Positions 1 to 64,000 of a DNA stretch of 64,000 nucleotides are shown piece by piece; position 1 is the stretch's first letter, and every line of letters begins with the position of its first letter. The position numbers and the translations under genes were made by a program. Source of the DNA: Dictyoglomus turgidum DSM 6724 (lineage in GTDB: Bacteria > Dictyoglomota > Dictyoglomia > Dictyoglomales > Dictyoglomaceae); assembly GCF_000021645.1 (NCBI RefSeq), contig NC_011661.1, positions 1,768,723 to 1,832,722 of the forward strand. The letters run 5' to 3'. Under the pieces are notes generated by a model. The model was not told where the DNA came from. It saw only the letters and a program-made list of their open reading frames with translations, and made no database searches.

Positions 1-746
1 GCCAACGGTCCCCAAGCTATTCTCCAACCTGTAATATATCTTCCAAGATAAACAGGAAGAGTTTGAGAATTTGCCGTACTTGTTAGGATTAAAGCAAGGA
101 GAAACTCTCCCCAGCAGGTAACAAAACTTAAAGTCATCATCGCAGCAAGGCCTGGAGCGCTAAGAGGTAAAACCACATGAAAGAATGTACTTAAGGATGA
201 AGCGCCATCTATATATGCTGCCTCATCAAGTTCCTTTGGTATTCCATTAAAAAAAGAAATCAATACCCAAGTGCTAAAAGGAATAGTGAATACAAGATAT
301 ACCATTATAAGAGCAGTCCACGTATCAAGCAATTTTAAATTTTTAAACAGAATATATAAGGGCAGCGCAGAGGCAATTGGAGGCAACATTCTTACAGAAA
401 TTATCCAATTAGCAAATTTTCTACCTCCAGTTTTAAACCTTGATATGGAATAAGCAGCTAAAGCAGAGATGATAACAGCAAGGATGGAAGTTATTAAAGA
501 TATAGCAGTACTATTTCTAAGATAAGGTGTTATATTTTCAATAGAAGTGGTTGTACTTCCATAAAAACTTCCACCACCTGTAAAATTCTCTAAGGTCAAA
601 GTTCTTGGAAAGATCATGGGAGGCCATTTAAACCAATCACTGGCAGGTTTAAAAGCAGTTATAACAAGCCAATAAACTGGAAAAAGGAAAAAGACAAGTA
701 TAACTAAAAGAATTAGCCATTTAAGAGAATAAAACAAATATTTCAT
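1..746 (-). CDS. Sugar ABC transporter permease, MalG type (3' end cut by window)
   Basis: Inner-membrane permease subunit of a carbohydrate ABC importer (CUT1 family). I translated it by hand from ATG at 746 and the frame stays open to base 1, giving about 248 residues; the family is usually about 275-280, so only the C-terminus is missing. The N-terminus is one hydrophobic helix, and around residues 168-185 is the EAA loop (PKELDEAAYIDGAS) that docks on the ATPase. A GGGGGA ribosome-binding site precedes the start. It follows the MalF-type gene by 13 bases and is the third gene of the binding-protein operon. No ATPase gene is visible; it may lie beyond the window or be a shared MsiK-type subunit. 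Confidence 0.9.
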   Translation of the reverse strand, partial: MKYLFYSLKWLILLVILVFFLFPVYWLVITAFKPASDWFKWPPMIFPRTLTLENFTGGGSFYGSTTTSIENITPYLRNSTAISLITSILAVIISALAAYSISRFKTGGRKFANWIISVRMLPPIASALPLYILFKNLKLLDTWTALIMVYLVFTIPFSTWVLISFFNGIPKELDEAAYIDGASSLSTFFHVVLPLSAPGLAAMMTLSFVTCWGEFLLALILTSTANSQTLPVYLGRYITGWRIAWGPL

Positions 747-759
747 AATTTTAATCCCC

Positions 760-1638
760 CTATAACTCCAAATACTCCCAAAGTCTCATTGTCCTTATAA
801 GTATATTTGTTAGAATTGTTACTAAGATAAGGAGTAAAATACTTAAGGCTGAAGCATATCCCACATCCCATCCGAAAGATATTCCTACCTTATATATATA
901 GAAACTAAGGGTATGAGTAGCATAACCCGGACCCCCAAAGCTTGTCATATAAACGATATCAAACATTCTTAAGATATCTATTAGTCTTAGGATTATTAAT
1001 ATCCAAAAAAGGGGTCTCAAAAATGGAAACTCAATATACTTAAAAATAACCCATCTGTTTCCACCATCAACTTTTGCAGCTTCAATTAGATCTGTAGGAA
1101 CCGTTTGTAATCCCGCATATAATACCAGAAAAATGAAAGGAGTCCATTGCCATACATCCATTATAACTACAGCAATCCTTGCAAAAAAAGGATCTCCAAA
1201 CCAAGCAATTTTGTTTACTCCAAATAAACTTAATAGATAATTTACTGGACCATACTCATAATTAAAAAGCATTTTCCATATGACTCCTACAACTACTGCA
1301 GGGATCATCATAGGTAAAAGTAAGGAACTTCTTACAACTTTTTCTCCAACTAAATTCTGTATAAATAAAGCAATAAATCCTCCTAAAATAATTTCAATAG
1401 GTAAAGCTAATAACACAAGTAAAAAGGTAAATTCCAAAGTAGAATGAACACCCTCATCCCTAAAAGCTTTAACATAATTTTCTAATCCTACAAAGTAAGG
1501 GGCTTTCCATTCTGCCAAATTATAATGCATAAAAGAGATAACTATCATATAGATAAAGGGGAAAATCGTAAGTAATAAAAATACAAACACAAGCGGCATA
1601 ACCATAAATATTGCCGTTCGTCTTGTTCCTTTATCCAT
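760..1638 (-). CDS. Sugar ABC transporter permease, MalF type
   Basis: Membrane permease partner of the MalG-type subunit downstream. It has 292 residues, about six hydrophobic segments, and an EAA loop near residues 195-215 (LIEAAKVDGG). An in-frame TTG lies one codon upstream, but GGGGG is spaced correctly for the ATG at 1638, so that start is preferred. Length and layout are normal for CUT1 permeases. The sugar cannot be read from the sequence; nearby araB and a GH4 enzyme suggest a pentose or a hemicellulose oligosaccharide (inference). Confidence 0.92.
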   Translation of the reverse strand: MDKGTRRTAIFMVMPLVFVFLLLTIFPFIYMIVISFMHYNLAEWKAPYFVGLENYVKAFRDEGVHSTLEFTFLLVLLALPIEIILGGFIALFIQNLVGEKVVRSSLLLPMMIPAVVVGVIWKMLFNYEYGPVNYLLSLFGVNKIAWFGDPFFARIAVVIMDVWQWTPFIFLVLYAGLQTVPTDLIEAAKVDGGNRWVIFKYIEFPFLRPLFWILIILRLIDILRMFDIVYMTSFGGPGYATHTLSFYIYKVGISFGWDVGYASALSILLLILVTILTNILIRTMRLWEYLEL

Positions 1639-1676
1639 CAAATTTCCCCCTATTTCTTATTTTTTTAATAATTAGA

Positions 1677-1697
1677 AGGGGAGCATTGCGCTCCCCT
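1677..1697 (-). terminator. Stem-loop between binding-protein and permease genes
   Basis: Perfect 8-bp stem AGGGGAGC / GCTCCCCT with a 5-nt loop, immediately after the binding-protein stop codon. On the minus strand it is followed by TCTAATTATT, only a weak U-tract. It probably acts as a leaky terminator or a 3' stabiliser, so that more binding protein than permease is made. Confidence 0.7.
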
Positions 1698-1704
1698 AAA
1701 TTTA

Positions 1705-3048
1705 TTACTTCCCAGAGAGAATGTTCATCCATTGATCAGCTAATTTATTTAGTTCATCTACTGTATTAGGTCTCTTACCCATCAAAATCTCAGAGAAGAA
1801 ACCAATAGTAACATCTTCAAGCTTTGGTTCTTCTGGAATTCTGGGTCTATGAGATTGGGTCTTTATAGTTTGTAAGAATACTGAAACCCTTGGGTCTGCC
1901 TTTCTTACTTCTGGATCTCTTACTGTTGAAAGTCTTGAAGGGGCAACTCCATATTTAATAAATTTGATTTTATCATTTTCTTTATTTGTCGCAAATTGTA
2001 TAAACATAAATGCCTCTCTCTTATTCTTACTTGCAACGTTAAGTCCTAAAGCCCAATTACCACTTACAGAATGTCCACCAGGCATTACCGCAACACCTAC
2101 TTTTTTATCAATGGGCTGTAGAGCAGAAGAAGTCTTAAAAGTCGCCCATACTCCAGTCCATTGAGGAACCATTGCTACTGTTCCTCTTGCAAAGTATTCT
2201 AATGTTTCACCATAGTCAGATCCAAGAGGATCAGGGCTATAAGGCATTAAAGCTTTCATAGTCTCAAGAGCTTTTACTCCCTCGGGAGAATTAAAAGCTG
2301 GCTTTTTATCAGAGGTGAAATAATCTCCATAATCGAGATCTACAGGACCCCATTTCTTCAAACCTTCTTGGCTTCTTCTATATGGAGCAAAATACAATAG
2401 GTACATATAGAATAATGTATGGGTCCTTGGGAACATTAAAGCTATACCATATTCTGTAGGAGAGTTTGGATTATATTTCTTCGTAAAGAATTTTGCAACC
2501 TCTACAGTTTCTTCCCAGGTTCTTGGTACCCTTAAGTCTTTTCCAAACATCTTTTTAAATTCGGCTTTTAACTTAGAATCGCTGAAGAGATCTTTACGAT
2601 AATAGAAGAGCATGGTATTGCAATAAAAAGGTATACCTATATTCTTTCCTGCCCATATACCAGCTATATGCCATATAGTGGGGTCAAAATCTTTCATGTC
2701 CCAATTAGGATCCACAAGATCCGGATTCTGTTTTCTAAATTCCTCCAAATCTACAAACCCCTTTGCAACAGCACCTGCTGTCATTACGTCCCAAGTTGCC
2801 ACATCAAAAGCCCCGGTCCCACTCGCCACATCAGCAAGCATCCTTGGATAGAGCACTTCCCAAGATATAGGAGTCACCTGGACTTTTATATTAGGATATT
2901 TTTGCATAAACCTTTGAGCAATATCTTGCAAGGCATCAGCATTATCAGGTGATGACCACACATTTAAAACTACTTGTTTTTGGGCATATCCCCCAACAAT
3001 TAATAATAGGAATAAAGAAACGGTAGCTAAAACCAAAAACTTTCTCAT
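1705..3048 (-). CDS. Sugar ABC transporter solute-binding protein
   Basis: Extracytoplasmic sugar-binding protein of a CUT1 importer (SBP bacterial 1 fold), 447 residues. A longer reading frame reaches 3192, but ATG at 3048 follows a strong GGGGAGGG site and opens a classic signal peptide (MRKFLVLATVSLFLLLIVGG), so that start is chosen. The longer version would also run through the promoter and operator at 3143-3192. The mature part begins with VVLNVWSSPDNADALQDIA, the usual beta-alpha start of the fold. There is no clear lipobox cysteine, so membrane anchoring is unclear. Transcription probably starts near 3157 and is likely repressed through the 3143-3161 palindrome. Confidence 0.93.
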   Translation of the reverse strand: MRKFLVLATVSLFLLLIVGGYAQKQVVLNVWSSPDNADALQDIAQRFMQKYPNIKVQVTPISWEVLYPRMLADVASGTGAFDVATWDVMTAGAVAKGFVDLEEFRKQNPDLVDPNWDMKDFDPTIWHIAGIWAGKNIGIPFYCNTMLFYYRKDLFSDSKLKAEFKKMFGKDLRVPRTWEETVEVAKFFTKKYNPNSPTEYGIALMFPRTHTLFYMYLLYFAPYRRSQEGLKKWGPVDLDYGDYFTSDKKPAFNSPEGVKALETMKALMPYSPDPLGSDYGETLEYFARGTVAMVPQWTGVWATFKTSSALQPIDKKVGVAVMPGGHSVSGNWALGLNVASKNKREAFMFIQFATNKENDKIKFIKYGVAPSRLSTVRDPEVRKADPRVSVFLQTIKTQSHRPRIPEEPKLEDVTIGFFSEILMGKRPNTVDELNKLADQWMNILSGK

Positions 3049-3142
3049 AAATAACCCTCCCCTTTGAGAAAATTTGGAAACCCCAAGAGGATCTTTAAAA
3101 GATTTACAAAACTCCTTACTCCTTATCGCCCCCTTAATTTTT

Positions 3143-3161
3143 TTAGTAAAAACTTCACTAA
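3143..3161. promoter_or_regulatory. Candidate repressor operator, copy 1
   Basis: Imperfect inverted repeat TTAGTAAAAACTTCACTAA with 7-nt arms and a 5-nt spacer. It lies two bases downstream of the -10 box of the binding-protein promoter, so it would cover roughly -3 to +15 of that transcript. The same layout occurs upstream of araB at 9059-9077. The adjacent LacI-type protein is the obvious candidate to bind it (inference). The site lacks the central CG common in many LacI-family operators. Confidence 0.6.
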
Positions 3162-3163
3162 AT

Positions 3164-3192
3164 AATATAACACTACTTACTTTTAAAGTCAA
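3164..3192 (-). promoter_or_regulatory. Sigma-70-type promoter of the ABC transporter operon
   Basis: On the minus strand: -35 TTGACT (3192-3187), 17-bp spacer, -10 TATATT (3169-3164). The predicted start near 3157 gives a leader of about 110 nt. Confidence 0.75.
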
Positions 3193-3202
3193 GTTTAAAC
3201 TG

Positions 3203-3231
3203 TTGACTACTAATTAAAATAATTGTATATT
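3203..3231 (+). promoter_or_regulatory. Sigma-70-type promoter of the LacI-type regulator
   Basis: TTGACT (3203-3208), 17-bp spacer, TATATT (3226-3231). The hexamers and spacing are the same as in the divergent transporter promoter; only 10 bp separate the two -35 boxes, so a single regulator could affect both. Confidence 0.7.
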
Positions 3232-3273
3232 TTAAGTAAAATTTTAATCTCTTAATGTCAAAAGGTGATAGTA

Positions 3274-4284
3274 ATGAGGAGAGAAGATATAAAGAAAAAG
3301 GTCACATTAAAAGATATTGCAAAAGCTGCTGGGGTATCTGTATCAGCAGTATCCTTTGCATTAAATAACAAAGGATCTCTTAATCCTGAGACAAAGACAA
3401 AAATTTTAAAAATTGCTCAAGAACTTGGCTATACTCCAGAAAGAGAGCTAAAAAAGACTTATACTATAGGACTTGTAATAAGTGATGTTACAAATCCCTT
3501 CTATCCAGCAGTGGTTATAGGAGTGGAGAGTGTCTTATTAAAACATGGTTATAGTCTCTTCCTTTGCAATACTGATTATGACCCTGACCTTGGATGTACA
3601 TCTATAAAAAGGTTCATAGACAGAAACGTAGATGGTGTAATAATAATGACTAACAGATTGGATGACTCAGTAATAGAACTTCTTAAACTGTATAATATTC
3701 CTGTGTTAGTCTTTGACAGGAATATAGAGGGTCTTGATGTCAGCGGGTTATTAGTAGATTTCCAGTCAGGAATATCCGAAGCTGTCACTCACCTTGTCAA
3801 TTTAGGACATACAGATATCGCCATAATTACGGGACCCCTTGATTTAGAGACAGCCCAAGCAAGACTCAGAGCCTTTAAGATGGCTCTTAAGAGATATCAT
3901 ATTGACTTACCCGAGGATAGAATCTTTGAGGGCGACTTCAAAATGAGAAGTGGTGAAGAGGCCATGAGAAAAATTTTAAAACTTGACCCAAGACCTACTG
4001 CAGTTTTCGCATCTAACGATATGATGGCAATTGGTGCTTTAAGAGAGGCTCAAAACCAAGGATTAAGAATTCCAGAAGATATATCCATTGTAGGTCTTGA
4101 TGATATCATGATGGCATCTTATGTAAATCCTTCTTTAACCACAGTAGTATTCCCTCAACAAGAAGTAGGAACAAAAGCAGCAGAACTAATACTTAGAGCC
4201 ATAGAAAAGGGAGAGAAAGCAGTATCCTATATCCATACTTACCTTGTCATTAGAAAATCCACTGGCCCTGCACCAATTAAATAA
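3274..4284 (+). CDS. LacI-family transcriptional regulator
   Basis: 336-residue DNA-binding repressor or activator. Residues 10-30 form the LacI helix-turn-helix (LKDIAKAAGVSVSAVSFALN), with alanine where many family members have T in the VSxxTVS motif. Residues about 60-330 are the periplasmic-binding-protein-like effector domain, with typical FDRNIEG and SNDMMAIGALREAQ stretches. GTG at 3265 is possible, but AAAGGTGAT at 3261-3269 fits ATG at 3274. It diverges from the transporter operon, so it probably controls that operon and, through the second palindrome copy, araB. The effector sugar is unknown. Its end is only 4 bp from the convergent activator gene. Confidence 0.93.
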   Translation: MRREDIKKKVTLKDIAKAAGVSVSAVSFALNNKGSLNPETKTKILKIAQELGYTPERELKKTYTIGLVISDVTNPFYPAVVIGVESVLLKHGYSLFLCNTDYDPDLGCTSIKRFIDRNVDGVIIMTNRLDDSVIELLKLYNIPVLVFDRNIEGLDVSGLLVDFQSGISEAVTHLVNLGHTDIAIITGPLDLETAQARLRAFKMALKRYHIDLPEDRIFEGDFKMRSGEEAMRKILKLDPRPTAVFASNDMMAIGALREAQNQGLRIPEDISIVGLDDIMMASYVNPSLTTVVFPQQEVGTKAAELILRAIEKGEKAVSYIHTYLVIRKSTGPAPIK

Positions 4285-4288
4285 AAAT

Positions 4289-5074
4289 TTATGATAATTC
4301 CTTAGCAAAAAGGGCAGCTCCTAAAGCCCCAACTATTTGGGGTTCATGGGGAGTTTTTATACTTACTCCTATTAACTCCTCTAATGCCTTTACAACTCCA
4401 ATATTTTTTGCTACTCCCCCACTCATAACTACCTCCTGATCTATGCCTACCCTCTTGACAAGAGCAACCGCTCTTTTAGCTACCGAATAATTAATTCCTT
4501 TTATAATTTTTTCCTTAGGTACGCCCTCAGAAATTAGGGTTATTATTTCAGATTCTGCAAAAACAGTACAAATATTAGTTATATCCACGTAATCTGAGGT
4601 TTTAAGATGAATTTCTCCAAATTCATCAAAAGAAACTTGAAGTACCTTAGACATGATCTCCAAAAAGCGTCCTGTCCCTGCGGCACACTTGTCATTCATT
4701 ACAAAATCAAGTACAGCACCATTTTTACCAATTTTTATCACTTTACTATCTTGTCCACCTATATCTATCACTGTTCTTGCATCTGGAAATAAAAAATTTA
4801 TACCTTTAGCATGACAAGATATTTCAGTTTTGGATTTGTCAGTAAAATCCACTTTTATCCTTCCATAACCTGTAGCCACAATACTGTTAATATCCTTTAA
4901 AGAGATATTATGAGTTTTCAGCAAATCGTCAATCAGATCCAAAGCAGTTTTATTCCCATCAGAACCTGTTTCTCTTATAGCATAACCCAAAATATTATCT
5001 TTTGTCCCATTGGATGAAAGCAAAACAACCTTTGTGGTAGCTGAACCAATATCTACTCCTAAGAAATACTTCAT
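4289..5074 (-). CDS. 2-hydroxyacyl-CoA dehydratase activator-type ATPase (HgdC/BadF family)
   Basis: 261-residue homolog of archerase, the ATP-dependent one-electron donor that activates 2-hydroxyacyl-CoA dehydratases, benzoyl-CoA reductases and double-cubane proteins. The ASKHA phosphate loop is at residues 6-16 (GVDIGSATTK). The two cysteines that hold the dimer-bridging [4Fe-4S] cluster are C130 (NDKCAAGTGRFLE) and C169 (CTVFAESE), matching C127 and C166 of HgdC as I recall it. Its start overlaps the stop of the 408-aa subunit by 4 bp (ATGA), so translation is coupled. It is probably the dedicated reductase for the two subunits upstream. Confidence 0.92.
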   Translation of the reverse strand: MKYFLGVDIGSATTKVVLLSSNGTKDNILGYAIRETGSDGNKTALDLIDDLLKTHNISLKDINSIVATGYGRIKVDFTDKSKTEISCHAKGINFLFPDARTVIDIGGQDSKVIKIGKNGAVLDFVMNDKCAAGTGRFLEIMSKVLQVSFDEFGEIHLKTSDYVDITNICTVFAESEIITLISEGVPKEKIIKGINYSVAKRAVALVKRVGIDQEVVMSGGVAKNIGVVKALEELIGVSIKTPHEPQIVGALGAALFAKELS

Positions 5075-6297
5075 GATATCACCTCTAAAAAGGCTTCTAT
5101 TCTCGTTTTAATCTGCTCTTTGGGAAAATTAAGTTCATCTACTAGGTCTCCATCAATTACAAGAGAGGGAACTCCCTCTCTTACAAGTTTTTGCCTAATT
5201 ATATAAGTAGGTACTGAACCTTGTCTACATCCCCATTGATTGAAAATTATCACCCCATGAGCTTTATATTTTTCTACGTTTTCTAATGCTACCTTTATTC
5301 TATCCTCCAAACTTGAGAAGGCTTTAAGATTTATTAGCTTTTTAGCAAGAGATTCAAAGGGGTTATTAATATCAAGCCTTTCCCAAGAGACCGATGTAGA
5401 TTCCTCAAAAACAATGTACGCTCCTTTATCATTTAGCCACTTAAAAAGGTCTGTCTTAAAATAGGGGCCAAGATGCATCCAGTATAATCTTACTTTTGGT
5501 TCTATAATTTTACCTTTTTGAATTCTACTTTTTATCTCATCTCTTAGGGTCTTAAAGAATTCAACTCCATACTTAGAGCCAAAAACTGAAAAAATCATCC
5601 CAGCATAATCAAGAAAATTTTTACCATCCATCACTACGTAATCTCTTCTAAGTTCTTTCACTTCTTCAAAATAATTATAAGCCTCATTGGACAAAATAAT
5701 AACTTTCTTAAGCCTTTCTATTCCATCTTTTACCCCGAGCCTTTTAGTAAGTTCATAATATATCCTCTCAATTTGAGAAGCTAAATACTCTTCATCTTCA
5801 AAAGAATCTATGACAAAAATCTCTCCTCCATTCAATTCTTTTATGAGACTAAAAGAAAATATGGGAGAAAAGCATGGCTTTGTATAGCTTACGAGGAAAT
5901 CAGGAGTAGGAAAAACCTTTAATTTTGATAATCCCAAAATACCTCTATGTACACTACATACATCAGAATTTCCCAAAATTCCCTCGCTTTCATTAAGAGC
6001 TCTTCTTAATAAACCAAGAGCAGAGAAAAAACCTGATGCTACTTCTGGAAGAAGGGGATATATATCTAAAGCATAGAATATCTCTGAGGGAGTAAAAATA
6101 TTTATCATAACTTTTTTACTCTTCTTACCATATATGTACTTTATCAGATCTAAAGCATACAGGTAGGAGATTTTTGTAACTTTGTCTTCCTTGTATTTCG
6201 CGTTGATGAAGATCTTTGCCCCTAAATAGACAGGAAAAGAACCCACAAAATTTTTTATTAAATTTTGTCTTTCATAAACTAACTTTTCTACGCTCAT
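5071..6297 (-). CDS. 2-hydroxyacyl-CoA dehydratase / double-cubane family subunit (larger)
   Basis: 408-residue protein of the HgdB/BcrB/FldB superfamily, a partner of the 339-aa subunit whose 3' end overlaps it by 26 bp. Three cysteines sit at positions expected for an Fe-S cluster: C114 (DVCSVHRG), C142 (KPCFSP) and C357 (WGCRQGS). The C-terminal signature is KTRIEAFLEV. Known relatives remove water from 2-hydroxyacyl-CoAs, reduce aromatic CoA thioesters or, as double-cubane proteins, reduce small molecules. No CoA-transferase or CoA-ligase lies nearby and the operon neighbour is a sugar kinase, so the substrate is unknown. Confidence 0.85.
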   Translation of the reverse strand: MSVEKLVYERQNLIKNFVGSFPVYLGAKIFINAKYKEDKVTKISYLYALDLIKYIYGKKSKKVMINIFTPSEIFYALDIYPLLPEVASGFFSALGLLRRALNESEGILGNSDVCSVHRGILGLSKLKVFPTPDFLVSYTKPCFSPIFSFSLIKELNGGEIFVIDSFEDEEYLASQIERIYYELTKRLGVKDGIERLKKVIILSNEAYNYFEEVKELRRDYVVMDGKNFLDYAGMIFSVFGSKYGVEFFKTLRDEIKSRIQKGKIIEPKVRLYWMHLGPYFKTDLFKWLNDKGAYIVFEESTSVSWERLDINNPFESLAKKLINLKAFSSLEDRIKVALENVEKYKAHGVIIFNQWGCRQGSVPTYIIRQKLVREGVPSLVIDGDLVDELNFPKEQIKTRIEAFLEVIS

Positions 6298-7291
6298 AAA
6301 TCATCTCCACAAAAGCTTCAACTCTTGTTCTTATTTGTCCTTTATTCCCTAAGGTATAATCATCCTCAATTGTAAGAACTGGAAGATTCAAAGTTTTAAT
6401 AATCTCCCTCAATCTTGCTGATTGGTAGATAAGAGGATCACAGAATTTTAGAGTATAAATAATAACTCCATCAATATTTTCCTTCAACCTTTTTATATTT
6501 TCAATCCTTTTTTCCTGCCCCAAACTTCTAACACATGCAGTTCTTTTAAGATAATACTCGGAGATAACATAAAAAGGATCTTTATGGTAATTTTCAACTC
6601 TTTCTAATAAATTCCCCCCAAAACAGGAATCAATATAAGCAACCTCAACTCCTAAGCTATGTAAGTATTTAATAAAATCAAGAGGAAACATAGAAGAGAG
6701 TAAATAAACTTTTACCTGAGGGTTATGATCATAATTATTCTCAAAGTTAGTATAGGCTTCTCCAGTAAGAAGAGAAAATATAGATAAAGGATTTAACCCA
6801 TCTCTCCTAATCTTATCCCTTAAAGAGTTGTAAAAATCAATCGTCTTAACAAGCTTTTCCGTTTCTATACCACCGTTTAGGTCTTTAAAAAGTTCCTTAA
6901 GTTCAGTAGCAAAGTATTTTACAGAATTCTCATCACTATTAAAGGGAATTCTTAAGAAATAAATACTATTAGAAACTCCTAACTCTTTCCAACACTCATA
7001 TATTCTCTTTGAGGAATCACAACCATCGGTAAGAATGATCTTTTCCAAATTTAAACCATTTCTTAAAATATATTCATTCACATTTCTGATGTATGGACAG
7101 AAATATTTAGGATATACCTCGTCAGTTCTTTCTGGATATAAAGGAGGAAAAATTATAGGAAGAGGTTCAAAACCTGAAGCGGAAATAATCTCGGGAGGTA
7201 CATAGGAACACATATATCCTACATACCCCCCTGAATTAATCTTGTCTTTTAAGTATGAATAATAATCAAAATATTCTCCTATTTCCTCCAT
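6272..7291 (-). CDS. 2-hydroxyacyl-CoA dehydratase / double-cubane family subunit (smaller)
   Basis: 339-residue HgdB-family protein. Family marks are GYMCSYVPPEIISASGF (C28), FCPYIRN (C65), DGCDSSKRIYECW (C91, C100), KFCDPLIYQ (C284) and the terminal GQIRTRVEAFVEM. Cysteines C28, C91 and C284 are good candidates for cluster ligands. No ribosome-binding site precedes ATG at 7291; instead a TGATATAAT box ends 8 nt upstream, so it may be read from a leaderless transcript as well as from araB read-through. It is the first gene of a coupled trio with the 408-aa subunit and the activator. The reaction is unknown. Confidence 0.87.
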   Translation of the reverse strand: MEEIGEYFDYYSYLKDKINSGGYVGYMCSYVPPEIISASGFEPLPIIFPPLYPERTDEVYPKYFCPYIRNVNEYILRNGLNLEKIILTDGCDSSKRIYECWKELGVSNSIYFLRIPFNSDENSVKYFATELKELFKDLNGGIETEKLVKTIDFYNSLRDKIRRDGLNPLSIFSLLTGEAYTNFENNYDHNPQVKVYLLSSMFPLDFIKYLHSLGVEVAYIDSCFGGNLLERVENYHKDPFYVISEYYLKRTACVRSLGQEKRIENIKRLKENIDGVIIYTLKFCDPLIYQSARLREIIKTLNLPVLTIEDDYTLGNKGQIRTRVEAFVEMIYERRKVSL

Positions 7292-7299
7292 TGAGAAAG

Positions 7300-7308
7300 A
7301 TTATATCA
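7300..7308 (-). promoter_or_regulatory. Extended -10 promoter, probably leaderless, for the dehydratase-like trio
   Basis: TGATATAAT on the minus strand, ending 8 nt before ATG at 7291, in the 23-bp gap after araB. No Shine-Dalgarno sequence and no clear -35 box are seen. Confidence 0.55.
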
Positions 7309-7314
7309 CAAAAA

Positions 7315-9027
7315 CTACTTTACTCCTTTAACCTTATCTCTAATTTCAATCAATTCTTTCATCACATGGTACAAATTATAAGAGGCTTCTTTGGTTCCAA
7401 AAATATCATGAAGCTCCCTATATAACTTATAAAGTTTATTGTAAATCTCACTATCTTCTTGCCTTGGATAATATACTTTATCCTTTACTCTACATATAGC
7501 CTTTTGTGCTTCCTCCACATTCCTATACCCGCTTTTCTCATATCCCGCAGCTACTGCTCCAAAAATAGCTGCTCCCAGAGCCGGCGTTTGAGAAGAATAG
7601 GATATTTTTATTGTCCTTCCTAATATATCAGCATAAACCTGCATCATAAAAGGATTCTTTTCAGGTATACCACCACATGCTATAACTTCATTGACTTTCA
7701 CTCCATATTCTTCAAATCTTTCCATTATCACTCTTGCTCCAAAAGCTGTCGCTTCTATTAACGCTCTGTAGATCTCTTCTGGTCTTGTATGAAGGGTTTG
7801 TCCTATAAGAAGGCCAGTTAACTTTGCATCTACAAGTACTGTTCTATTTCCATTATTCCAATCCAAAGCAAGAAGTCCGCTTTCTCCTGTCTTTAGCTTC
7901 TCTGCCTTCTCTGTTAAGAGTTGATGCAAATCCTTGTTTTTTCCCTCTTCTCCAAAATATTCCCTCGGAGTTAAATACTTCACAAACCAGTTAAATATAT
8001 CTCCTACAGCAGACTGCCCTGCCTCGAGCCCATAATATCCTGGAAGAATTGAACCATCTACTATTCCACAAAGCCCAGGTATGTCAGGAAGTTTCTCAGT
8101 ATTTGGTACCACCATCATATCGCAAGTAGAAGTGCCTATAACCTTCACAAGCACACCAGGCTTAATTCCTGCTCCAACTCCACCCATGTGAGCATCAAAA
8201 GCTCCTACAGCTACTACTACATCTTTATTTAAGCCAAATTTATCCGCATAATACTCTGATATATATCCAAAAGGAACATCAGAAGTATAAGCCTTATCGT
8301 ATAGCCTATCCCTCAAATCTGCTAACTTAGGATCTAACTGAGAAAGAAATTCCTTACTGGGCAATCCTCCCCATTCCAAATTGAACATAGCTTTATGCCC
8401 TGCTGCACATATACTTCTTTTTATCTCATGAGGTTTAGTCTTTCCTGTCAAAACTGCTGGTATATAATCACATATCTCAACCCAAGTATATGCAGAATCA
8501 AACACCTTAGGATCTACTCTTAAACAATGTAATATCTTGGAGAAGAACCATTCTGAGGAATATACACCCCCGTATTTCCTTAAATAAGGATATCCCTTCT
8601 CGTTAGCCAGTCTCGTTATCTCCTCGGCTTCCTCATAACTTGAGTGATCCTTCCAAAGCCACGCTAAAGCATTAATGTTATCTTTAAATTCTTCATGAAA
8701 GGCAAGAGGAACCCCATCCTTATCTATTGGTAAAGGAGTACTTCCTGTAGTATCTATTCCTATCCCTATAACATCCTTTCTACTAAACTCCTTACTATTT
8801 TTCTCTGCCTCCCTTAATGCTCCTTCTATAGTTACCTCAAGACCTTTTATATAATCTGCCGGATGTTGTCTTGCCACATTAGGATTTTTAGGGTCAAGAA
8901 TTACGCCATCTTCTCCATGTTCATAATTATAAACATACGTGCCTAATTCTTCTCCATTACTTATATCTACTACAAGGGCCCTCACAGAATTGGTCCCATA
9001 ATCTAAACCAATAGCATATTTACCCAT
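7315..9027 (-). CDS. araB: L-ribulokinase
   Basis: ATP-dependent phosphorylation of L-ribulose to L-ribulose 5-phosphate in the cytoplasmic L-arabinose pathway. At 570 residues it has the usual AraB length, longer than xylulokinases (about 500). The FGGY N-terminus (GLDYGTNSVRALVVD) is followed by AraB-type motifs: ARQHPADYIKGLE, YGGVYSSEWFFSKI, VIGTSTCDMMV and GLEAGQSAVGDIFNWFVKY. A GGGGAGGTG ribosome-binding site precedes the ATG. No araA or araD is in the window. Its promoter region carries the second operator copy (9059-9077), so it is probably co-regulated with the sugar transporter. The downstream partners are the dehydratase-like genes. Confidence 0.87.
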   Translation of the reverse strand: MGKYAIGLDYGTNSVRALVVDISNGEELGTYVYNYEHGEDGVILDPKNPNVARQHPADYIKGLEVTIEGALREAEKNSKEFSRKDVIGIGIDTTGSTPLPIDKDGVPLAFHEEFKDNINALAWLWKDHSSYEEAEEITRLANEKGYPYLRKYGGVYSSEWFFSKILHCLRVDPKVFDSAYTWVEICDYIPAVLTGKTKPHEIKRSICAAGHKAMFNLEWGGLPSKEFLSQLDPKLADLRDRLYDKAYTSDVPFGYISEYYADKFGLNKDVVVAVGAFDAHMGGVGAGIKPGVLVKVIGTSTCDMMVVPNTEKLPDIPGLCGIVDGSILPGYYGLEAGQSAVGDIFNWFVKYLTPREYFGEEGKNKDLHQLLTEKAEKLKTGESGLLALDWNNGNRTVLVDAKLTGLLIGQTLHTRPEEIYRALIEATAFGARVIMERFEEYGVKVNEVIACGGIPEKNPFMMQVYADILGRTIKISYSSQTPALGAAIFGAVAAGYEKSGYRNVEEAQKAICRVKDKVYYPRQEDSEIYNKLYKLYRELHDIFGTKEASYNLYHVMKELIEIRDKVKGVK

Positions 9028-9058
9028 ATATGCACCTCCCCAAAATATTCTTCAATTT

Positions 9059-9077
9059 TTAGTAATAATTTTACTAA
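9059..9077. promoter_or_regulatory. Candidate repressor operator, copy 2, with araB promoter
   Basis: Perfect inverted repeat TTAGTAATAATTTTACTAA (7-nt arms, 5-nt spacer). It sits 32-50 bases upstream of the araB start and just downstream of a TTGACT -35 box on the minus strand (9088-9083). The -10 box is weak and would lie inside the palindrome, so a bound protein would block polymerase. It matches the copy at 3143-3161 in arm sequence and spacing. Confidence 0.65.
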
Positions 9078-9098
9078 AAATAAGTCAAAAATAAAATA

Positions 9099-10499
9099 TT
9101 AGTAGTTCAAGTAATCTCTAAGCTCTTTATTAAAAGGCTGAGATAGGATCTCATCTAAAACAGAAAGCACTTGCTCATAAGACTTAGTTCTTGGATCTCT
9201 AATTAATATCTCTTCCAGAACCTTTACATCTTTGGAAATAAATCCCTCCAATGCCCATTCCATTCTTAAAATTCTTGGTATTAAATAGAAGATTTTTATT
9301 CTATGAGTAAGATCAGGCTCTATTTTTTCATGCTTTATTCCCGATTCATCTACCCATACAGGAATCTCCACCACTACATCATCAGGAATTCCAGAGATAG
9401 TACCCCGATTAGGAACATTTAGTATTAATCTTGAATTACCTCCGCCAGTAATGCTATTTATAAAATGTACATGTTGCTCACCGCTTAACTTATCTCTATT
9501 AAATAGCTCAGGCCATATATCCATGAGCTTTATACTTTTATCTTTTTCCACTTCTTTAGCGAGTTCAATTATCTTTCTTCTACCCTTCCTCAATTCTTCG
9601 TGAAATTTAGGTCTTTCTATCTCATTATCAATACCCCCAAATTTTCCATACCACTTTTTCTTAGTCTCAAGATTATAATTATATTTCCAAGTACCATTTC
9701 TACAGGTATCTCCTATAGGAAGCATCCCATAAAATTTATACATATCTATTACCGCAGGACTCATTTGAAGATCCCATGGGTTTTTAGGTTCCCAATTTTG
9801 AGCCTCTTTTTCAATCCATTCGTCAAGAAGAGGATAAGCATTTTTGCCCCTATATAAAAATCTGTTCAAGAAGATCCCATGATTAACACCAGCAACTTGC
9901 CAATCCACCTCTTTCGGATCTAATCTTAAAGAATTGAACACTTCATATACTCCATGAAAGCCATGACATATACCTACCACCTTTATATCAGTTAACCTGT
10001 TCAAAAGCTGACTAATCTCAAACACAGGATTTGCAGTTTGAAGTAACCATGAAGATGGAGCATATTTTTTCATGGCTTTTGCTATATCAAGAGCAAGCTT
10101 TAAATCGTAATAGGAAATAAGCCCATAAGTATAAGTAGACACCATATTTAATTCTTGACTATCAATTCCCCTATAATAGCCATGTTTTTCTCCAATTTGG
10201 GTAATTAAATCATATTTTATAAATCCATCTTCGTGTCCTTGAGGAAAAGGAAGGGCAGTATTTATAATAAAATCTGCTCCTTCAATCCCCTCTTCAAGAC
10301 TTTTTGTCTTTTCAAATCTTAAGTCAGCTTCAAGCTCTTCTATATACTTTTTAGCAAGAATATAAGAGGCATTTAACCTTTCTTCATGTACATCTACCAT
10401 GGATATTAAAGTCCCATTTAATCTTGGCGTTTTAGCAATATCCCCAATAATCTGTAAAGAAAACCTAATACTTCCTGCTCCTACAATAGCTATTTTCAT
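9099..10499 (-). CDS. GH4 glycosidase, probable alpha-glucuronidase
   Basis: 466-residue NAD- and Mn-dependent glycoside hydrolase of family 4, acting by oxidation-elimination rather than by acid catalysis. Visible marks are the N-terminal dinucleotide fold (VGAGS at 6-10), C178-H179 (GICHG, metal and NAD region), TANP at 155-158, and N206-H207 (AGVNHG). The stretch VNHGIFLNRF followed by NAYPLLDEWIE, MYKFYGMLPIGDT and LETKKKWYG resembles, from memory, the Thermotoga maritima alpha-glucuronidase Agu4B more than alpha-glucosidases or galactosidases. That would remove glucuronic acid from hemicellulose oligosaccharides in the cytoplasm. It follows the AEC gene by 22 bases. Confidence 0.78.
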   Translation of the reverse strand: MKIAIVGAGSIRFSLQIIGDIAKTPRLNGTLISMVDVHEERLNASYILAKKYIEELEADLRFEKTKSLEEGIEGADFIINTALPFPQGHEDGFIKYDLITQIGEKHGYYRGIDSQELNMVSTYTYGLISYYDLKLALDIAKAMKKYAPSSWLLQTANPVFEISQLLNRLTDIKVVGICHGFHGVYEVFNSLRLDPKEVDWQVAGVNHGIFLNRFLYRGKNAYPLLDEWIEKEAQNWEPKNPWDLQMSPAVIDMYKFYGMLPIGDTCRNGTWKYNYNLETKKKWYGKFGGIDNEIERPKFHEELRKGRRKIIELAKEVEKDKSIKLMDIWPELFNRDKLSGEQHVHFINSITGGGNSRLILNVPNRGTISGIPDDVVVEIPVWVDESGIKHEKIEPDLTHRIKIFYLIPRILRMEWALEGFISKDVKVLEEILIRDPRTKSYEQVLSVLDEILSQPFNKELRDYLNY

Positions 10500-10521
10500 A
10501 AGATTAACCCCCTTTCAAAAT

Positions 10522-11412
10522 TTATTTGAACAACACAAGAAAAATTATACCTAAAAGTATAGTAAGGGATACATAAAAAGAGGCAAATTTTGAATTTAAA
10601 CCCTTTTCGTTGGAATAAATTACCACTACAAGGGGTGCTGGAAGCAGTACCCCTATGGAGATAATTTTAACCATTAAAGAATGCCATATAGATCTTAATA
10701 CCAAAGAAAAAATTATTCCTGGGATAAATCTTATTAAAGTTCCATATATTAAGGCTCTTATTTCAGCTTTATTTAACCTAAAATCTAAAAAATAACCAAG
10801 GGTAAAAAGAGCAAGAGTAGAGTTGGGAATAGAAAGTTGAGATATAAGAGAGATAAAAATTTCTGGAAAATTAACTTTTAAAAGACTTAATAGAATAGAA
10901 ATTATATAAACCTGCAAAGGGAAAAAAGAAAAAACTCTCTCTAAAAGATGAGTAGTTTTATTAAAGGACCATCCATCCTCAGACACTAAGGAAAGAGCAT
11001 AAGAAAGCCCAAAAACAATAAAAGAATTTCCTATATCAAACATCGCCATATAGAGAAGTCCTTCATCACCATAAAGACTTTTAATGAAAGGATAAGAGAA
11101 AAGACCTACGTTATAACCACATATTCCTATCAGTAAAGTCCATTTTAATCTATCTTCTAACTCCAAATTGTTTAAAAGTAAAAAACCAATGAGAAATATT
11201 AGTAGTCCAAAAAAGAATGAAATTAAAGGAACTATAAAAAGATCAAGCTTCAAAGCTGAAGAAATAAAAACTTTTAAAACAGTTGCAGGAAGGGTTATAT
11301 ATATTACAAGTCTGCTAAGGACCGTTCCTGTATCTTCAGGGAATAATTTTATTTTTTTTGCAATATGCCCTATAATTATCACAAGCACATTTATTAAGAT
11401 ACTTTCTGCCAT
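10522..11412 (-). CDS. AEC-family (auxin efflux carrier-like) transporter
   Basis: 296-residue integral membrane protein with about ten hydrophobic helices in two halves, typical of the AEC/BART family; some bacterial members move organic acids, but no substrate can be assigned here. The start (MAESILINVLVIIIGHIAKK) has no ribosome-binding site; a TGATATAAT element ends 9 nt upstream, suggesting a leaderless mRNA. It is the promoter-proximal gene before the GH4 enzyme and diverges from araM with only 38 bp between start codons. A second AEC gene is at 60837-61745. Confidence 0.88.
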   Translation of the reverse strand: MAESILINVLVIIIGHIAKKIKLFPEDTGTVLSRLVIYITLPATVLKVFISSALKLDLFIVPLISFFFGLLIFLIGFLLLNNLELEDRLKWTLLIGICGYNVGLFSYPFIKSLYGDEGLLYMAMFDIGNSFIVFGLSYALSLVSEDGWSFNKTTHLLERVFSFFPLQVYIISILLSLLKVNFPEIFISLISQLSIPNSTLALFTLGYFLDFRLNKAEIRALIYGTLIRFIPGIIFSLVLRSIWHSLMVKIISIGVLLPAPLVVVIYSNEKGLNSKFASFYVSLTILLGIIFLVLFK

Positions 11413-11421
11413 ATGAAAAAA

Positions 11422-11430
11422 ATTATATCA
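11422..11430 (-). promoter_or_regulatory. Extended -10 promoter, probably leaderless, for the AEC gene
   Basis: TGATATAAT on the minus strand, 9 nt before ATG at 11412; no Shine-Dalgarno sequence in the gap. It lies in the 38-bp region shared with the divergent araM-like gene. Confidence 0.6.
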
Positions 11431-11450
11431 TTTTTATAGGGGGACAAAAA

Positions 11451-12650
11451 ATGTTAGTTTGGGACAAAGATTACTCAAAATTAATCTCCTATATCAAAAT
11501 TCAAAAAGAAAAACCCTTTCTTCTTGCTGATGAAAACACCTACGAAGTATGTGGAAAAGAAATTGAAAACAAACTAAAAGAACTAAACATTAACTATGAT
11601 CTGTTAATATTGCCCAGGGATACTCATGCAAATGAGAAACACATCTGTAAAGTAATGCTTTATGTAGATCACCATCACATGATGGTATCCATAGGTGCAG
11701 GAAGTCTAACAGATATTGCAAGATTTATCGCTTATAAAATGAAGCTTAAATTTATATCTGTGCCCACAGCTCCATCTATGGATGGCTATGCTTCTTCAGT
11801 TGCAGCTCTTACAATCGAGGATATAAAAACTACGGTAATAGCAAAAACTCCTAAAAAGATCTTTGCCAATCTTGAGATTATAAAAAATGCTCCCGATATA
11901 CTTAAAAGGGCTGGTTTTGGAGACCTAATAGGAAAGTATACTGCTCTTTCCGATTGGAAGTTAGCAAATATTCTCATAGATGAGCCTTTAAATGAGAAAG
12001 TTTATAATGAGATGTATAAAGCTTGTGAGAATACTGTAAAAAGCATAAATAAACCCGATTTTGAAAAACTCCTTCTTGAAGCCCTTATAAAATCAGGAGA
12101 ATTGATGGCAATTGTAGGTAATTCCAGACCTGCATCGGGCGCAGAACATCATATTGCTCATTATCTAGAATTCTTAGGTTATGAGATATTTCACGGAATA
12201 AAAGTTGGCATTTCCACCTTCTATGTAATAGATCTATATGAAAAACTTCTTGAGCTTAATCTTGATAATATTGATGAATATTTAGCTTACAGAATAGATA
12301 TAGACCAGTGGAAAGGGGAGATAAAAACCCACTTTCCTAAAAATAGTGAGAGAATAATAAAAGAAAACATAGAAAGGATTAAAAAATTTAACGATCTATC
12401 TTTTAGAAAAGATCTGATAGAGAGAATAAAACTGAACAGGCACAAAATATATGCCATTGCAGAAAATCTCCTTGATAAGAAAGAAGAGATAACAAAAGCA
12501 TGTAATAAAATTGGATTTTCTACAAATCCAGAGGACTGGGGTATTAAAAAGGAAGATATCAAAAAAGCAATTCAGTACGCTTTATACATAAGAGATAGAT
12601 TTACTATTCTTACTTTATATCAATTTTTAGGAATTTTAAAAAATTTTTAA
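11451..12650 (+). CDS. araM: AraM/EgsA-type glycerol-1-phosphate dehydrogenase
   Basis: 399-residue member of the iron-alcohol-dehydrogenase/DHQS fold that in homologs reduces dihydroxyacetone phosphate to sn-glycerol 1-phosphate, the archaeal-type lipid backbone. Marks: NAD loop GAGSLTDIARFIAYK, PTAPSMDGYASSVA, GFGDLIGKYTALSDWKLA (metal-ligand aspartate), SGAEHHIAHYLE and FHGIKVGIST (metal-ligand histidines). A GGGGG site precedes ATG at 11451. As I recall, the B. subtilis homolog AraM uses Ni2+; a nickel importer lies in this window. Its place next to araB and GH4 follows the AraM link to arabinose operons. Its product in this organism is unproven. Confidence 0.82.
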   Translation: MLVWDKDYSKLISYIKIQKEKPFLLADENTYEVCGKEIENKLKELNINYDLLILPRDTHANEKHICKVMLYVDHHHMMVSIGAGSLTDIARFIAYKMKLKFISVPTAPSMDGYASSVAALTIEDIKTTVIAKTPKKIFANLEIIKNAPDILKRAGFGDLIGKYTALSDWKLANILIDEPLNEKVYNEMYKACENTVKSINKPDFEKLLLEALIKSGELMAIVGNSRPASGAEHHIAHYLEFLGYEIFHGIKVGISTFYVIDLYEKLLELNLDNIDEYLAYRIDIDQWKGEIKTHFPKNSERIIKENIERIKKFNDLSFRKDLIERIKLNRHKIYAIAENLLDKKEEITKACNKIGFSTNPEDWGIKKEDIKKAIQYALYIRDRFTILTLYQFLGILKNF

Positions 12651-12656
12651 CTGATG

Positions 12657-12688
12657 TATAATATTGTTAAGAAAGTTAACTTTTCTAA
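12657..12688 (+). promoter_or_regulatory. Promoter -10 with overlapping palindrome before the sensor diguanylate cyclase
   Basis: TATAAT at 12657-12662 preceded directly by TG; no good -35. A 22-bp near-palindrome follows at 12667-12688, centred on GTTAAC with AGAAA and TTTTCT arms (18 of 22 positions symmetric). It would overlap the transcription start, as an operator would. It differs from the TTAGTAA-type sites. Confidence 0.45.
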
Positions 12689-12700
12689 AAGGGGTATAAC

Positions 12701-14857
12701 TTGAGAAAGAGGATTGGAGTCATAGTAAACTACTTATATGAGGAATACCAATTAAAGGTAATCTCTGGAATAATTAATACTTCCAGAAAGTATAATATTG
12801 ATCTTTTCATCTTTGTGGGAGGAAATCTAAATTATGATATAGAAAACCTACAGAGAAATAAAATATATCAGTTGATAAACTATAAAGATATTGATGGATT
12901 AATAATTCTTGGTTTAGTCCTTGGATACAACATACCAAAAGAAAAGATTATTGGATTCTATAAAAATTTTAGTGATATACCTACAGTAAGCATTGGGCTT
13001 ACCGTAGAAAACTTTCCTTCTATTACCATTGATAACTCAAAGGGCTTTATTAACCTACTTGATCACCTTGTAAAAGACCATAAATACAAAAATTTTACCT
13101 TCGTAACAGGACCTCTAAACAATGATGAGGCAAAAGAGAGATATGAGATCTTTTTGAAAATAATGAGAGAGAACAATATAGAGATAAAAGATGACCATAT
13201 TTACGAAGGGGATTTCTCAAAGTTTTCTGGGATTAATGCAGTAAGAACTTTTTTGGACGAGAGAAAGTTAAAGCCAGATGTAATTGTCTTTTCCAACGAC
13301 ATGATGGCTATAGGTGGAATAGAAGAACTTAAAAGAAGAAAGATAAAAATTCCAGAAGATATTGCAATAACCGGCTTTGATAATATTGAGGAATCCTATT
13401 TTATAACCCCTTCTCTTACTACCGTAAACCAGCCCCTTTACGAGCTTGGAGAAAAAGCATTAGAGATCTGCTTATCTATAATCTTAGGAGAAAAAGTAAA
13501 AGAGAATATTGTCCTCCCCACAAGATTAATAATAAGAGAATCTTGTGGACATAAAGAAGAAATTTTTAATAAAGCAATTCCACCATCGGAAAAGAAAATA
13601 GTAAATATTACTGAGGCTAAAATTCTAAAAAATAAATTTTTAGAATTTCTAACAGAAGATTCTCAAATTAAAAAGGAAAACTATGAGTTGTTCTCTAAAA
13701 TTTATGATCTATTTTTTACCTCCCTATTTGAGAAACGACAAATCTTTTTAGAAAAAATTCATGAGTACTTGGAAAAAAATCTCTCCACCACAGAAGAGTT
13801 AAAAGAAATAGTGTTTTTAATTGACTCCTTTACTAAAACATATTTAGAAAAAGATTTAAAGAAAGATGCAGAAACTCTAATCCTGAAAGCAGAAAGAATA
13901 ATAAGTACTTATTCAGAAAAGTTATTAAGATATGAGCAATACAAAACTAACGAAGAAATAGAACTTTTAGGATATATTGGTTCTGATCTACTTTCAAGTT
14001 TTAGAATGGAGGATATTATAGAAAGGATATCTGCAAGACTTCCAGAGTTAAATATCAACAGTTTTTACCTTGTATTCACCGATGAAAACCTAAAAGAGAA
14101 AAAACTTATATTTGCCCACTTAAGAGATGAAAATGTTCGAGAAGAAATAAAACTTAGCTTTGATGAAATAATACCTAAAAAACTTTATCCTAAGGAAAGA
14201 AAAGAACTTATAGTAAAACCTCTTTATTTTCAAGAAAACTTTTTTGGATATATGGTATTGGAGTATGGTCCCAAGAGAGGTGTAATATATGAAATTTTAA
14301 GATCTCAGATTAGTGCAGCCATTCAAGGAGCAAAAATCTTCGAAGAACTAAACCGATTAGCCATTACTGACCCACTAACCCAACTTTTTAATAGGAGATA
14401 TATTGAAGAGGAACTTAGAAAAGAGATAGAAAGATCCAAAAGATATTCAAGACCATTGTCGGTTATGGTGCTCGATCTTGATAATTTCAAAATTATAAAT
14501 GACATCTTGGGTCATCAATACGGAGATGAAGTACTAAAGAAGATTGGAGAAAATTTGAAGAAATCTTGTAGAAAAGTAGACACCGTAGGAAGATTTGGAG
14601 GAGACGAATTTGTAATAATCCTGCCAGAAACGAATCTTGAAAAGAGTATAAAAGTTGCAAATAAAATAATAAAAAACCTTGAAAAAATGGAGATAAAATT
14701 TCCCAACGGTGAAAAAATATACATAAGTATAAGTATTGGTATAGCATCATATCCGGAAACCAGTAAAGATCCAGAAAAAATTTTAAGTCTTGCTGATTCA
14801 GCAATGTATAATGCAAAAAGATTAGGAGGAAAGCAATATTCTATTGCAAGTTTTTAA
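12701..14857 (+). CDS. LacI-type ligand-binding domain fused to diguanylate cyclase
   Basis: 718 residues from a TTG start with AAAAGGGG upstream. Residues 1-285 are a LacI/PBP1-type sugar-binding domain (TVNQPLYELGEKALE, ending IIRESCGH), but the protein begins directly at its first beta strand (MRKRIGVIVNYLYEEYQ): there is no helix-turn-helix, signal peptide or membrane helix, so it is cytoplasmic. A helical linker and a GAF-like region (about 420-545) lead to a GGDEF domain with GGDEF at 633-637 and an intact inhibitory RxxD site (RKVD) five residues before it. It should make c-di-GMP in response to a small molecule, perhaps a sugar. It is paralogous to the next gene. Confidence 0.9.
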   Translation: MRKRIGVIVNYLYEEYQLKVISGIINTSRKYNIDLFIFVGGNLNYDIENLQRNKIYQLINYKDIDGLIILGLVLGYNIPKEKIIGFYKNFSDIPTVSIGLTVENFPSITIDNSKGFINLLDHLVKDHKYKNFTFVTGPLNNDEAKERYEIFLKIMRENNIEIKDDHIYEGDFSKFSGINAVRTFLDERKLKPDVIVFSNDMMAIGGIEELKRRKIKIPEDIAITGFDNIEESYFITPSLTTVNQPLYELGEKALEICLSIILGEKVKENIVLPTRLIIRESCGHKEEIFNKAIPPSEKKIVNITEAKILKNKFLEFLTEDSQIKKENYELFSKIYDLFFTSLFEKRQIFLEKIHEYLEKNLSTTEELKEIVFLIDSFTKTYLEKDLKKDAETLILKAERIISTYSEKLLRYEQYKTNEEIELLGYIGSDLLSSFRMEDIIERISARLPELNINSFYLVFTDENLKEKKLIFAHLRDENVREEIKLSFDEIIPKKLYPKERKELIVKPLYFQENFFGYMVLEYGPKRGVIYEILRSQISAAIQGAKIFEELNRLAITDPLTQLFNRRYIEEELRKEIERSKRYSRPLSVMVLDLDNFKIINDILGHQYGDEVLKKIGENLKKSCRKVDTVGRFGGDEFVIILPETNLEKSIKVANKIIKNLEKMEIKFPNGEKIYISISIGIASYPETSKDPEKILSLADSAMYNAKRLGGKQYSIASF

Positions 14858-14897
14858 AGATTAAAATTAAATATCAAAGCGGGGGAGGATGAATTTA

Positions 14898-17800
14898 ATG
14901 CGGAAAAATATTGGAATATTCGTAGACAATTTAAATGTATATCAATGGAATATTTTAAAGGGAATTTTCTCATATGCAGAGAGAAAGGATATAAATCTCT
15001 ATTGTATTGTAGGAAAAACCTTAAACTCTCCCTTTGATTATGAAAAATGCGCCAATAAAATCTATTATTTGATCTCTAAAAAAGATATTGATGGACTGAT
15101 AATGTTCACCTCTGCTTTAAGTTCTCACATCCCTAATGAAGAAACCATAAAATTCTGCAAACTATTCTCTGAAAATATACCTACTGTAAGTATTGGACTT
15201 CCCTTAGAAAAGGTTCCAAGCTTTATTGTTGACAATATTAATGGTTTCAAAGAACTTTTGATCCATCTCATTGAAGACCATGGTTATACAAAGTTTGCTT
15301 TTATAACTGGGCCCATGGATAATATTGAAGCCAGAATAAGATATGAAACTTTTATGGAGGCTTTGTCTCAATATGATATAAAGGTACCAGAAGATCACAT
15401 ATATTATGGAGATTTTCTACATGAATCAGGGAAAAAGGCTATAAAAACCTTTTTTGATGAGAGAAAGATAAAACCCGAAGTTATTATTTCATCCAATGAT
15501 GACATGGCTCTTTCAGCTATTGAAGAACTCAAAAAAAGAAAATTTCTTATACCAGAAGATATTAAAATTACTGGATTTGACGATGTAGAAGAAGCAAGCT
15601 TTATAACTCCACCTCTCACTACGGTAAGACAACCCCTTTTTGAGATGGGCGAAAAAGCTATAGAGACCTTAGTAAATATTATAGAGGGAAGAGAAATAGA
15701 AAATATGGAACCTCTTCCCACTAAATTAATTATAAGGGAATCTTGCGGATGTAAATATTCAGCGCTGGACAGAGCAAAGGTGGAGCCTAAAAAAGTAAAC
15801 ATAAGCCTCTCCTGGGAGAAATTAGAGGACTTAAAAGAGGAATTTGTAAAAGTGGCAAGTAAAGTCCAGTATGAATTAGAAAAAAATGAGTTAATAGAAC
15901 TTTACAAAAGCTTTCTTACCAGTTTAAGAGAGAAAAATCCAGACTATTTTATCAATTATCTCCAGAAACTCCTTAAGACAAGGGAATTAATCACCCCTCA
16001 AATAGGATATTTCCAAGATTACATTTCCACATTAAGAAGATTTGTCATATATTATGTGGATAAAGATGATTTGGCCTTTGCAGAAAATCTTTGGCATCAA
16101 GCAAGGGTCATAATAAGCGATTATGCAGAAAGGTCTCAGGGATATAAAAAAGCTCAATTAGAAGAAGATTTTCAAAATCTGACAGGTTTTGGAATAAATC
16201 TAATTTCTTCCTTTAATAAAGATGCTATTGTAAATTATCTAAAAGATAATTTACCTGATCTTGGTATAAAGAGCTTCTATATTGTAGAGCAGGAAAATTC
16301 TCAGAATAAAAAGAATTTACTTTTTGGCTATTCAGAAAATGCAGAACATAAAGATATAAAATTTTCAGACGAATTTATACCTAAAAGAATTCTCCCTAAA
16401 AGGAGATTTACATATATTATAGAACCCCTATATTTCCAAGATACATTTTTTGGATATGCTCTTTTTGAACTTGGTATCCCACATAGATTTTTTTATGAGA
16501 TTCTAAGAACCCAAATAAGTGCAGGAATCCAGGGAGCAAAATTATTTGAAGAAAGAAGAGCATATGAAGATCAGCTAATAGAACATATCCGAGAGTTATC
16601 AATTCTAAATGAGATTGGAAATACCATAACCTCCTCCATCGAACTAGATCTAATATGGGATCTTGTCTCAAGCAAAATAGCAAATCTATTTGATTATGAT
16701 GCTTTTTACTTAGCTCTTCTAAATGGAAATGAAAATATCTTAGATATAAAAGTGAAAAAACTTAAAAAGACTCATGAAAAGTTAACTAATGCAGACAAAA
16801 ACATAATAATAGAGTCAATAAAAAATAATAACCCTATGCTTATAAAGAAAGAAAACAAAAACATTTTATGTGTACCATTAATTACAGGAAGAGGAGTAAA
16901 AGGTGCCATAGTCCTTAAACATGAAAATGATGTATACACCGAGAAGACAGTAAACTTTTTAAAAGCTATTGCCAATTATATTTCTATAGCTATTGAAAAT
17001 GCCTTTCTATTTGAAGAGATAAAGAAATTAGCAACCATAGATCCTCTTACAGGAGTTCTAAATAGGAGAGCTTTAGAGGAAGGGTTTAACAAAGATGTAG
17101 AAAGGGCAAAAAGATACAATAGACCCCTTTCTGCAATAGTAATAGATGTGGACAATTTTAAGTTATTTAATGATACCTATGGACACACTTTTGGAGACCA
17201 AGTACTAAGAGAGTTAGCGAAAATTTTAAAAAATTCATGTAGAAAAACGGACTTAGTAGGAAGATATGGAGGAGATGAATTCGCAATAATCTTACCAGAG
17301 ACCAATTTAGAGGGGGCTATTAAACTTGCAGAAAGATTATTAAAGAGTATTAGAAACTTAACCATTACAACTCCTACGAACAACAAAATCCCTATAAAAA
17401 TAAGTATGGGAATAGCATCTTATCCTGATGATACTAATGAACCAGAGAAACTATTGACCCTTGCAGATATAGCCATGTACAAAGCTAAAACTTCAGGAGG
17501 AGATTCTTTTAGTACCATATCTTGCTCCTACAAAACTCCCATGTCCAAAGAAGCCCCTAAATTTGATGAATTTCTTGGTTTAATTAATGCCATTGATAAC
17601 AAGGACAATTACACTTATACTCATTGTAACGAAGTAGCCAAATATGCAAGAAAAATTGGAGAAAAATTAGGACTTTCTAAAGAAGATCTTGAGATATTAG
17701 AGCTTGCAGGAAAACTTCATGATATTGGAAAAATTGGAATACCCTTCGAAATACTTAAAAAACCAGGACCTCTAACCGATGAGGAATGGAAGATTATTAA

Positions 17801-18119
17801 GGAACATCCAAGATTAGGCTACCTTATATTAAACCAACTTCCCAAAATGGAAAAACTCCTTCAGGCAGTACTTTATCACCATGAGAGATATGATGGAAAA
17901 GGATATCCCCAAAGCCTTCAGGGAAAGGAAATTCCTCTTCTTGCAAGGATTATCGCAGTAGCTGATGCCTACTCTGCAATGAAATCCAATAGACCTTACA
18001 GAAAAGGCCTTTCTAAGAAAGAGATCATTAATGAAATAAAGAAAAATATGGGCAAACAATTTGATCCAGAGATTGCCCAATTATTTTTAGAATTATTAGA
18101 AAAAGGAGAAATTGAGTGA
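14898..18119 (+). CDS. LacI-type ligand-binding, GAF, GGDEF and HD-GYP protein
   Basis: 1073-residue c-di-GMP enzyme. ATG at 14889 directly abuts the GGGGGAGG site; ATG at 14898 has 9-nt spacing and gives MRKNIGIFVDN, matching the neighbour. Order: LacI-type sugar-binding domain (1-285), helical linker, two GAF-like regions (about 420-545 and 560-710), GGDEF domain (GGDEF at 791-795, RKTD inhibitory site just before), HD-GYP domain (H941-D942, HHERYDGKGYP with GYP at 1002-1004). Both synthase and phosphodiesterase motifs look intact. There are no membrane segments. It sits 40 bases after the paralog, probably in one transcript. Which activity dominates cannot be read from sequence. Confidence 0.9.
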   Translation: MRKNIGIFVDNLNVYQWNILKGIFSYAERKDINLYCIVGKTLNSPFDYEKCANKIYYLISKKDIDGLIMFTSALSSHIPNEETIKFCKLFSENIPTVSIGLPLEKVPSFIVDNINGFKELLIHLIEDHGYTKFAFITGPMDNIEARIRYETFMEALSQYDIKVPEDHIYYGDFLHESGKKAIKTFFDERKIKPEVIISSNDDMALSAIEELKKRKFLIPEDIKITGFDDVEEASFITPPLTTVRQPLFEMGEKAIETLVNIIEGREIENMEPLPTKLIIRESCGCKYSALDRAKVEPKKVNISLSWEKLEDLKEEFVKVASKVQYELEKNELIELYKSFLTSLREKNPDYFINYLQKLLKTRELITPQIGYFQDYISTLRRFVIYYVDKDDLAFAENLWHQARVIISDYAERSQGYKKAQLEEDFQNLTGFGINLISSFNKDAIVNYLKDNLPDLGIKSFYIVEQENSQNKKNLLFGYSENAEHKDIKFSDEFIPKRILPKRRFTYIIEPLYFQDTFFGYALFELGIPHRFFYEILRTQISAGIQGAKLFEERRAYEDQLIEHIRELSILNEIGNTITSSIELDLIWDLVSSKIANLFDYDAFYLALLNGNENILDIKVKKLKKTHEKLTNADKNIIIESIKNNNPMLIKKENKNILCVPLITGRGVKGAIVLKHENDVYTEKTVNFLKAIANYISIAIENAFLFEEIKKLATIDPLTGVLNRRALEEGFNKDVERAKRYNRPLSAIVIDVDNFKLFNDTYGHTFGDQVLRELAKILKNSCRKTDLVGRYGGDEFAIILPETNLEGAIKLAERLLKSIRNLTITTPTNNKIPIKISMGIASYPDDTNEPEKLLTLADIAMYKAKTSGGDSFSTISCSYKTPMSKEAPKFDEFLGLINAIDNKDNYTYTHCNEVAKYARKIGEKLGLSKEDLEILELAGKLHDIGKIGIPFEILKKPGPLTDEEWKIIKEHPRLGYLILNQLPKMEKLLQAVLYHHERYDGKGYPQSLQGKEIPLLARIIAVADAYSAMKSNRPYRKGLSKKEIINEIKKNMGKQFDPEIAQLFLELLEKGEIE

Positions 18120-18125
18120 TATAAT
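18117..18125 (+). promoter_or_regulatory. Extended -10 promoter for the alcohol dehydrogenase gene
   Basis: TGATATAAT whose TGA is the stop codon of the HD-GYP gene. The leader would be about 35 nt and includes AAAGGAGG before ATG at 18167. Confidence 0.6.
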
Positions 18126-18166
18126 TTTTTTTAAAACATATATCAAAAAAGGAGGCTTTCATAAAA

Positions 18167-19324
18167 ATGAGAAATTTTGTATTCCATAATCCTACAAAGA
18201 TCATCTTTGGAAATGACTCAACTAATAAAGTGGGAAAGGAAACAAAAAATTATGGAAAGAAAGTACTTCTCATTACAGGACAAGGAAGCATCAAAAAAAT
18301 AGGATTATATGATAAAGTAGTAGATTTACTCAAAAAAGAAGAACTTGAAATATATGAACTTTCTGGAGTTAAACCAAATCCAAGAGTAGACCTTGTAAGA
18401 GAAGGAATAAAAATAGTTAGAGAAAATAAAATTGACATACTCCTTGCGGTGGGTGGCGGAAGCGTGATTGATACCGCAAAGGCAATTGCAGCAGGGCTAA
18501 CCTATGAGGGAGACGTATGGGACTTATTTACCAAAAGAATTCCCATAAAACCTACTATACCTATTGGAGTTGTCCTAACCTTAGCTGCGACAGGTTCAGA
18601 AATGAACGGTAATGCAGTCATATCCAACATGGATACCCAAGAAAAGTTAGCAATTTCAAGTCCTTATCTCTATCCTAAATTTTCTATTCTTGATCCCCAA
18701 AATACTGTGTCTGTTCCCCTAAACCATACTCTTTATGGAATTGTAGATATATTGTCCCATGTATTTGAACAATATTTTGATAGAACTGAAGATGCCATAC
18801 TTCAAGACAGATTTGCAGAAGCTATAATGAGAACAGTAATAGAAACCGCACCAAAACTTGCCCAAAATCCCGAGGATCTTGAAAGTAGAGCCATAATTCT
18901 TTGGTGCGGAACTAATGCCCTCAACGGAATAATAGGCGTAGGAAAAGAACAAGACTGGGCTTCTCATGCAATTGAACATGCCATCTCCGCCCTTTATGAT
19001 ATACCCCATGGTCTTGGACTTGCCATTGTTTTTCCTCATTGGATGAAATATGTTATAGATGTAATTCCTAACAAATTCGCTAATTTTGCGAGAAATGTAT
19101 GGGGTATTCAAGGAGAAGATGATTTTGAAGTAGGACTAAAGGGCATTGATAAACTTATAGACTTTTATGAGAGCTTAGGAATTCCTACTAATCTATCAAG
19201 AATAGGAATCAATAATGAACGTTTAGAGGAAATGGCAGAAAAAGCTACTAAATTTGGCCCCATAGGAAATGTAAAGAAACTAAATAAAGAAGATGTGTAC
19301 AAAATTTTAGAGATGTGCTTATAA
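18167..19324 (+). CDS. Iron-containing alcohol dehydrogenase (butanol dehydrogenase type)
   Basis: 385-residue group III alcohol dehydrogenase, likely NAD(P)H-dependent reduction of aldehydes to alcohols during fermentation. It opens with the BdhA-like MRNFVFHNPTKIIFG, has the dinucleotide loop GGGSVIDTAKAIAAG (about 95-110), and the metal site GIVDILSHVFEQYF plus ASHAIEHAISALYDIPHG. Length is normal. A strong AAAGGAGG site precedes the start. It may run in its own transcript from the box at 18117-18125. The natural substrate is not decided by the sequence. Confidence 0.9.
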   Translation: MRNFVFHNPTKIIFGNDSTNKVGKETKNYGKKVLLITGQGSIKKIGLYDKVVDLLKKEELEIYELSGVKPNPRVDLVREGIKIVRENKIDILLAVGGGSVIDTAKAIAAGLTYEGDVWDLFTKRIPIKPTIPIGVVLTLAATGSEMNGNAVISNMDTQEKLAISSPYLYPKFSILDPQNTVSVPLNHTLYGIVDILSHVFEQYFDRTEDAILQDRFAEAIMRTVIETAPKLAQNPEDLESRAIILWCGTNALNGIIGVGKEQDWASHAIEHAISALYDIPHGLGLAIVFPHWMKYVIDVIPNKFANFARNVWGIQGEDDFEVGLKGIDKLIDFYESLGIPTNLSRIGINNERLEEMAEKATKFGPIGNVKKLNKEDVYKILEMCL

Positions 19325-19332
19325 AAAATCCC

Positions 19333-19362
19333 TTGACATAATAATCTCATCGTTGTTAAGAT
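19333..19362 (+). promoter_or_regulatory. Sigma-70-type promoter of the ilvD operon
   Basis: TTGACA (19333-19338), 18-bp spacer, TAAGAT (19357-19362). It lies in the 77-bp gap after the alcohol dehydrogenase gene, about 40 nt before the ilvD start. Confidence 0.7.
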
Positions 19363-19401
19363 TATGCAAATTTCTCATTTTGGGGAAAAGGAGGCTCGCT
19401 T

Positions 19402-21078
19402 ATGCATAGGAGTGATGCTGTTAAAAAAGGGATAGAAAAAGCACCTCATAGATCTTTGTTTTATGCCATGGGATATACAAAGGATGAATTAGAAAAACCT
19501 CTTATAGGTGTAGTAAATTCTGGAAATGAAATGATTCCTGGACATATCCATTTAGATATAATCACAGAAGCAGTAAAATATGGTATTTTGGAAGCAGGAG
19601 GTACTCCTTTAGAATTTAGGGTTATAGGAATATGTGATGGAATTGCCATGGGACATAAAGGGATGAAGTATTCCCTTGCCAGCAGAGAATTAATTGCAGA
19701 CTCTATTGAAGCTATGGTAGAGGCGTATCAACTTGATGGAATAATACTTATAACCAATTGTGATAAAATCGTCCCTGGAATGTTGATGGCAGCAGCAAGG
19801 CTTAATCTACCCTCTCTTATATTGAGTGGCGGTCCTATGCTTGCAGGAAGATGGAGAGGAAAAGATGTAGATCTTATAAGTGTCTTTGAAGGAATAGGAC
19901 AAGTAAAAGCAGGAAATTTGAGAGAAGAAGACCTCTATGAATTGGAACAGTATGCTTGCCCTGGATGTGGTTCATGTTCAGGAATGTTTACTGCGAACAC
20001 CATGAACTGCCTTTCAGAAGCTCTTGGTATAGCTCTACCCTACAATGGGACACTACCTGCTGCTTATGATGGTATGAGAAAAAGACTTTCAAAAGAAGCT
20101 GGAAAAAGAATAGTCCAATTAGTAAAAGATAATATAAGGGCTCGCGATATTTTAACAAGATCTGCATTTGAAAATGCCATTGCAGTTGATATGGCTCTTG
20201 GGGGATCTACAAATACAGTACTTCACCTTCTTGCAATTGCAAAAGAAGCAAAAGTGGACCTACCTCTTGACACTTTCCAAAAAATTAACGAGAGAACCCC
20301 AAATATATGTAAGTTAAGCCCAGCTTCTTCTCAACATATTCAAGACCTTCATGAGGCGGGAGGAATACCCGCAGTATTAAAAGAACTTCTCAAAGGGAAC
20401 CTAATAGATCCAAATGCCTTAACAGTATCAGGAAAAACCATAGGAGAAATAGCAGAAAGTGCAGTAATAAGAGACAGAAACATCATAAGGCCACTGGAAG
20501 AACCTTATGCAAAAGACGGCGGTCTTGCTATATTGTATGGAAATCTTGCACCAGAAGGTGCTGTAGTTAAAAAATCCGCAGTCTCACCTAAGATGTTAAA
20601 GCATGAAGGACCCGCAAGGGTATTTAACAGCGAGGAGGAAGCTATAAAAGAAATATATGCTGGTAATATTAAAAAAGGAGATATAGTAGTGATAAGATAC
20701 GAGGGACCTAAGGGTGGGCCTGGAATGAGAGAAATGCTCGGACCCACATCAGCCCTTGCTGGAATGGGACTTGATGAAGATGTAGCCCTAATAACCGATG
20801 GCAGATTCTCAGGAGGAAGTAGAGGAGCTGCTATTGGACATATTTCTCCTGAGGCTGCCGAAGGAGGTCCCATAGCCCTTCTCAAAGATGGCGATATTGT
20901 TGAGATAGATATCCCCAATAGGACTTTAAATGTGAAATTAAGTAACGAGGAGCTTGAAAAGAGAAAGAAAGAATGGAAGCCCATTAAAAGAGATATTGAG
21001 TTTAGTTATTTAAGAAGATACGCAGCTTTGGTTACATCTGCAAGCAAGGGTGCAGTTTTAAAAGACATATATGAATAA
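19402..21078 (+). CDS. ilvD: Dihydroxy-acid dehydratase
   Basis: Converts 2,3-dihydroxy-isovalerate (or methylvalerate) to the 2-oxo acid, the third step of valine and isoleucine synthesis; an Fe-S enzyme. 558 residues, the usual IlvD length. Motifs: [19 protein letters not shown] (C78), [12 protein letters not shown] (C120), [24 protein letters not shown] (C186, C189, C192), [14 protein letters not shown], and [10 protein letters not shown] near the end. AAAAGGAGG precedes ATG. No other branched-chain genes are nearby; it heads an operon with two MetE-like genes and a mannosidase. A sugar-acid dehydratase role is less likely from the motifs. Confidence 0.9.
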
Positions 21079-21093
21079 AAAGGAGGGTAAGAA

Positions 21094-22071
21094 ATGATTA
21101 TCACAGTAGTAGATCACTATCCTAAAATACCTAATCCACCTAAGGAGCCAAAACTAAGAAAAGCTATTCATGCTTATGACCAAGGCAAAATTACAAAAGA
21201 AGAATTAGAAAAAATATTTGATGAGGTAACCCAAGAAGTTATACAAGAACAGATTTCGGCAGGAGTAGAGTTAATAACCGATGGACAAATAAGATGGGAG
21301 GATGGACAAAGCTATATTGCTAAAAAACTTGACGGAGCTCAAATCGGAGGACTTATAAGGTATTTTGATAACAATACTTATTATAGACAGCCAGTAATTG
21401 TGGGTGAAATAAAATGGAAAGAACCAATTGTTATAGAAGACTGGAAAAAAGCTCAAAAATGGGCAGGAAACATTCCAGTAAAAGCAGTACTTACAGGACC
21501 ATACACTATGGCAAGACTTAGCAGAGATGAGCACTACAAAAACTTTGAAAAACTTGTAAAAGCCTATACCAATGCCCTTATAGAAGAAACTAAACTTCTT
21601 GAAGAAAACAAGGTAGAATACCTTCAATTTAATGAACCATCTATTCAATACTATCCTGAAGATATAGACCTTTTCATAGATGTATATAAAGAAATGAGAA
21701 AATATTTTTCAGGAAATTTAGCTATATACACTTATTTTCATACAGTAATTCCCCTCAAAAACAGAATTAAAGATCTTCCAATAGACACTTTTGGCATTGA
21801 TTTTGTATCCAGGAAAGAAAACTTTGAGATACTAAAAGAATTTCCTAAAAATCTTGCCTTAGGTTATGGAATAGTGGATGCAAGAAATACAAAATTAGAA
21901 ACTCCAGAACAAATCGCAGATCTTATAAAACAAGCTTTACAATGGATATCAGAAGACAAACTTTTTGTAAATCCAAGCTGTGGTCTTGAATACCTACCCA
22001 GAGAGAGAGCATATGATAAACTGGTAAATCTTGCAAAAGGAGTAAATTTAGTAAGAGGTGAGAAAAGATGA
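21094..22071 (+). CDS. MetE-like barrel protein without zinc site
   Basis: 325-residue homolog of cobalamin-independent methionine synthase, covering a single barrel. It keeps ELITDGQIRWED, VLTGPYTMARLS, FNEPSIQYYPED and NPSCGLEYLPRERA (C296). Where the downstream paralog has the zinc ligands H212, C214 and E236, this protein has YTYF and D236, and the QIDEPA aspartate is asparagine (FNEPS). It therefore cannot bind zinc in the standard way and is probably a non-catalytic or folate-side partner, like the N-terminal half of MetE or the separate N-type proteins of some archaea (from memory). Its stop overlaps the next start by 4 bp. Confidence 0.8.
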   Translation: MIITVVDHYPKIPNPPKEPKLRKAIHAYDQGKITKEELEKIFDEVTQEVIQEQISAGVELITDGQIRWEDGQSYIAKKLDGAQIGGLIRYFDNNTYYRQPVIVGEIKWKEPIVIEDWKKAQKWAGNIPVKAVLTGPYTMARLSRDEHYKNFEKLVKAYTNALIEETKLLEENKVEYLQFNEPSIQYYPEDIDLFIDVYKEMRKYFSGNLAIYTYFHTVIPLKNRIKDLPIDTFGIDFVSRKENFEILKEFPKNLALGYGIVDARNTKLETPEQIADLIKQALQWISEDKLFVNPSCGLEYLPRERAYDKLVNLAKGVNLVRGEKR

Positions 22072-23096
22072 AAGAGATAAAACTACCCATATTACCTACC
22101 ACCAGTGTGGGAAGTTTTCCTAAGCCAGATTATTTGGTGAAGGCAAGAAACCAATACTCAAGAGGTTTAATCCCTTATTCTACTCTCCACGAATTAGAAC
22201 TAAAAGCCACAGAAGAGGTTATAAAACTTCAAGAGGAGATAGGAATAGACATATTGGTACATGGAGAAATGGAAAGAGGCGACATGGCAACCTACTTTGC
22301 CGAAAATTTAGAAGGATTTACCATAAGTGGCCTTGTAAGGTCCTATGGAAATAGATATTACAAAAAACCTATTGTGATAGGAAAAATAAGAAGACCAAAA
22401 CCTATAACTGTAGAAATGTTTAAATATGCCCAGAGTCTAACTAAAAAGCCTGTAAAGGGGATGTTAACAGGACCTTACACCATAGCAGACTGGTCCTTTA
22501 ACGAATATTATGACAATAAAAGGGATTTAGTCCTTGACCTTGCAGAAGTGATAAATCAGGAAGCTTTAGACTTAGAAAAGGCGGGAGCCTTATTTGTACA
22601 GATAGATGAACCTGCTGTTCCAACCCATCCTGAGGAGATCGAGATTGCAAAGGAAGCCTTTAAAATTACTACAAGAGGTTTAAGAAGTTTCCTTATAACC
22701 CATATTTGTTACGGTGATTTTAGACCTATATGGAAAGAAGTAGTAAATTTTCCTGTACATCAATTTGATCTTGAATTCACTAATAATGCTGACAAACTTT
22801 ATCCTCTTATAGAAAAAGAGGGTTTTCCAGAAGAAAAATATGTTGCCGTTGGGGTTATTGATGTACACTCCCACAGAATAGAAACAGTAGATGAGATAAA
22901 AGCAAGAATAAAAGAAGCCTTAAAACATTTTAGCCCAGAACAGGTATTTATTGATCCCGATTGTGGCTTAAAGACAAGAACCTGGGAAGAAGCAAAAGCA
23001 AAGTTGGAAAATATGGTTAAAGCGGTAATGGAGGTAAGAGAAGAATTAATAAAACAAGGATATCCTTCTGAAATCACTATAAGATTAGAGCTATGA
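22068..23096 (+). CDS. MetE-like methionine synthase, catalytic barrel
   Basis: 342-residue barrel matching the C-terminal catalytic half of MetE. Zinc ligands are complete: H212 and C214 (THICYGDF), E236 (FDLEFTNN) and C299 (DPDCGLKTR), with spacing close to the E. coli H641/C643/E665/C726 set. D180 (QIDEPA) matches the homocysteine-binding aspartate. It should methylate homocysteine; the methyl donor (methyltetrahydrofolate, another folate or a corrinoid protein) is open because the usual N-terminal half is separate. Start ATGA overlaps the previous stop, and its own stop overlaps the mannosidase start, so three genes are coupled. Confidence 0.83.
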   Translation: MKEIKLPILPTTSVGSFPKPDYLVKARNQYSRGLIPYSTLHELELKATEEVIKLQEEIGIDILVHGEMERGDMATYFAENLEGFTISGLVRSYGNRYYKKPIVIGKIRRPKPITVEMFKYAQSLTKKPVKGMLTGPYTIADWSFNEYYDNKRDLVLDLAEVINQEALDLEKAGALFVQIDEPAVPTHPEEIEIAKEAFKITTRGLRSFLITHICYGDFRPIWKEVVNFPVHQFDLEFTNNADKLYPLIEKEGFPEEKYVAVGVIDVHSHRIETVDEIKARIKEALKHFSPEQVFIDPDCGLKTRTWEEAKAKLENMVKAVMEVREELIKQGYPSEITIRLEL

Positions 23097-26000
23097 GCGA
23101 AAAATATCTATTAGAACAATGGAATTTTTGGTTAGATGAACTTTATAGTTACTCTATTCTCAGAAAGTTTATTCTTGATGAGTGGGGATTTACAGATAGA
23201 AGGGAAGATATTGAAACTTTATCAAATTTAGAGGTTATAAAACTTGGGGAGAGATGGAAGAAGATTTCTCTCCCCGTATACTTTATAAAAAGAGTTAAGT
23301 TAAGTAGAGAGGTGTCGGCTCTCCCTCTTTATATACATCTTGATGTAGGGGGAGAGGCATTTTTATTTTTAAACAATATCCCCTACGCTGGTATAAATCC
23401 CTATCACCAAGATCATAAAATTCCCTACAAAGAAGAATATCTCTTTTTAATAGAGGCAGTTCCCAAAGGGCTTTTTGGGCAAAATCAAAAAAACCCTATT
23501 TTCAAAGAAGCCTATATCTATCAGAAAGATGAAGAATTATATCGTGCATGGCTTACTTTTTATCTCATAAGAGAGTTTGGACTTGCCTTAGAAGACACAA
23601 ATAAAGAACTCCAAAAGAAAATCCAAAATATTTTAGAGGAGACCCTTGGAAAAATTGATTTAATAAGCTCTTATTCTGAGTTTATGCTAAGAATTCAAAA
23701 CACCAAATTTACTATGGACCTTATAAATGGACTTTGGAGCCAACCTGATTTTGAAAATATTGAAAAACCTATACCTGAGGAGCTAAAAAAATCTATTACT
23801 CATTATTCTCAATTGGCATTAAAAAGGCTCTCTGAATTAAAAAATGAATATCCTAACATGGGAGAACTCTATGCCATAGGGCATGCTCATATAGATTATG
23901 CTTGGCTATGGCCTCGAGAAGAGACCATAAGAAAGGCACAAAGGACCTTTTCTACTGTTCTCACTCTTATGAAGAACTATTCAGACTTTGTCTTTCTTCA
24001 AAGTAGTGCCCAAATTTATCAAGATATAAAAGAAAAAAATAAATATCTTTTTGAGAAGATAAAAGAAAAAGCAAAAGAAGAAAGATGGATAATTGAGGGA
24101 GGAACATGGGTAGAAAATGATTGTCAACTTCCTTCTGGAGAATCCTTTGTAAGGCAATTTCTCTATGCCCAAAAATTTTTTGAGAAAGAATTTGGGATAA
24201 AATGTAAATTAGCATGGCTTCCTGATACTTTTGGCTTTAACCCTAACTTTCCTCAAATCCTAAAAAAGTCAGGTATTAAATACTTTGCAACCACTAAACT
24301 AACTTGGAATGAAACCAATACATTCCCCTATGATCTTTTCTTATGGAAAGGAATAGATGGAACAAAGATTGTTGCTCACATCTTTGGAAAACACTGCGGC
24401 TATAACGGAACCACAGATATTAAAGAGATTATAAAAACCTTTATGGAATTTCAACAAAAAGACTTATCAAACTCTCTTATCTACTCCTATGGATATGGAG
24501 ATGGCGGTGGTGGACCTACTTTTGAAATGATTGAAAGGCTCAATCTTTTAAAAGATTTTCCCTTAATCCCTAAAATAAGAAAGGAAAATCCTATTAAGTT
24601 TTTAGAAAAAATAAATGAAGAAAAACTTCCTATATATTATGGAGATCTTTATTTAGAGCTTCATAGAGGAACCTTTACTACACAAGGAAGGATAAAAAGA
24701 CTCCACAGAATAGCAGAAAACCACCTAATAACTATTGAGAGTTTAGCTACCCTATTTAATGCTCTTGAAAATACTTTATATCCTAAGGAAGAAATAGACA
24801 AGCAATGGAAAAAACTTTTAAGGAATGAATTTCATGATATTCTTCCAGGATCCTCCATAAGAGAAGTCTATAAAGATACAGAAAAAGAACTTAAAGAAAT
24901 CCTTGATTTTAATATCAATTTAACCTCAAAAGATAAGGGAGATTTCCTTCTCATATATAATCCAACTTCCTTTCCTCAAGAATTAAATTTTGAATTAGAT
25001 TCTAATCAAGATTTGACCCTAGTATACAAAAATAAAGCTTTGCCCTCTCAAAAAACTTATGACAAAAAAATGTTAGTTTACTCGAGAGACGTATTAATTG
25101 AGCCTTTCAGTTTTATAACCCTTCAAGTTTCAAAAGAGGAAACCTACGAAAAAATAAGTACTGATCTCATTATCGGAGAAGATCATTTAGAAAATTCTTT
25201 TCTCAAAGTAAAAATAAATGGAGATGGAACCATAAACGTTTTATATAAAGACTTAAACAGAGAAGTTTTTAAAGAAAGAGGAAATCAAATATTTGCATTT
25301 CCAGACAGACCCAGATATTGGGAAGCATGGGATATACCTTTAGAATATGAAAAATTTGGAAAAGAGATAAAAGACGTAGAAAAAATTGAGATAGTGGAAA
25401 AGGGACCTTTAAGAGCCCAAATAAAAGTTGTAAAAAAATATAAAAGTTCAACAATAACTCAATACTACACTCTCTATGCCTATTCAAAAAGATTAGACAT
25501 TATCAATGAAATTGAATGGCACGAAAGAAGAACTATGCTTAGAGTTTATTTCCCTATAAATATATTTACTCCAATTACTCAATACGAAGTTCCTTATGGA
25601 ATTTATTGGAAACCTGTACACAAAAATACCTCCTGGGAAAAAGCTCAATTTGAAATCCCAGTACAAAGATTTATTGATCTATCCCAAAGAGATTTTGGGG
25701 TAAGTATAATCAACAATGGAAAATATGGTCATAGTATTGACGAAAATATTATAGGAATTACCCTCTTAAGATCTCCTATAACACCTGATTATATGGCAGA
25801 CATAGGTATCCATAACTTTACATACTCTGTTTTTCCTCATTTAGGAGGCTTAGATGAATCAACCTTAAAAGAGGCAGAAGCACTTAACAGACCTTTGTAT
25901 ATTATGGAAATATCTGAAAATAAAGGAGAAAAAAGATTTTTAAGTTGGGATAAAAGAAACGTTATTATTGGAGCGCTTAAAAAATCGGAGGATGAAGAAG

Positions 26001-26191
26001 GAATAATTTTAAGATTTATAGAGTATCTTGGAAAAGAAGAAGAGGTTGATATAAACCTTGATATTCCTATCAAAAAAGTTTATGAAACAAATCTTTTAGA
26101 AGAAATAGAACAAGAAATACCCCAGAAAAACTCTTGTTTTAAATTGCATTTCAGACCCTTTGAAATAAAAACTATTAAAATAATTTATTGA
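23093..26191 (+). CDS. GH38 alpha-mannosidase
   Basis: 1032-residue family 38 alpha-mannosidase, a zinc-dependent retaining glycosidase; no signal peptide, so cytoplasmic. Marks: GHAHIDYAWLWPREETIRK (H266 and D268 as zinc ligands), WLPDTFGFNPNFPQIL (D378, nucleophile), and NEFHDILPGSSIREVYK (third zinc ligand histidine). The rest is the usual C-terminal beta-sandwich region. The ATG overlaps the MetE-like stop by 4 bp. It probably trims mannosides taken up from plant or microbial glycans. The link to ilvD and MetE genes looks like operon packing rather than a pathway. Confidence 0.93.
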   Translation: MSEKYLLEQWNFWLDELYSYSILRKFILDEWGFTDRREDIETLSNLEVIKLGERWKKISLPVYFIKRVKLSREVSALPLYIHLDVGGEAFLFLNNIPYAGINPYHQDHKIPYKEEYLFLIEAVPKGLFGQNQKNPIFKEAYIYQKDEELYRAWLTFYLIREFGLALEDTNKELQKKIQNILEETLGKIDLISSYSEFMLRIQNTKFTMDLINGLWSQPDFENIEKPIPEELKKSITHYSQLALKRLSELKNEYPNMGELYAIGHAHIDYAWLWPREETIRKAQRTFSTVLTLMKNYSDFVFLQSSAQIYQDIKEKNKYLFEKIKEKAKEERWIIEGGTWVENDCQLPSGESFVRQFLYAQKFFEKEFGIKCKLAWLPDTFGFNPNFPQILKKSGIKYFATTKLTWNETNTFPYDLFLWKGIDGTKIVAHIFGKHCGYNGTTDIKEIIKTFMEFQQKDLSNSLIYSYGYGDGGGGPTFEMIERLNLLKDFPLIPKIRKENPIKFLEKINEEKLPIYYGDLYLELHRGTFTTQGRIKRLHRIAENHLITIESLATLFNALENTLYPKEEIDKQWKKLLRNEFHDILPGSSIREVYKDTEKELKEILDFNINLTSKDKGDFLLIYNPTSFPQELNFELDSNQDLTLVYKNKALPSQKTYDKKMLVYSRDVLIEPFSFITLQVSKEETYEKISTDLIIGEDHLENSFLKVKINGDGTINVLYKDLNREVFKERGNQIFAFPDRPRYWEAWDIPLEYEKFGKEIKDVEKIEIVEKGPLRAQIKVVKKYKSSTITQYYTLYAYSKRLDIINEIEWHERRTMLRVYFPINIFTPITQYEVPYGIYWKPVHKNTSWEKAQFEIPVQRFIDLSQRDFGVSIINNGKYGHSIDENIIGITLLRSPITPDYMADIGIHNFTYSVFPHLGGLDESTLKEAEALNRPLYIMEISENKGEKRFLSWDKRNVIIGALKKSEDEEGIILRFIEYLGKEEEVDINLDIPIKKVYETNLLEEIEQEIPQKNSCFKLHFRPFEIKTIKIIY

Positions 26192-27569
26192 ATTACGTAA
26201 ACTTTTGTGGTATAAAAATCAAAAGAATTTTCCCTTTAATCTTTTTCACTTTTTTAGAAGTTATTTTTGTAAGTGTTGTAAAGTTGAAGGTATAATTTTC
26301 CAAAATGGCAATACATATAAACTAATACCCAATATAAAATACAAGGACATCCCCCAAAATCTCCTTACTCAAAAGAACATATATTACAAAGATAATTACT
26401 TTTATGTTTATACTTTAACGAAAAGCTCACTAAACTCAGTAGAGCTAATATTTAGTTTTGACATAAAGGATTTAAGAAACAAAATTATAGGTTCTGCTGT
26501 TTCTTTTTCTTTGCCTCTTCTTACTCTTCAAATATTCTTTACTATGCTTTTCTACTATTCCATGAAATATACCTACGTGAAACCCCTTGAAAAATTAGCC
26601 GAACAAAATAAATAGAAAAGACGAAATCGGAGATTTAACCCGAAAAATCATAGATAAGGCTACTTCAACAAAAAGGAAGCAATCCAAGTATACTTCTTCA
26701 GTGTATCTCTGACTTAAATATGGCAAAAAAGCCTGTGGACGTAGCAAGAGTAGTGGCTAAACTTTGTAATGGAAGAATTTTATCAAGATTTTCAAATAAT
26801 TAGTAGAGAAGAAGCAAAAGAGATAATTGATATACTTAGTTTTGGTAATGATAATAGTTTTTATACTTCAAAAGATATAAAACTATTTGCTTATAATATC
26901 CCAGAAGATTATCTTCTCATACCTTTAAAGAGAAATGAAAAATTATACGGATTTGTGGGATTATCAATGCCCTCTTCCTATGACTTACAGGACACTATAC
27001 TTTCGATCCTGTATCATCTTACTATATCTCTTGAAAACTCTTTTATTTATGAACACACTGAAAAGCTTTCCTGTATTGATCCTCTTACAGGAGTATACAA
27101 TAAGAGAAAAATTGATGAGATCTTAGAAAATGAGATAAATAGAGCACTAAGATATAACCGTCCTTTGAGTCTACTGTTCATAGATATTGACCATTTTAAA
27201 AACATCAATGATATGTATGGACATATAATAGGAGATAATTTTTTAAAGGAACTTGCTCTTTTTCTCCTACGCAACACAAGAAACATAGACAGTATAGGTA
27301 GATTTGGTGGAGAGGAATTTGTTTGTATATTACCTGAAACAGACCTTGATTCAGCTTATAAAGTAGGAGAAAAGCTAAGAATTAGATGGAACATAGAAAG
27401 GCATATAGTACCTATAAATGTTCAAGAAAAAACAGGAACTTTAAGTATAGGGATAGCAAATTCACCTATTCACTCTCAAAACCCCAGAGAACTTTTAATA
27501 TTAGCAGACAATGCCCTTTACAAAGCTAAAAGGGAAAGAAATAAAACATCAATCTTTGAAAAATTCTAA
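26188..27569 (+). pseudogene. Frameshifted membrane sensor diguanylate cyclase
   Basis: Remains of a transmembrane GGDEF protein spread over three frames. From a TTG at 26188 a hydrophobic helix (IFPLIFFTFLEVIFVSVV) runs to a stop near 26290. A frame change continues through a short outer region, a second membrane helix and a HAMP start (YVKPLEKLAEQN) to a stop at 26615. HAMP continues in another frame (DEIGDLTRKIIDKA). A fragment MAKKPVDVARVVAKLCN lies in the next frame, and 26769-27569 carries a GAF-like piece and a full GGDEF domain (GGEEF with RNID inhibitory site). There are four frame changes. The 266-residue 3' frame has no good ribosome-binding site; residual activity is possible but unlikely. 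Confidence 0.82.
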
Positions 27570-28700
27570 GAAAATTTCCTCTATAACTTTTTTAGGGTTT
27601 TCAATCTTTCCTTGTAAAAATTCTCCCTCTTTACTCCCTCTCCATCCATTTCTAAAAAGAAAAGATAAAATACTATTCCAAAGATCTTTCTCTACACTTC
27701 TTCCAAATACAAATCCCTGCCCCTGTGGATTAAATAAAACCCCTACTACTTTATCCTTTACAAAAAGCCCTTGAGCTACGTATTTTAAATCTCCTATTTC
27801 AAGATCCATCATTCTTGCAACAAATTTATATTCTTTAAATTCCTTTGTCTCTTTTAACAAAGCCTCCAACCTATAGGAATTCAATTCTTCTTTAAGCTTT
27901 CTGATCTGCTTTTCTAAGTTATCAGCCTTTGACAAGAGCATATCTACTCCTTCCACAATATTAGGATTCCCTAATTTTTCCTTAATAATTTTGTATTCTT
28001 TTTCCCTTTTCTCAAGCTGTTTGATAATTCTCCTGCCTGCTACAAATTCCACCCGCCAATATAGATTATTCTTTTTGTAAAAATCTAATATCTTTAATAA
28101 TTTTAGTTCTCCTAAACTTTTCACATGAAGACCCCCACAAGGATTTACATCAAGACCTGGAATCTCAACAATTCTTGTACTTTCATCCTTCCAATATATG
28201 GAAATAGAGATATTTCTTCCGATATACTCATTAACCTTTCCTTCCACCTCTTTAATAAAACCCTCTGGATCTAACCCTTTATATGGAATCTCAATCTTTG
28301 TATGATCTTCAAAAACTTGAAAACCTGTAGTCTCAAGAGAATAATCTTTCTCTAAAATAGCAGAGAGAAGATGCTGGGCAGTATGCTGTTCCATATATTC
28401 CCTACGAAGATCTATATTTATAAAGAGATCAACAATTTCACCTATTTTAGGAAAATTTTCCCCAAATATTTTACCTTTATGCCATATTACCCCGTCTTTT
28501 TCAAAGACTTTACTTACTTCAAGCTTCCAGGCTTCTCCCACTATTTCTCCTCGATCCGAAGGTTGTCCTCCACCCTCGGGATAAAAGATAGTCTCATCCA
28601 AGCTTAAGAGAAGAAAATCTCCTTCTTGTTTTATATCCTCAATCCTACTCTTCCAATTAAAAATTTCTGAATCTTCGTAATAAATTTTTCTCGTTCTCAT
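27549..28700 (-). CDS. Alanyl-tRNA editing protein (AlaX-L type)
   Basis: 383-residue trans-editing hydrolase that removes Ser or Gly from tRNA-Ala in the cytoplasm. The AlaRS-like editing fold includes PEGGGQPSDRG, the zinc ligands H106 and H110 (HTAQH) and C188 and H192 (CGGLH). After a coiled coil (about 215-290) comes a DHHA1-like C-terminal domain, as in the long AlaX-L type. ATG at 28700 has no ribosome-binding site; TATAAT ends 7 nt upstream, another leaderless candidate. Its 3' end overlaps the broken GGDEF gene by 21 bp on the opposite strand. Confidence 0.88.
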   Translation of the reverse strand: MRTRKIYYEDSEIFNWKSRIEDIKQEGDFLLLSLDETIFYPEGGGQPSDRGEIVGEAWKLEVSKVFEKDGVIWHKGKIFGENFPKIGEIVDLFINIDLRREYMEQHTAQHLLSAILEKDYSLETTGFQVFEDHTKIEIPYKGLDPEGFIKEVEGKVNEYIGRNISISIYWKDESTRIVEIPGLDVNPCGGLHVKSLGELKLLKILDFYKKNNLYWRVEFVAGRRIIKQLEKREKEYKIIKEKLGNPNIVEGVDMLLSKADNLEKQIRKLKEELNSYRLEALLKETKEFKEYKFVARMMDLEIGDLKYVAQGLFVKDKVVGVLFNPQGQGFVFGRSVEKDLWNSILSFLFRNGWRGSKEGEFLQGKIENPKKVIEEIFLEFFKD

Positions 28701-28707
28701 GGACTCA

Positions 28708-28713
28708 ATTATA
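28708..28713 (-). promoter_or_regulatory. -10 element, probably leaderless, for the AlaX gene
   Basis: TATAAT in the minus-strand context TTGATGTATAAT, 7 nt before ATG at 28700; no Shine-Dalgarno sequence. It lies just after the terminator of the RRM gene. Confidence 0.5.
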
Positions 28714-28719
28714 CATCAA

Positions 28720-28755
28720 ATAAAAAGCCCCTGCTACTTTTTTTCACAGGGGCTT
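28720..28755 (-). terminator. Rho-independent terminator of the RRM gene
   Basis: Nine-bp stem AAGCCCCTG / CAGGGGCTT (28725-28733 with 28747-28755). On the minus strand the hairpin ends in GGGGCTTTTTATTTG, a proper U-tract. Confidence 0.88.
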
Positions 28756-28786
28756 CCCTTTTTCAAACCATCAAAATTTTCATAAT

Positions 28787-29077
28787 TTAAAATCTTCTGT
28801 TATGGCTTCTGCTAGAAGAAGATCTTCGCTCTTCCTTAGGTCTTGCTTCGCTTACAACAATCTTCCTTCCATTGAATTCATAACCATTGTAAGAATCAAT
28901 AAGTTTTTGTGCTACCTCTTCTGTGGTCTCCACAAAAGCAAATCCTTTGGATCTTCCAGTATTACGATCAGTAATCAATCTAACACTTTGGATCTCTCCT
29001 TCTCCTCCGAAAAGTCCCTTTATGTCCTCCTCGGTGGTCTGCCACGATAGGTTGCCTACATACAGTGTCTTAACCAA
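28787..29077 (-). CDS. Single-RRM RNA-binding protein
   Basis: 96-residue cold-shock-like RNA-binding protein with one RNA recognition motif: RNP2 is LYVGNL (residues 5-10) and RNP1 is SKGFAFVE, both with their aromatic residues. The tail (EERRSSSSRSHNRRF) is rich in Ser and Arg. Start is TTG after AGGAGGT. It is monocistronic with its own terminator. Similar small RRM proteins in cyanobacteria and other bacteria are tied to RNA stability and temperature (family knowledge); the target here is unknown. Confidence 0.93.
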   Translation of the reverse strand: MVKTLYVGNLSWQTTEEDIKGLFGGEGEIQSVRLITDRNTGRSKGFAFVETTEEVAQKLIDSYNGYEFNGRKIVVSEARPKEERRSSSSRSHNRRF

Positions 29078-29141
29078 TTTAACGTACCTCCTAAAAAAAT
29101 TTATTCTTTAATTATACACTTATTATTTTTTTTGTCAAATT

Positions 29142-30863
29142 TTATTGTGACTGAGCAGGAGCAGGCGTAAATGCTGATTCTGTAAGCTTTACAGTTATTC
29201 TATGATATCTCTCTCCAAAATAATTAGTATCCCCTGTACAAATATAGTCCCTTTCTATCTGACCATTAATTGAACCACTTAAAGTATTTGTATTTAAATC
29301 AAGAACAAAATCTAAATCTTTTCCTTCTCCTTTTAAAATATCCAGATTATTCTTGAAATTCAGGCTTCTCATAGAATATTCCTGAATTACTCTAATTTTT
29401 ATGGGTACCTTTGTATTTTTGCTACTCAAGGGAATCTTTAAAAGCCAATTAGAATCAGCAATACCGTCACCATTTCTGTCAGGTATTACAGTGCTGAAAA
29501 TCTCTCCCCCTATTTCAGCTTCCACATAAAACCTCTTCGAAGAGATATTAATCTTTTCATTTCTTGCAGTATAAGGAGTTATTCCCCTAATATCCTTTAC
29601 CACCAACCAGATGGTTTTATCTTTATAGACAGGCTCATTTAGAGAATAATTGAAGAGAGAATATTCATAAGAAAATCCATCCCATTCATATATTTGTGCC
29701 TTAAATTTTTTAGACCCTACAAGATAGTTTACTTTTACAAAGAAATATAAATCTCCTGATAAAGCATTTAAACTATTTCTTCCAAAAGCAGAGATGTCAA
29801 AAAAGGAATTATATATGGGGTCTTGTAAAACTAATCCCAAACTGCCTCCTAATTCAAGACTGTCTTTCAAAATAGTAAGTTCACCACCCATTCCTGCAGA
29901 AGCCACCTTATAATCAATCCCAACTTCTGCAAAAGCTTTTGTGTCTATGGATGGCTTTACACCTATAGAACAATTCAAACTATCAAATTTAGAATTTAAT
30001 TCCAATATTATGCCGCCTCTTATACCAAAAATTCCTGTTATGCTAAAAGGTCCCACAGGAGCAGTAATAGGAAATCCCCAGTCTACATCATATTTTAAGT
30101 TTTCCTTTAAACTATAACTGACATTAAAGTTTTTTGAATATTCCTTATTTCCCAGAATGTACACATTTAATTTAGCATCATTATTACTATTTCTTGCCGA
30201 ATTTAGATCGGCCTCAATCTTTATTAGCTCAGCTTTACGCCCTAAAACCCTGGCTTCTGCTAAAGCATAGGCGTTTGTTAATACTTGATCTTCTCTTCCT
30301 TTCATCTCCAGATTTGCAAATATATTAATATTAAAATTATCATCCCCTAATGGTAATTCCCATTTTCTTGAAAAATTATAGTCCTTAAATTCCTTTAGAG
30401 GTTCTTCCTTCTGAACAGGCTCAAAAGTAGCAAAAGGCGTAATACTGTGCATAAGTTTTCTTTGCATTTCTAAATCTTCTCTTTTTATTAAAATCCTTTG
30501 AATTACAATTTCCTCTTCTTTATCCCTTAAAGAGTATCCATAATCATTTAATTTCTTCTCAATATCATTTATTTCCTTTAAGAATTCTTCTCCTGTAATT
30601 TTGTTTCCATTTTCTAAAGTTATTATCTGGTCCTTAGTTATTTTAAAAAAGCTATAATTAAAAGGCTTAAAAGCAATAGGAGTCTTTTTAATAGTAATTA
30701 TCTTAATATTAGAAGAGCTAAGTATAAGAGGAGTATTTAATCTCACCTTTATACTCTTAATATTTGGAGATATACTCGGTACATTAAAACCTTCTTGATT
30801 GCCTTCTGCAAAGCCTAAAAAGAGGAAAACAAAAAGGATGCCAATTAGAATTATTTTCTTCAT
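29142..30863 (-). CDS. Secreted protein of unknown function
   Basis: 573 residues with a clear signal peptide (MKKIILIGILFVFLFLGFAEG) after GGGGGGTT. The family is not recognised. The mature protein has no membrane helix, few cysteines and alternating polar and hydrophobic residues that suggest beta structure. Residues 50-150 contain charged helix-forming stretches. At 462-470, DRNGDGIAD looks like a calcium-binding loop as in dockerin or thrombospondin type 3 repeats. The middle third (KLNVYILGNKEYSKNF onward) resembles self-paired beta strands. It could be a cell-surface or envelope protein. It stands alone between the RRM gene and an MFS gene. Confidence 0.75.
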   Translation of the reverse strand: MKKIILIGILFVFLFLGFAEGNQEGFNVPSISPNIKSIKVRLNTPLILSSSNIKIITIKKTPIAFKPFNYSFFKITKDQIITLENGNKITGEEFLKEINDIEKKLNDYGYSLRDKEEEIVIQRILIKREDLEMQRKLMHSITPFATFEPVQKEEPLKEFKDYNFSRKWELPLGDDNFNINIFANLEMKGREDQVLTNAYALAEARVLGRKAELIKIEADLNSARNSNNDAKLNVYILGNKEYSKNFNVSYSLKENLKYDVDWGFPITAPVGPFSITGIFGIRGGIILELNSKFDSLNCSIGVKPSIDTKAFAEVGIDYKVASAGMGGELTILKDSLELGGSLGLVLQDPIYNSFFDISAFGRNSLNALSGDLYFFVKVNYLVGSKKFKAQIYEWDGFSYEYSLFNYSLNEPVYKDKTIWLVVKDIRGITPYTARNEKINISSKRFYVEAEIGGEIFSTVIPDRNGDGIADSNWLLKIPLSSKNTKVPIKIRVIQEYSMRSLNFKNNLDILKGEGKDLDFVLDLNTNTLSGSINGQIERDYICTGDTNYFGERYHRITVKLTESAFTPAPAQSQ

Positions 30864-30928
30864 AATAACCCCCCAGTTTTAAAGATAATTTAATATTAAA
30901 ACAATTATTTTAAAAAATCAATAAAATT

Positions 30929-32290
30929 TTAGGGAGTTCTTTTTCTAATTCTTCTAACAATATGATTGGTTAATTCTTCAACAGGTTTTGATCTTTCCTC
31001 GGAGATTTTGGGAATAAAGATTCTTAAAAAAGTAAATCTCAACATACCTGAGAGAATAAATATTAAATGATACTCCACAAGATGAATATGGAGAAGACTA
31101 TTTATGAAATTAACTATTGAAGGAGCAACATACTCTATAATGTAGCCTCCAAGAATAAAAGATATAGCATTGATAATACCCACAAACAAATTTAATACTG
31201 CTATATAAAAAGACCTGTTTTCGTTAGGAGAAAGACCCAATGCTAAATTATTAAAAGAAAGATCAATACCAGGCCAAAAAACTCCTGCAAAGATTTGTAC
31301 GAGTATCACAAATAACAACCAATTATTGGGAGTAGTAAAGCACCATATGTAAGGCAAAAAACTCACAATAAAAGTACTTATTTGAAGAACAGGCTTATTC
31401 CCAAATCTATCTATTAGTCTTCCCAAAATTCTTACCGAAAGAATAGTAGTAACATTGCTAATGATCTGTACATAAAGAGCTATATCAAAGTAACTCATTT
31501 TTAGGTACTTTATCATGTATAAATTAAAATAAGGAGCCGAGATATTCAGAGCAAAGTTCCAAAGAACAGCAAATAATAGAAAATGAGAAAATTTAGGATG
31601 AGTTATTGATTCCTTAAAGAGTTTAGCAAAATTAACATTTGAAAAATCATTTCCCCTCATAGGAGGATCGTATACCCATATGAAGCACAAAATATCAAAA
31701 ATTCCCAAAATTACTGCAAATATAAATACTACTGCAAAACCGTAAAGATCAGAAAATCTATCAAGAAACGCACCAATTAAAAGACCACTTATCAATGAAA
31801 CAAAAGTTGCAAGCATACTTCTATGACTAAAAAACCTTCCCCTAATCTCTATGGGAACCAAATCCCCCATCCAAGACATAAAACTTACATTTATAAAAGC
31901 ACTACCAATAGCAGTAATGCTTAATAAAAAAACAATGCTTGAAAAAAGAACATTTTTATCGTGGACAAAAAAGGGCAAAATTACCACTAAAAGCCATGGA
32001 AGTCTTTGAATAAATCCACCTAAAAAGAAAAGAAGTTTTCTCTTTCTTGTTTTCTCAAGTACATATGAGGCAAAAAGTTGTATAGCACCACCAAGAACAG
32101 GCATTGCCAACATAACTCCGTATAAAAGATCTCCAAAACCAAGCTCCTTAGCAAAACCTGCTATTGGTGCTCCTTGGGTAACATTAAAGAATATAATACC
32201 AAAGCATACGCCAAGTATTACAAGGCTCAAACTTTTTCTTAATTCTTTATCCTCAACAAAACTTATATCAAATAAATTCCTTACTCTCAT
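30929..32290 (-). CDS. MFS transporter
   Basis: 453-residue major facilitator protein with about 12 membrane helices and cytoplasmic loops such as ASYVLEKTRKRK and GRLIDRFGNKP. The substrate is unknown. ATG at 32290 lacks a ribosome-binding site; TGATATAAT ends 8 nt upstream and contains the nikO stop codon. It lies at the end of the nickel operon, but the private promoter suggests separate control. It resembles the MFS protein at 59609-60871 in length and layout. Confidence 0.88.
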   Translation of the reverse strand: MRVRNLFDISFVEDKELRKSLSLVILGVCFGIIFFNVTQGAPIAGFAKELGFGDLLYGVMLAMPVLGGAIQLFASYVLEKTRKRKLLFFLGGFIQRLPWLLVVILPFFVHDKNVLFSSIVFLLSITAIGSAFINVSFMSWMGDLVPIEIRGRFFSHRSMLATFVSLISGLLIGAFLDRFSDLYGFAVVFIFAVILGIFDILCFIWVYDPPMRGNDFSNVNFAKLFKESITHPKFSHFLLFAVLWNFALNISAPYFNLYMIKYLKMSYFDIALYVQIISNVTTILSVRILGRLIDRFGNKPVLQISTFIVSFLPYIWCFTTPNNWLLFVILVQIFAGVFWPGIDLSFNNLALGLSPNENRSFYIAVLNLFVGIINAISFILGGYIIEYVAPSIVNFINSLLHIHLVEYHLIFILSGMLRFTFLRIFIPKISEERSKPVEELTNHIVRRIRKRTP

Positions 32291-32298
32291 AAGAAAAA

Positions 32299-32307
32299 AT
32301 TATATCA
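32299..32307 (-). promoter_or_regulatory. Extended -10 promoter, probably leaderless, for the MFS gene
   Basis: TGATATAAT on the minus strand, 8 nt before ATG at 32290. The TAA inside it is the stop codon of the nickel-transporter ATPase gene, so promoter and coding end overlap. Confidence 0.55.
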
Positions 32308-33046
32308 AATTTACCTCTTTTAAAAACTCCTTATCGGAAAAAATAGTTTTGTAATCACCTACTTTCAAAATTTTCTTTTCCTCGTTCATAACAAAAATTC
32401 TGTCAAAAAATCCATTTACCATCTGTAAATCATGAGTTGCAGTAATTATAGTTTTACCAGCAGCTCTTAACTCCTTAATATAGGAAAGAAGCTCTCTAAC
32501 ACTTCTTGGATCAAGTTCATTTGTAGGCTCATCCAAAAGAATAATATCGGGCTCTATTATAAGGAGCGAGGCAAGAGCAACTTTTTTCTTTTCACCTTCG
32601 CTCAATTGAAAGGGGGACCTTTTCAAAAGATTTTCAATCCTAAACTTCCTACTACATTCATAAATTTTCCTTTCTATCTCGGAGTCAGAATAGCCAAGTT
32701 GAAGAAGCCCAAAAGCAAGCTCGTCCCTTACAGTAGGGGAAAATAGAATAGCATCTACATTTTGAAAAAGTAAGACCACCTTTTTTCTAAAATAACGATT
32801 AAAATTAGGGTCCTCAAAACTCTTTTCCCTAAGCTCTCTTCCCTCAAAAAAAACTTTTCCTTCTTGAGGAAATAAAAGACCATCAAGAATTTTTAAAAGG
32901 GTAGATTTTCCTGATCCATTAGGACCTAATATTCCTATGCTTTCTCCTTCTTTTATCTCAAGGGATATAGAATTTAAAGCCAACCTTTCAGAAACATAAT
33001 AGAAACTTACATCTACTAATTTAAATAAAATTTTCGATCCATCCAT
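32300..33046 (-). CDS. nikO: Nickel ECF-type transporter ATPase NikO
   Basis: 248-residue ABC ATPase energising the nickel importer. Walker A GPNGSGKSTLL, signature QLSEGEKKKVALASLL, Walker B and D-loop IILLDEPTNELDPR, and switch histidine ATHDLQ are all present. It overlaps nikQ by 31 bp; a GGAGT site inside nikQ precedes ATG. CbiO for cobalt is the close alternative; NikR next door favours nickel. Confidence 0.9.
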   Translation of the reverse strand: MDGSKILFKLVDVSFYYVSERLALNSISLEIKEGESIGILGPNGSGKSTLLKILDGLLFPQEGKVFFEGRELREKSFEDPNFNRYFRKKVVLLFQNVDAILFSPTVRDELAFGLLQLGYSDSEIERKIYECSRKFRIENLLKRSPFQLSEGEKKKVALASLLIIEPDIILLDEPTNELDPRSVRELLSYIKELRAAGKTIITATHDLQMVNGFFDRIFVMNEEKKILKVGDYKTIFSDKEFLKEVNLI

Positions 33047-33819
33047 ATTAAAACTCCAATTATTAAAATTTCCATTATTATAGGCAAAAAGTCCTTTATA
33101 GTATATTTTTCTCTCTTAATAATAGGATGAAACTCTTTACCAAAACCGCGAGAAATCATTCCTTGAGATACTTCCTCCGAGAGCATTCTTGCCTTCATAA
33201 ACAAAAGTCCAATAGCAGAACCAATAAAAGAATATTCCCTTTTGTAATTAAACTCAATAGTTCTACTTTTTTTAGCAAGAAAAATATCTTGAGCTAAATT
33301 AGCAAAAAAGAATATGTATCTGTAGGTCATATAAATAATAGCGATAGCCAAAGAAGGAACTCCAAGCATCCTCAAACCCTTTACTATATTTATCCAAGGA
33401 GTAGTGAAGAAAAGAATATTTGCTAAGGAAATAGAGATCAGAACTCTAAATATCAACCTAAGGGCGACATAAAGCCCTTTATGGGAATAACCTATATTAA
33501 GAGTTTCAGGATTAAAGAAAAGGTAAGGAATAACAATAAGAACTGTAAAAAATAATACAAAACTAAAAGAGCGCTTCATGAATTTCCTTAAGTCTATCTT
33601 CAAAAGATAAGCAAAGATTAGTAAAAGAAAATAGGCTAACAATAAAAAACAAAGATTGTGAATAAAACTTACTCCAATTAAAGACAAAATTAAGATTACT
33701 ATTTTTATATCGTCTTTCACATCCTTCCAAAAATCCGGAGTCTCTACTACCTCAAAGAATAGAAAGTCCTTTACTATTCTGTTTATCTCATATAAAGTTT
33801 TATCTATAAAATTATTCAT
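33016..33819 (-). CDS. nikQ: Nickel ECF-type transporter transmembrane protein NikQ
   Basis: 267-residue CbiQ/NikQ-family coupling protein, about five to six membrane helices, with the family's long cytoplasmic region containing the LRMLGVPSLAIAIIYMTYRY and EEVSQGMISRGFG motifs that contact the ATPase. It overlaps nikN by 8 bp and nikO by 31 bp. It links the substrate-binding NikM/NikN pair to NikO. Confidence 0.9.
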   Translation of the reverse strand: MNNFIDKTLYEINRIVKDFLFFEVVETPDFWKDVKDDIKIVILILSLIGVSFIHNLCFLLLAYFLLLIFAYLLKIDLRKFMKRSFSFVLFFTVLIVIPYLFFNPETLNIGYSHKGLYVALRLIFRVLISISLANILFFTTPWINIVKGLRMLGVPSLAIAIIYMTYRYIFFFANLAQDIFLAKKSRTIEFNYKREYSFIGSAIGLLFMKARMLSEEVSQGMISRGFGKEFHPIIKREKYTIKDFLPIIMEILIIGVLIWMDRKFYLN

Positions 33820-34153
33820 TCTTTTTCTTTTTTACACTCCACCTTCCTATCACATAAGTTATAAGTATAACAACTAAAACCCCAACTATTCCACTGATTA
33901 TATATCCAATACTTTGATACAAAACATCCTTATCCTCCCAACCCTTTATATTATAGTCAGGAAATAAAGGTTTTGCGAGAGAAGAAAGTTTTTCTATTCC
34001 CTTTGGCACATAACCTATCATCTCTTTTAACTCTTCAGGTCCCCACTCTCCCCATGCAGATCCAGCATTGAGAAGAGTAGGCAAAATAATACCTATGGGA
34101 GACAAAAGTACAAGAATTAAAATACCTATAAACAATCTTTTCCAATTACTCAT
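33812..34153 (-). CDS. nikN: Nickel transporter small subunit NikN (PDGLE family)
   Basis: 113-residue membrane protein with a helix at each end and an outer loop (GSAWGEWGPEELKEMIGYVP) characteristic of PDGLE-type NikN/CbiN partners; WGPEEL stands for the PDGLE sequence. It assists NikM in metal capture. It lies 13 bases after nikM and overlaps nikQ by 8 bp. It is short but normal for the family. Confidence 0.82.
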   Translation of the reverse strand: MSNWKRLFIGILILVLLSPIGIILPTLLNAGSAWGEWGPEELKEMIGYVPKGIEKLSSLAKPLFPDYNIKGWEDKDVLYQSIGYIISGIVGVLVVILITYVIGRWSVKKKKNE

Positions 34154-34166
34154 TTTTTATCTCCCC

Positions 34167-34826
34167 CTATTTATTTTCTATTTTTCTTAAATAATAAAGC
34201 GCAGCCATTGTAACTACAGCTTCCACAATACCAAAAATTAAAAGATGCTCTACCATCATCGCAGGAATAGCAACTTTCAAAGGATAAGGACAATAAAGAG
34301 GAAGCCCATTAGCATCCTTTGCTATATAAGGTTGAATACCAAGCTCTATAGCAGTAAGCAAAGCAGCCACATTTATCCCTACATATGCTCCAATTCCTGC
34401 AGAAATAATTTCTCTTTTAGAACCTAAATTTGCCTTCCCTTTCACAAGCTTATAAACATAATATCCTAAAAAAGGCATAACAATTGCCATATTAAAACAA
34501 TTTGCTCCAATAGCAGTAATTCCTCCATCCCCAAAAATCAGTGCCTGTATTATAAGAACAATAGAGGTAACAAGAGTTGCAGTCCAAGGTCCAAGAAGTA
34601 TAGCAATAAGGACACTCCCTACTGCATGCCCTGTGGTTCCTCCGGGAATAGGTATATTGAACATCATAATCACAAAAGAAAAAGCTGCAGAGATAGCAAG
34701 AAGGGGAACATCTTTTTCTTTTAAAGATTTTTTTACAGCATTATAAGCTTTAGCCCAAAAAGGAACCATTAAAACAAATAGACTTCCATAAGTTTCTGGC
34801 CCTAAATAACCATCAGGTATATGCAT
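34167..34826 (-). CDS. nikM: Nickel transporter substrate-binding membrane protein NikM
   Basis: 219-residue S component. GTG at 34835 is possible, but GGAGGT fits ATG at 34826, and the resulting MHIPDGYL N-terminus is invariant in NikM/CbiM because residues near His2 bind the metal; hence this start. About seven hydrophobic helices follow, with a conserved GGTTGHAVG stretch (second metal histidine). It heads nikM-nikN-nikQ-nikO, facing away from nikR. Nickel rather than cobalt is inferred from NikR and the PDGLE partner. Confidence 0.9.
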   Translation of the reverse strand: MHIPDGYLGPETYGSLFVLMVPFWAKAYNAVKKSLKEKDVPLLAISAAFSFVIMMFNIPIPGGTTGHAVGSVLIAILLGPWTATLVTSIVLIIQALIFGDGGITAIGANCFNMAIVMPFLGYYVYKLVKGKANLGSKREIISAGIGAYVGINVAALLTAIELGIQPYIAKDANGLPLYCPYPLKVAIPAMMVEHLLIFGIVEAVVTMAALYYLRKIENK

Positions 34827-34928
34827 TACCCACACCTCCGTGTATTATAAATTTTAAAAAAAGTGCTACTAAAAAACTAAAAAATTATATATCAATATAT
34901 TAAAGGCGTAAAGAAAAAAAATCTGAAG

Positions 34929-35336
34929 CTAAATAATATCAGTTATGGCAATGTTTGTATGTCTTACCCACTTAAGAGAAGATAGCTCATCATAAAGTCT
35001 TTTTATCTTTTCAACTTTTCCCCTTACAAGTATCACTTCCATACAATTTTTTTCATCAAGATGAACATGCAAGGTAGAGATAATTACATCATGGTAATGA
35101 TGCTGTATGTCCGTCAACTTTTCAGAAAGTCCATAAACATCATGCTCATAAATGAGGCTTATACTTCCTGCTACCTTTTCTTTTTTTAAATTCCATTTTT
35201 CCTTTATAATATAATCTCTTATTAGATCTCTTATAGCCTCTGATCTACTATTATATCCTTTATCTTCTATTATTTTGTCAAAATTTTCTAAAAGATCCTC
35301 CTCTATAGAAACCCCAAAGCGAACAATTTTAGCCAT
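34929..35336 (-). CDS. nikR: Nickel-responsive regulator NikR
   Basis: 135 residues: N-terminal ribbon-helix-helix DNA-binding part (1-45, VRFGVSIEEDLLENFDKII) and C-terminal ACT-like nickel domain. The four nickel ligands H79, H90, H92 and C98 match E. coli H76, H87, H89 and C95 with a constant offset of 3. It should repress nickel uptake when nickel is plentiful. Ribosome-binding site GGGAGC. It lies upstream of nikM on the same strand with a 102-bp gap, and diverges from larE. Confidence 0.95.
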   Translation of the reverse strand: MAKIVRFGVSIEEDLLENFDKIIEDKGYNSRSEAIRDLIRDYIIKEKWNLKKEKVAGSISLIYEHDVYGLSEKLTDIQHHYHDVIISTLHVHLDEKNCMEVILVRGKVEKIKRLYDELSSLKWVRHTNIAITDII

Positions 35337-35367
35337 GTCAAGCTCCCAGTAAAAAATCTTTGAATAA

Positions 35368-35420
35368 ATTATAACACATGAAAATAAATTATTTCACAAT
35401 TCATACTTTTTAAGTATAAT
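35368..35420. promoter_or_regulatory. Divergent nikR/larE promoters with shared palindrome
   Basis: For nikR (minus): extended -10 TGTTATAAT (-10 at 35373-35368) with TGAAAT as -35. For larE (plus): TTTCAC (35392-35397), 17-bp spacer, TATAAT (35415-35420). TGAAAATAAATTATTTCA at 35379-35396 covers both -35 regions, with 5-nt arms TGAAA and TTTCA. It is a candidate NikR operator that would join nickel uptake control and nickel cofactor synthesis (inference). Confidence 0.5.
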
Positions 35421-35448
35421 ATTTTAAAAACCAATTGAGGTGAAGCAT

Positions 35449-36255
35449 ATGAAGGAAAAATTAGAAGAACTTAAAAATTTCTTAAGAGATTGTAAAAAAG
35501 TAGTAGTAGCATACTCGGGAGGTGTAGATAGTACTTTCCTTTTAAAAGTTGCAAAAGACACCCTTGGAGACAATGTATTAGCGGTAACCCTTATAAGCCC
35601 TATTTTCCCAGAAAGAGAAATTAAAGAGGCAAAAAGAATTGCAGAAGAACTTGGAGTAAGGCACATAATACTGAAAAATGACGAGCTTTTGAAGCATGAA
35701 GAGTTTATTAAAAATCCTCCTGAAAGATGCTACATATGTAAGAAATATAATTTTCAAAAAATAATTGAAGTTGCAAAGGAAAATAATATAGATTGTGTGC
35801 TTGATGGGAGCAATGTAGATGACCTAAAAGATTATAGACCTGGAAAAATGGCTCTTAAAGAGTTAGGAATCTTAAGCCCTCTTTTGGAATTAGGATTTTC
35901 AAAGGAAGAAATTCGAAGGTTGTCAAGAGAATTTAATCTTCCCACCTCAGAAAAACCATCCCTCGCCTGCCTTGCCACAAGAATCCCTTACGGAGAAAGG
36001 ATTGAGATAGAAAGGCTAAAAAGAATAGAAGAAGGAGAAGATTATTTGACTAAATTAGGGTTCAATCAGGTTAGGGTTAGAGACTATAAAAACATGGCAA
36101 GAATAGAAATAGAGGAAGAAAACTTCTCTTTGATCCTAAAAAAGGATATAAGGGAGAAAATTATCAGAAAACTTAAGGAGCTAGGATATAAGTATATAAC
36201 TCTTGACCTTGAGGGATACAGAACAGGGAGCATGAATCAAGAAATTAAAAAATAG
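35449..36255 (+). CDS. larE: LarE-type ATP-dependent sulfur transferase (nickel-pincer cofactor)
   Basis: 268-residue PP-loop enzyme adding sulfur to the pyridinium precursor of the nickel-pincer nucleotide used by lactate racemase and relatives. AYSGGVDSTF gives the SGGVDS loop at 23-28; CYIC gives C94 and C97, and SLACLATRIPYG gives C174. The three-cysteine pattern suggests the [4Fe-4S] catalytic type described for Thermotoga LarE (from memory) rather than the sacrificial single-Cys type. ATG at 35449 is chosen over GTG at 35440 because GAGGTGA is spaced for it. larA, larB and larC are not in the window. Confidence 0.88.
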   Translation: MKEKLEELKNFLRDCKKVVVAYSGGVDSTFLLKVAKDTLGDNVLAVTLISPIFPEREIKEAKRIAEELGVRHIILKNDELLKHEEFIKNPPERCYICKKYNFQKIIEVAKENNIDCVLDGSNVDDLKDYRPGKMALKELGILSPLLELGFSKEEIRRLSREFNLPTSEKPSLACLATRIPYGERIEIERLKRIEEGEDYLTKLGFNQVRVRDYKNMARIEIEEENFSLILKKDIREKIIRKLKELGYKYITLDLEGYRTGSMNQEIKK

Positions 36256-36276
36256 GAGAGGAAAATTTCCCTCCCC
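36244..36276 (-). terminator. Terminator of the flavodiiron gene
   Basis: Stem GGAGAGGAAA / TTTCCCTCC at 36255-36274, imperfect. On the minus strand it is followed by TATTTTTTAAT. It sits between the convergent larE and flavodiiron genes, whose stops are 21 bp apart. Confidence 0.65.
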
Positions 36277-37458
36277 TTAGGAAGTTAAACCTAACTCTTT
36301 ATGTTTTAAATAGATAGCATCAGCAAGCTCATCTAATAATTTAAAATCTTCTTTCTCAGGAAGTCCTTTAACAAGCACAGGATTTAATATTTCTACATTC
36401 AAATTTGTAAGATTATTCTTTAAGATTTCAAGAGTTCTTCCACCCCATCCGTAAGATCCAATTATGGATACAAACTTTGCCTTTGGCTTAAGAACATTTG
36501 CAAGGTAAGTAACATAAAGAGCCTTTGGATGAGGTCCAGCAAGTACCGTAGGAGTTCCCACTATAATGGTTGCAGCATCCACAAGTGCCATAGCTATCTT
36601 TCCAATATCAGCAGTGGATAGATCAAATATCTCTACAGCAATTCCTTTTTCAATAAGTTTATCTGCTAAATAATCCACCATTATTTTCGTACTATCATGC
36701 ATAGAAACATAGGGAAGAACTACTATATTTTTAGGATCTTCACTTATCCAATCCTTATAAGCATTAATAATAAAATTAGGGTTATTATAAATAGGCCCAT
36801 GACTTGGAGCTATTAAATCAATATGAAGTTCTTTAATTTTTTCCAAATTTTTCTGAATTATACTACGAAATGGCATCATGATCTCGGCATAATATCTTTT
36901 TGCAGCCTCATAAACAATTTTTTCATCCTCCACATATAAACTTGAAGTAGCATAATGGGAACCAAAAAGATCACAGGTGAAAAGAATTCTATCTTCCATA
37001 AGATAACTTACCATGGTCTCGGGCCAGTGTACCCAAGGAGTATATATAAACTTTAAAGTTTTATCTCCAAGAGAAAGCTCTTCACCATCATTCACTGTAA
37101 TAAATCTATCATCAGGTATATGTAAATGGGACTTAAGAAGCTCCTTACCTTTTGGATTGGTCACTACCTTAGCTGATGGATATTTTTCTAAAACAAAAGG
37201 AATACTTCCTGAATGATCTTGCTCGGCATGATGGGATATTACATAGTCAATTTTAGATATATTAGAAAAATAGGAGAATAGTATATCTTTTTTAGTGGGA
37301 TCAACAGTATCTATCAAGGCAGTTTTCTCACTTCCTATAACTAAATAGGCATTATAACTGGTACCATCAGGCAAAGGAATAAGAGAATCAAACAGTGTCC
37401 TGTTCCAATCAGGCACTCCCACATAATAAACCTTTTCCTTTATTTTTCTTGGTTTCAT
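36277..37458 (-). CDS. Flavodiiron protein (A-type flavoprotein, O2/NO reductase)
   Basis: 393 residues, cytoplasmic; reduces O2 to water (or NO) to protect anaerobes, usually with rubredoxin as donor. The N-terminal metallo-beta-lactamase domain has all diiron ligands: H77, E79, D81, H82 (HHAEQDH), H144, D163 and H220. A flavodoxin domain follows from about 250 (VSMHDSTKIMVDYLADKL; IGSYGWGG). GGAGGG is too close to the first ATG but 6 nt from the second, so the start is MKPRK at 37458. No rubredoxin gene is adjacent. Confidence 0.92.
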   Translation of the reverse strand: MKPRKIKEKVYYVGVPDWNRTLFDSLIPLPDGTSYNAYLVIGSEKTALIDTVDPTKKDILFSYFSNISKIDYVISHHAEQDHSGSIPFVLEKYPSAKVVTNPKGKELLKSHLHIPDDRFITVNDGEELSLGDKTLKFIYTPWVHWPETMVSYLMEDRILFTCDLFGSHYATSSLYVEDEKIVYEAAKRYYAEIMMPFRSIIQKNLEKIKELHIDLIAPSHGPIYNNPNFIINAYKDWISEDPKNIVVLPYVSMHDSTKIMVDYLADKLIEKGIAVEIFDLSTADIGKIAMALVDAATIIVGTPTVLAGPHPKALYVTYLANVLKPKAKFVSIIGSYGWGGRTLEILKNNLTNLNVEILNPVLVKGLPEKEDFKLLDELADAIYLKHKELGLTS

Positions 37459-37504
37459 TCTCATCCCTCCAATTTATACTTTTTAGATATACTTTTCGAA
37501 AATA

Positions 37505-37533
37505 ATTATAATACTAATAATACAAAATTGCAA
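37505..37533 (-). promoter_or_regulatory. Promoter of the flavodiiron gene
   Basis: On the minus strand: TTGCAA (37533-37528), 17-bp spacer, TATAAT (37510-37505); about 40-nt leader to ATG at 37458. Confidence 0.65.
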
Positions 37534-37570
37534 AAAATTTTCAATAAGGAGGAACAGCTTCTGAGGGATT

Positions 37571-37608
37571 AAAGGGTAAAAAGGGAAGGAACATCTTTGT
37601 TCCTTCCC
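37571..37608 (-). terminator. Terminator of the TRAP/SDR operon
   Basis: Perfect 11-bp stem GGGAAGGAACA / TGTTCCTTCCC (37583-37593 with 37598-37608) with a 4-nt loop. Minus-strand reading then gives TTTTTACCCTTT. It begins at the stop codon of the SDR gene. The region 37465-37570 holds otherwise only the flavodiiron promoter. Confidence 0.88.
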
Positions 37609-38366
37609 TAAGCGGTAAATCCTCCATCAATGGAGATAATACTTCCAGTCATATACCCTGCCTCATCACAAGCAGCAAAAAGTATAGCAAAAGCAATCTC
37701 TTCCTCTTTACCCAATCTTCCTATAGGACGTCTTTCAGACATCTGCTTTAATACCTCATCAGCATTAGGCAATTTCTTTAACCTTTCTGCAAGTCCTTGA
37801 GTAAAAGTGGTTCCTGGACATACCGCATTAACTCTTATGTTTTCTCTTGCATAGTCAATAGCCATAGATTTTGTCAAAGAAATAAGGGCTCCCTTTGACA
37901 TACTATAAACACATCTTTCGGGAATTGCCTTCAATGCTACCTCTGAAGATACATTTACTATTACTCCTCCACCTTGTTTTTTCATCTCAAGAACAGCATA
38001 CTTTGAAAGGAAGAAGGGACCTTTTACATTCACAAGCATGGTCTTATCAAAATCTTCTTCAGAAGTATCCTCCACCTTACCATATACCACTATTCCAGCA
38101 TTATTAACCAGGATATCTATCTTGCCAAAATTTTCAACCACTTCTTTTATTATCCTTTCGGCATCCTTAGGAGAGGAGACATCTCCCAAAATAAAAATAG
38201 CTTCACCACCATTATTTTTTATGATTTCAACAGTTTCCTTACCTTTTTCTTCCGAAATATCATTTACTGCTACCTTTGCTCCCCTTTCTGCAAACATAAT
38301 AGCAGTTTTTCTTCCAATACCAGAACCTGCACCAGTAATGAGAACTACCTTACCCTTAAAGTTCAT
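37608..38366 (-). CDS. Short-chain dehydrogenase/reductase
   Basis: 252-residue classical SDR. NAD(P) loop TGAGSGIG at 11-18, NNAG, catalytic Ser in VNVSSEVA and YSMSK (Tyr and Lys), C-terminal GSIISIDGGFTA. An aspartate after the second strand (VNDISEE) hints at NAD(H) preference. It resembles FabG and sugar-alcohol or sugar-acid dehydrogenases; the place at the end of a TRAP operon favours sugar-acid oxidation (inference). AGGAGGGAG precedes ATG; it lies 12 bases after the DctM gene. Confidence 0.9.
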   Translation of the reverse strand: MNFKGKVVLITGAGSGIGRKTAIMFAERGAKVAVNDISEEKGKETVEIIKNNGGEAIFILGDVSSPKDAERIIKEVVENFGKIDILVNNAGIVVYGKVEDTSEEDFDKTMLVNVKGPFFLSKYAVLEMKKQGGGVIVNVSSEVALKAIPERCVYSMSKGALISLTKSMAIDYARENIRVNAVCPGTTFTQGLAERLKKLPNADEVLKQMSERRPIGRLGKEEEIAFAILFAACDEAGYMTGSIISIDGGFTA

Positions 38367-38378
38367 CTTTTCTCCCTC

Positions 38379-39662
38379 CTATTTTCCAAAGATTAAGTTT
38401 GGGATAAAGAGCACAAGACTTGGGAAGAAGATCAAAGTAACAATCGCAAGGACTACAGCTAAAAGAAAAGGCCAGGATTCTTTTAAAAACTCCTCTAAGC
38501 TAACATCCAGAATCGTACATACCGCATACATGGCAGCACCTACAGGAGGGGTAAAATTACCTATAGCACAAGTCATAACAAAGACAAGTCCAAAATGTAC
38601 AGGATCAATACCAAGCTTAATAGCGATGGGGAAAAATATAGAAGTTAGCATCAATATAAGAACAGTAGCGTCAATAAAACATCCAGCAACAAGAAGTAAA
38701 GCAATTAAAATCAAATAAAAAATGTAAGGATTAGTTGTTATACCTAAAATCCAGCTGGAAATTATTTCTGGAATTCTCTCCCAAACAATTCCATAGGAAA
38801 ATATATTGGAAAAAGCAATTAAAGACATAGTTGCACCTATATCTATAGTAGAATCTCTAAGAGCCTCGATGAAATTCTTTAAAGTCAATTCTCGGTATGC
38901 CAAAATCCCTACAAACAATGCATATACCACACATAAAGCTCCAATTTCAGAGGGAGTAAAGAGTCCTCCTCTCAATCCCACAATAAGTATTACTGGAAAG
39001 ATTATAGCCCAAATACTCTTTATGAAAGAAATTCCAATTTCCAAAATAGAAGCTCTCTTTTCTCTTAAAGGTGCAAAATTTCTTATACGAGAAGTAATTG
39101 CAACAGTAATCATTAAAAATGTCATCACTAAAAGTCCTGGAATAATGCCTCCTGCAAACAATCTTCCTATGGAGACTTGGGCAATGGTTCCAAACAAAAC
39201 CAATCCTATACTTGGAGGGATAGTTGGAACTTCAAGAGAAGAATAAACCAAAGCTCCTGCTGCATAACCCTTAGGAAGTCCCCTTTTTATCATCTCAGGT
39301 CCAAGCATTCTCGCTTCCATTGCTGCATCTGCAATAGCAGAACCTGATACTCCTCCCATCAAAGCAGAAAGGACACAAGTCACATGAGCAAGTCCTCCCC
39401 TTAAATGTCCTACAAGCACCATAGAAAGATCTATTAATCTCTTAGTAATACCAGTATAGTTCATCATATTCCCAGCAGTAATAAATAAAGGAATAGCAAG
39501 TAATGCAAAGTTAATATTTTGGGTTAAAGGCAATTGAATAGGAGTTGTTATTGGAATCTCTGGGTGTTGTAAAAAGAAAAGAAAACCTGAAATTGCTATA
39601 GCAAAAACTACAGGCATTCCAAGGAGCATAAAAAGGAAAAAGAAGATTATAACCAACAGCAT
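38379..39662 (-). CDS. TRAP transporter large permease (DctM)
   Basis: 427-residue membrane permease, about 12 helices, of a Na+-driven TRAP carboxylate importer. Family marks: MGGVSGSAIADAAMEARMLGPEMIKRG region and VGLVFVMTCAIGNFTPPVG. ATG at 39677 lies inside the DctQ gene; GGAGG within it is spaced for ATG at 39662, 2 bases after the DctQ stop, so the latter is taken as the start. It works with DctQ and DctP just upstream. Confidence 0.92.
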   Translation of the reverse strand: MLLVIIFFFLFMLLGMPVVFAIAISGFLFFLQHPEIPITTPIQLPLTQNINFALLAIPLFITAGNMMNYTGITKRLIDLSMVLVGHLRGGLAHVTCVLSALMGGVSGSAIADAAMEARMLGPEMIKRGLPKGYAAGALVYSSLEVPTIPPSIGLVLFGTIAQVSIGRLFAGGIIPGLLVMTFLMITVAITSRIRNFAPLREKRASILEIGISFIKSIWAIIFPVILIVGLRGGLFTPSEIGALCVVYALFVGILAYRELTLKNFIEALRDSTIDIGATMSLIAFSNIFSYGIVWERIPEIISSWILGITTNPYIFYLILIALLLVAGCFIDATVLILMLTSIFFPIAIKLGIDPVHFGLVFVMTCAIGNFTPPVGAAMYAVCTILDVSLEEFLKESWPFLLAVVLAIVTLIFFPSLVLFIPNLIFGK

Positions 39663-39664
39663 AG

Positions 39665-40144
39665 CTATTTCCTCCATTTCCTCAAATTATTTATTTCGTC
39701 AATAATTTTTACTATGGTTGTTATTGCCAAAAGAAAAGAACCTACAGGAATACTTAAAGTAGCCCACATGTAGCTAAAACCATACATTCCTTCGAAGGTT
39801 CTATATTTTTGGACAAAAGCAAGTCTAATCCCAAACACAATAAGATAAATTAAGAAAGCTAAAATAATAATGTAGTTAAAAATTTTTATATAACTCTGAA
39901 CCCTTTGAGGAAGTCTTTTAACTAAAAGATCCACATTCATAAGTTTATCTCTTCTATAAGCAGCATCCATCGCAAACATTGTTGCCCAAGCAAAAAAGAA
40001 GCTTGCTAATGGATTAGCCCAATATATAGGACTTCTTAAAGTTCTTGAGACACCGGCAGAAAAAACCAATACTACAATTAAGACCAAAAGAATTTCTGCC
40101 ATATATAGTTCAATCTTTCCTAATATCTCATATATTTTTCTCAT
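39665..40144 (-). CDS. TRAP transporter small permease (DctQ)
   Basis: 159 residues with four membrane helices, typical of DctQ. Marks: SFFFAWATMFAMDAAYRRDKLMNVDLLVKRLP. AGGAGGAG precedes ATG. It forms the membrane complex with the large permease, from whose start its stop is separated by only 2 bases. Confidence 0.9.
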   Translation of the reverse strand: MRKIYEILGKIELYMAEILLVLIVVLVFSAGVSRTLRSPIYWANPLASFFFAWATMFAMDAAYRRDKLMNVDLLVKRLPQRVQSYIKIFNYIIILAFLIYLIVFGIRLAFVQKYRTFEGMYGFSYMWATLSIPVGSFLLAITTIVKIIDEINNLRKWRK

Positions 40145-40181
40145 TGCTTTTCAACTCCTCCTGTAAGAATAGAGAAAATTT

Positions 40182-40211
40182 AAGGGGGTCCTACATTGAA
40201 CGGACCCCCTT
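40182..40211 (-). terminator. Stem-loop between DctP and DctQ genes
   Basis: Perfect 10-bp stem AAGGGGGTCC / GGACCCCCTT with a 10-nt loop. On the minus strand it is followed by AAATTTTCTC, a weak U-tract. It likely lets only some polymerases continue, or protects the DctP message, so that binding protein exceeds permease. Confidence 0.75.
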
Positions 40212-40223
40212 GAAATTTTTCAC

Positions 40224-41219
40224 CTACTTCTTTCTCAGCTCTTTCCAGATTCTATCTTTCACTTCTTTTACCTTTAATACTTCATAAGCCTTTTCTCCAG
40301 CTTTCTTAAACGCCTCAAGATCAATATCCTTTGTAGGGACGATTACCATACCCTTTTCTTGTATTAACTTCTTTACTTCTTCTTCTCTCTGGAACACAAC
40401 CTTGGTTGTTTCAAGTCCTGCCTTATCGCATTCTTCTTCTAAGATCTTCTGATAAGTAGGTGGCAAGCTTCTAAACCATTTAGCACTAACAACCTCAAAG
40501 TTAATAAGGAGAATATGTCTAGTTTCATTCACATACTTTAATACTTCATAAAGTCTCATTCCTGGTATGTTGTTATATACTAGCTCTACACCATCTATAG
40601 CCTTTTGCTGGAGAGCAGGATAAACATCTCCAAAAGCAAGAGCAACTGGCGTTGCTCCAAGAGCTCTGATAGATTCTTGCCAAACTGGAGTTCCAGGAGT
40701 TCTTATTCTAAGACCCTTTAAATCCTCGGGCTTTTTAATGGGTTTATTAGTCATAAAATGTCTGAATCCTTGAATCCAAGTAAAAGAAAGTACCTTAAAG
40801 CCATATTTCTCCTCAAGGGTCTTTAACCAATTATGTACTGTTGGCATCTTCTTTAACTTTGCCACCTCTTCAGGACTGTCCACAAAGTAAGGGCAATTCA
40901 TAACACCAATTTCTGGCAAATACATAGCCATTCTTGCAGCATCGGTGTTCTGCCCTACATTAGCTCCCTGTCTAATCTGCTCCAATATATCCTCTTCAAC
41001 TCCTAATTGAGCACTATGATAAACCTCAATTTTTAAGCCACCTTTTGTTCTTTCTTCAACAGCTTTTGCCCACTTCAAGAATCCTTCATGATATGGATCA
41101 AGAGGGGAAAGAACGTGGTTAAACTTTAAAACAAACTGACGAGTTTGAGCAGAAAGTGGTACAGCAAAAAGAAGTATAATTAGAGATGCTAACATCAAAA
41201 ACCTTTTAAAACTTTTCAT
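40224..41219 (-). CDS. TRAP transporter solute-binding protein (DctP)
   Basis: 331 residues with a signal peptide (FLMLASLIILLFAVPLSAQ). The DctP fold shows GLKIEVYHSAQLG, and LKGLRIRTPGTPVW carries the arginine (R173) that pairs with the substrate carboxylate; GVELVYNNIPG follows. The substrate is probably a sugar acid or other hydroxy acid (inference from operon partners). GGGGAGG precedes ATG. The 100-bp gap upstream carries a CTTTTAAGAAA motif also present upstream of the RpiR gene. Confidence 0.92.
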   Translation of the reverse strand: MKSFKRFLMLASLIILLFAVPLSAQTRQFVLKFNHVLSPLDPYHEGFLKWAKAVEERTKGGLKIEVYHSAQLGVEEDILEQIRQGANVGQNTDAARMAMYLPEIGVMNCPYFVDSPEEVAKLKKMPTVHNWLKTLEEKYGFKVLSFTWIQGFRHFMTNKPIKKPEDLKGLRIRTPGTPVWQESIRALGATPVALAFGDVYPALQQKAIDGVELVYNNIPGMRLYEVLKYVNETRHILLINFEVVSAKWFRSLPPTYQKILEEECDKAGLETTKVVFQREEEVKKLIQEKGMVIVPTKDIDLEAFKKAGEKAYEVLKVKEVKDRIWKELRKK

Positions 41220-41319
41220 TCCTTTAAAACCTCCCCTTTTAAGAAATTATTTTCAAAAATTCCCAAAAAACCCTTAAAAAGCTTATAACTATTTCTTTCC
41301 CTTCCTCTCACCTCCTAAC

Positions 41320-42276
41320 TTAACATACTCTATATAAGGGCTCTTTACCCTTTAAAGCTAATACAAGATTTTCAACCGCTATTCTTGCCATATTTATAAC
41401 CGCCTCTTCGGTATGAGCACCTATATGCGAAGTAACCACCACGTTATCAAGTTTAAGAAGAGGTGAATTTATGGGAGGTTCATTCTCAAAGACATCTAAT
41501 CCAGCCCCTAAAATTCTTCCCTCTTTTAAAAATTTATATAGTGCCTCTTCATCAATGATCCCACCACGAGAAGTATTTATAATCACTGCATTCCTTTTCA
41601 ACATATTAAGTTCTCTCTCAGAAATCATATGATATGTTTCATTAGTTAAAGGGACATGTATAGTAATTACATCAGACTTTTCAAGAAGCTCTTGTAAAGT
41701 TACATAAAAGATCTTTTCCCTTGAAGCCCATTCATAGTCGGGATATTTATCAAAACATAAAACCCTCAGATTAAATCCTCTTAAAAGCTCAACTACTCTC
41801 TTCCCAATGCTTCCTGTGCCTATAACTCCTAAGGTTTTCTCACTTAATTCATTTCCTATAAATCTATTCCAGTTCCCTCCCCTAGTTTTCTTGTCAGAAA
41901 GATTTATCTTTCTCAAAACATTTATAATCAAACCAACCGTAAGTTCAGCCACAGCGTTACTGTTTACTCCTGGAGTATTTGTAACCACAATATTTCTCCT
42001 CTTGGATTCTTCCAAATCAATATTATCTACTCCTACACCATACTTTGATATTACCTTTAATTTATTAGCATTCTTTAAAACCTCAGATGTTACAGGATCA
42101 ATCCCCACAATAAGCCCATCCAAGTCTTTTACTAACTCCTTCATCTCCTCCTCAGTTAACACTCTTCCCAAAGGATTAATTATTACCTCTATCTCTTCTT
42201 TCCTGAAAATTTCCTCAAATCTATCTTTTACTTTTTCAAAACTTCTTGGAGTAATAAGCACTTTGAACAAAAACAT
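41320..42276 (-). CDS. D-2-hydroxyacid dehydrogenase (SerA-like, no ACT domain)
   Basis: 318-residue NAD-dependent oxidoreductase of the D-isomer 2-hydroxyacid family. Marks: GVGVDNIDLEESKRRNI, NAD loop GTGSIGKRV, catalytic Arg in NTSRGGIIDEEAL, and catalytic His in SHIGAHTEEA. It has no C-terminal ACT domain, so general 2-hydroxyacid or sugar-acid chemistry fits better than regulated serine synthesis. AAGGGAG lies very close to ATG at 42276, so TTG at 42270 is an alternative start. It follows the RpiR gene by 12 bases. Confidence 0.88.
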   Translation of the reverse strand: MFLFKVLITPRSFEKVKDRFEEIFRKEEIEVIINPLGRVLTEEEMKELVKDLDGLIVGIDPVTSEVLKNANKLKVISKYGVGVDNIDLEESKRRNIVVTNTPGVNSNAVAELTVGLIINVLRKINLSDKKTRGGNWNRFIGNELSEKTLGVIGTGSIGKRVVELLRGFNLRVLCFDKYPDYEWASREKIFYVTLQELLEKSDVITIHVPLTNETYHMISERELNMLKRNAVIINTSRGGIIDEEALYKFLKEGRILGAGLDVFENEPPINSPLLKLDNVVVTSHIGAHTEEAVINMARIAVENLVLALKGKEPLYRVC

Positions 42277-42288
42277 CTCTCCCTTCTT

Positions 42289-43134
42289 TTAAAATCTTTT
42301 AGGAACAATTGCTTCCCTTGTCAACTTCAGGTTTTCAATCATTTTGTCTAATCTTTTTAAGGCTACGCCTATATACAAAGTATCTATAATAGAAAGTTGA
42401 GCTATCCTTGCAGAAGTACTCTCCGTTCTATAAAAGGTTTCTTCAGAAGAAACCGAGAGCTTTATGTCAAGAACCCTATCAAGAGGGGTTTTCGCATAAT
42501 GAGTAATTCCAATTGTAGTAGCACCTCTATTTTTGGCAAGTTCCAAAGCCTCAAAAATATCTTTACTACTTCCTGATGCCGATATCCCTATAACCACATC
42601 CTGAGGTTCAAGGATACTTGCAGACATTGCCATCATATGGCTATCTATATAAGCCACGGTAGGAATTCCAGTTTTCATAAATTTATGCTGAGCATCAAGG
42701 GCTACAGGTCCCGATCCTCCAACTCCATATATCTGAAGTTGTCTTGCATTCAAAATAGCATCAATTGCTCTTTCGATTTCTTTTACAGAAATGACATTTA
42801 ACGTAGACTCCATTGCCCTTATATTCGCCGAGAAAACTTTTTTAAGAATTGTTTCCAAATCGTCTCCCTCTTGTACTGCTTGATGTACAGTCTTAATAGG
42901 TTGAATTTTCTCCGTTGCAAGAGCAATCTTTAATTCTTGAAAACCTCTAAGCCCAAGTTTTTTGCACATTCTCACTATAGTTGCTTCACTTACTCCTATT
43001 CTTTCGGCAAGTTCTGTGATTGGAAGATGAAGAACTTCCTGCCAACGAGCTAAAATATAATTTGCTACTTTTTCTTCCGAATCTCTAAAGCTCTCTTTTT
43101 GTTCCTTTATCTTCTCAAGAATACTATTATCCAT
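42289..43134 (-). CDS. RpiR/MurR-family regulator
   Basis: 281 residues: N-terminal helix-turn-helix (ELAERIGVSEATIVRMCKKL, about 40-60) and C-terminal SIS sugar-phosphate domain (YGVGGSGPVALDAQHKF; GISASGSSKDIFEAL). SIS domains bind phosphosugars, so the inducer is probably a phosphorylated intermediate of the imported sugar acid. AGGGGG precedes ATG. It is the first gene of a run that continues with the hydroxyacid dehydrogenase and TRAP genes, so it likely controls them and itself. Confidence 0.92.
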   Translation of the reverse strand: MDNSILEKIKEQKESFRDSEEKVANYILARWQEVLHLPITELAERIGVSEATIVRMCKKLGLRGFQELKIALATEKIQPIKTVHQAVQEGDDLETILKKVFSANIRAMESTLNVISVKEIERAIDAILNARQLQIYGVGGSGPVALDAQHKFMKTGIPTVAYIDSHMMAMSASILEPQDVVIGISASGSSKDIFEALELAKNRGATTIGITHYAKTPLDRVLDIKLSVSSEETFYRTESTSARIAQLSIIDTLYIGVALKRLDKMIENLKLTREAIVPKRF

Positions 43135-43243
43135 TTTGTTCCCCCTAAGAAAAAATTTTACATTTTATAAAAATTTCCTTTTAAAATTTCTTTTAAGAAA
43201 AATTTTTACAAAAATAAAAAATTAAAGTATATTTCTATGTTTA

Positions 43244-43274
43244 ATTATAATATTATAGGGTGTAAAAATGTCAA
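43244..43274 (-). promoter_or_regulatory. Promoter of the RpiR gene
   Basis: On the minus strand: TTGACA (43274-43269) and TATAAT (43249-43244) with a long 19-bp spacer; another TATAAT lies at 43257-43252. Downstream at 43187-43200 is TTTCTTTTAAGAAA, a perfect 6+6 inverted repeat that could be the autoregulatory operator. Confidence 0.5.
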
Positions 43275-43348
43275 TAGAGTTATAAGATGAAAATTTTCTA
43301 CAAAAGACCGGTAAAAAATTACTAATAGGAATCAAAAACAAAAAACTT

Positions 43349-44137
43349 TTATAGATAACTCATTATCCTTCTTGTAGTTTCCATTAATTTAGAAACATAT
43401 TCTTCTGGCTTCATCTTCTCGTATTCTGGCCTTACTACCTCGGGAACAATATACCCATTAAATCCCCCATCTCTTAAATAAGTTAAAATCTGAACTAAAG
43501 GAATAACCCCTTCGCCTGGAAAAACTTGCTGATTTTCTTTTAGATAATATCTTGGAACGTTTTCTGCATCCTTTAAAAAAACAAATTTTATTTGAGAAAA
43601 ATCCTTATCTCTAAATACATCAAAATCTTCTCCACCTAAGTAAAAATGAAAAGTATCAAAAGCTAAACTTAATCTTTCCCTCTCTTTTATTAAGTTCAAA
43701 ACCTTATAAGCTTTACTTAAAGTGTTAACTACTGAGAAAGCATTTATCCTTATTACTATTAGCAAATCAATCTTTGATAAAGACCTTGAAAGATTTTTTG
43801 CAAACATCTCCAAAGCCACATTAAAGCTTATATTAGAGGGCTTCTCACAAGGATTAATAAGGAGAAAAGGAAGGTCTAATTCTTTTGAAAGCTCATAAAT
43901 TTCTAAAATCTCCTTATTTTCTCCTTCTAAAGGGAGTTTGAAATCATGAGAGATTAACAAAGGCTTTATATCATTTCGTAGCAAAATATCCTTTATTTTC
44001 TCCTTATCATTCCCCTTTAAAAAATTGACCAATTTGTGATGATCAAAAATTATAAGTTTTGAATATTCCTTTATCAAATCTATTTCTTCTGTTAAAGAAA
44101 GACTTATCAAATTACTTCCTGTCCAGACTATCTCCAT
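43349..44137 (-). CDS. Sugar phosphate isomerase/epimerase-like TIM barrel
   Basis: 262-residue protein of the xylose-isomerase-like / AP endonuclease 2 barrel family. The metal-site neighbourhood is visible in LAFDTFHFYLGG (Asp and His), FVFLKDAENVP and GYIVPEVVRPEYE (Glu). Length is normal. GAAGGGGGAA precedes ATG. Members include hexulose epimerases, hydroxypyruvate isomerase and inosose enzymes; the exact reaction is not readable. It sits upstream of the RpiR gene on the same strand, 214 bp away, so it may belong to the same sugar-acid pathway. Confidence 0.8.
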   Translation of the reverse strand: MEIVWTGSNLISLSLTEEIDLIKEYSKLIIFDHHKLVNFLKGNDKEKIKDILLRNDIKPLLISHDFKLPLEGENKEILEIYELSKELDLPFLLINPCEKPSNISFNVALEMFAKNLSRSLSKIDLLIVIRINAFSVVNTLSKAYKVLNLIKERERLSLAFDTFHFYLGGEDFDVFRDKDFSQIKFVFLKDAENVPRYYLKENQQVFPGEGVIPLVQILTYLRDGGFNGYIVPEVVRPEYEKMKPEEYVSKLMETTRRIMSYL

Positions 44138-44187
44138 ACTTTTTATTCCCCCTTCTCAATATTCATATATCTAATTCTAACACATTC

Positions 44188-44216
44188 TTGTCACAGACCT
44201 TATTCTATGCTAAACT
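44188..44216 (+). promoter_or_regulatory. Promoter of the small-gene/NrpR operon
   Basis: TTGTCA (44188-44193), 17-bp spacer, TAAACT (44211-44216), about 50 nt before ATG at 44268. Confidence 0.5.
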
Positions 44217-44267
44217 ATCCAAGGCACAATATAAAAACTACAATAAACAAGGAGGTAAGAGATAGAA

Positions 44268-44450
44268 ATGAGAAAACCGGAAGAAATAAGACAATTAATA
44301 CAAGAATTAAGTGACTATAAACATTCAAAATTATTAGATAGCTTTGGCCCAGAGTATATAAGGAGAGAAACAGCCCAAAGAATAATCTCTGTATTAAGGT
44401 GGGTTCTTGAAGATCCTGCAGTACAAATTAATTTAAAGAAAGAACAATAA
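44268..44450 (+). CDS. Small protein of unknown function
   Basis: 60 residues, starting after a strong AAGGAGGT site, so it is very likely translated. Mostly helical and charged (EEIRQLIQELSDYK; ETAQRIISVLRWVLEDP), with no cysteine, signal or membrane segment. The family is not recognised. It is followed 19 bases later by another small gene and then the NrpR-like regulator, all on one strand, so it may be a partner or target of that regulator. Confidence 0.75.
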   Translation: MRKPEEIRQLIQELSDYKHSKLLDSFGPEYIRRETAQRIISVLRWVLEDPAVQINLKKEQ

Positions 44451-44469
44451 TAATTAGGAGGAGCTTATA

Positions 44470-44733
44470 TTGAAAAAGGGATTCAAATCTACCTTTGATT
44501 GGGAAGAAAAATTAATTGCCTTTTATTATACAGCTCTTGAGAATTATGTTGAGAAATTGGAACTTTCCGATAGGTTAAAAGATGAATTTGACGAGGAAGT
44601 AGATAGTGATGATTTAATGATTCTCGCTCAATTCCTTGCTTTAGCTACTAAAAAATTCTTACAACAAGAAGGTTGGCTAAAGCAAGAAGACGATTTTGAT
44701 CTCTTCTTTCCCCCATCTCCATACATACATTAA
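44470..44733 (+). CDS. Small acidic protein of unknown function
   Basis: 87 residues from a TTG start preceded by TAGGAGG. Acidic and helical (LSDRLKDEFDEEVDSDDLMILAQFLALATKKF), ending in a short FFPPSP tail. No known domain is seen, and it is soluble. It lies 10 bases before the NrpR-like gene, which has only a weak ribosome-binding site of its own, so translation may be coupled. It is not recognised as a toxin or antitoxin. Confidence 0.72.
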   Translation: MKKGFKSTFDWEEKLIAFYYTALENYVEKLELSDRLKDEFDEEVDSDDLMILAQFLALATKKFLQQEGWLKQEDDFDLFFPPSPYIH

Positions 44734-44743
44734 ATAAAGAGCA

Positions 44744-45736
44744 ATGAATAAGGATATTGAAAGAAAAGTTATTGCCATCCTTGAGATACTCAACAACTAT
44801 AACGAGCCTGTTGGTGCTAATACCATATCAGAAAAGCTTTTGGAGAAAGGTATAGAGCTAAGTGATAGAGCTGTGAGATATCACTTAAAAATAATGGACG
44901 AACGGGGACTAACAAAAGTAGTAGGAAAAAAGGGAAGACTTATAACAGAGAAGGGCAGAGAAGAGATTAAAAAGGCTTTAATAGCTGATAAGTTAGGCTT
45001 TATTATAAGCAAAATAGAAAATCTTGCTTATCAAGTTACCCTTGATAGATCTACAGGGAAGGGGAAAGTAATTCTAAACCTCTCTATTATTCCTAAAAAA
45101 GATCTCCAAAAATCTTTAAATATAATGAAAGATATACTTAAAAAGGGCTATGGGATAAGTGAGAAAATCATTATTTTTGATAAAAAAGAGGAGGAAATAA
45201 TTCCAGGGGTAATAGTCCCTGAAAAATCTGTAATTTTAGGAACTGTTTGTAGCGTAACCATCCATGGTGTCCTTATAAAAAATGGCATTCCTGTGAATGC
45301 AAAGTTCGCAGGAGTTTTAGAAGTAAAAGATCATGAACCTACAAGATTCTTAGAAGCAATCACCTACAATGGTTCAACTCTTGATCCTTTAGAAATATTC
45401 ATAAAAAGTAAGATGACTTCTATTTCTTCAGTGGTAAAAAAGAAAGAAGGAAGAGTTCTCGCTACTTTTAGGGAAATACCTAATTCTGCTCGGGAGGATG
45501 CTCAAAATATAATTGAAGAGCTAAAAGAAATAGATATAAAAGGCAAAATCTACTTAGGAAAACCCAATCAAGAACTTTTTGGTGTTCCTGTTACTCAAGG
45601 AACCTCAGCCCTTGTAATAGTGGGGGGGTTAAATCCTATTGCTGGCATAATAGAAGCAGATATTGAGGCAGAAAATAAAGCCATGAGTATACTCTATAAC
45701 TATGAAGATCTTAAGCCTATAAAAGACTATATTTAG
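44744..45736 (+). CDS. NrpR-like transcriptional regulator (DUF128)
   Basis: 330 residues: N-terminal winged helix (1-75, ELSDRAVRYHLKIMDERGLT) and one NrpR domain (about 80-325, with IIPGVIVPEKSVILGTV, FAGVLEVKDHEP and GTSALVIVGGLNPIAGIIEA). In methanogens NrpR represses nitrogen-fixation and glutamine-synthetase genes and senses 2-oxoglutarate; archaeal NrpR often has two such domains, this one has one. No nitrogen genes are adjacent except carAB and arg genes on the opposite strand. Its 3' end overlaps argH by 4 bp. The targets here are unknown. Confidence 0.85.
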   Translation: MNKDIERKVIAILEILNNYNEPVGANTISEKLLEKGIELSDRAVRYHLKIMDERGLTKVVGKKGRLITEKGREEIKKALIADKLGFIISKIENLAYQVTLDRSTGKGKVILNLSIIPKKDLQKSLNIMKDILKKGYGISEKIIIFDKKEEEIIPGVIVPEKSVILGTVCSVTIHGVLIKNGIPVNAKFAGVLEVKDHEPTRFLEAITYNGSTLDPLEIFIKSKMTSISSVVKKKEGRVLATFREIPNSAREDAQNIIEELKEIDIKGKIYLGKPNQELFGVPVTQGTSALVIVGGLNPIAGIIEADIEAENKAMSILYNYEDLKPIKDYI

Positions 45737-47172
45737 TAAAGTCCTTCTAACAACTTCGCTAAATCAGGTAAATTATTTCTCAAAATATTCCATTTTTCAA
45801 TTGTATTTTTCATTTCTTCCCTTCTCTTTTTAATTACTTCTCTATTTATATCTGGATTAGGACTTCCATAGGTTTTCTTAAATTTTAAACTGCTTTCTGG
45901 AGTTAATAAACTAAATACACTCTCATCAAAAAGATCCGAAAAACGCCTCCAATCTTCAAGAGAAAGATCTCTAAATTTTTTATTATTTTCCTCACAAAAT
46001 CTAACTATCTCTCCTACAACTTTATGTGCTTCCCTAAATGGCATACCTTTTAGCACAAGATATTCAGCTATGTCAGTAGCAAAAAGAAAATCCTCAGAGG
46101 AAAACCTATACATCCCATCAATATTGAATTCAATATGAGATAAAAACCCAGTCCAAACTTTTAATGTTATCTTTAGTTCATCCACAGAAGAAAATAAAGA
46201 TGGTTTATCTTCCTGCAAATCTCTATTATAACTTAAAGGTAACCCTTTCACCACAGTAAACATATTTACAAGGTTTCCTATAACCTTTCCAGTTTTTCCC
46301 CTTGTAAGTTCTGCTACATCAGGATTTCTTTTTTGAGGCATCATACTACTTCCTGTAGAGTACTCTTCAGGAAGTCTTATAAAAGAAAATTCCTTAGTTG
46401 ACCAAAGAATTATCTCTTCAGCAAGGCGAGAAAGATGAGTATACACAAGAGCCGAGAAGAAAAGGAATTCGAGCACAAAATCTCTATCAGACACAGCATC
46501 CATACTATTATCAGAGATCTTTGAGAATCTTAAAAGCTTTGCAGTATACTCTCTATCAAGAGGAATATTACTCCCTGCAAGAGCACCAGAGCCAAGAGGC
46601 ATAACATCAATCCTCTTATATATATCTTCTAACCTCTCCAAATCTCTGCTAAACATAGCATCATAAGCTAAAAAATAATGAGCAAGAGTTACAGGCTGAG
46701 CCTGCTGAAGATGAGTGTATCCTGGCATAGGTACGTTTATAAATTTCTCTGAAAGATCAAAAAGGACTTTTCTTAAATCTATTAGTAACTCCGCTATATT
46801 ACAAGCTTCTTCCTTTAGATAAAGTCTCAAATCAAGAACTACCTGATCATTTCTACTTCTTCCTGTATGAATTTTTTTGCCTATATCTCCAATTTTCTTA
46901 GTCAAATTTTCCTCAATAAAGGTATGAACATCTTCGCTATCTCTTATTAAATCAGGATTATTTAGAATTTCAAGATAAAGATTTTTAATCTCCTTTTTCA
47001 GAGTTTTTAATTCCTCTTCTGAAATAACTCCAATTTTATTAAGCATAATTACATGGGCAAGGGTACCTGTAAGATCTGCCTTCCATAGTCTTTTATCAAA
47101 GTCAAGTGAATATGTAAAATCTTCTACCGTTTTATCTAACGGCTTTCTCCAGCGGCTTCCCCAGAGAGCCAT
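45733..47172 (-). CDS. argH: Argininosuccinate lyase
   Basis: Last step of arginine synthesis: argininosuccinate to arginine and fumarate. 479 residues. Fumarase/aspartase-superfamily signature [15 protein letters not shown], plus [27 protein letters not shown] and [24 protein letters not shown] precedes ATG at 47172, which lies inside the end of carB (37-bp overlap), so the two are translationally coupled. It is the last gene of the arginine operon. Confidence 0.96.
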
Positions 47173-50100
47173 ACTTCCTCCTCATAAAACTCCTGAATTG
47201 CTCTATAATCTATATCTTTATCTCCAAACTCCATAATCATCTTTACCACCGCATTCCACATGTCTTCCGAAACAATACAAGAAAGTCCAATATCAAAACA
47301 TGCCCTCCTCCATGGCTTGTCTTTATCGTTCACAGCCACTACAAGGTCAAAATCATAATTAGTAAGAGTAGATAATTCGTCTCCTCTCATCTCTACCTTT
47401 GTAAAATCCTCATGATTTTCAAGAGAAAAGAGCTTAAAGCCTAATTTTTTTAATTCTTTCCATTTAGAAGGAATAACAGTGGTAACAAATATTTTACCCC
47501 CATTTATGGGAACTTTTACTCCACTAGCATATAGTGCCTTATAGAGAGCTTTAGACCATTCATAATCTATTCCCATAACCTCCCCTGTAGATCTCATTTC
47601 AGGACCAAGTTCTACTTCTGCACCCTTTATTTTTGTGAATGAGAAAACAGGGGCTTTTACAGCATAATAATTGGGTTTAGGATAAAGTCCAGGTTTTAGC
47701 CCAAGCTCTCGCAGAGTATAACCAAGAGCAATTTTTGTAGCATATTTTACTAAAGGTAATTTTAAAGCTTTACTAAGATAAGGAATAGTTCTTGAGGCTC
47801 TTGGATTTGCCTCCAAGACATATACTTCTTCATCCTTAGAAGATATTACATACTGAATATTCAAAAGCCCCTTAACTTCAAGTCCAAGAGCTATTTTTGT
47901 GGAATAGTCTACAATTTTATCTACCACTTCCTGAGAGAGTGTATAATGAGGAAAAACAGTAGTACTATCTCCTGAATGAATACCAGCCCTCTCAATATGT
48001 TCCATAATCCCAGGAATAAATACTTCTTTTCCATCACAGAGAAGATCTACTTCCGCCTCTTTACCCACTATAAATTGATCCATCCACAAAGGTAAGATTA
48101 TATCTTTTCTTTCAAAATAACTTTCTAAATCTTCCATATTGTAAACAATAATCATAGCCCTTCCACCAAGCACATAAGATGGCCTCAAGAGTACTGGAAA
48201 TCCAATTTCCTCTATTACCTCCTTGGCTTCATTAATATTTCTTATATAAAATCCTTTAGGTCTTGGGATTTTATTTTTTCTTAGGAATCTATCAAATTTT
48301 TCTCTATCTTCTGCAAGATCTATGCTCTTTTGAGATGTTCCAAGGAGGTAAAAACCTCTTTTTTCAAGATTCTTTGATAAATTAATAGCGGTTTGGCCTC
48401 CAAATTGGGAGAGGAACCCAAGAGGCTCTTCTTGCTCCATAATGTTAGTAACATCCTCACTGGTCAGAGGCTCAAAATATAGTCGATCCGACATATCAAA
48501 ATCAGTACTTAAAGTCTCTGGGTTATTGTTAATCATTATGGACACCAAACCTTCTTCTTTAATAGCCTTTACAGCATGGACAGTGCAGTAATCAAACTCT
48601 ATTCCCTGTCCTATTCTTATAGGACCGCTACCAAGCACTACAACAGATCGTTGTGGGTTTTTCTGAGCCTCATTCTCCTCTTCATAAGTAGAGTAATAAT
48701 AAGGAGTATTTGCAGAAAATTCTGCCGCACAAGTATCAACTATCTTATAAACCGGAAAGATTTTATGGAGCCTTCTATAAGCAAAGATTTCATCTTTTGT
48801 AGCATTTAAGAAGCAAGAAAGATCATAGTCCCCAAACCCCATCTTTTTAAGTTCTCTAATTTCATCAGGAGAAAGCTCACTTAGACTTTTACCCTTATAT
48901 TTCTTGGAGACCTCTATAAGGTTGTATATCTTGGTAAGGAAAAATTTATCTATCTTAGTTAATTCGTAAGCTTCATCTACCGTAAGACCCCTCATAAAGC
49001 CTTCAGCAAGTAAAAATAATCTCCTATCATCAGCCATTTTTAAATACTTTCTTATTTCATCATCGCTAAAATAAGAATACCTTCTATCAAAAAGCCCTGC
49101 ATCAACCTCCAAAGACCTTAAAGCCTTCAGCAATGCCTCTTCGAAAGTTCTTCCAAGAGCCATAACTTCACCTGTGGCCTGCATTTGGGTGCCTAATCTT
49201 CTATCTTTAACTCTAAATTTCTCAAAAGCCCATCTTGGAATCTTTATCACCACATAATCCAGGGCAGGTTCAAAAGCTGCATAAGTTTCACCGGTTACAG
49301 GATTTTTTATTTCATCAAGAGTCTTTCCGAGAGCAATTTTGGCTGTGAGTCTTGCAATAGGAAAACCCGTAGCTTTAGACGCCAAAGCAGAGGACCTACT
49401 TACTCTTGGATTAACCTCAATCACATAATATTCCCTTTTATTAGGATTTAAAGCATATTGAATATTACATCCACCCTCAATTTTTAGTGCAGTAATTATT
49501 TTTAAAGAGGCTGTTCTCAGCATTTGATACTCTATGTCATTAAGGGTCTGAGTTGGCGCAACCACAATACTGTCTCCTGTATGTATGCCCATAGGATCCA
49601 CATTCTCCATACTACAAACAGTAATCACATTACCTTTTCTATCCCTCATTACCTCAAACTCAATTTCCTTCCATCCTACTACGCTTTTCTCAAGAAGGGC
49701 CTGGCTCACAGGACTCAATTTTAAACTTCTTAAAAGAGCCTTCTCAAATTCTTCAACGCTCTCTACAATTCCCCCACCAGTTCCTCCAAGGGTATAAGCG
49801 GGTCTAATGACAAGAGGTAATCCAATTATCTCAAGAGCTTTTCTCCCTTCCTCCATGGACCTTACAACCACACTTGGAAGTACAGGTTCTCCAATCTCTT
49901 CCATTCTCTTCCTAAAAAGTTCTCTATCTTCAGCCATACTAATAGATTCAAGAGATGCTCCAAGAAGAGGAATACCATACTTTTCAAGTATTCCTATAGA
50001 GGCAAGCTCCATGGCAAGGTTTAAACCTGTCTGTCCGCCAAGAGTAGCAATTATGCCATCAGGTTTTTCTTTTTCTATGATTCTTTCTATCACTTCCGCA

Positions 50101-50300
50101 GTTATGGGTTCTATGTAGATTCTATCAGCCATCTCCCAATCAGTCATTATAGTAGCAGGATTTGAATTGATAAGTACTACTTCAACCCCTTCTTCCTTCA
50201 AAGCCCTACAAGCCTGAGTACCGGAGTAGTCAAACTCTGCCGCTTGTCCTATCACTATAGGTCCTGAACCTATAACTAAAACCTTCTTATATTTACTCAA
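47136..50300 (-). CDS. carB: Carbamoyl-phosphate synthase large subunit
   Basis: 1054-residue synthetase making carbamoyl phosphate for arginine and pyrimidines. Two ATP-grasp halves: first [22 protein letters not shown] and GGTGGGIV, second [22 protein letters not shown]; a C-terminal MGS-like domain carries allosteric control. TTG start after GAGGTGAG. It is slightly shorter than the E. coli enzyme (1073). It lies 14 bases after carA and overlaps argH. Confidence 0.96.
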
Positions 50301-50314
50301 TATATCTCACCTCA

Positions 50315-51391
50315 CTAATCAAAAAGTCTATAGTACTCTTCAAATATAAATTTGGTATCCCATGGACCTGGAGATGCCTCTGGATGAAATTGTACCGCTA
50401 CAAGAGGCAAAAAGTTGTGTTTTATTCCTTCCACAGTATGATCGTTCAGATTATAATAATTCACTTCAAAGCCCTTTGGTAAAGTCCTCTCGTCTATAGC
50501 ATAGCTATGGTTTTGAGAAGTTATATAAGTCCTTCCTGAGTCCACATGGTATACAGGATGGTTAGCCCCTCTATGTCCAAACTTTAATTTATAAGTTTTT
50601 GCACCAAGGCTTAAAGCTATAAGTTGAATACCAAGGCATATCCCAAGAACTGGCTTTTCAAGAGCCATAATCCTTCTAATAGTCTCTTGAACATAGGGCA
50701 CGTTAGAAGGATCCCCAGGACCATTAGATAAGACTATACCATCAGGATTATAGCTTTTAATATCTTCAAAAGAGGTCCAAGCGGGAAAGACTTTTATTCT
50801 AAAATTATACTTTAAAAGCTCCCTTAATATACCCATTTTTACTCCAAAATCCAAAAGGGCTAATTTTTTATCTCCCTCTGGATTTACTTCGTAAGGTACC
50901 GTAGTAGTAACTCTTCTTACTAAGTCAAGATAATTAAAATCATATTTTAGAAGCTTTTTGGCAAGCACAAAGACATCTTTTTCTTTTGTAGATATAATTG
51001 CCTTCATAGTACCAAATTTTCTTATCTCTCTCACTATGGCTCGGGTATCTACTTTATGAATTCCTACAATTTTGTTTTCAATCAAAAATTCCCTTAGAGA
51101 TTTTTTACTATTCCAATGAAACTTGTAATCATTAAACTCCCTTGCCACAACCCCCGAACAATGAATCTTTGAACTTTCAAGTCTTTCCGTATCTACCCCA
51201 TAGTTTCCTATGAGAGGATAAGAAAACACAATTATCTGATTAGCATAAGAAGGGTCTGTTAAAGTTTGAGGATATCCCACCATCCCTGTATTAAAAACGA
51301 TCTCTCCTACTACCTCGCCCTCATATCCAAAACTTTCCCCTATAAAACTATGCCCTGTCTCTAAAACAAGAATAGCTTCCTTTCCTTTCAT
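50315..51391 (-). CDS. carA: Carbamoyl-phosphate synthase small subunit
   Basis: 358-residue glutaminase subunit that feeds ammonia to CarB. The class I amidotransferase triad shows as PVLGICLGIQLIALSLG (Cys) and VAVQFHPEASPGPWD (His, Glu). The N-terminal part EGEVVGEIVFNTGMVGYPQTLTDP is typical. GTG at 51400 is possible, but GAGGTG fits ATG at 51391, 2 bases after the argD stop. Its place inside an arginine operon suggests it mainly supplies ArgF. Confidence 0.95.
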   Translation of the reverse strand: MKGKEAILVLETGHSFIGESFGYEGEVVGEIVFNTGMVGYPQTLTDPSYANQIIVFSYPLIGNYGVDTERLESSKIHCSGVVAREFNDYKFHWNSKKSLREFLIENKIVGIHKVDTRAIVREIRKFGTMKAIISTKEKDVFVLAKKLLKYDFNYLDLVRRVTTTVPYEVNPEGDKKLALLDFGVKMGILRELLKYNFRIKVFPAWTSFEDIKSYNPDGIVLSNGPGDPSNVPYVQETIRRIMALEKPVLGICLGIQLIALSLGAKTYKLKFGHRGANHPVYHVDSGRTYITSQNHSYAIDERTLPKGFEVNYYNLNDHTVEGIKHNFLPLVAVQFHPEASPGPWDTKFIFEEYYRLFD

Positions 51392-51393
51392 TA

Positions 51394-52551
51394 CTAACAC
51401 CTCTTTTGTAAAGCTTCTTTTATAGTCTCTATACCCTTTTCTAACTCTTCTTTAGTTACTATTAAAGGAGGAAGAAGCCTCAAGACATTTTCTCCTGCAG
51501 AAAGAACAAGTACACCTTCCTCTATCAATTCCTCCTGAAGTTCCCTTACCTTTATATCCTTTAGCTCTATACCCCACATAAGTCCTCTACCTCTTATCTC
51601 TTTAACTATAGGAAGCTCCAATAAGTCTTTTAGTTTTTCCTCTAAAAATCTTCCTTTTTCTCTTACCTCTCTCAAAAACTTCTCATTACCTACAATATCA
51701 AGAACTGCAGTACCTGCGGCACATACCACAAGATTTCCTCCCATAGTAGTACCATGAGACCCAGGACCCATTACTTGAGCAATATCTTTTGAAGTGCATA
51801 CAGCTCCAAGAGGAAGACCTCCTCCAAGAGCCTTTGCAAGAAGGATTATATCTGCTTCTACTTCATAGTATTCTTCGGCAAGGAAATATCCTGTCCTTCC
51901 TATACCTGTTTGAATTTCATCAAAGATCAAAAGAATTCCTAGCTCCTTTGTTATTTCTCTTACTCTCTTTAAATATTCTTTATCTGCAGGATTTACTCCT
52001 CCCTCTCCTTGTATAGGCTCTAAAATCACAGCACAAGTTTCCTCGTCAATAGCACTTTCAAGGGCTGAAACATCGTTATAGGGAACGTAAATAAATCCCG
52101 GAACAAGAGGCCCAAAACCTTCGTGATATTTTTTTTGTCCTGTAGCAGAAAGAGCACCATAAGTTCTTCCATGAAAAGAATTATTCATACTGATAATTTT
52201 CCATTTTTGGCCATCAAAATATTTTCTGGATAACTTAATTGCTGCTTCTACAGCTTCGGCACCACTATTACATAAAAAAAATGCCTCCCTTTTTGTAAGG
52301 GAGGCAAGCCTTTCAAGAAGCTCAAACTGCGGCAGATTATAAAATAGGTTTGAGACATGACTCAATTTTTCTATCTGCTCTTTCACCCTTTTAACTATCT
52401 CTGGATGAGAATGTCCTAAAGCATTCACTCCTATTCCACTGGTAAGATCTAAATATTTTTTCCCTTGATCATCAAATAACCAAACTCCCTCTCCCCTTAC
52501 AAACACAGGCTTGAATCTCTTATACACAGGGAAAAACCTATCTTCTTTCAT
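51394..52551 (-). CDS. argD: Acetylornithine aminotransferase
   Basis: 385-residue class III PLP transaminase: N-acetylglutamate semialdehyde to N-acetylornithine. Marks: DLTSGIGVNALGHSHP, LCNSGAEAVEAAIKLSRKY, LIFDEIQTGIGRTG (PLP-pyridine Asp), LAKALGGGLPLG (Schiff-base Lys), GTTMGGNLV. GAGGTGG precedes ATG. Flanked by argJ and carA in the operon. Confidence 0.93.
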   Translation of the reverse strand: MKEDRFFPVYKRFKPVFVRGEGVWLFDDQGKKYLDLTSGIGVNALGHSHPEIVKRVKEQIEKLSHVSNLFYNLPQFELLERLASLTKREAFFLCNSGAEAVEAAIKLSRKYFDGQKWKIISMNNSFHGRTYGALSATGQKKYHEGFGPLVPGFIYVPYNDVSALESAIDEETCAVILEPIQGEGGVNPADKEYLKRVREITKELGILLIFDEIQTGIGRTGYFLAEEYYEVEADIILLAKALGGGLPLGAVCTSKDIAQVMGPGSHGTTMGGNLVVCAAGTAVLDIVGNEKFLREVREKGRFLEEKLKDLLELPIVKEIRGRGLMWGIELKDIKVRELQEELIEEGVLVLSAGENVLRLLPPLIVTKEELEKGIETIKEALQKRC

Positions 52552-52560
52552 ATTTCCACC

Positions 52561-53730
52561 TCATGTTCTGTAGTATGCGTTTATCTTCACATACTCTTCA
52601 GTAAGATCACATCCCCAGGAAATTGCACTGTATCTGCCTTCGTTGAGTATTATTCTTATTCTTACTTCATTACCCTTTAAGTAGTTTTTCACTTCCTGTG
52701 AATTATAACCTAAAGGTTCATTTTTTGCAAAGACTAAATGATCACCTATATAAAGCTCTATTTTATTGAGATCAAAAGAGTATTCAGTCTGTCCTATACT
52801 TGCAAGAACTCTCCCCCAATTATCATCACCTCCAGCAATTGCCGCCTTCACAAGATTGGATACAACCACCGATCTTGCTATAACCTTCGCTTCTTTCAAA
52901 CTTCTTGCCTTCTCCACTATCACCTCAATAAGCTTTTTAGCCCCTTCACCATCTCTTGCAATCATCTTAGCAAGATCTTGCGCAACCATATCTAACCCCT
53001 TTTGAAAAGTCTTATCTAAAACCTCACCTGTAGAGAAAAGAAGAACCGTATCATTGGTACTACTACATCCATCCACACTTATCTGATGAAAAGATTTATC
53101 TACACTCTTTTTTAAAACTCTTTTTAACTCTTCACTGCCAAGCTTTACATTGGTTCCTATAAAAGCCAACATAGTAGCCATATTAGGATGAATCATTCCT
53201 GCTCCTTTTGCTACTCCACTTATAACGGCATCTCCCCTTTTTGCTCCTGAAATTTTGGGAAATGTATCTGTAGTCATAATAGCTTCTGCTATACTCTCTC
53301 CAGAATTTTCCGACAAATTTTTATAGGCCAGTTCTATTCCATAAGCTATTTTCTCTTTTTCCAGATAAGCTCCTATTTTCCCCGTAGAAGCCACAAAAAC
53401 TAATTCTTTTTCAATTCCAACCCTTTTTGCTACCTCCTCAGCCATAAATTCAGCATCTTTAATTCCTCTTCCTCCAGTACAGGCATTTGCCTGGCCACTA
53501 TTTATTATTATCGCTTGAACAAGACCATACTTCTCTAAATGTTTCTTAGAAACTATTACGGGGGCAGCCTTAACTGTATTCCTTGTAAACATGGCAGTTG
53601 CCTTTGCAGGTTTATCAAGCACTATCAATGCAAGATCTAATTTATTATCTTCTTTTAATCCGCAAGAAACAGCAGCAGCCTTTACTCCCTTTATGTTGGT
53701 AAGATACAACTTTTCTGTTTTCCAAGACAT
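52561..53730 (-). CDS. argJ: Ornithine acetyltransferase / N-acetylglutamate synthase
   Basis: 389 residues. It transfers the acetyl group from N-acetylornithine to glutamate, so the acetyl group is recycled and no separate ArgE is needed. Self-cleavage site GMIHPNMATMLAF with the new N-terminal nucleophile T186; also NSGQANACTG. TTG at 53739 directly touches the AGAGAGG site, so ATG at 53730 is preferred. Whether it is the one- or two-function form cannot be read. Confidence 0.94.
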   Translation of the reverse strand: MSWKTEKLYLTNIKGVKAAAVSCGLKEDNKLDLALIVLDKPAKATAMFTRNTVKAAPVIVSKKHLEKYGLVQAIIINSGQANACTGGRGIKDAEFMAEEVAKRVGIEKELVFVASTGKIGAYLEKEKIAYGIELAYKNLSENSGESIAEAIMTTDTFPKISGAKRGDAVISGVAKGAGMIHPNMATMLAFIGTNVKLGSEELKRVLKKSVDKSFHQISVDGCSSTNDTVLLFSTGEVLDKTFQKGLDMVAQDLAKMIARDGEGAKKLIEVIVEKARSLKEAKVIARSVVVSNLVKAAIAGGDDNWGRVLASIGQTEYSFDLNKIELYIGDHLVFAKNEPLGYNSQEVKNYLKGNEVRIRIILNEGRYSAISWGCDLTEEYVKINAYYRT

Positions 53731-53751
53731 ATTATTCAACCTCTCTTCTCT

Positions 53752-54762
53752 TTATGGATATAAAGGTAAAAAGTCAAGTCCTAAACTTTCCGCAAAACCA
53801 AACATAATATTCATATTCTGAATTGCTTGCCCTGCTGCCCCTTTTATTAGATTATCTATGGCAACCAAAATTACAGCATTTTTTGTATTCTTATCCGCCT
53901 GAGCACTTATCACTGCCCAATTTGTTCCTCTCACCTTTTTAATCTCTGGAGAGCAAGATGGAGGTAATACTTTTATAAAATATTCATCTTCATATACCTC
54001 TTTAAAAATCTGATACAAATCCTCAGAGGTTATCTCATCTCTAAGAGGAACATATATGGAGACAAACATACCTCTAAATACTGGAATAAGTTGAGGAACA
54101 AACAAAACCCTTAAATATCCTATCTCCTTAATTACATTTTCAATTTCAGGTTGATGTCTGTGATTTAGTATTGAATAAGCTTGATAATTTTCAGCTATAT
54201 TGCCATATATACTTTTATCAGTAGGTTTTCTACCTGCCCCTGAAATACCAGACTTAGCATCAATAATAGCATTTCCATAGGTTAAATTATTTTTTATCAA
54301 GGGAAAAAGTCCCAGAAGAGATGCGGTAGGATAACATCCAGGATTAGCTATATACTGTGCGCCTTTAATCTTATCTCTAAAAATTTCAGGAAGACCATAT
54401 ACTACCTTTTCTAAAATCTCAGGCATATTATGTTTTATTCCATAAACCCTTTCATATTCTCCCGGATTTTTAAACCTAAAATCAGCACTCATATCTATAA
54501 ATCTTTCTGGAATTTCTCCTTTACTCAAAAATCCCAAAGTCTCCCCGCTTCCAAGAGCAAAAAATACTACATCTAAATCCTTGTAAAGTTCACTATAAGT
54601 ACTTCTATCAGTAATAAAAATTTTTTCCGACTTAAAAACCCACGAATCCTCAAAGTGATCAGAGAAAAGATAAAGCTTATCTACCTGAGGATGTCTTAAG
54701 AGTATTCTCGTAAGTTCAAGTCCCACATATCCCGAGGCCCCAACTATTCCTACTTTAAGCAT
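53752..54762 (-). CDS. argC: N-acetyl-gamma-glutamyl-phosphate reductase
   Basis: 336-residue NADPH enzyme giving N-acetylglutamate semialdehyde. Dinucleotide motif [14 protein letters not shown] at the N-terminus, catalytic Cys in [18 protein letters not shown] loop and catalytic-domain [14 protein letters not shown] precedes ATG; it overlaps the end of argG by 8 bp. Confidence 0.95.
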
Positions 54763-55948
54763 TTTTACCTCCCTTCAAGGCATAGAGATAGTTTTGAAGC
54801 CCAAAAAGCTTTATAAAGCCAACAGCAGATTCTGTTGAGAAAGTGCTACCTTTATCATAAGTAGCAAGACTATGGTCATACAAGGAGTAAGGGGAGTCCC
54901 TACCAACTATTGAAAAACTCCAAGGAATAAGTTTTATTTTCACCTTTCCTGTTACCCTTTCTTGAGTCTTATCCATAAATGCTTGAAGAGCTTCTCGGAA
55001 AGGATCAAACCAAAGTCCATAATATACAAGCTCAGCATATTTATCCTCAAGCATCCTCTTAAAATGAGCAAGCTCTCTTGGCAAAACAAGATCTTCTAAA
55101 GCCTCATGGGCTTTTATAATAACCAAAGCAGCTGGAGCCTCATATATTTCTCTTGATTTAATCCCCACAAGCCTATTTTCTATATGATCAATTCTTCCAA
55201 TACCGTAACTTCCTGCAATTTTATTCAGCTCTTCTATAAGCCCCACAAGATCCTTCTCAACACCGTTTAACTTTACTGGAATACCCTTCTCAAAGGTTAT
55301 CTCAATATAGGATGGCTCTTTATTCTCCAATTTTGTCCATAAATAAATATCCTCGGGGGGTTCTTGCCAAGGATCCTCTAAAATACCCCCTTCTATGCTC
55401 CTACCCCATAAATTCTCATCAATACTATAAGGATTTTTTCGAGAAACCGGAATAGGAATATTATTCTCTATGGCATATTCAATCTCCTCTTCTCTCGAAA
55501 AATTCCACTCCCTCACAGGAGCAATAATCTCTAGATCAGGAGCAAGGGCTTTGACTCCTAAATCAATTCTTACCTGATCATTTCCCTTACCTGTACATCC
55601 GTGAGCTACATATTTTGCACCATTTTCTTTAGCTACCTTCACCAAATATTTTGCAATCAAAGGTCTGGATAAAGCAGTAGCAAGAGGGTAGACCCTCTCA
55701 TACATGGCATTAGATTTTATAGCAGGAATAATGTAATCTTTTATAAACTCCTCTCTTAAATCCAACACATAAGCTTTTTCAACCCCCAAATTTTCTGCCT
55801 TATTTTTTATCTCGTTAAGATCTATACCCTGACCTATATCTACCGTTAAGGTTATCACATCAAGTGAATATTTTTGCATGAGCCACTTTATTGCCACAGA
55901 AGTATCTAAACCACCAGAATAGGCTAATACTACTTTTTCTCTTTCCAC
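54755..55948 (-). CDS. argG: Argininosuccinate synthase
   Basis: 397 residues; joins citrulline and aspartate with ATP. N-terminal ATP-pyrophosphatase loop [31 protein letters not shown], and [21 protein letters not shown] precedes ATG. First gene of the argG-argC-argJ-argD-carA-carB-argH operon. argB, whose kinase step lies between ArgJ and ArgC in the pathway, is missing from the cluster. Confidence 0.96.
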
Positions 55949-55978
55949 TTTACGTTACCTCCTTTTAAATTTTGAAAA

Positions 55979-55987
55979 ATTATACCA
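55979..55987 (-). promoter_or_regulatory. Extended -10 promoter of the arginine operon
   Basis: TGGTATAAT on the minus strand; -35 is weak (TGTGTA at 17 bp). Leader of about 25 nt to argG. No convincing ARG box. Confidence 0.6.
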
Positions 55988-56032
55988 TAAAATTGCATAT
56001 TTACACAGAGATTAAAAAAAATTTAACAAATA

Positions 56033-56062
56033 TTGTCCAAAAAAAGTTTCGTATAGTATACT
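56033..56062 (+). promoter_or_regulatory. Promoter of the FHA gene
   Basis: TTGTCC (56033-56038), 18-bp spacer, TATACT (56057-56062), about 33 nt before the FHA start. Confidence 0.55.
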
Positions 56063-56100
56063 TTAGAAAGTTTTCAAAAATAAGGGAAGGAGGAATTCCT

Positions 56101-56562
56101 ATGAGTATTACTTTATACATACTGTTGATCCTTTTTATCATTCTCTTAGCTATAGATATAATCTTGAGATTAAGAAAAGAGAAAAAACCTCAATTTCACA
56201 AATTAGAGAAAGGCGAAGAAATAATAGGCACTTCCAATACCATGAAGCTTGATGCCTCTTTACTTCCTATAAATTGGGCATATCTAATAGTAAAACACGG
56301 AGAAAATAGAGGGAAAGATTTTAAAATTGTAAAAGACGAAACTACCATAGGAAGAGAGCAGGAAAATGATATTGTTATCCCTAATCCTACAGTTTCCAGA
56401 TTTCATGCCAAAATAATTCGTAGTGAAGACAAATATTTCATAGAAGATTTAGGAAGCGCCAATGGAACCATGGTAAATGGTATTAAAGTAACAAAAGAAT
56501 TACTTCATGATGGAGATATTGTTCAATTAGGAGATGTGGTTTTAGTATTTAAGTGTTTATAA
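56101..56562 (+). CDS. Membrane-anchored FHA-domain protein
   Basis: 153 residues. An upstream in-frame extension to 55972 exists, but AAGGAGGAATTCCT precedes ATG at 56101, which starts a membrane anchor (residues 4-22). After a linker, residues about 60-153 form an FHA domain with G84-R85, S99, H102 and N121/T123, the phosphothreonine-binding set. It should bind a phosphorylated partner at the membrane face. Its stop lies 2 bp from the convergent CHASE2 kinase gene, the likely partner (inference). Confidence 0.9.
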   Translation: MSITLYILLILFIILLAIDIILRLRKEKKPQFHKLEKGEEIIGTSNTMKLDASLLPINWAYLIVKHGENRGKDFKIVKDETTIGREQENDIVIPNPTVSRFHAKIIRSEDKYFIEDLGSANGTMVNGIKVTKELLHDGDIVQLGDVVLVFKCL

Positions 56563-56563
56563 T

Positions 56564-58564
56564 TCAATAACTCTCTTTGTCATTATCCCTCTTAATTATA
56601 GTATCAGATGATAAAATATTCTTCCTATCATAAGGATGAAGAGGGTATCCTCTTTTTAAATCCTCAAGAAGCTCTTCTAGAGTCTGATATCTAAATTCAG
56701 GAAATCTCGCGGTCATCTTTTCAATAATTTTCGCTATTCCTTCAGGAACCTCAGGATTTATAGTTCTTACATCAGGTAAATCTTCTTGATATCTTTTCAG
56801 CATAAGAGAAATGGTAGTTTCTTCGGAATATGGAAGAATTCCTGTCAACATCTCATAAAAAACAATCCCAAGAGAAAATATATCCGACCTTACATCTACT
56901 TTTTTACCCTCTAACTGCTCTGGAGAGGCATACTGTGGAGTACCCATAAACATACCTGTTTGGGTTAATGTAGAAAGCCCTCCAATTCGAGCTATCCCAA
57001 AGTCCATAAGCTTTACTTTTCCATCTTTTGTAATCATAATATTCTGGGGTTTTATATCCCTATGTACTATATTTTTTGAATTAGCATAAGAAAGAGCTTC
57101 GGCTACTTTTTTAACAATCTCAACCGCCATAGAAACAGGAATTCTCTTCCTCTCTTCTATAATCTTCTTCAAATCCTTACCATTAACAAACTCCATAACC
57201 ATAAAGACATAATCATTTTCTTTGCCATGATCCAAAATTTTCACAATATAAGGATGATCAAGAACCTTGCAGATCTCTATCTCTCTATAAAATCTCTCTA
57301 ATACCTCCTTATCTTCAGCATATTGAGGATGAAGAATTTTTATAGCAACTTCTTTCTCTGTTTTCCTATCTAAAGCAAGATAAACTGATGCCATTCCGCC
57401 TGATCCAAGCTTCTTAAGTATTTTATACCTCCTCTTTATTACTACACCTTCTAATCTTTCCTTGGGTATTAAATTCAAATAAATTACATTTCCTAAAAAT
57501 GAAAAGATCAGACCTACAGAAGGCGAAACTAAAGGAAGTAAAACTTTATTTATAAAAGCCTGATAAGAGAACATAAAGTAGAGGAAAATAAACAAAAAAG
57601 TTAAGAAAAGATTCAGTATAATTCTCCTTCCAAAAAGAACTCCTGGCAAAAATACTGCAAGAAAATTTATAATGAAAACAAATCCCGGAAAAATTGGGAC
57701 AAAAAAGTCATGCATAAACAAATTATCAATTATATTTGCATGAATTTCCACTCCAGACATATAGGAATAATTTACTCCTAATCTTGAGGTGAATCCCGAA
57801 AAGGGATGCAAGAAAAGATCTTTTAATACAGGGCTTACAGCACCTATTAGAACTATCTTGTTCTTAAAAGTATTTTTTGGAAAATTTCCTCTCAAAACAT
57901 CAATATAAGAATAAATTTTGTAAGTTCCCTCTCCTCCCCTAAAGTTAATATAGAAATCCGAAGGTAATTTCAAGACAAGAGATGATAAGTCTTGTTTACT
58001 TATAAATTTATAAGCCACAAGAGAAAGAGAGTAATATTTTATTGAGCCAGAATTTTCATAAATTTTTACCCTTCTTACCTTGTTATCCTCATCAATATAT
58101 AAATTACTATAGCCACTGCCAAGAGCAGAACTTTTTAGGATACCAACAGGCTCCTTTAAAGACATCACATTAATTTTTAATCTCTTATCAAAATAACTTT
58201 GAAGATATCCAGAAAGAATAACATTACCAGATAGTTTTACTTTTTCAGCTAAGAATACGTCGGAGGGAGTAACAGTATCAAAAAGAATATCAAAAACAAC
58301 AAGTTTAGGACTCTCTCTTTTTAATACATCAAGAAGCTTACCATGAATACTCCTATTCCAGGGCCAATTACCAAGTTCCAAAATAGAATTATCGTCAATG
58401 CCTACTATAACTATATCTTTATAGGGAGCAATTTCTCCTCTTAAATGAAATCTAAGATCTATTGTTTGCTTCTCCCATACCTTAAAAAAATTAAGGTTAG
58501 ATAAGATAAGAAGCAATACAAAAAAGATAAAAAGAAGCCCAAACTTTATTAATATTCTTTTCAT
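56564..58564 (-). CDS. CHASE2-domain Ser/Thr protein kinase
   Basis: 666 residues. One N-terminal membrane helix (8-24), an outside CHASE2 sensor (about 30-285), three membrane helices (289-310, 315-333, 340-363), then a cytoplasmic PknB-like kinase. Kinase marks: GSGGMASVYLALDR glycine loop (387-400), K409, E430, HRD 501-503 (HRDIKPQN), DFG 521-523, and GTPQYASPEQ (541-550). All catalytic residues are present, so it should be active. GAGGGG precedes ATG. The signal sensed by CHASE2 is unknown. No phosphatase gene is adjacent. Confidence 0.93.
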   Translation of the reverse strand: MKRILIKFGLLFIFFVLLLILSNLNFFKVWEKQTIDLRFHLRGEIAPYKDIVIVGIDDNSILELGNWPWNRSIHGKLLDVLKRESPKLVVFDILFDTVTPSDVFLAEKVKLSGNVILSGYLQSYFDKRLKINVMSLKEPVGILKSSALGSGYSNLYIDEDNKVRRVKIYENSGSIKYYSLSLVAYKFISKQDLSSLVLKLPSDFYINFRGGEGTYKIYSYIDVLRGNFPKNTFKNKIVLIGAVSPVLKDLFLHPFSGFTSRLGVNYSYMSGVEIHANIIDNLFMHDFFVPIFPGFVFIINFLAVFLPGVLFGRRIILNLFLTFLFIFLYFMFSYQAFINKVLLPLVSPSVGLIFSFLGNVIYLNLIPKERLEGVVIKRRYKILKKLGSGGMASVYLALDRKTEKEVAIKILHPQYAEDKEVLERFYREIEICKVLDHPYIVKILDHGKENDYVFMVMEFVNGKDLKKIIEERKRIPVSMAVEIVKKVAEALSYANSKNIVHRDIKPQNIMITKDGKVKLMDFGIARIGGLSTLTQTGMFMGTPQYASPEQLEGKKVDVRSDIFSLGIVFYEMLTGILPYSEETTISLMLKRYQEDLPDVRTINPEVPEGIAKIIEKMTARFPEFRYQTLEELLEDLKRGYPLHPYDRKNILSSDTIIKRDNDKESY

Positions 58565-58594
58565 ATCCCCTCGTACTTATTTTACTATAAAATT

Positions 58595-59524
58595 TTATAC
58601 CAATAAAGCCATAATTGCCTTCTGTACATGAAGTCTATTTTCGGCCTCATCAAAAACTACCGAATTAGGTCCATCTATAACTTCATCGGTAATCTCTTCA
58701 CCCCTATGAGCAGGAAGGCAATGCATAACAATAACGTCCTCCTTAGCTAAGGAAACTAATTCCTTGTTAACTTGATAGGGAGGGAAAACCCTTTTCCTTA
58801 GCTCTTTTTCCTCTTCCTGTCCCATACTTACCCATACGTCAGTATAGATAACGTCTGCCCCTTTAACAGCCTCCTTAGGATCCTCCACTATTTCCACCTT
58901 TCCCCCATATTTTTTAGCAAGATTATTTGCTTCATCCAATATCTTTTTAGGAGGCATAAACTGAAAAGGAGAAGAACATACCACATTCATACCTAAAATT
59001 GCTCCCGCAAGAATTAGAGAATTTGCCACATTATTACCATCTCCCAGATAGACTACTTTTAGCTTCCTAAAACCCTTTTTCTCAATAATAGTAAAATAAT
59101 CAGCTATAATTTGACATGGATGTTCCAGATCAGAAAGCCCATTAATCACAGGAATAGATGAATGTTGAGCAAGTTCCACTAATGTATCATGAGAATAAAC
59201 CCTTGCCATTATTCCGTCTACGTACCTCTCCAATACCCTTGCAGTATCAGCTATAGTTTCTCCTCTTTTGAGTTGCATCTCTTGAGCATTTAAATACAAA
59301 GGATAACCCCCTAATTGATATACTCCAACCTCAAAAGAAATTCTTGTTCTTGTGGAAGGTTTTTCAAAGAATAAAGCTACTGTCTTACCCTTCAAATAAT
59401 CGTGAATCTTTTTTCCTGCATAATACTCAGATTTTAGATTTTTAGCAAGATGAAATATTTGTTCCATATCCTCCCTTGAAAGATCAAGAATAGAAAGTAA
59501 ATCTCTCCCTTTAAGATTCCCCAT
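58595..59524 (-). CDS. argF: Ornithine carbamoyltransferase
   Basis: 309 residues; carbamoyl phosphate plus ornithine gives citrulline. Carbamoyl-phosphate loop STRTR at 57-61, HPCQIIADYFT, ornithine SMG loop (DVWVSMG, about 229-235) and catalytic HCLPAHRGEE (268-277). AGGGAGG precedes ATG. It is transcribed toward the kinase gene, 30 bases upstream of the kinase start, separate from the arginine operon. Confidence 0.95.
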   Translation of the reverse strand: MGNLKGRDLLSILDLSREDMEQIFHLAKNLKSEYYAGKKIHDYLKGKTVALFFEKPSTRTRISFEVGVYQLGGYPLYLNAQEMQLKRGETIADTARVLERYVDGIMARVYSHDTLVELAQHSSIPVINGLSDLEHPCQIIADYFTIIEKKGFRKLKVVYLGDGNNVANSLILAGAILGMNVVCSSPFQFMPPKKILDEANNLAKKYGGKVEIVEDPKEAVKGADVIYTDVWVSMGQEEEKELRKRVFPPYQVNKELVSLAKEDVIVMHCLPAHRGEEITDEVIDGPNSVVFDEAENRLHVQKAIMALLV

Positions 59525-59593
59525 TAATCTTTCCTCCCTATGGAATATTTTTAATAGAAAATTATATTATACTTACCTTATAAAGCAAAATTT

Positions 59594-59601
59594 GATATCA
59601 T
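59594..59601 (+). promoter_or_regulatory. -10 element, probably leaderless, for the MFS gene
   Basis: GATATCAT within TTTGATATCAT, an extended -10 with one mismatch to TATAAT, 7 nt before ATG at 59609. No Shine-Dalgarno sequence. Confidence 0.5.
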
Positions 59602-59608
59602 ACAAGTT

Positions 59609-60871
59609 ATGAGTCTAAAAGAAAAAGACTATCGTTGGAATTTTATAGTAAACAGCATAGATAATGCCTTCTTTAATTTAGGAATGACTTTTGGGTCAAT
59701 TCAGACCCTTCTTCCCCTTTTTGCAAAACATTTAGGGGCAGGCAATTTAGAAATAGGTCTGATCCCTGCTATTGCAAACTTGGGATGGGCAATACCTGCC
59801 ATAATAGGGGCAAAATATTCTGAAAAATATAAGATAAAATTACACTTAGTGCTCAAAGTCACTATGGGAGAGAGGCTTCCTTACCTCTTCATGGCACTTA
59901 TAGCTTTTTTTGTCGCTCCTAATAACTCAACTCTTGCCCTCTATTTATCTCTTCTTATGTTGGGAATTGCTACCTTTTCCATGGGATTCCTTGGACCTCC
60001 TTGGATGAGTATGATAGGAAAAGTAATAGAGCCATCAAAAAGAGGAGTATTTTTTGCCATGGGAAATGGTCTTGGAGCAATAATGGGAGTTGGAGGAGCA
60101 GGTATTGCAAGAATAATACTCTCAAAGTATCCATTTCCCCATAATTTTGGTTATTCTTTCTTATGCGCTAGCATAGCTCTTCTTATATCCTTAGCATTCC
60201 TTGCTTTGACACGAGAATATCCTGACGATCAAGAAAACCCTGATATCCCCCTCGTAGAGTATATTAAAAGTATTAAAACTGTATTTAAATACAAGAATTT
60301 TAAAAACTATGTCATTGCAAGAATTCTAAATGCTTTTTCTGTTCCCTTCATAAGCTTTGTAGTAGTATTTGCTTCTAAGACTTTTTCCATACCCGACAAA
60401 GTAGCAGCAGATTTCACAGCAATTCTTCTTATATCCCAAGCAATTTCTTCTTTCCTTTTAGGTCCCCTTGGAGATAAATATGGTCACAAGCTTCCACTAC
60501 TTATAGGAAGAATTCTTATATTCCTTGATATTCTCATCCTTCTCTTTGCAAAAAACATATCTTATCTTTACATTGCATTCATTTTAGTTGGTTTTATAAA
60601 TAGCGCTTTCTGGGTTGGAGACTCTGCCATGGTTCTTGAAATTTCTCCTCCCCAACACAAAGAGCTCTATATTGGAGCTCTAAGTCTTATTCTCTCTCCT
60701 TTTTCCTTTGTAGCACCACTAATTGCAGGTAAAATTGCTGACGTAAAAGGCTTTCGATTTCTATTTATGACATGTCTTCTAATCAGTATAATCAATATTG
60801 TATTTTTTATATATGGAGTTAAGGATCCAAGAAAAAATGCTGAAAATATTAATAACATTAATAATAATTAG
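59609..60871 (+). CDS. MFS transporter
   Basis: 420-residue, about 12-helix major facilitator carrier (FNLGMTFGSIQTLLPLFAKHL; GPLGDKYGHKLP loop). Substrate unknown. It starts without a ribosome-binding site behind a -10-like box, divergent from argF. The next two membrane genes overlap in series, so the three may be made together. It resembles the MFS protein at 30929-32290. Confidence 0.88.
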   Translation: MSLKEKDYRWNFIVNSIDNAFFNLGMTFGSIQTLLPLFAKHLGAGNLEIGLIPAIANLGWAIPAIIGAKYSEKYKIKLHLVLKVTMGERLPYLFMALIAFFVAPNNSTLALYLSLLMLGIATFSMGFLGPPWMSMIGKVIEPSKRGVFFAMGNGLGAIMGVGGAGIARIILSKYPFPHNFGYSFLCASIALLISLAFLALTREYPDDQENPDIPLVEYIKSIKTVFKYKNFKNYVIARILNAFSVPFISFVVVFASKTFSIPDKVAADFTAILLISQAISSFLLGPLGDKYGHKLPLLIGRILIFLDILILLFAKNISYLYIAFILVGFINSAFWVGDSAMVLEISPPQHKELYIGALSLILSPFSFVAPLIAGKIADVKGFRFLFMTCLLISIINIVFFIYGVKDPRKNAENINNINNN

Positions 60872-61745
60872 CTTATTAGGCTATTTAGGCAAAAACTATC
60901 TCTTCAAAGAAGAGGACAAAGAGGTTATTTCAAAATTTGTGTACAACTTTTCTCTTCCTGCCCTGGTCTTTTATTCCATTTATACAAATCCTCCCCAAAT
61001 AAGTTCTTTTAAAGTGGCCATCACTGAATGGATAATAAGCTTCATAGTAGGCACTCTTTCAATATTTCTTGGTTTCATACTTAAACTGAGTAGGGAGACC
61101 ATAGGAAGTTTATTCCTTGTAAGTATTGGGGGAAATGTCACCTTTATGGGATATCCTATAATGGAAAAACTTTTTGGAAACCAAGGTCTAACCCTTGCTA
61201 TTCTTTATGATCAATTGGGCATGATTGTCTTTGTGTATACCATTGGAATTTTAGTAATTAGTCTGCTTGTTAAACCAGAAAAAACCACTAATAGAAGATT
61301 TTTGGGGATTGAGAGAATACTAATAAATCCTCCCCTTTGGGCTTTGATCGCAGGATTTCTCTTTCAAAAAATTAATATTCCAGATTTTATCCTTGAAAGT
61401 TTCTCTATTCTCGGAAGAGCTACAACTCCTCTTATGATGTTTCTTCTTGGCCTTTCTCTCTCTAAACCTTACAAAGACAATAAATCCATTATGGGAGTTT
61501 CTGTAGGTGTGCTTTTAAAATTAATTCTTTTTCCTCTTTTTGCTTTAATTACTGCAAAATTATTAAATCTTAGCGATATTCCTTTAAAAGTTACTGTTCT
61601 TGAATCAGCAATGCCCTCTATGCTTACCGCTCTTGTTCTTTCCCTTCAATTTAATTTAGATTATGTATTTACATCTCAGGTAATCACATACTCTACTCTT
61701 CTCTCCTTGATCACATTAAACCTATGGATAGGGGTGATAAAATGA
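60837..61745 (+). CDS. AEC-family (auxin efflux carrier-like) transporter
   Basis: 302-residue membrane protein with about ten helices, second AEC member in the window. The frame is open further upstream inside the MFS gene; MLKILITLIIISLLGYLGK from 60837 gives the normal family N-terminus and overlaps the MFS gene by 35 bp. ATG at 60813 is an alternative. The start lacks a clear ribosome-binding site, consistent with coupling. Substrate unknown, perhaps an organic acid. Confidence 0.85.
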   Translation: MLKILITLIIISLLGYLGKNYLFKEEDKEVISKFVYNFSLPALVFYSIYTNPPQISSFKVAITEWIISFIVGTLSIFLGFILKLSRETIGSLFLVSIGGNVTFMGYPIMEKLFGNQGLTLAILYDQLGMIVFVYTIGILVISLLVKPEKTTNRRFLGIERILINPPLWALIAGFLFQKINIPDFILESFSILGRATTPLMMFLLGLSLSKPYKDNKSIMGVSVGVLLKLILFPLFALITAKLLNLSDIPLKVTVLESAMPSMLTALVLSLQFNLDYVFTSQVITYSTLLSLITLNLWIGVIK

Positions 61746-63031
61746 TAGCTTTACTTAAGGTCAGTATAATTCTTGGAATCATTGTAGTTTTGTTAACTAA
61801 AAACTTTCCTCTTGCTTGGGCTCTCCTTGGTGGAAGCCTCATCATGGGAATTAGTTTTGGCATTCCCTTTAATATGATCCTTAAAGGTTTTTGGGAAGGA
61901 CTCTCAAGCTTAGATACTATCAAACTTGTGCTTATCCTGTATCTTATTGCCTTATTTGAAAACATTTTAAGAGAAAAAGATTTACTTAAAAACATGGTTT
62001 TATCTTTTAAAAAGCTTATTAATGATATTAGACTTAGATTAATCTCTATGCCTATAATTATGGGACTCCTTCCATCAGTAGGTGGAGCCCTTTTTTCCGC
62101 ACCTCTTCTTGAAGAACTTTCTAAGGAAAATAATATCGATCCAGAAAGAAAAAGTTATATAAACTACTGGTTTAGACATGTGTGGGAACCCTTTCTCCCC
62201 ATATATCCCGGAATAATATTAGCCTCCGTACTAACAGAAAGACCTTTAAACTTCTTTGTAAGAGAAGCCCTACCTTATGGGCTTGCAGTACTTGCTATTG
62301 GATTGTTTTTTGCTTTTTATAGAGCTAATTCTAATCAAGAATATAGGCAAGAAAAAGAAAATTTAGAAAATCCCAATGAGGAAATTACTGAAAATCTTGA
62401 AAACTTAGAAGAGACTCCTACAGAAGAGAAAAAAGAAGAGGAAATCAAAAATCCCCTTCCTACTTTTTTAATTTCTATTCTACCTATATTAGTGTTATTA
62501 ATTCTCGTAATCTTCCTTCACTCTGATCTTTTATACACTCTCATAGGATTAAACATTGTTCTTTTTTTAGTTTTAAAATTTGACATTAATAGAATTAAAA
62601 ATCTACTCCTTAACTCAATAAATATCCAGAATTTAATCTTAATTGTTGGAGTAATGATCTTCAAAAGAATGCTTGAAATCACTGGTGCTGTCTCGGATAT
62701 TGCTTACTCTCTTAACTATTCTTTTATACCCACTTATTTAATATTTTTTGCCCTACCCCTAATTATAGGAATCTTTACAGGGGTAACTTCAGCAACAGTA
62801 GGAATCACATTTCCCATCCTTATAAAGATGCTTCCTTATCAGGATCCTTCAAAATATATTATTCTTGCTTTTATCAGCTCTTTCTTAGGAATAATGGTAT
62901 CTCCTTTGCATTTATGTCTAATACTAACTAAGGAGTACTTTAAACCCGATTGGAAAAGCTTTTACAATTACGTATTAAAGAGTGGAGTTTTACTTGGTAT
63001 TTTTATACTTATTAAATTTTTCTTAACATAA
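61742..63031 (+). CDS. DUF401-family membrane protein
   Basis: 429 residues, about ten membrane helices, resembling DUF401/ion-transporter-like proteins (GLLPSVGGALFSAPLLEELS; TSATVGITFPIL). The frame opens at 61724, but AGGGGTGAT precedes ATG at 61742, whose ATGA overlaps the AEC stop. A strongly acidic inside or outside loop near residues 195-240 (EEITENLENLEETPTEEKKE) breaks the helices. Function unknown; the coupling suggests a partner of the AEC and MFS carriers. Confidence 0.8.
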   Translation: MIALLKVSIILGIIVVLLTKNFPLAWALLGGSLIMGISFGIPFNMILKGFWEGLSSLDTIKLVLILYLIALFENILREKDLLKNMVLSFKKLINDIRLRLISMPIIMGLLPSVGGALFSAPLLEELSKENNIDPERKSYINYWFRHVWEPFLPIYPGIILASVLTERPLNFFVREALPYGLAVLAIGLFFAFYRANSNQEYRQEKENLENPNEEITENLENLEETPTEEKKEEEIKNPLPTFLISILPILVLLILVIFLHSDLLYTLIGLNIVLFLVLKFDINRIKNLLLNSINIQNLILIVGVMIFKRMLEITGAVSDIAYSLNYSFIPTYLIFFALPLIIGIFTGVTSATVGITFPILIKMLPYQDPSKYIILAFISSFLGIMVSPLHLCLILTKEYFKPDWKSFYNYVLKSGVLLGIFILIKFFLT

Positions 63032-63067
63032 GCTTATAAGTTTTTAAGAGAATATCTACAAATAATG

Positions 63068-63076
63068 TGATAAAAT
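63068..63076 (+). promoter_or_regulatory. Extended -10 promoter of the 5'-nucleotidase gene
   Basis: TGATAAAAT in the 80-bp gap after the DUF401 gene, about 36 nt before ATG at 63112; the leader contains AAAGGGGG. Confidence 0.5.
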
Positions 63077-63111
63077 TATTCCTGTAAAAACAATGAAAGG
63101 GGGTCATTGCA

Positions 63112-64000
63112 ATGAGGCATTTTAAAAAGTTTTCCTTATTACTAATTGTGTTCTTCCTATTCTCTTCCCTTATCTTTGCTCAAGAGTTAAAGCCTATTGA
63201 GATCAAAATTCTCCACATTAACGATTTCCATGGCAGACTACAACCTTACATTGTAAAAAGTATAAGTGAGACTATCCCTGTAGGTGGTGGTGCTTACCTT
63301 TCTTATCTCATAAATGAAGAAAGATCCAAAAATCCCGATGGAACAATTCTTCTTTCAGCTGGAGATATGTTCCAAGGAACCCCCATATCTAACATATTCA
63401 AAGGGGAACCTGTAATAAAAATGATGAATTATCTAAAATTTGATGCCATGACTATTGGAAATCATGAATTTGACTGGGGACAAGAACTCCTTCAAACATG
63501 GATCAAAAATTCTAACTTTCCATACTTAGCTTCCAATATAATTAAGAATGGAGATTATCTTCCCAATGTAAAACCCTATGTAATTCTCGAAAGAAAGGGG
63601 CTAAAGATTGCAATTATAGGCTTAACTACTCCTGAAACAGCCTACATCGTAAAACCGGACTATGTAAAAGACTTGACCTTTTTAGAGCCAGAAAAAGTAT
63701 TACCAAACTTAATAAAAGAGGTAAAGGAGAAAGGAGCTCAATTAATAGTTGTTCTTTCCCATTTAGGATATGATGCTGATAAAAAGTTAGCTGAGAATGT
63801 CCAAGGAATAGATGTAATTGTGGGAGGACATAGCCACACAGTAGTGACAAAACCCACTATTGTAAGGGGAACTATTATTGTCCAAGCAGGATACAATGGA
63901 ATATATCTTGGAGTATTAGACCTTAAAATACAACCAGAGACAGGAATTATCCTTGACTTTACAAGAGAAAATGAGTTAAAGACTGTGTTTGCTGCCCCTG
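63112..64000 (+). CDS. Secreted 5'-nucleotidase / cyclic phosphodiesterase (UshA type, 3' end cut)
   Basis: Hand-translated from ATG at 63112 to the window end, about 296 residues of a protein usually 500 or more. Signal peptide: FSLLLIVFFLFSSLIFAQ. The metallophosphatase domain has its metal motifs in order: NDFHGR, GDMFQG, GNHEFDWG, LSHLGYD and GGHSHT. It should dephosphorylate nucleotides outside the cell for phosphate or nucleoside recovery; the missing part would hold the substrate-binding domain. AAAGGGGG precedes the start. Confidence 0.9.
   Translation, partial: MRHFKKFSLLLIVFFLFSSLIFAQELKPIEIKILHINDFHGRLQPYIVKSISETIPVGGGAYLSYLINEERSKNPDGTILLSAGDMFQGTPISNIFKGEPVIKMMNYLKFDAMTIGNHEFDWGQELLQTWIKNSNFPYLASNIIKNGDYLPNVKPYVILERKGLKIAIIGLTTPETAYIVKPDYVKDLTFLEPEKVLPNLIKEVKEKGAQLIVVLSHLGYDADKKLAENVQGIDVIVGGHSHTVVTKPTIVRGTIIVQAGYNGIYLGVLDLKIQPETGIILDFTRENELKTVFAAP

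Follow-up and report, generated by a model that had tools for sequence, protein, structure and literature searches.

A probable ATP-driven radical enzyme with two different HGD-D subunits, encoded by three overlapping genes in Dictyoglomus turgidum

Three overlapping genes of the hot-spring anaerobe Dictyoglomus turgidum probably encode a radical enzyme that is self-contained, sensitive to oxygen, and driven by ATP, and that belongs to the benzoyl-CoA reductase (BCR)/2-hydroxyacyl-CoA dehydratase (HAD)/DCCP superfamily, with a two-subunit reductase being the likelier form. The window, the whole 64,000-nucleotide stretch of DNA that was analysed, contains these genes and their upstream neighbours as follows.

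4289–5074, minus strand: ATP-dependent activator of the BadF/BcrA/HgdC type, 261 aa (BcrAD_BadFG, TIGR00241)
5071–6297, minus strand: alpha subunit, HGD-D, 408 aa (ORF and Pfam HGD-D)
6272–7291, minus strand: beta subunit, HGD-D, 339 aa (ORF and Pfam HGD-D)
7315–9027, minus strand: araB, L-ribulokinase, 570 aa (FGGY, NCBIfam ribulokinase), a neighbour outside the enzyme system
9099–10499, co-directional with araB and the trio: GH4 gene
10522–11412, co-directional with GH4, araB, and the trio: AEC transporter gene

The initial annotation described araB and the trio as four genes in one direction with overlaps among the last three, and the ORF coordinates, all on the minus strand, bear this out. 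The co-directional run consists of the AEC transporter gene, the GH4 gene, araB, and the trio, separated in turn by 22, 71, and 23 nt, the last being the spacing between the end of araB and the start of the trio. Within the trio, the beta and alpha genes (339/408 aa) overlap by 26 nt, and the alpha and activator genes (408/261 aa) overlap by 4 nt. The assignment of two HgdB-superfamily subunits and an activator agrees with the Pfam matches to HGD-D (E = 2e-47 for beta and 2e-62 for alpha) and BcrAD_BadFG (E = 1e-64), and the two HGD-D genes are the only ones in the whole genome. Between the two Dictyoglomus species compared, dN/dS lies at 0.07–0.18 for the three genes; they are thus under purifying selection and do not represent a chance set of ORFs. 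The order beta–alpha–activator is kept in the sister class as well as in Dictyoglomota.

The neighbouring araB is an FGGY kinase scoring 722 bits against the NCBIfam ribulokinase model (cut-off 428), and its position had suggested a tie of the trio to pentose use. A pentose-linked radical dehydratase or reductase acting with araB would fit the co-directional placement of araB, 23–24 nt from the trio, that D. turgidum shares with its nearest complete relative, as well as the adjoining araB in a third Dictyoglomus. However, the expectation that araB would recur beside the trio fails: the sister genus carries the trio without araB, its araB (80–82% identity) stays beside the same LacI regulator without the trio, and no araB neighbour occurs in any other relative examined. 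Furthermore, dN is 0.084–0.203 in the trio against 0.027 in araB, amino-acid changes being 3 to 8 times faster in the trio, and arabinose reportedly does not support growth of D. turgidum (PMC5167688). The synteny already largely refutes the pentose reading, which was rejected on synteny together with relative rates and is highly improbable. Judged from the genomes compared, araB lies beside the trio by rearrangement and not by function, and is uninformative as a neighbour.

In the beta subunit, C28, C65, C91, C223, C253, and C284 align with C36, C73, C100, C263, C293, and C327 of BzdN, and none of the six varies among the five complete orthologues from Dictyoglomota. In the alpha subunit, C114, C142, and C357 align with C95, C128, and C380 of BzdO, and E85 aligns with Glu65 of BzdO; the three cysteines, kept in 30 of 30 clade sequences, are all the cluster cysteines that alpha contains. 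To the earlier question of whether the cluster site is [4Fe-4S] or double-cubane, the cysteine patterns answer with one of each: beta is predicted to bind a double-cubane [8Fe-9S] cluster through its six cysteines, and alpha to hold a catalytic [4Fe-4S]-OH2 site formed by its three cysteines and E85. Compared with this complete set in beta, HAD-type beta subunits are without equivalents of C28 and C223. For a 2-hydroxyacyl-CoA dehydratase, a beta subunit with an incomplete set of double-cubane cysteines and a [4Fe-5S] cluster would be expected. Sister-class beta subunits have lost the fourth of the six cysteines, and the cluster may therefore differ even among near relatives.

The activator matches TIGR00241 with 283 bits and, as the initial annotation had noted, possesses both cluster cysteines, which the alignment places at C130 (in CAAGTG) and C169. 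Its best PDB match is HadI (4eht, 6.5e-72), and it is nearer to HadI/MbdQ than to DCCP-R. One activator with the cluster-cysteine motif was found in the genome; the CxAGTG motif is absent from the three other non-FGGY activator-type matches inspected there.

The cluster ligands and the gene set are read from the sequence itself, and homology supplies the steps of the following mechanism. The activator homodimer would carry one [4Fe-4S] cluster between its subunits, with ferredoxin or flavodoxin as its electron donor, and ATP hydrolysis would allow it to inject the electron at very low potential into the double-cubane cluster of beta, which may store two or more electrons. The next acceptor would be the [4Fe-4S] cluster in alpha, which three cysteines bind and whose open iron, next to Glu85, carries a water; the reduced cluster with its water would generate a substrate radical. 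Before BzdN, the double-cubane [8Fe-9S] cluster was reported only in DCCP (PMC11971306, 2025). Since reports of this cluster concern DCCP and a reductase, BzdNO, but not HadBC, which is a dehydratase, a net reduction by two electrons is favoured over a redox-neutral dehydration. The class I reductase protein MbdN is without equivalents of C28, C223, and C253 in the alignment; hence, the equation of a double-cubane cluster with a reductase is no strict rule in either direction.

BzdNO of Aromatoleum sp. CIB (PDB 8S02, PMC11971306, from which the BzdN and BzdO ligand positions are taken) likewise has two different HGD-D subunits, with the six [8Fe-9S] cysteines in one subunit and the three cysteines and Glu65 of the [4Fe-4S]-OH2 site in the other, and the predicted cluster layout of the trio is that of class I benzoyl-CoA reductase. 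Nevertheless, BzdNO has the activator pair BzdP/BzdQ, whereas the trio has one activator gene, and the Dictyoglomus genome, unlike the BzdNO system, is without a CoA ligase match. The positions of Trp46 and His131 in BzdO are Asn66 and Pro145 in alpha (Ala for Pro145 in the sister genus), and the pocket is therefore not that of benzoyl-CoA reductase. In the catalytic loop, HxNRxC is changed to FNxWGC, with F352 and W355 replacing the His (12/12) and Arg (12/12) of the HAD/Bzd-type sequences compared; a CxxHR motif is present, and H117 and W355 are clade-specific. Glu85, Arg118, and the three cysteines are kept. In the case of the (R)-2-hydroxyisocaproyl-CoA dehydratase HadBC(I) (PDB 3O3M), a heterodimer with a [4Fe-4S] site in alpha and one activator is also found, and its HadI is the protein most similar to the trio activator, but HadC has no cysteines corresponding to C28 and C223 of the present beta, the trio alpha diverges in its loop and at the CxxAR motif, and no CoA-transferase partner (PF02515, PF01144) was found in the Dictyoglomus genome. 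Scores against the NCBIfam BzdN and BzdO models are 49.5 against 453.8 bits and 28.1 against 448.6 bits. Canonical HAD or BCR membership was rejected on such cut-offs and on the motifs.

At the superfamily level, the HGD-D subunits and the adjacent BadF/BcrA-type activator with inter-subunit cluster cysteines place the trio within BCR/HAD/DCCP, and for each of the three proteins the PDB matches agree with Pfam in this. AlphaFold modelling of alpha and beta with 2–3 sequences gave pLDDT values of 51 and 62, and the significant Foldseek matches of these low-confidence models are HAD/BCR/DCCP chains only. In the concatenated alpha and beta tree, both the 30-row clade and the group of Dictyoglomota with the sister class have 100/99 support; on this tree, the trio belongs to a clade separate from the HAD/Bzd-type enzymes. 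The sister genus keeps the trio at 42–68% identity. A search of genome contigs with the alpha-alignment profile recovered two Dictyoglomota loci only, and profile searches of viral contigs gave no matches. In some clade members, beta is fused to the activator; the neighbours of this fused-beta subgroup (PsuG/PsuK-like, SIS, NUDIX, GHMP kinase, and Sua5) are not recurrent and give no functional hint.

DCCP/DCCP-R (PDB 6ENO, 7YYL) shares with the trio the six-cysteine double-cubane pattern of beta and an ATP-driven activator. A DCCP-like reductase of small molecules (acetylene, hydrazine, azide), acting on neither CoA nor lipid substrates, would agree with double_cubane (NF040772) as the best-scoring NCBIfam model for beta, with its full set of six ligands, and with the separation from HAD/Bzd-type enzymes in the tree. 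However, the NF040772 scores of 118.7 (beta) and 64.3 bits lie far under the cut-off of 350, and DCCP is weakly placed on a very long branch. Furthermore, DCCP is a homodimer with a double-cubane cluster in each subunit, whereas the trio alpha has three cysteines, and the two-subunit arrangement is therefore not the DCCP one. Such a small-molecule reductase is unlikely.

The substrates given earlier for this family, CoA esters and small molecules, stand, but the list omits a branch acting on diacyl lipids (PMC12838417; PMC9702350), namely the plasmalogen synthase PlsA/PlsR, which, with the modified PlsA of Thermotoga, shares the superfamily and its activator and reductase domains and uses lipids instead of CoA esters. 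If the trio used ATP to reduce an acyl ester or acyl-ACP, in the manner of PlsA/PlsR or the proposed Thermotoga ester-to-ether enzyme, this would be consistent with the kinship and with sister-class loci in which the trio is accompanied by a SYLF lipoprotein gene and a gene resembling those for fatty-acyl-CoA ligases. Against it, the PlsA-like proteins of 1380–1410 aa match the clade alpha and beta profiles marginally outside their activator domains, and a G1P-dehydrogenase-like gene in one genus is the only lipid gene adjoining the trio in Dictyoglomota. A lipid-modifying role is likewise improbable. Compared with the PlsA-like chains of about 1400 aa with two activator domains each, the trio consists of separate 261-, 339-, and 408-aa proteins with one activator; PlsA/GeR membership was rejected on the marginal similarity of the reductase parts and the absence of the long-chain layout with two activators and two reductases.

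The initial annotation had found no CoA-transferase or ligase nearby, and this extends to the complete genome, where AMP-forming CoA ligase (AMP-binding, PF00501), type III and type I CoA-transferases (CoA_transf_3, PF02515; CoA_trans, PF01144), and the ADP-forming CoA ligase domain (Succ_CoA_lig, PF13607) have no match. Since no member of these families was found, activation of the Dictyoglomus substrate by the usual CoA ligases or CoA-transferases appears excluded. The proposal of a chemistry unrelated to CoA gains from this absence and loses from the AMP-forming, fatty-acyl-CoA-ligase-like gene near the trio at 9 of 17 sister-class loci, which is truncated in some and has long-chain-fatty-acid--CoA ligase as its best NCBIfam match, below cut-off. 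Because of this gene in the sister clade, the first guess at the substrate would be an acyl compound of the (thio)ester type. It is conceivable, if short of probable, that the trio is a CoA-dependent dehydratase or reductase whose acyl-CoA substrate, perhaps of the fatty-acyl or 2-hydroxyacyl type, is formed in Dictyoglomus by a route beyond the tested ligases and transferases; the ligase-like gene, the CoA-ester substrates of the characterised two-subunit members HadBC, BzdNO, and MbdNO, and the conserved Glu85, Arg118, and alpha cysteines speak for it, whereas the four absent families and the loss of His and Arg from the alpha loop speak against it.

The literature searched holds no account of a function for this gene set, in line with the earlier statement that none is described. 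More tentatively, the trio may form a CoA-independent double-cubane enzyme of two subunits. In an organism that lacks the common enzymes of CoA activation, it would use electrons energised by ATP to reduce an acyl ester, acyl-ACP, or another substrate free of CoA, and its clade would then comprise ATP-driven reductases of undescribed chemistry. If the cysteine pattern means what it does in BzdN, the double-cubane cluster would be used by a clade that extends across several groups of bacteria, small-genome thermophiles among them. With a single activator and a single subunit pair in a genome where enzymes of CoA activation were not found, the question of CoA independence is directly testable, and Dictyoglomus would offer, in three heat-stable proteins, a clean test case for CoA-free action of a two-subunit enzyme of this superfamily.

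At the locus, the araB gene, two subunits of the HGD-D family (beta and alpha) and an ATP-dependent activator lie on the minus strand exactly as the initial annotation had described them.

4289-5074, minus strand, activator of 261 aa; Pfam and NCBIfam agree on the family
5071-6297, minus strand, alpha, HGD-D protein of 408 aa; Pfam and NCBIfam agree on the family
6272-7291, minus strand, beta, HGD-D protein of 339 aa; Pfam and NCBIfam agree on the family
7315-9027, minus strand, araB (L-ribulokinase); open reading frame present, Pfam and NCBIfam in agreement

Within the trio of beta, alpha and activator, the genes overlap by 26 nt (beta/alpha) and 4 nt (alpha/activator), and araB, the L-ribulose kinase gene Dtur_1748 (PMC5167688), is situated 23 nt upstream.

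The cluster layout of the trio resembles that of the class I benzoyl-CoA reductase BzdNO, in which the double-cubane [8Fe-9S] cluster of BzdN is held by Cys36/73/100/263/293/327, and the [4Fe-4S]-OH2 cluster of BzdO is surrounded by Cys95/128/380, Glu65 and His131, with Trp46 occupying the space of the lost sub-cluster (PMC11971306). In profile alignments, Cys28/65/91/223/253/284 of beta, invariant in five orthologues, occupy the six BzdN ligand positions. The only three cysteines of alpha (C114, C142 and C357) each fall at a BzdO ligand position, and E85 aligns with Glu65. The Trp46 position, placed four residues before a conserved Pro, is Asn66 in alpha, and the His131 position, as placed, is Pro145 (Ala in the sister genus, a second Dictyoglomota genus carrying the trio). 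Because the cysteines match both ligand sets, the trio is predicted to contain one cluster of each type, a double-cubane in beta and a [4Fe-4S] in alpha; both types raised initially are thus retained, and the choice between them falls away. Structure models of the subunits were of poor quality.

Relatives were gathered from 386 genomes and two further groups. In a 43-row tree built from joined alpha and beta sequences, a side of 13 rows that includes the HAD/Bzd-type pairs separates from a side of 30 rows that includes the Dictyoglomota (support 100/99). On the 30-row side, Dictyoglomota form a sister pair with one other class (100/99). HadB, BzdO and the double-cubane cluster protein DCCP were placed in the alpha tree only, as fragments from PDB searches. 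In alpha, the 30-row clade is marked by CxxHR after the first cluster cysteine (H117 in 27/30), by H275 (26/30), and by F-x-x-W-G-C at the third (F352 in 26/30, W355 in 27/30), whereas the HAD/Bzd-type alphas (n = 12) carry A/S/V/M and N/G/T at the two histidine positions and, in 12/12 each, His for F352 and Arg for W355. E85, R118 and the three cluster cysteines are common to both. Locus L051 is basal on the HAD/Bzd side, even though both CxxHR and WxC occur in its alpha. The features tested place the trio in none of HAD, Bzd-type BCR, DCCP or the plasmalogen synthase PlsA. At two loci (L149 and L150, genomes G147 and G201), a long PlsA-like activase/reductase is split into three genes, an activator and two proteins of ~300-370 aa.

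In beta, C28, C65, C91, C253 and C284 are present in 30/30 rows of the clade, and C223, the fourth double-cubane cysteine, is lost in the sister class, the nearest relatives outside Dictyoglomota (L063, L112, L113, L115-L122, L130 and L131), where the double-cubane cluster may be altered. Furthermore, five genomes from several bacterial families (L066, L071, L072, L073 and L124) encode beta and the activator as one fused chain of 555-595 aa, adjoined by an alpha gene that stands apart.

Among the relatives examined, the proposed association of araB with the trio does not extend beyond Dictyoglomus, where the two adjoin in three genomes. In the three sister-genus genomes, the trio is intact and unchanged in gene order, with endonuclease III-like, NAD synthase, NUDIX and nucleotidyl-transferase genes as neighbours, and araB instead lies beside a LacI regulator, accompanied in 2/3 genomes by similar sugar ABC-transporter genes. 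The D. turgidum counterparts of this regulator and these transporter genes border the trio on the side away from araB. The simplest reading is that the trio, the LacI/ABC genes and araB were joined through rearrangement in one genus. Between D. turgidum and D. thermophilum, araB is strongly conserved (96% identity, dN 0.027), and the trio genes (dN 0.084, 0.110 and 0.203) change 3 to 8 times faster despite purifying selection, beta being the fastest of ten genes compared (70% identity, dN/dS 0.18).

Also close to the operon in three Dictyoglomus genomes is a protein resembling glycerol-1-phosphate dehydrogenase, an archaeal-lipid-type activity (11451-12650, plus strand; score 199.9 bits, cut-off 413). 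Two long tandem plus-strand proteins follow that, judged by eye, resemble a LacI-type sugar-binding domain fused to GGDEF (12701-14857) and to GGDEF, GAF and HD-GYP (14889-18119), possibly sugar-sensing cyclic-di-GMP enzymes.

The suggestion that a CoA partner is missing is strengthened genome-wide: profile searches of the D. turgidum genome for four families (AMP-binding ligase, type III and type I CoA-transferase, and the ADP-forming ligase domain) gave no match, and the positive controls for each matched in 5 to 12 of 14 reference genomes. In many sister-class genomes, the trio is preceded upstream by genes for an AMP-binding protein and a SYLF lipoprotein. The former, best matching long-chain-fatty-acid--CoA ligase below the cut-off, was seen in 9/17 loci, some cut off by contig ends; this ligase-like gene counts against CoA independence, which is therefore only one possibility. 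At L062 (3024-8498) and L118 (3500-9988), alpha and beta share an apparent operon with B12-binding radical SAM, fumarylacetoacetate-hydrolase family and AEC transporter genes, joined at L062 by an isocitrate/isopropylmalate-type dehydrogenase; an AEC transporter also occurs in the D. turgidum gene run.

By analogy, a reductase is preferred over a dehydratase: reports of the double-cubane concern DCCP and BzdNO and not the 2-hydroxyacyl-CoA dehydratase HadBC, whose HadC has no cysteine equivalent to beta C28 and C223. A caveat is MbdN, a class I reductase subunit without equivalents of C28, C223 and C253. A single activator with the cluster cysteine motif was found in the genome. Ferredoxin or flavodoxin would supply this activator with an electron, injected by ATP-driven transfer, stored in the beta double-cubane and passed to the [4Fe-4S] cluster of alpha with its bound water, with radical reduction as the probable outcome.

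Follow-up and report, generated by a model that had tools for sequence, protein, structure and literature searches.

A probable split, two-subunit MetE encoded by an overlapping gene pair in Dictyoglomus turgidum

What is a barrel that lacks a zinc site doing beside an intact methionine synthase barrel, in a gene that overlaps its partner? This question is raised by two genes in the window analyzed here, a stretch of 64,000 nucleotides from Dictyoglomus turgidum DSM 6724 (NC_011661.1, forward strand, 1,768,723 to 1,832,722; positions below are those of the window unless the genome is named). The upstream gene (21094..22071, + strand) encodes 325 amino acids and the downstream gene (22068..23096, + strand) encodes 342, with the stop of the first and the start of the second sharing 4 bp (22068..22071, + strand). 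These ORF coordinates agree exactly with those given in an earlier sequence-only reading of this DNA, and the overlap suggests that translation of the two genes is coupled. That reading proposed either a two-protein form of MetE or a folate-independent methionine synthase with a degenerate partner that binds a methyl donor. Phylogeny, fold, common motifs, and genome context all support the former, and we consider it highly probable that the two genes encode a cobalamin-independent methionine synthase (MetE) split into two subunits: an N subunit, which is orthologous to the N-terminal barrel of fused MetE and has neither a zinc nor a homocysteine site, and a C, or catalytic, subunit. Immediately 5' of the N gene is an ilvD-like dihydroxy-acid dehydratase gene (19402..21078, + strand; Pfam PF00920/PF24877), which is also found 5' of the N gene in the Dictyoglomaceae loci L006-L010 and probably belongs to the same operon as the pair. 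A GH38 alpha-mannosidase ORF (23093..26191, + strand) overlaps the C-subunit stop by 4 bp and is a neighbor, outside the enzyme. Near this GH38 gene, GGDEF proteins are encoded at 12701-18119 and 26769-27569, two of which carry LacI-type periplasmic-binding domains (one also HD), while the third is GGDEF alone.

The two-gene arrangement recurs well beyond Dictyoglomus turgidum. A locus scan based on patterns taken from 9 N subunits, 6 of them from Dictyoglomaceae, led to 206 confirmed N-subunit relatives, the best 80 of which were taken as loci; nearly all are MAGs, among which some misbinning is possible (L050 is a suspect). In 74 of these best 80 of 206 loci, the N gene is followed on its own strand by a C-type ORF, sometimes truncated at the contig end, and the window pair shows the same adjacency, which is usual, if not strict, for the subunit genes of split MetE. 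Among the six loci without a C-type ORF, the N gene lies at or near a contig end in L099, L108, and L115, and none was present within the examined stretch in L112, L117, and L119. Spacing was taken from a rough script that took the start codon closest to the VGS motif and left 6 of the 74 C starts unplaced; of the 68 placed pairs, 22 overlap, 36 are separated by 0-100 bases, and 10 are further apart, to a maximum of 544 bases. With this gene order repeated in 74 of the 80 loci and best Pfam E-values of 1.5e-32 and 1.2e-81 for the two window proteins, the pair is beyond what chance would produce. Of the 80 loci, NCBI ranks place 71 in the bacteria (37 in Chloroflexota) and 9 in the archaea, counts that do not amount to a census, as the scan was keyed to query-like patterns and the best 80 of 206 were taken.

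The zinc and homocysteine residues are found in the second barrel. The sequence-only reading had listed H212, C214, E236, C299, and D180 there, and each was confirmed; H212, C214, E236, and C299 are the zinc ligands, and the homocysteine residues are S16, E67, and D180; H267 is present too. The C subunit also passes the NCBIfam PRK04326 methionine synthase equivalog cut-off (463.9 vs 406 bits), and by NCBIfam, residues, and fold alike it is a catalytic single barrel with the zinc and homocysteine residues of MetE, as a split MetE has. For residue counts in split C subunits, 6 of the 74 ORFs were left out as lying at contig edges and L066 was unreadable at most columns, giving 68 readable sequences. 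C643 is Cys in 67 of these, the exception being L087, which has an insert there. As a separate observation, the zinc-ligand Glu (E. coli column 665) is Ala in 21 of the 68 (L059, L060, L084, and L089 are examples), with the His and both Cys retained. These 21 sequences comprise 8 from Chloroflexota, 4 from Armatimonadota, 4 from 'ANGP1', 2 from Bacillota, 1 from Rokubacteria, and 2 unplaced, and they form a naturally occurring version of this zinc site that has three protein ligands.

In the first barrel, the positions of the zinc His and Cys are occupied by Y212 and Y214, with F215 next, D236 replaces the Glu, C296 is retained, and N180 replaces D180. The sequence-only reading was accurate for D236, C296, and N180 and had Tyr or Phe at the His-Cys site, where both residues are in fact Tyr and the Phe comes after. 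Its broader claim, that one barrel has lost its zinc site, is correct in that the site is absent, but the same absence is normal for the N-barrel of MetE. The N-terminal barrel of Thermotoga maritima MetE has been described as a duplicate whose zinc and homocysteine sites are obliterated (Pejchal & Ludwig 2004, PMC539065). It has Tyr232 in place of the zinc Cys, Asp253, Asn199 within an NEPA motif, and Cys309, which is kept in most sequences (PMC539065), and the first barrel of the window shows the same set of features. Counts for split N subunits cover 78 sequences, the window and 77 of the 80 loci, with 3 contig-edge ORFs left out. Those for fused MetE cover 13 of 16 examined, since a motif filter placed L134, L136, and L140 outside the main counts; these three retain the same folate and zinc residues as the other fused MetE. 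D236 is invariant in the 78 split N subunits, and Asp stands at the lost Glu ligand in 13/13 fused N-barrels too, for which reason the lost zinc Glu was dropped as a special point. N180 and C296 are not diagnostic, because both positions vary among the 78 split N subunits, with N in 24, D in 53, and S in 1 at position 180 and Cys in 45 at position 296. Asn122 is found in 78/78 split N subunits and 13/13 fused N-barrels, and R264 in 78/78 and 12/13, respectively; the latter lies in a D-x-R-N motif at 262-265, in which R264-N265 are columns common to N-barrels.

The sequence-only reading had proposed a structure-based comparison with the halves of MetE, and predicted models of the two subunits (pLDDT 95.4 for N and 94.1 for C) place the first barrel with the N half and the second with the C half. 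The best match for the N model was residues 2-362 of Streptococcus mutans MetE (Z 36.7; 2.0 A over 315 residues) and for the C model residues 431-767 of MetE 4qqu (Z 40.8; 1.7 A over 321 residues), and in each of the 22 fused-MetE structures listed, the N model aligned with the N half and the C model with the C half. As the MesD-type single barrel 3rpd tied in both fold lists (Z 35.8 for N and 40.1 for C), fold assigns each subunit to its half of MetE but does not distinguish MetE from a single-barrel relative. The top Foldseek match was T. maritima MetE, reported without ranges, so that it does not tell the halves apart.

Two-protein forms of MetE have a precedent. Split MetE was named by Price, Deutschbauer and Arkin (2021, PMC7857596), who reported it primarily from archaea; the sole bacterium named in the main text of that paper is Sulfobacillus sp. 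hq2, and Dictyoglomus is absent from that main text. Among the matches listed in open-licence PMC literature, it was the only relevant paper on split MetE or PF1268/PF1269, which is no proof of absence. By its published description, Pyrococcus furiosus PF1268/PF1269 is likewise a pair of single-barrel genes, of a kind that tend to lie side by side, with a Meth_synt_1-like member and a catalytic one, and the two proteins are reported to form a complex (PMC7857596); the window pair differs from archaeal split MetE in being bacterial, from the Dictyoglomaceae. In fused MetE, as in E. coli and T. maritima, each half is orthologous to one subunit, with the zinc site in the C half and the obliterated site in the N half, as in the pair, whereas the pair is made of two chains, lacks Arg17, His124, and Glu605, and has a shorter loop following QIDEPA. 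Core MetE and MesA-MesD are single barrels of the same family and size as the C subunit, but the latter is coupled to an adjoining N-barrel gene, which a core MetE does not have, and retains most of the MetE folate contacts. MesD reportedly depends on MesX (DUF1852; Deobald 2020, PMC7005905), a partner protein that belongs to a different Pfam family from the N subunit of the window.

The published survey recognizes an N subunit by a higher score to Meth_synt_1 than to Meth_synt_2 on 'the alignment', with older Pfam versions, and a catalytic subunit by a phmmer score to PF1269 of 200 bits or more, and its authors describe their own split MetE list as incomplete, as the rule misses members (PMC7857596). 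For the window N subunit, Meth_synt_2 scores higher over the whole protein (113.7 vs 99.8) and Meth_synt_1 in the best single alignment (82.1 vs 60.2). The statement that the published N rule rejects this protein was considered and dropped, as it is true only on the whole-protein score. Meth_synt_2 likewise exceeds Meth_synt_1 on the whole-protein score in 7 of 10 other N subunits, and in 6 of those 7 the Meth_synt_2 score comes from one alignment, so that Meth_synt_1 is outscored either way. One genome in the comparison, G027 (matches at C40:1922-2941 and C19:1834-3975), encodes a fused MetE and also carries, on a different contig, a separate open frame of 381 aa that matches the N-terminal half of MetE at model positions 2-373.

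The genome offers no other MetE, as far as profile searches over its single contig of 1,855,560 bases can tell. The pair accounts for its sole PF01717 matches, and no fused MetE, a single chain with both barrels scoring above the TIGR01371 cut-off of 929.95 bits, was found, the best match being the C subunit at 326 bits; nor did the first barrel find a better match to an unrelated activity in Pfam, NCBIfam, or fold comparison. The sequence-only reading had also suggested looking for metH. No MetH folate domain was found, the sole PF00809 (Pterin_bind) gene being dihydropteroate synthase (DHPS), and a profile search found no MetH activation domain in 7/7 genomes of the family, a search that alone cannot exclude a MetH of the T. 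maritima type because it is silent in T. maritima too. The folate pathway, also raised by that reading, is represented by FolE2, FolP, FolK, and FolC (391 bits), together with MetF and a MetV-like protein (DUF5981), beside which lie ORFs that we take to be FolD and formate-THF ligase. From this gene content, folate appears to be both made and methylated in this organism. In the published survey, 106 of 107 genomes with split MetE had no other known methionine synthase (PMC7857596). Other genes of possible relevance were observed in Dictyoglomus. A lone S-methyl_trans protein (PF02574) of 290 aa, a single-domain ORF, is encoded at genome positions 72202-73074; PF02574 is found in 7/7 family genomes, and the best NCBIfam match of this protein is to half of bifunctional PRK08645 (284 bits, against a cut-off of 453). 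At genome positions 742344-747038, genes for a corrinoid protein, a RACo-like activator, an MtaA-like methyltransferase, and HcyBio lie in a row, a cluster that possibly forms a corrinoid-linked homocysteine or methionine route. Either the lone S-methyl_trans protein or this cluster could provide a second route for homocysteine methylation, and the pair, the only MetE found, is perhaps not the sole source of methionine.

The residues that would contact folate, given here in E. coli MetE numbering and compared across 78 split N and 68 readable split C subunits, are for the most part retained or replaced by like residues. On the N subunit, Lys20 and Lys117 are both Arg in 78/78 (R22 and R89 of the window), and on the C subunit, Asp489, Arg515, Trp561, and His694 are retained in 68/68, with D72, R96, and W142 among the folate contacts of the window protein. 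The Lys518 column is Arg in 34, His in 17, Pro in 11, Lys in 5, and Leu in 1, and the next position is Lys in 68/68. The Glu605 that clamps the pterin is absent from all 68, replaced by Thr in 56 (T186 in the window), Val in 8, and Ala in 4; Arg17, which contacts the polyglutamate, is found in 0/78 split N subunits, where the column is varied and holds mostly small residues; and His124, a candidate proton donor, is Tyr in 75 and Phe in 3 of the 78. All three residues are retained in 16/16 fused MetE examined, and because of their absence, a folate donor is less certain here than in fused MetE. The E190 column, near the missing Glu605, is acidic in 68/68 (Glu in 38, Asp in 30), and E190 may stand in for Glu605. 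The methyl donor is most likely methyl-THF, and a methyl pterin has been predicted as the donor of split MetE (Price 2021, PMC7857596).

An independent origin of the first barrel was weighed because, in both NCBIfam and hhalign comparisons, it matched the split C family best (hhalign 546 vs split C and 332 vs the fused N-barrel). These matches would fit an independent duplication of one catalytic barrel, which would make the pair a convergent double barrel. In a 90-row tree, holding the window and 31 of the 80 loci chosen for diversity (32 split pairs) and 13 fused MetE, split and fused N-barrels were separated from split and fused C-barrels with SH-aLRT 100. The same division had 100/100 support in a 32-row tree of the window, 8 loci, and 7 fused MetE, on which AU tests were run under LG+G4 and which carries a warning that long branches meet. 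Forcing split N and split C together on these 32 rows was rejected (AU p=4.6e-5). That tree itself shows neither split C nor split N as a single clade, and constraining either to one clade, which bears on the order of fusion and splitting, was not rejected (p=0.0945 for split C and p=0.0858 for split N). The N-barrel columns Asn122, Asp236, and R264-N265, common to split and fused proteins, also stand against an independent origin, which the tree and AU test rule out to the extent that we give it next to no chance. We attribute the high similarity of the split N and split C profiles to their having diverged less than the two halves of fused MetE. Trees, fold, and residues identify the first barrel as a separate, single-barrel orthologue of the N half of fused MetE and not as some novel degenerate partner.

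This orthology also bears on the second proposal of the sequence-only reading, a folate-independent synthase with a degenerate partner, which is not upheld, given also that most folate contacts are kept or replaced like for like; the absence of Glu605 leaves it some residual room. In its most specific form, the pair would be a core folate-independent synthase that receives methyl groups from a corrinoid protein, and the latter would dock on the first barrel. The pterin-clamping Glu is indeed missing throughout the readable split C subunits, and the genome does encode a corrinoid protein, a RACo-like activator, and an MtaA-like methyltransferase beside a homocysteine-biosynthesis gene. However, that cluster lies well away from the pair (742 kb vs 1,790 kb), the separate S-methyl_trans protein may suit it better, the N subunit groups with MetE N-barrels by trees and fold, and the known core synthases are without an N-barrel (Price 2021, PMC7857596), all of which make this explanation very unlikely. 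That the pair has moved to the methylation of another thiol, with methionine supplied by the lone S-methyl_trans protein, is more improbable still; the presence of the latter in 7/7 family genomes and its half-match to PRK08645 speak for this explanation, but the C subunit retains its residues for homocysteine and zinc and scores over the PRK04326 equivalog cut-off.

A split MetE remains the preferred explanation. Computation shows the orthology and fold match of each subunit to its half of MetE, residue conservation, gene coupling, and folate genes, and finds no fused MetE and no MetH folate or activation domain; the activity of the pair is a prediction. As judged from the conserved residues, the C subunit would hold zinc via His, Cys, Glu, and Cys and activate homocysteine as a zinc thiolate. 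The N subunit would dock opposite it, in the face-to-face arrangement of the two barrels of fused MetE, and close the cleft of this putative complex, and R22 and R89 would supply basic residues for the glutamate tail and pterin of the donor, most likely a 5-methyl-THF polyglutamate produced through MetF/MetV and FolC. A more ambitious proposal, that split MetE is a distinct class, widespread in bacteria and archaea, with its own donor site, marked by the replaced Glu605, Arg17, and His124 and by Arg at both contact Lys positions, and perhaps a different donor or binding mode, and that fused MetE arose by a single later fusion, strikes us as unlikely. The zinc-less barrel beside an intact one represents a known architecture, that of split MetE, rather than a new enzyme. 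Split MetE is present in many bacterial contigs (71 of the best 80 of 206 loci), where an earlier survey named mostly archaea, and a filter of the published type would miss 6 of the 10 other N subunits, in which a single Meth_synt_2 alignment outscores Meth_synt_1. The family-wide absence of the usual pterin clamp also poses a testable question, namely what the methyl donor of the two-protein form is.
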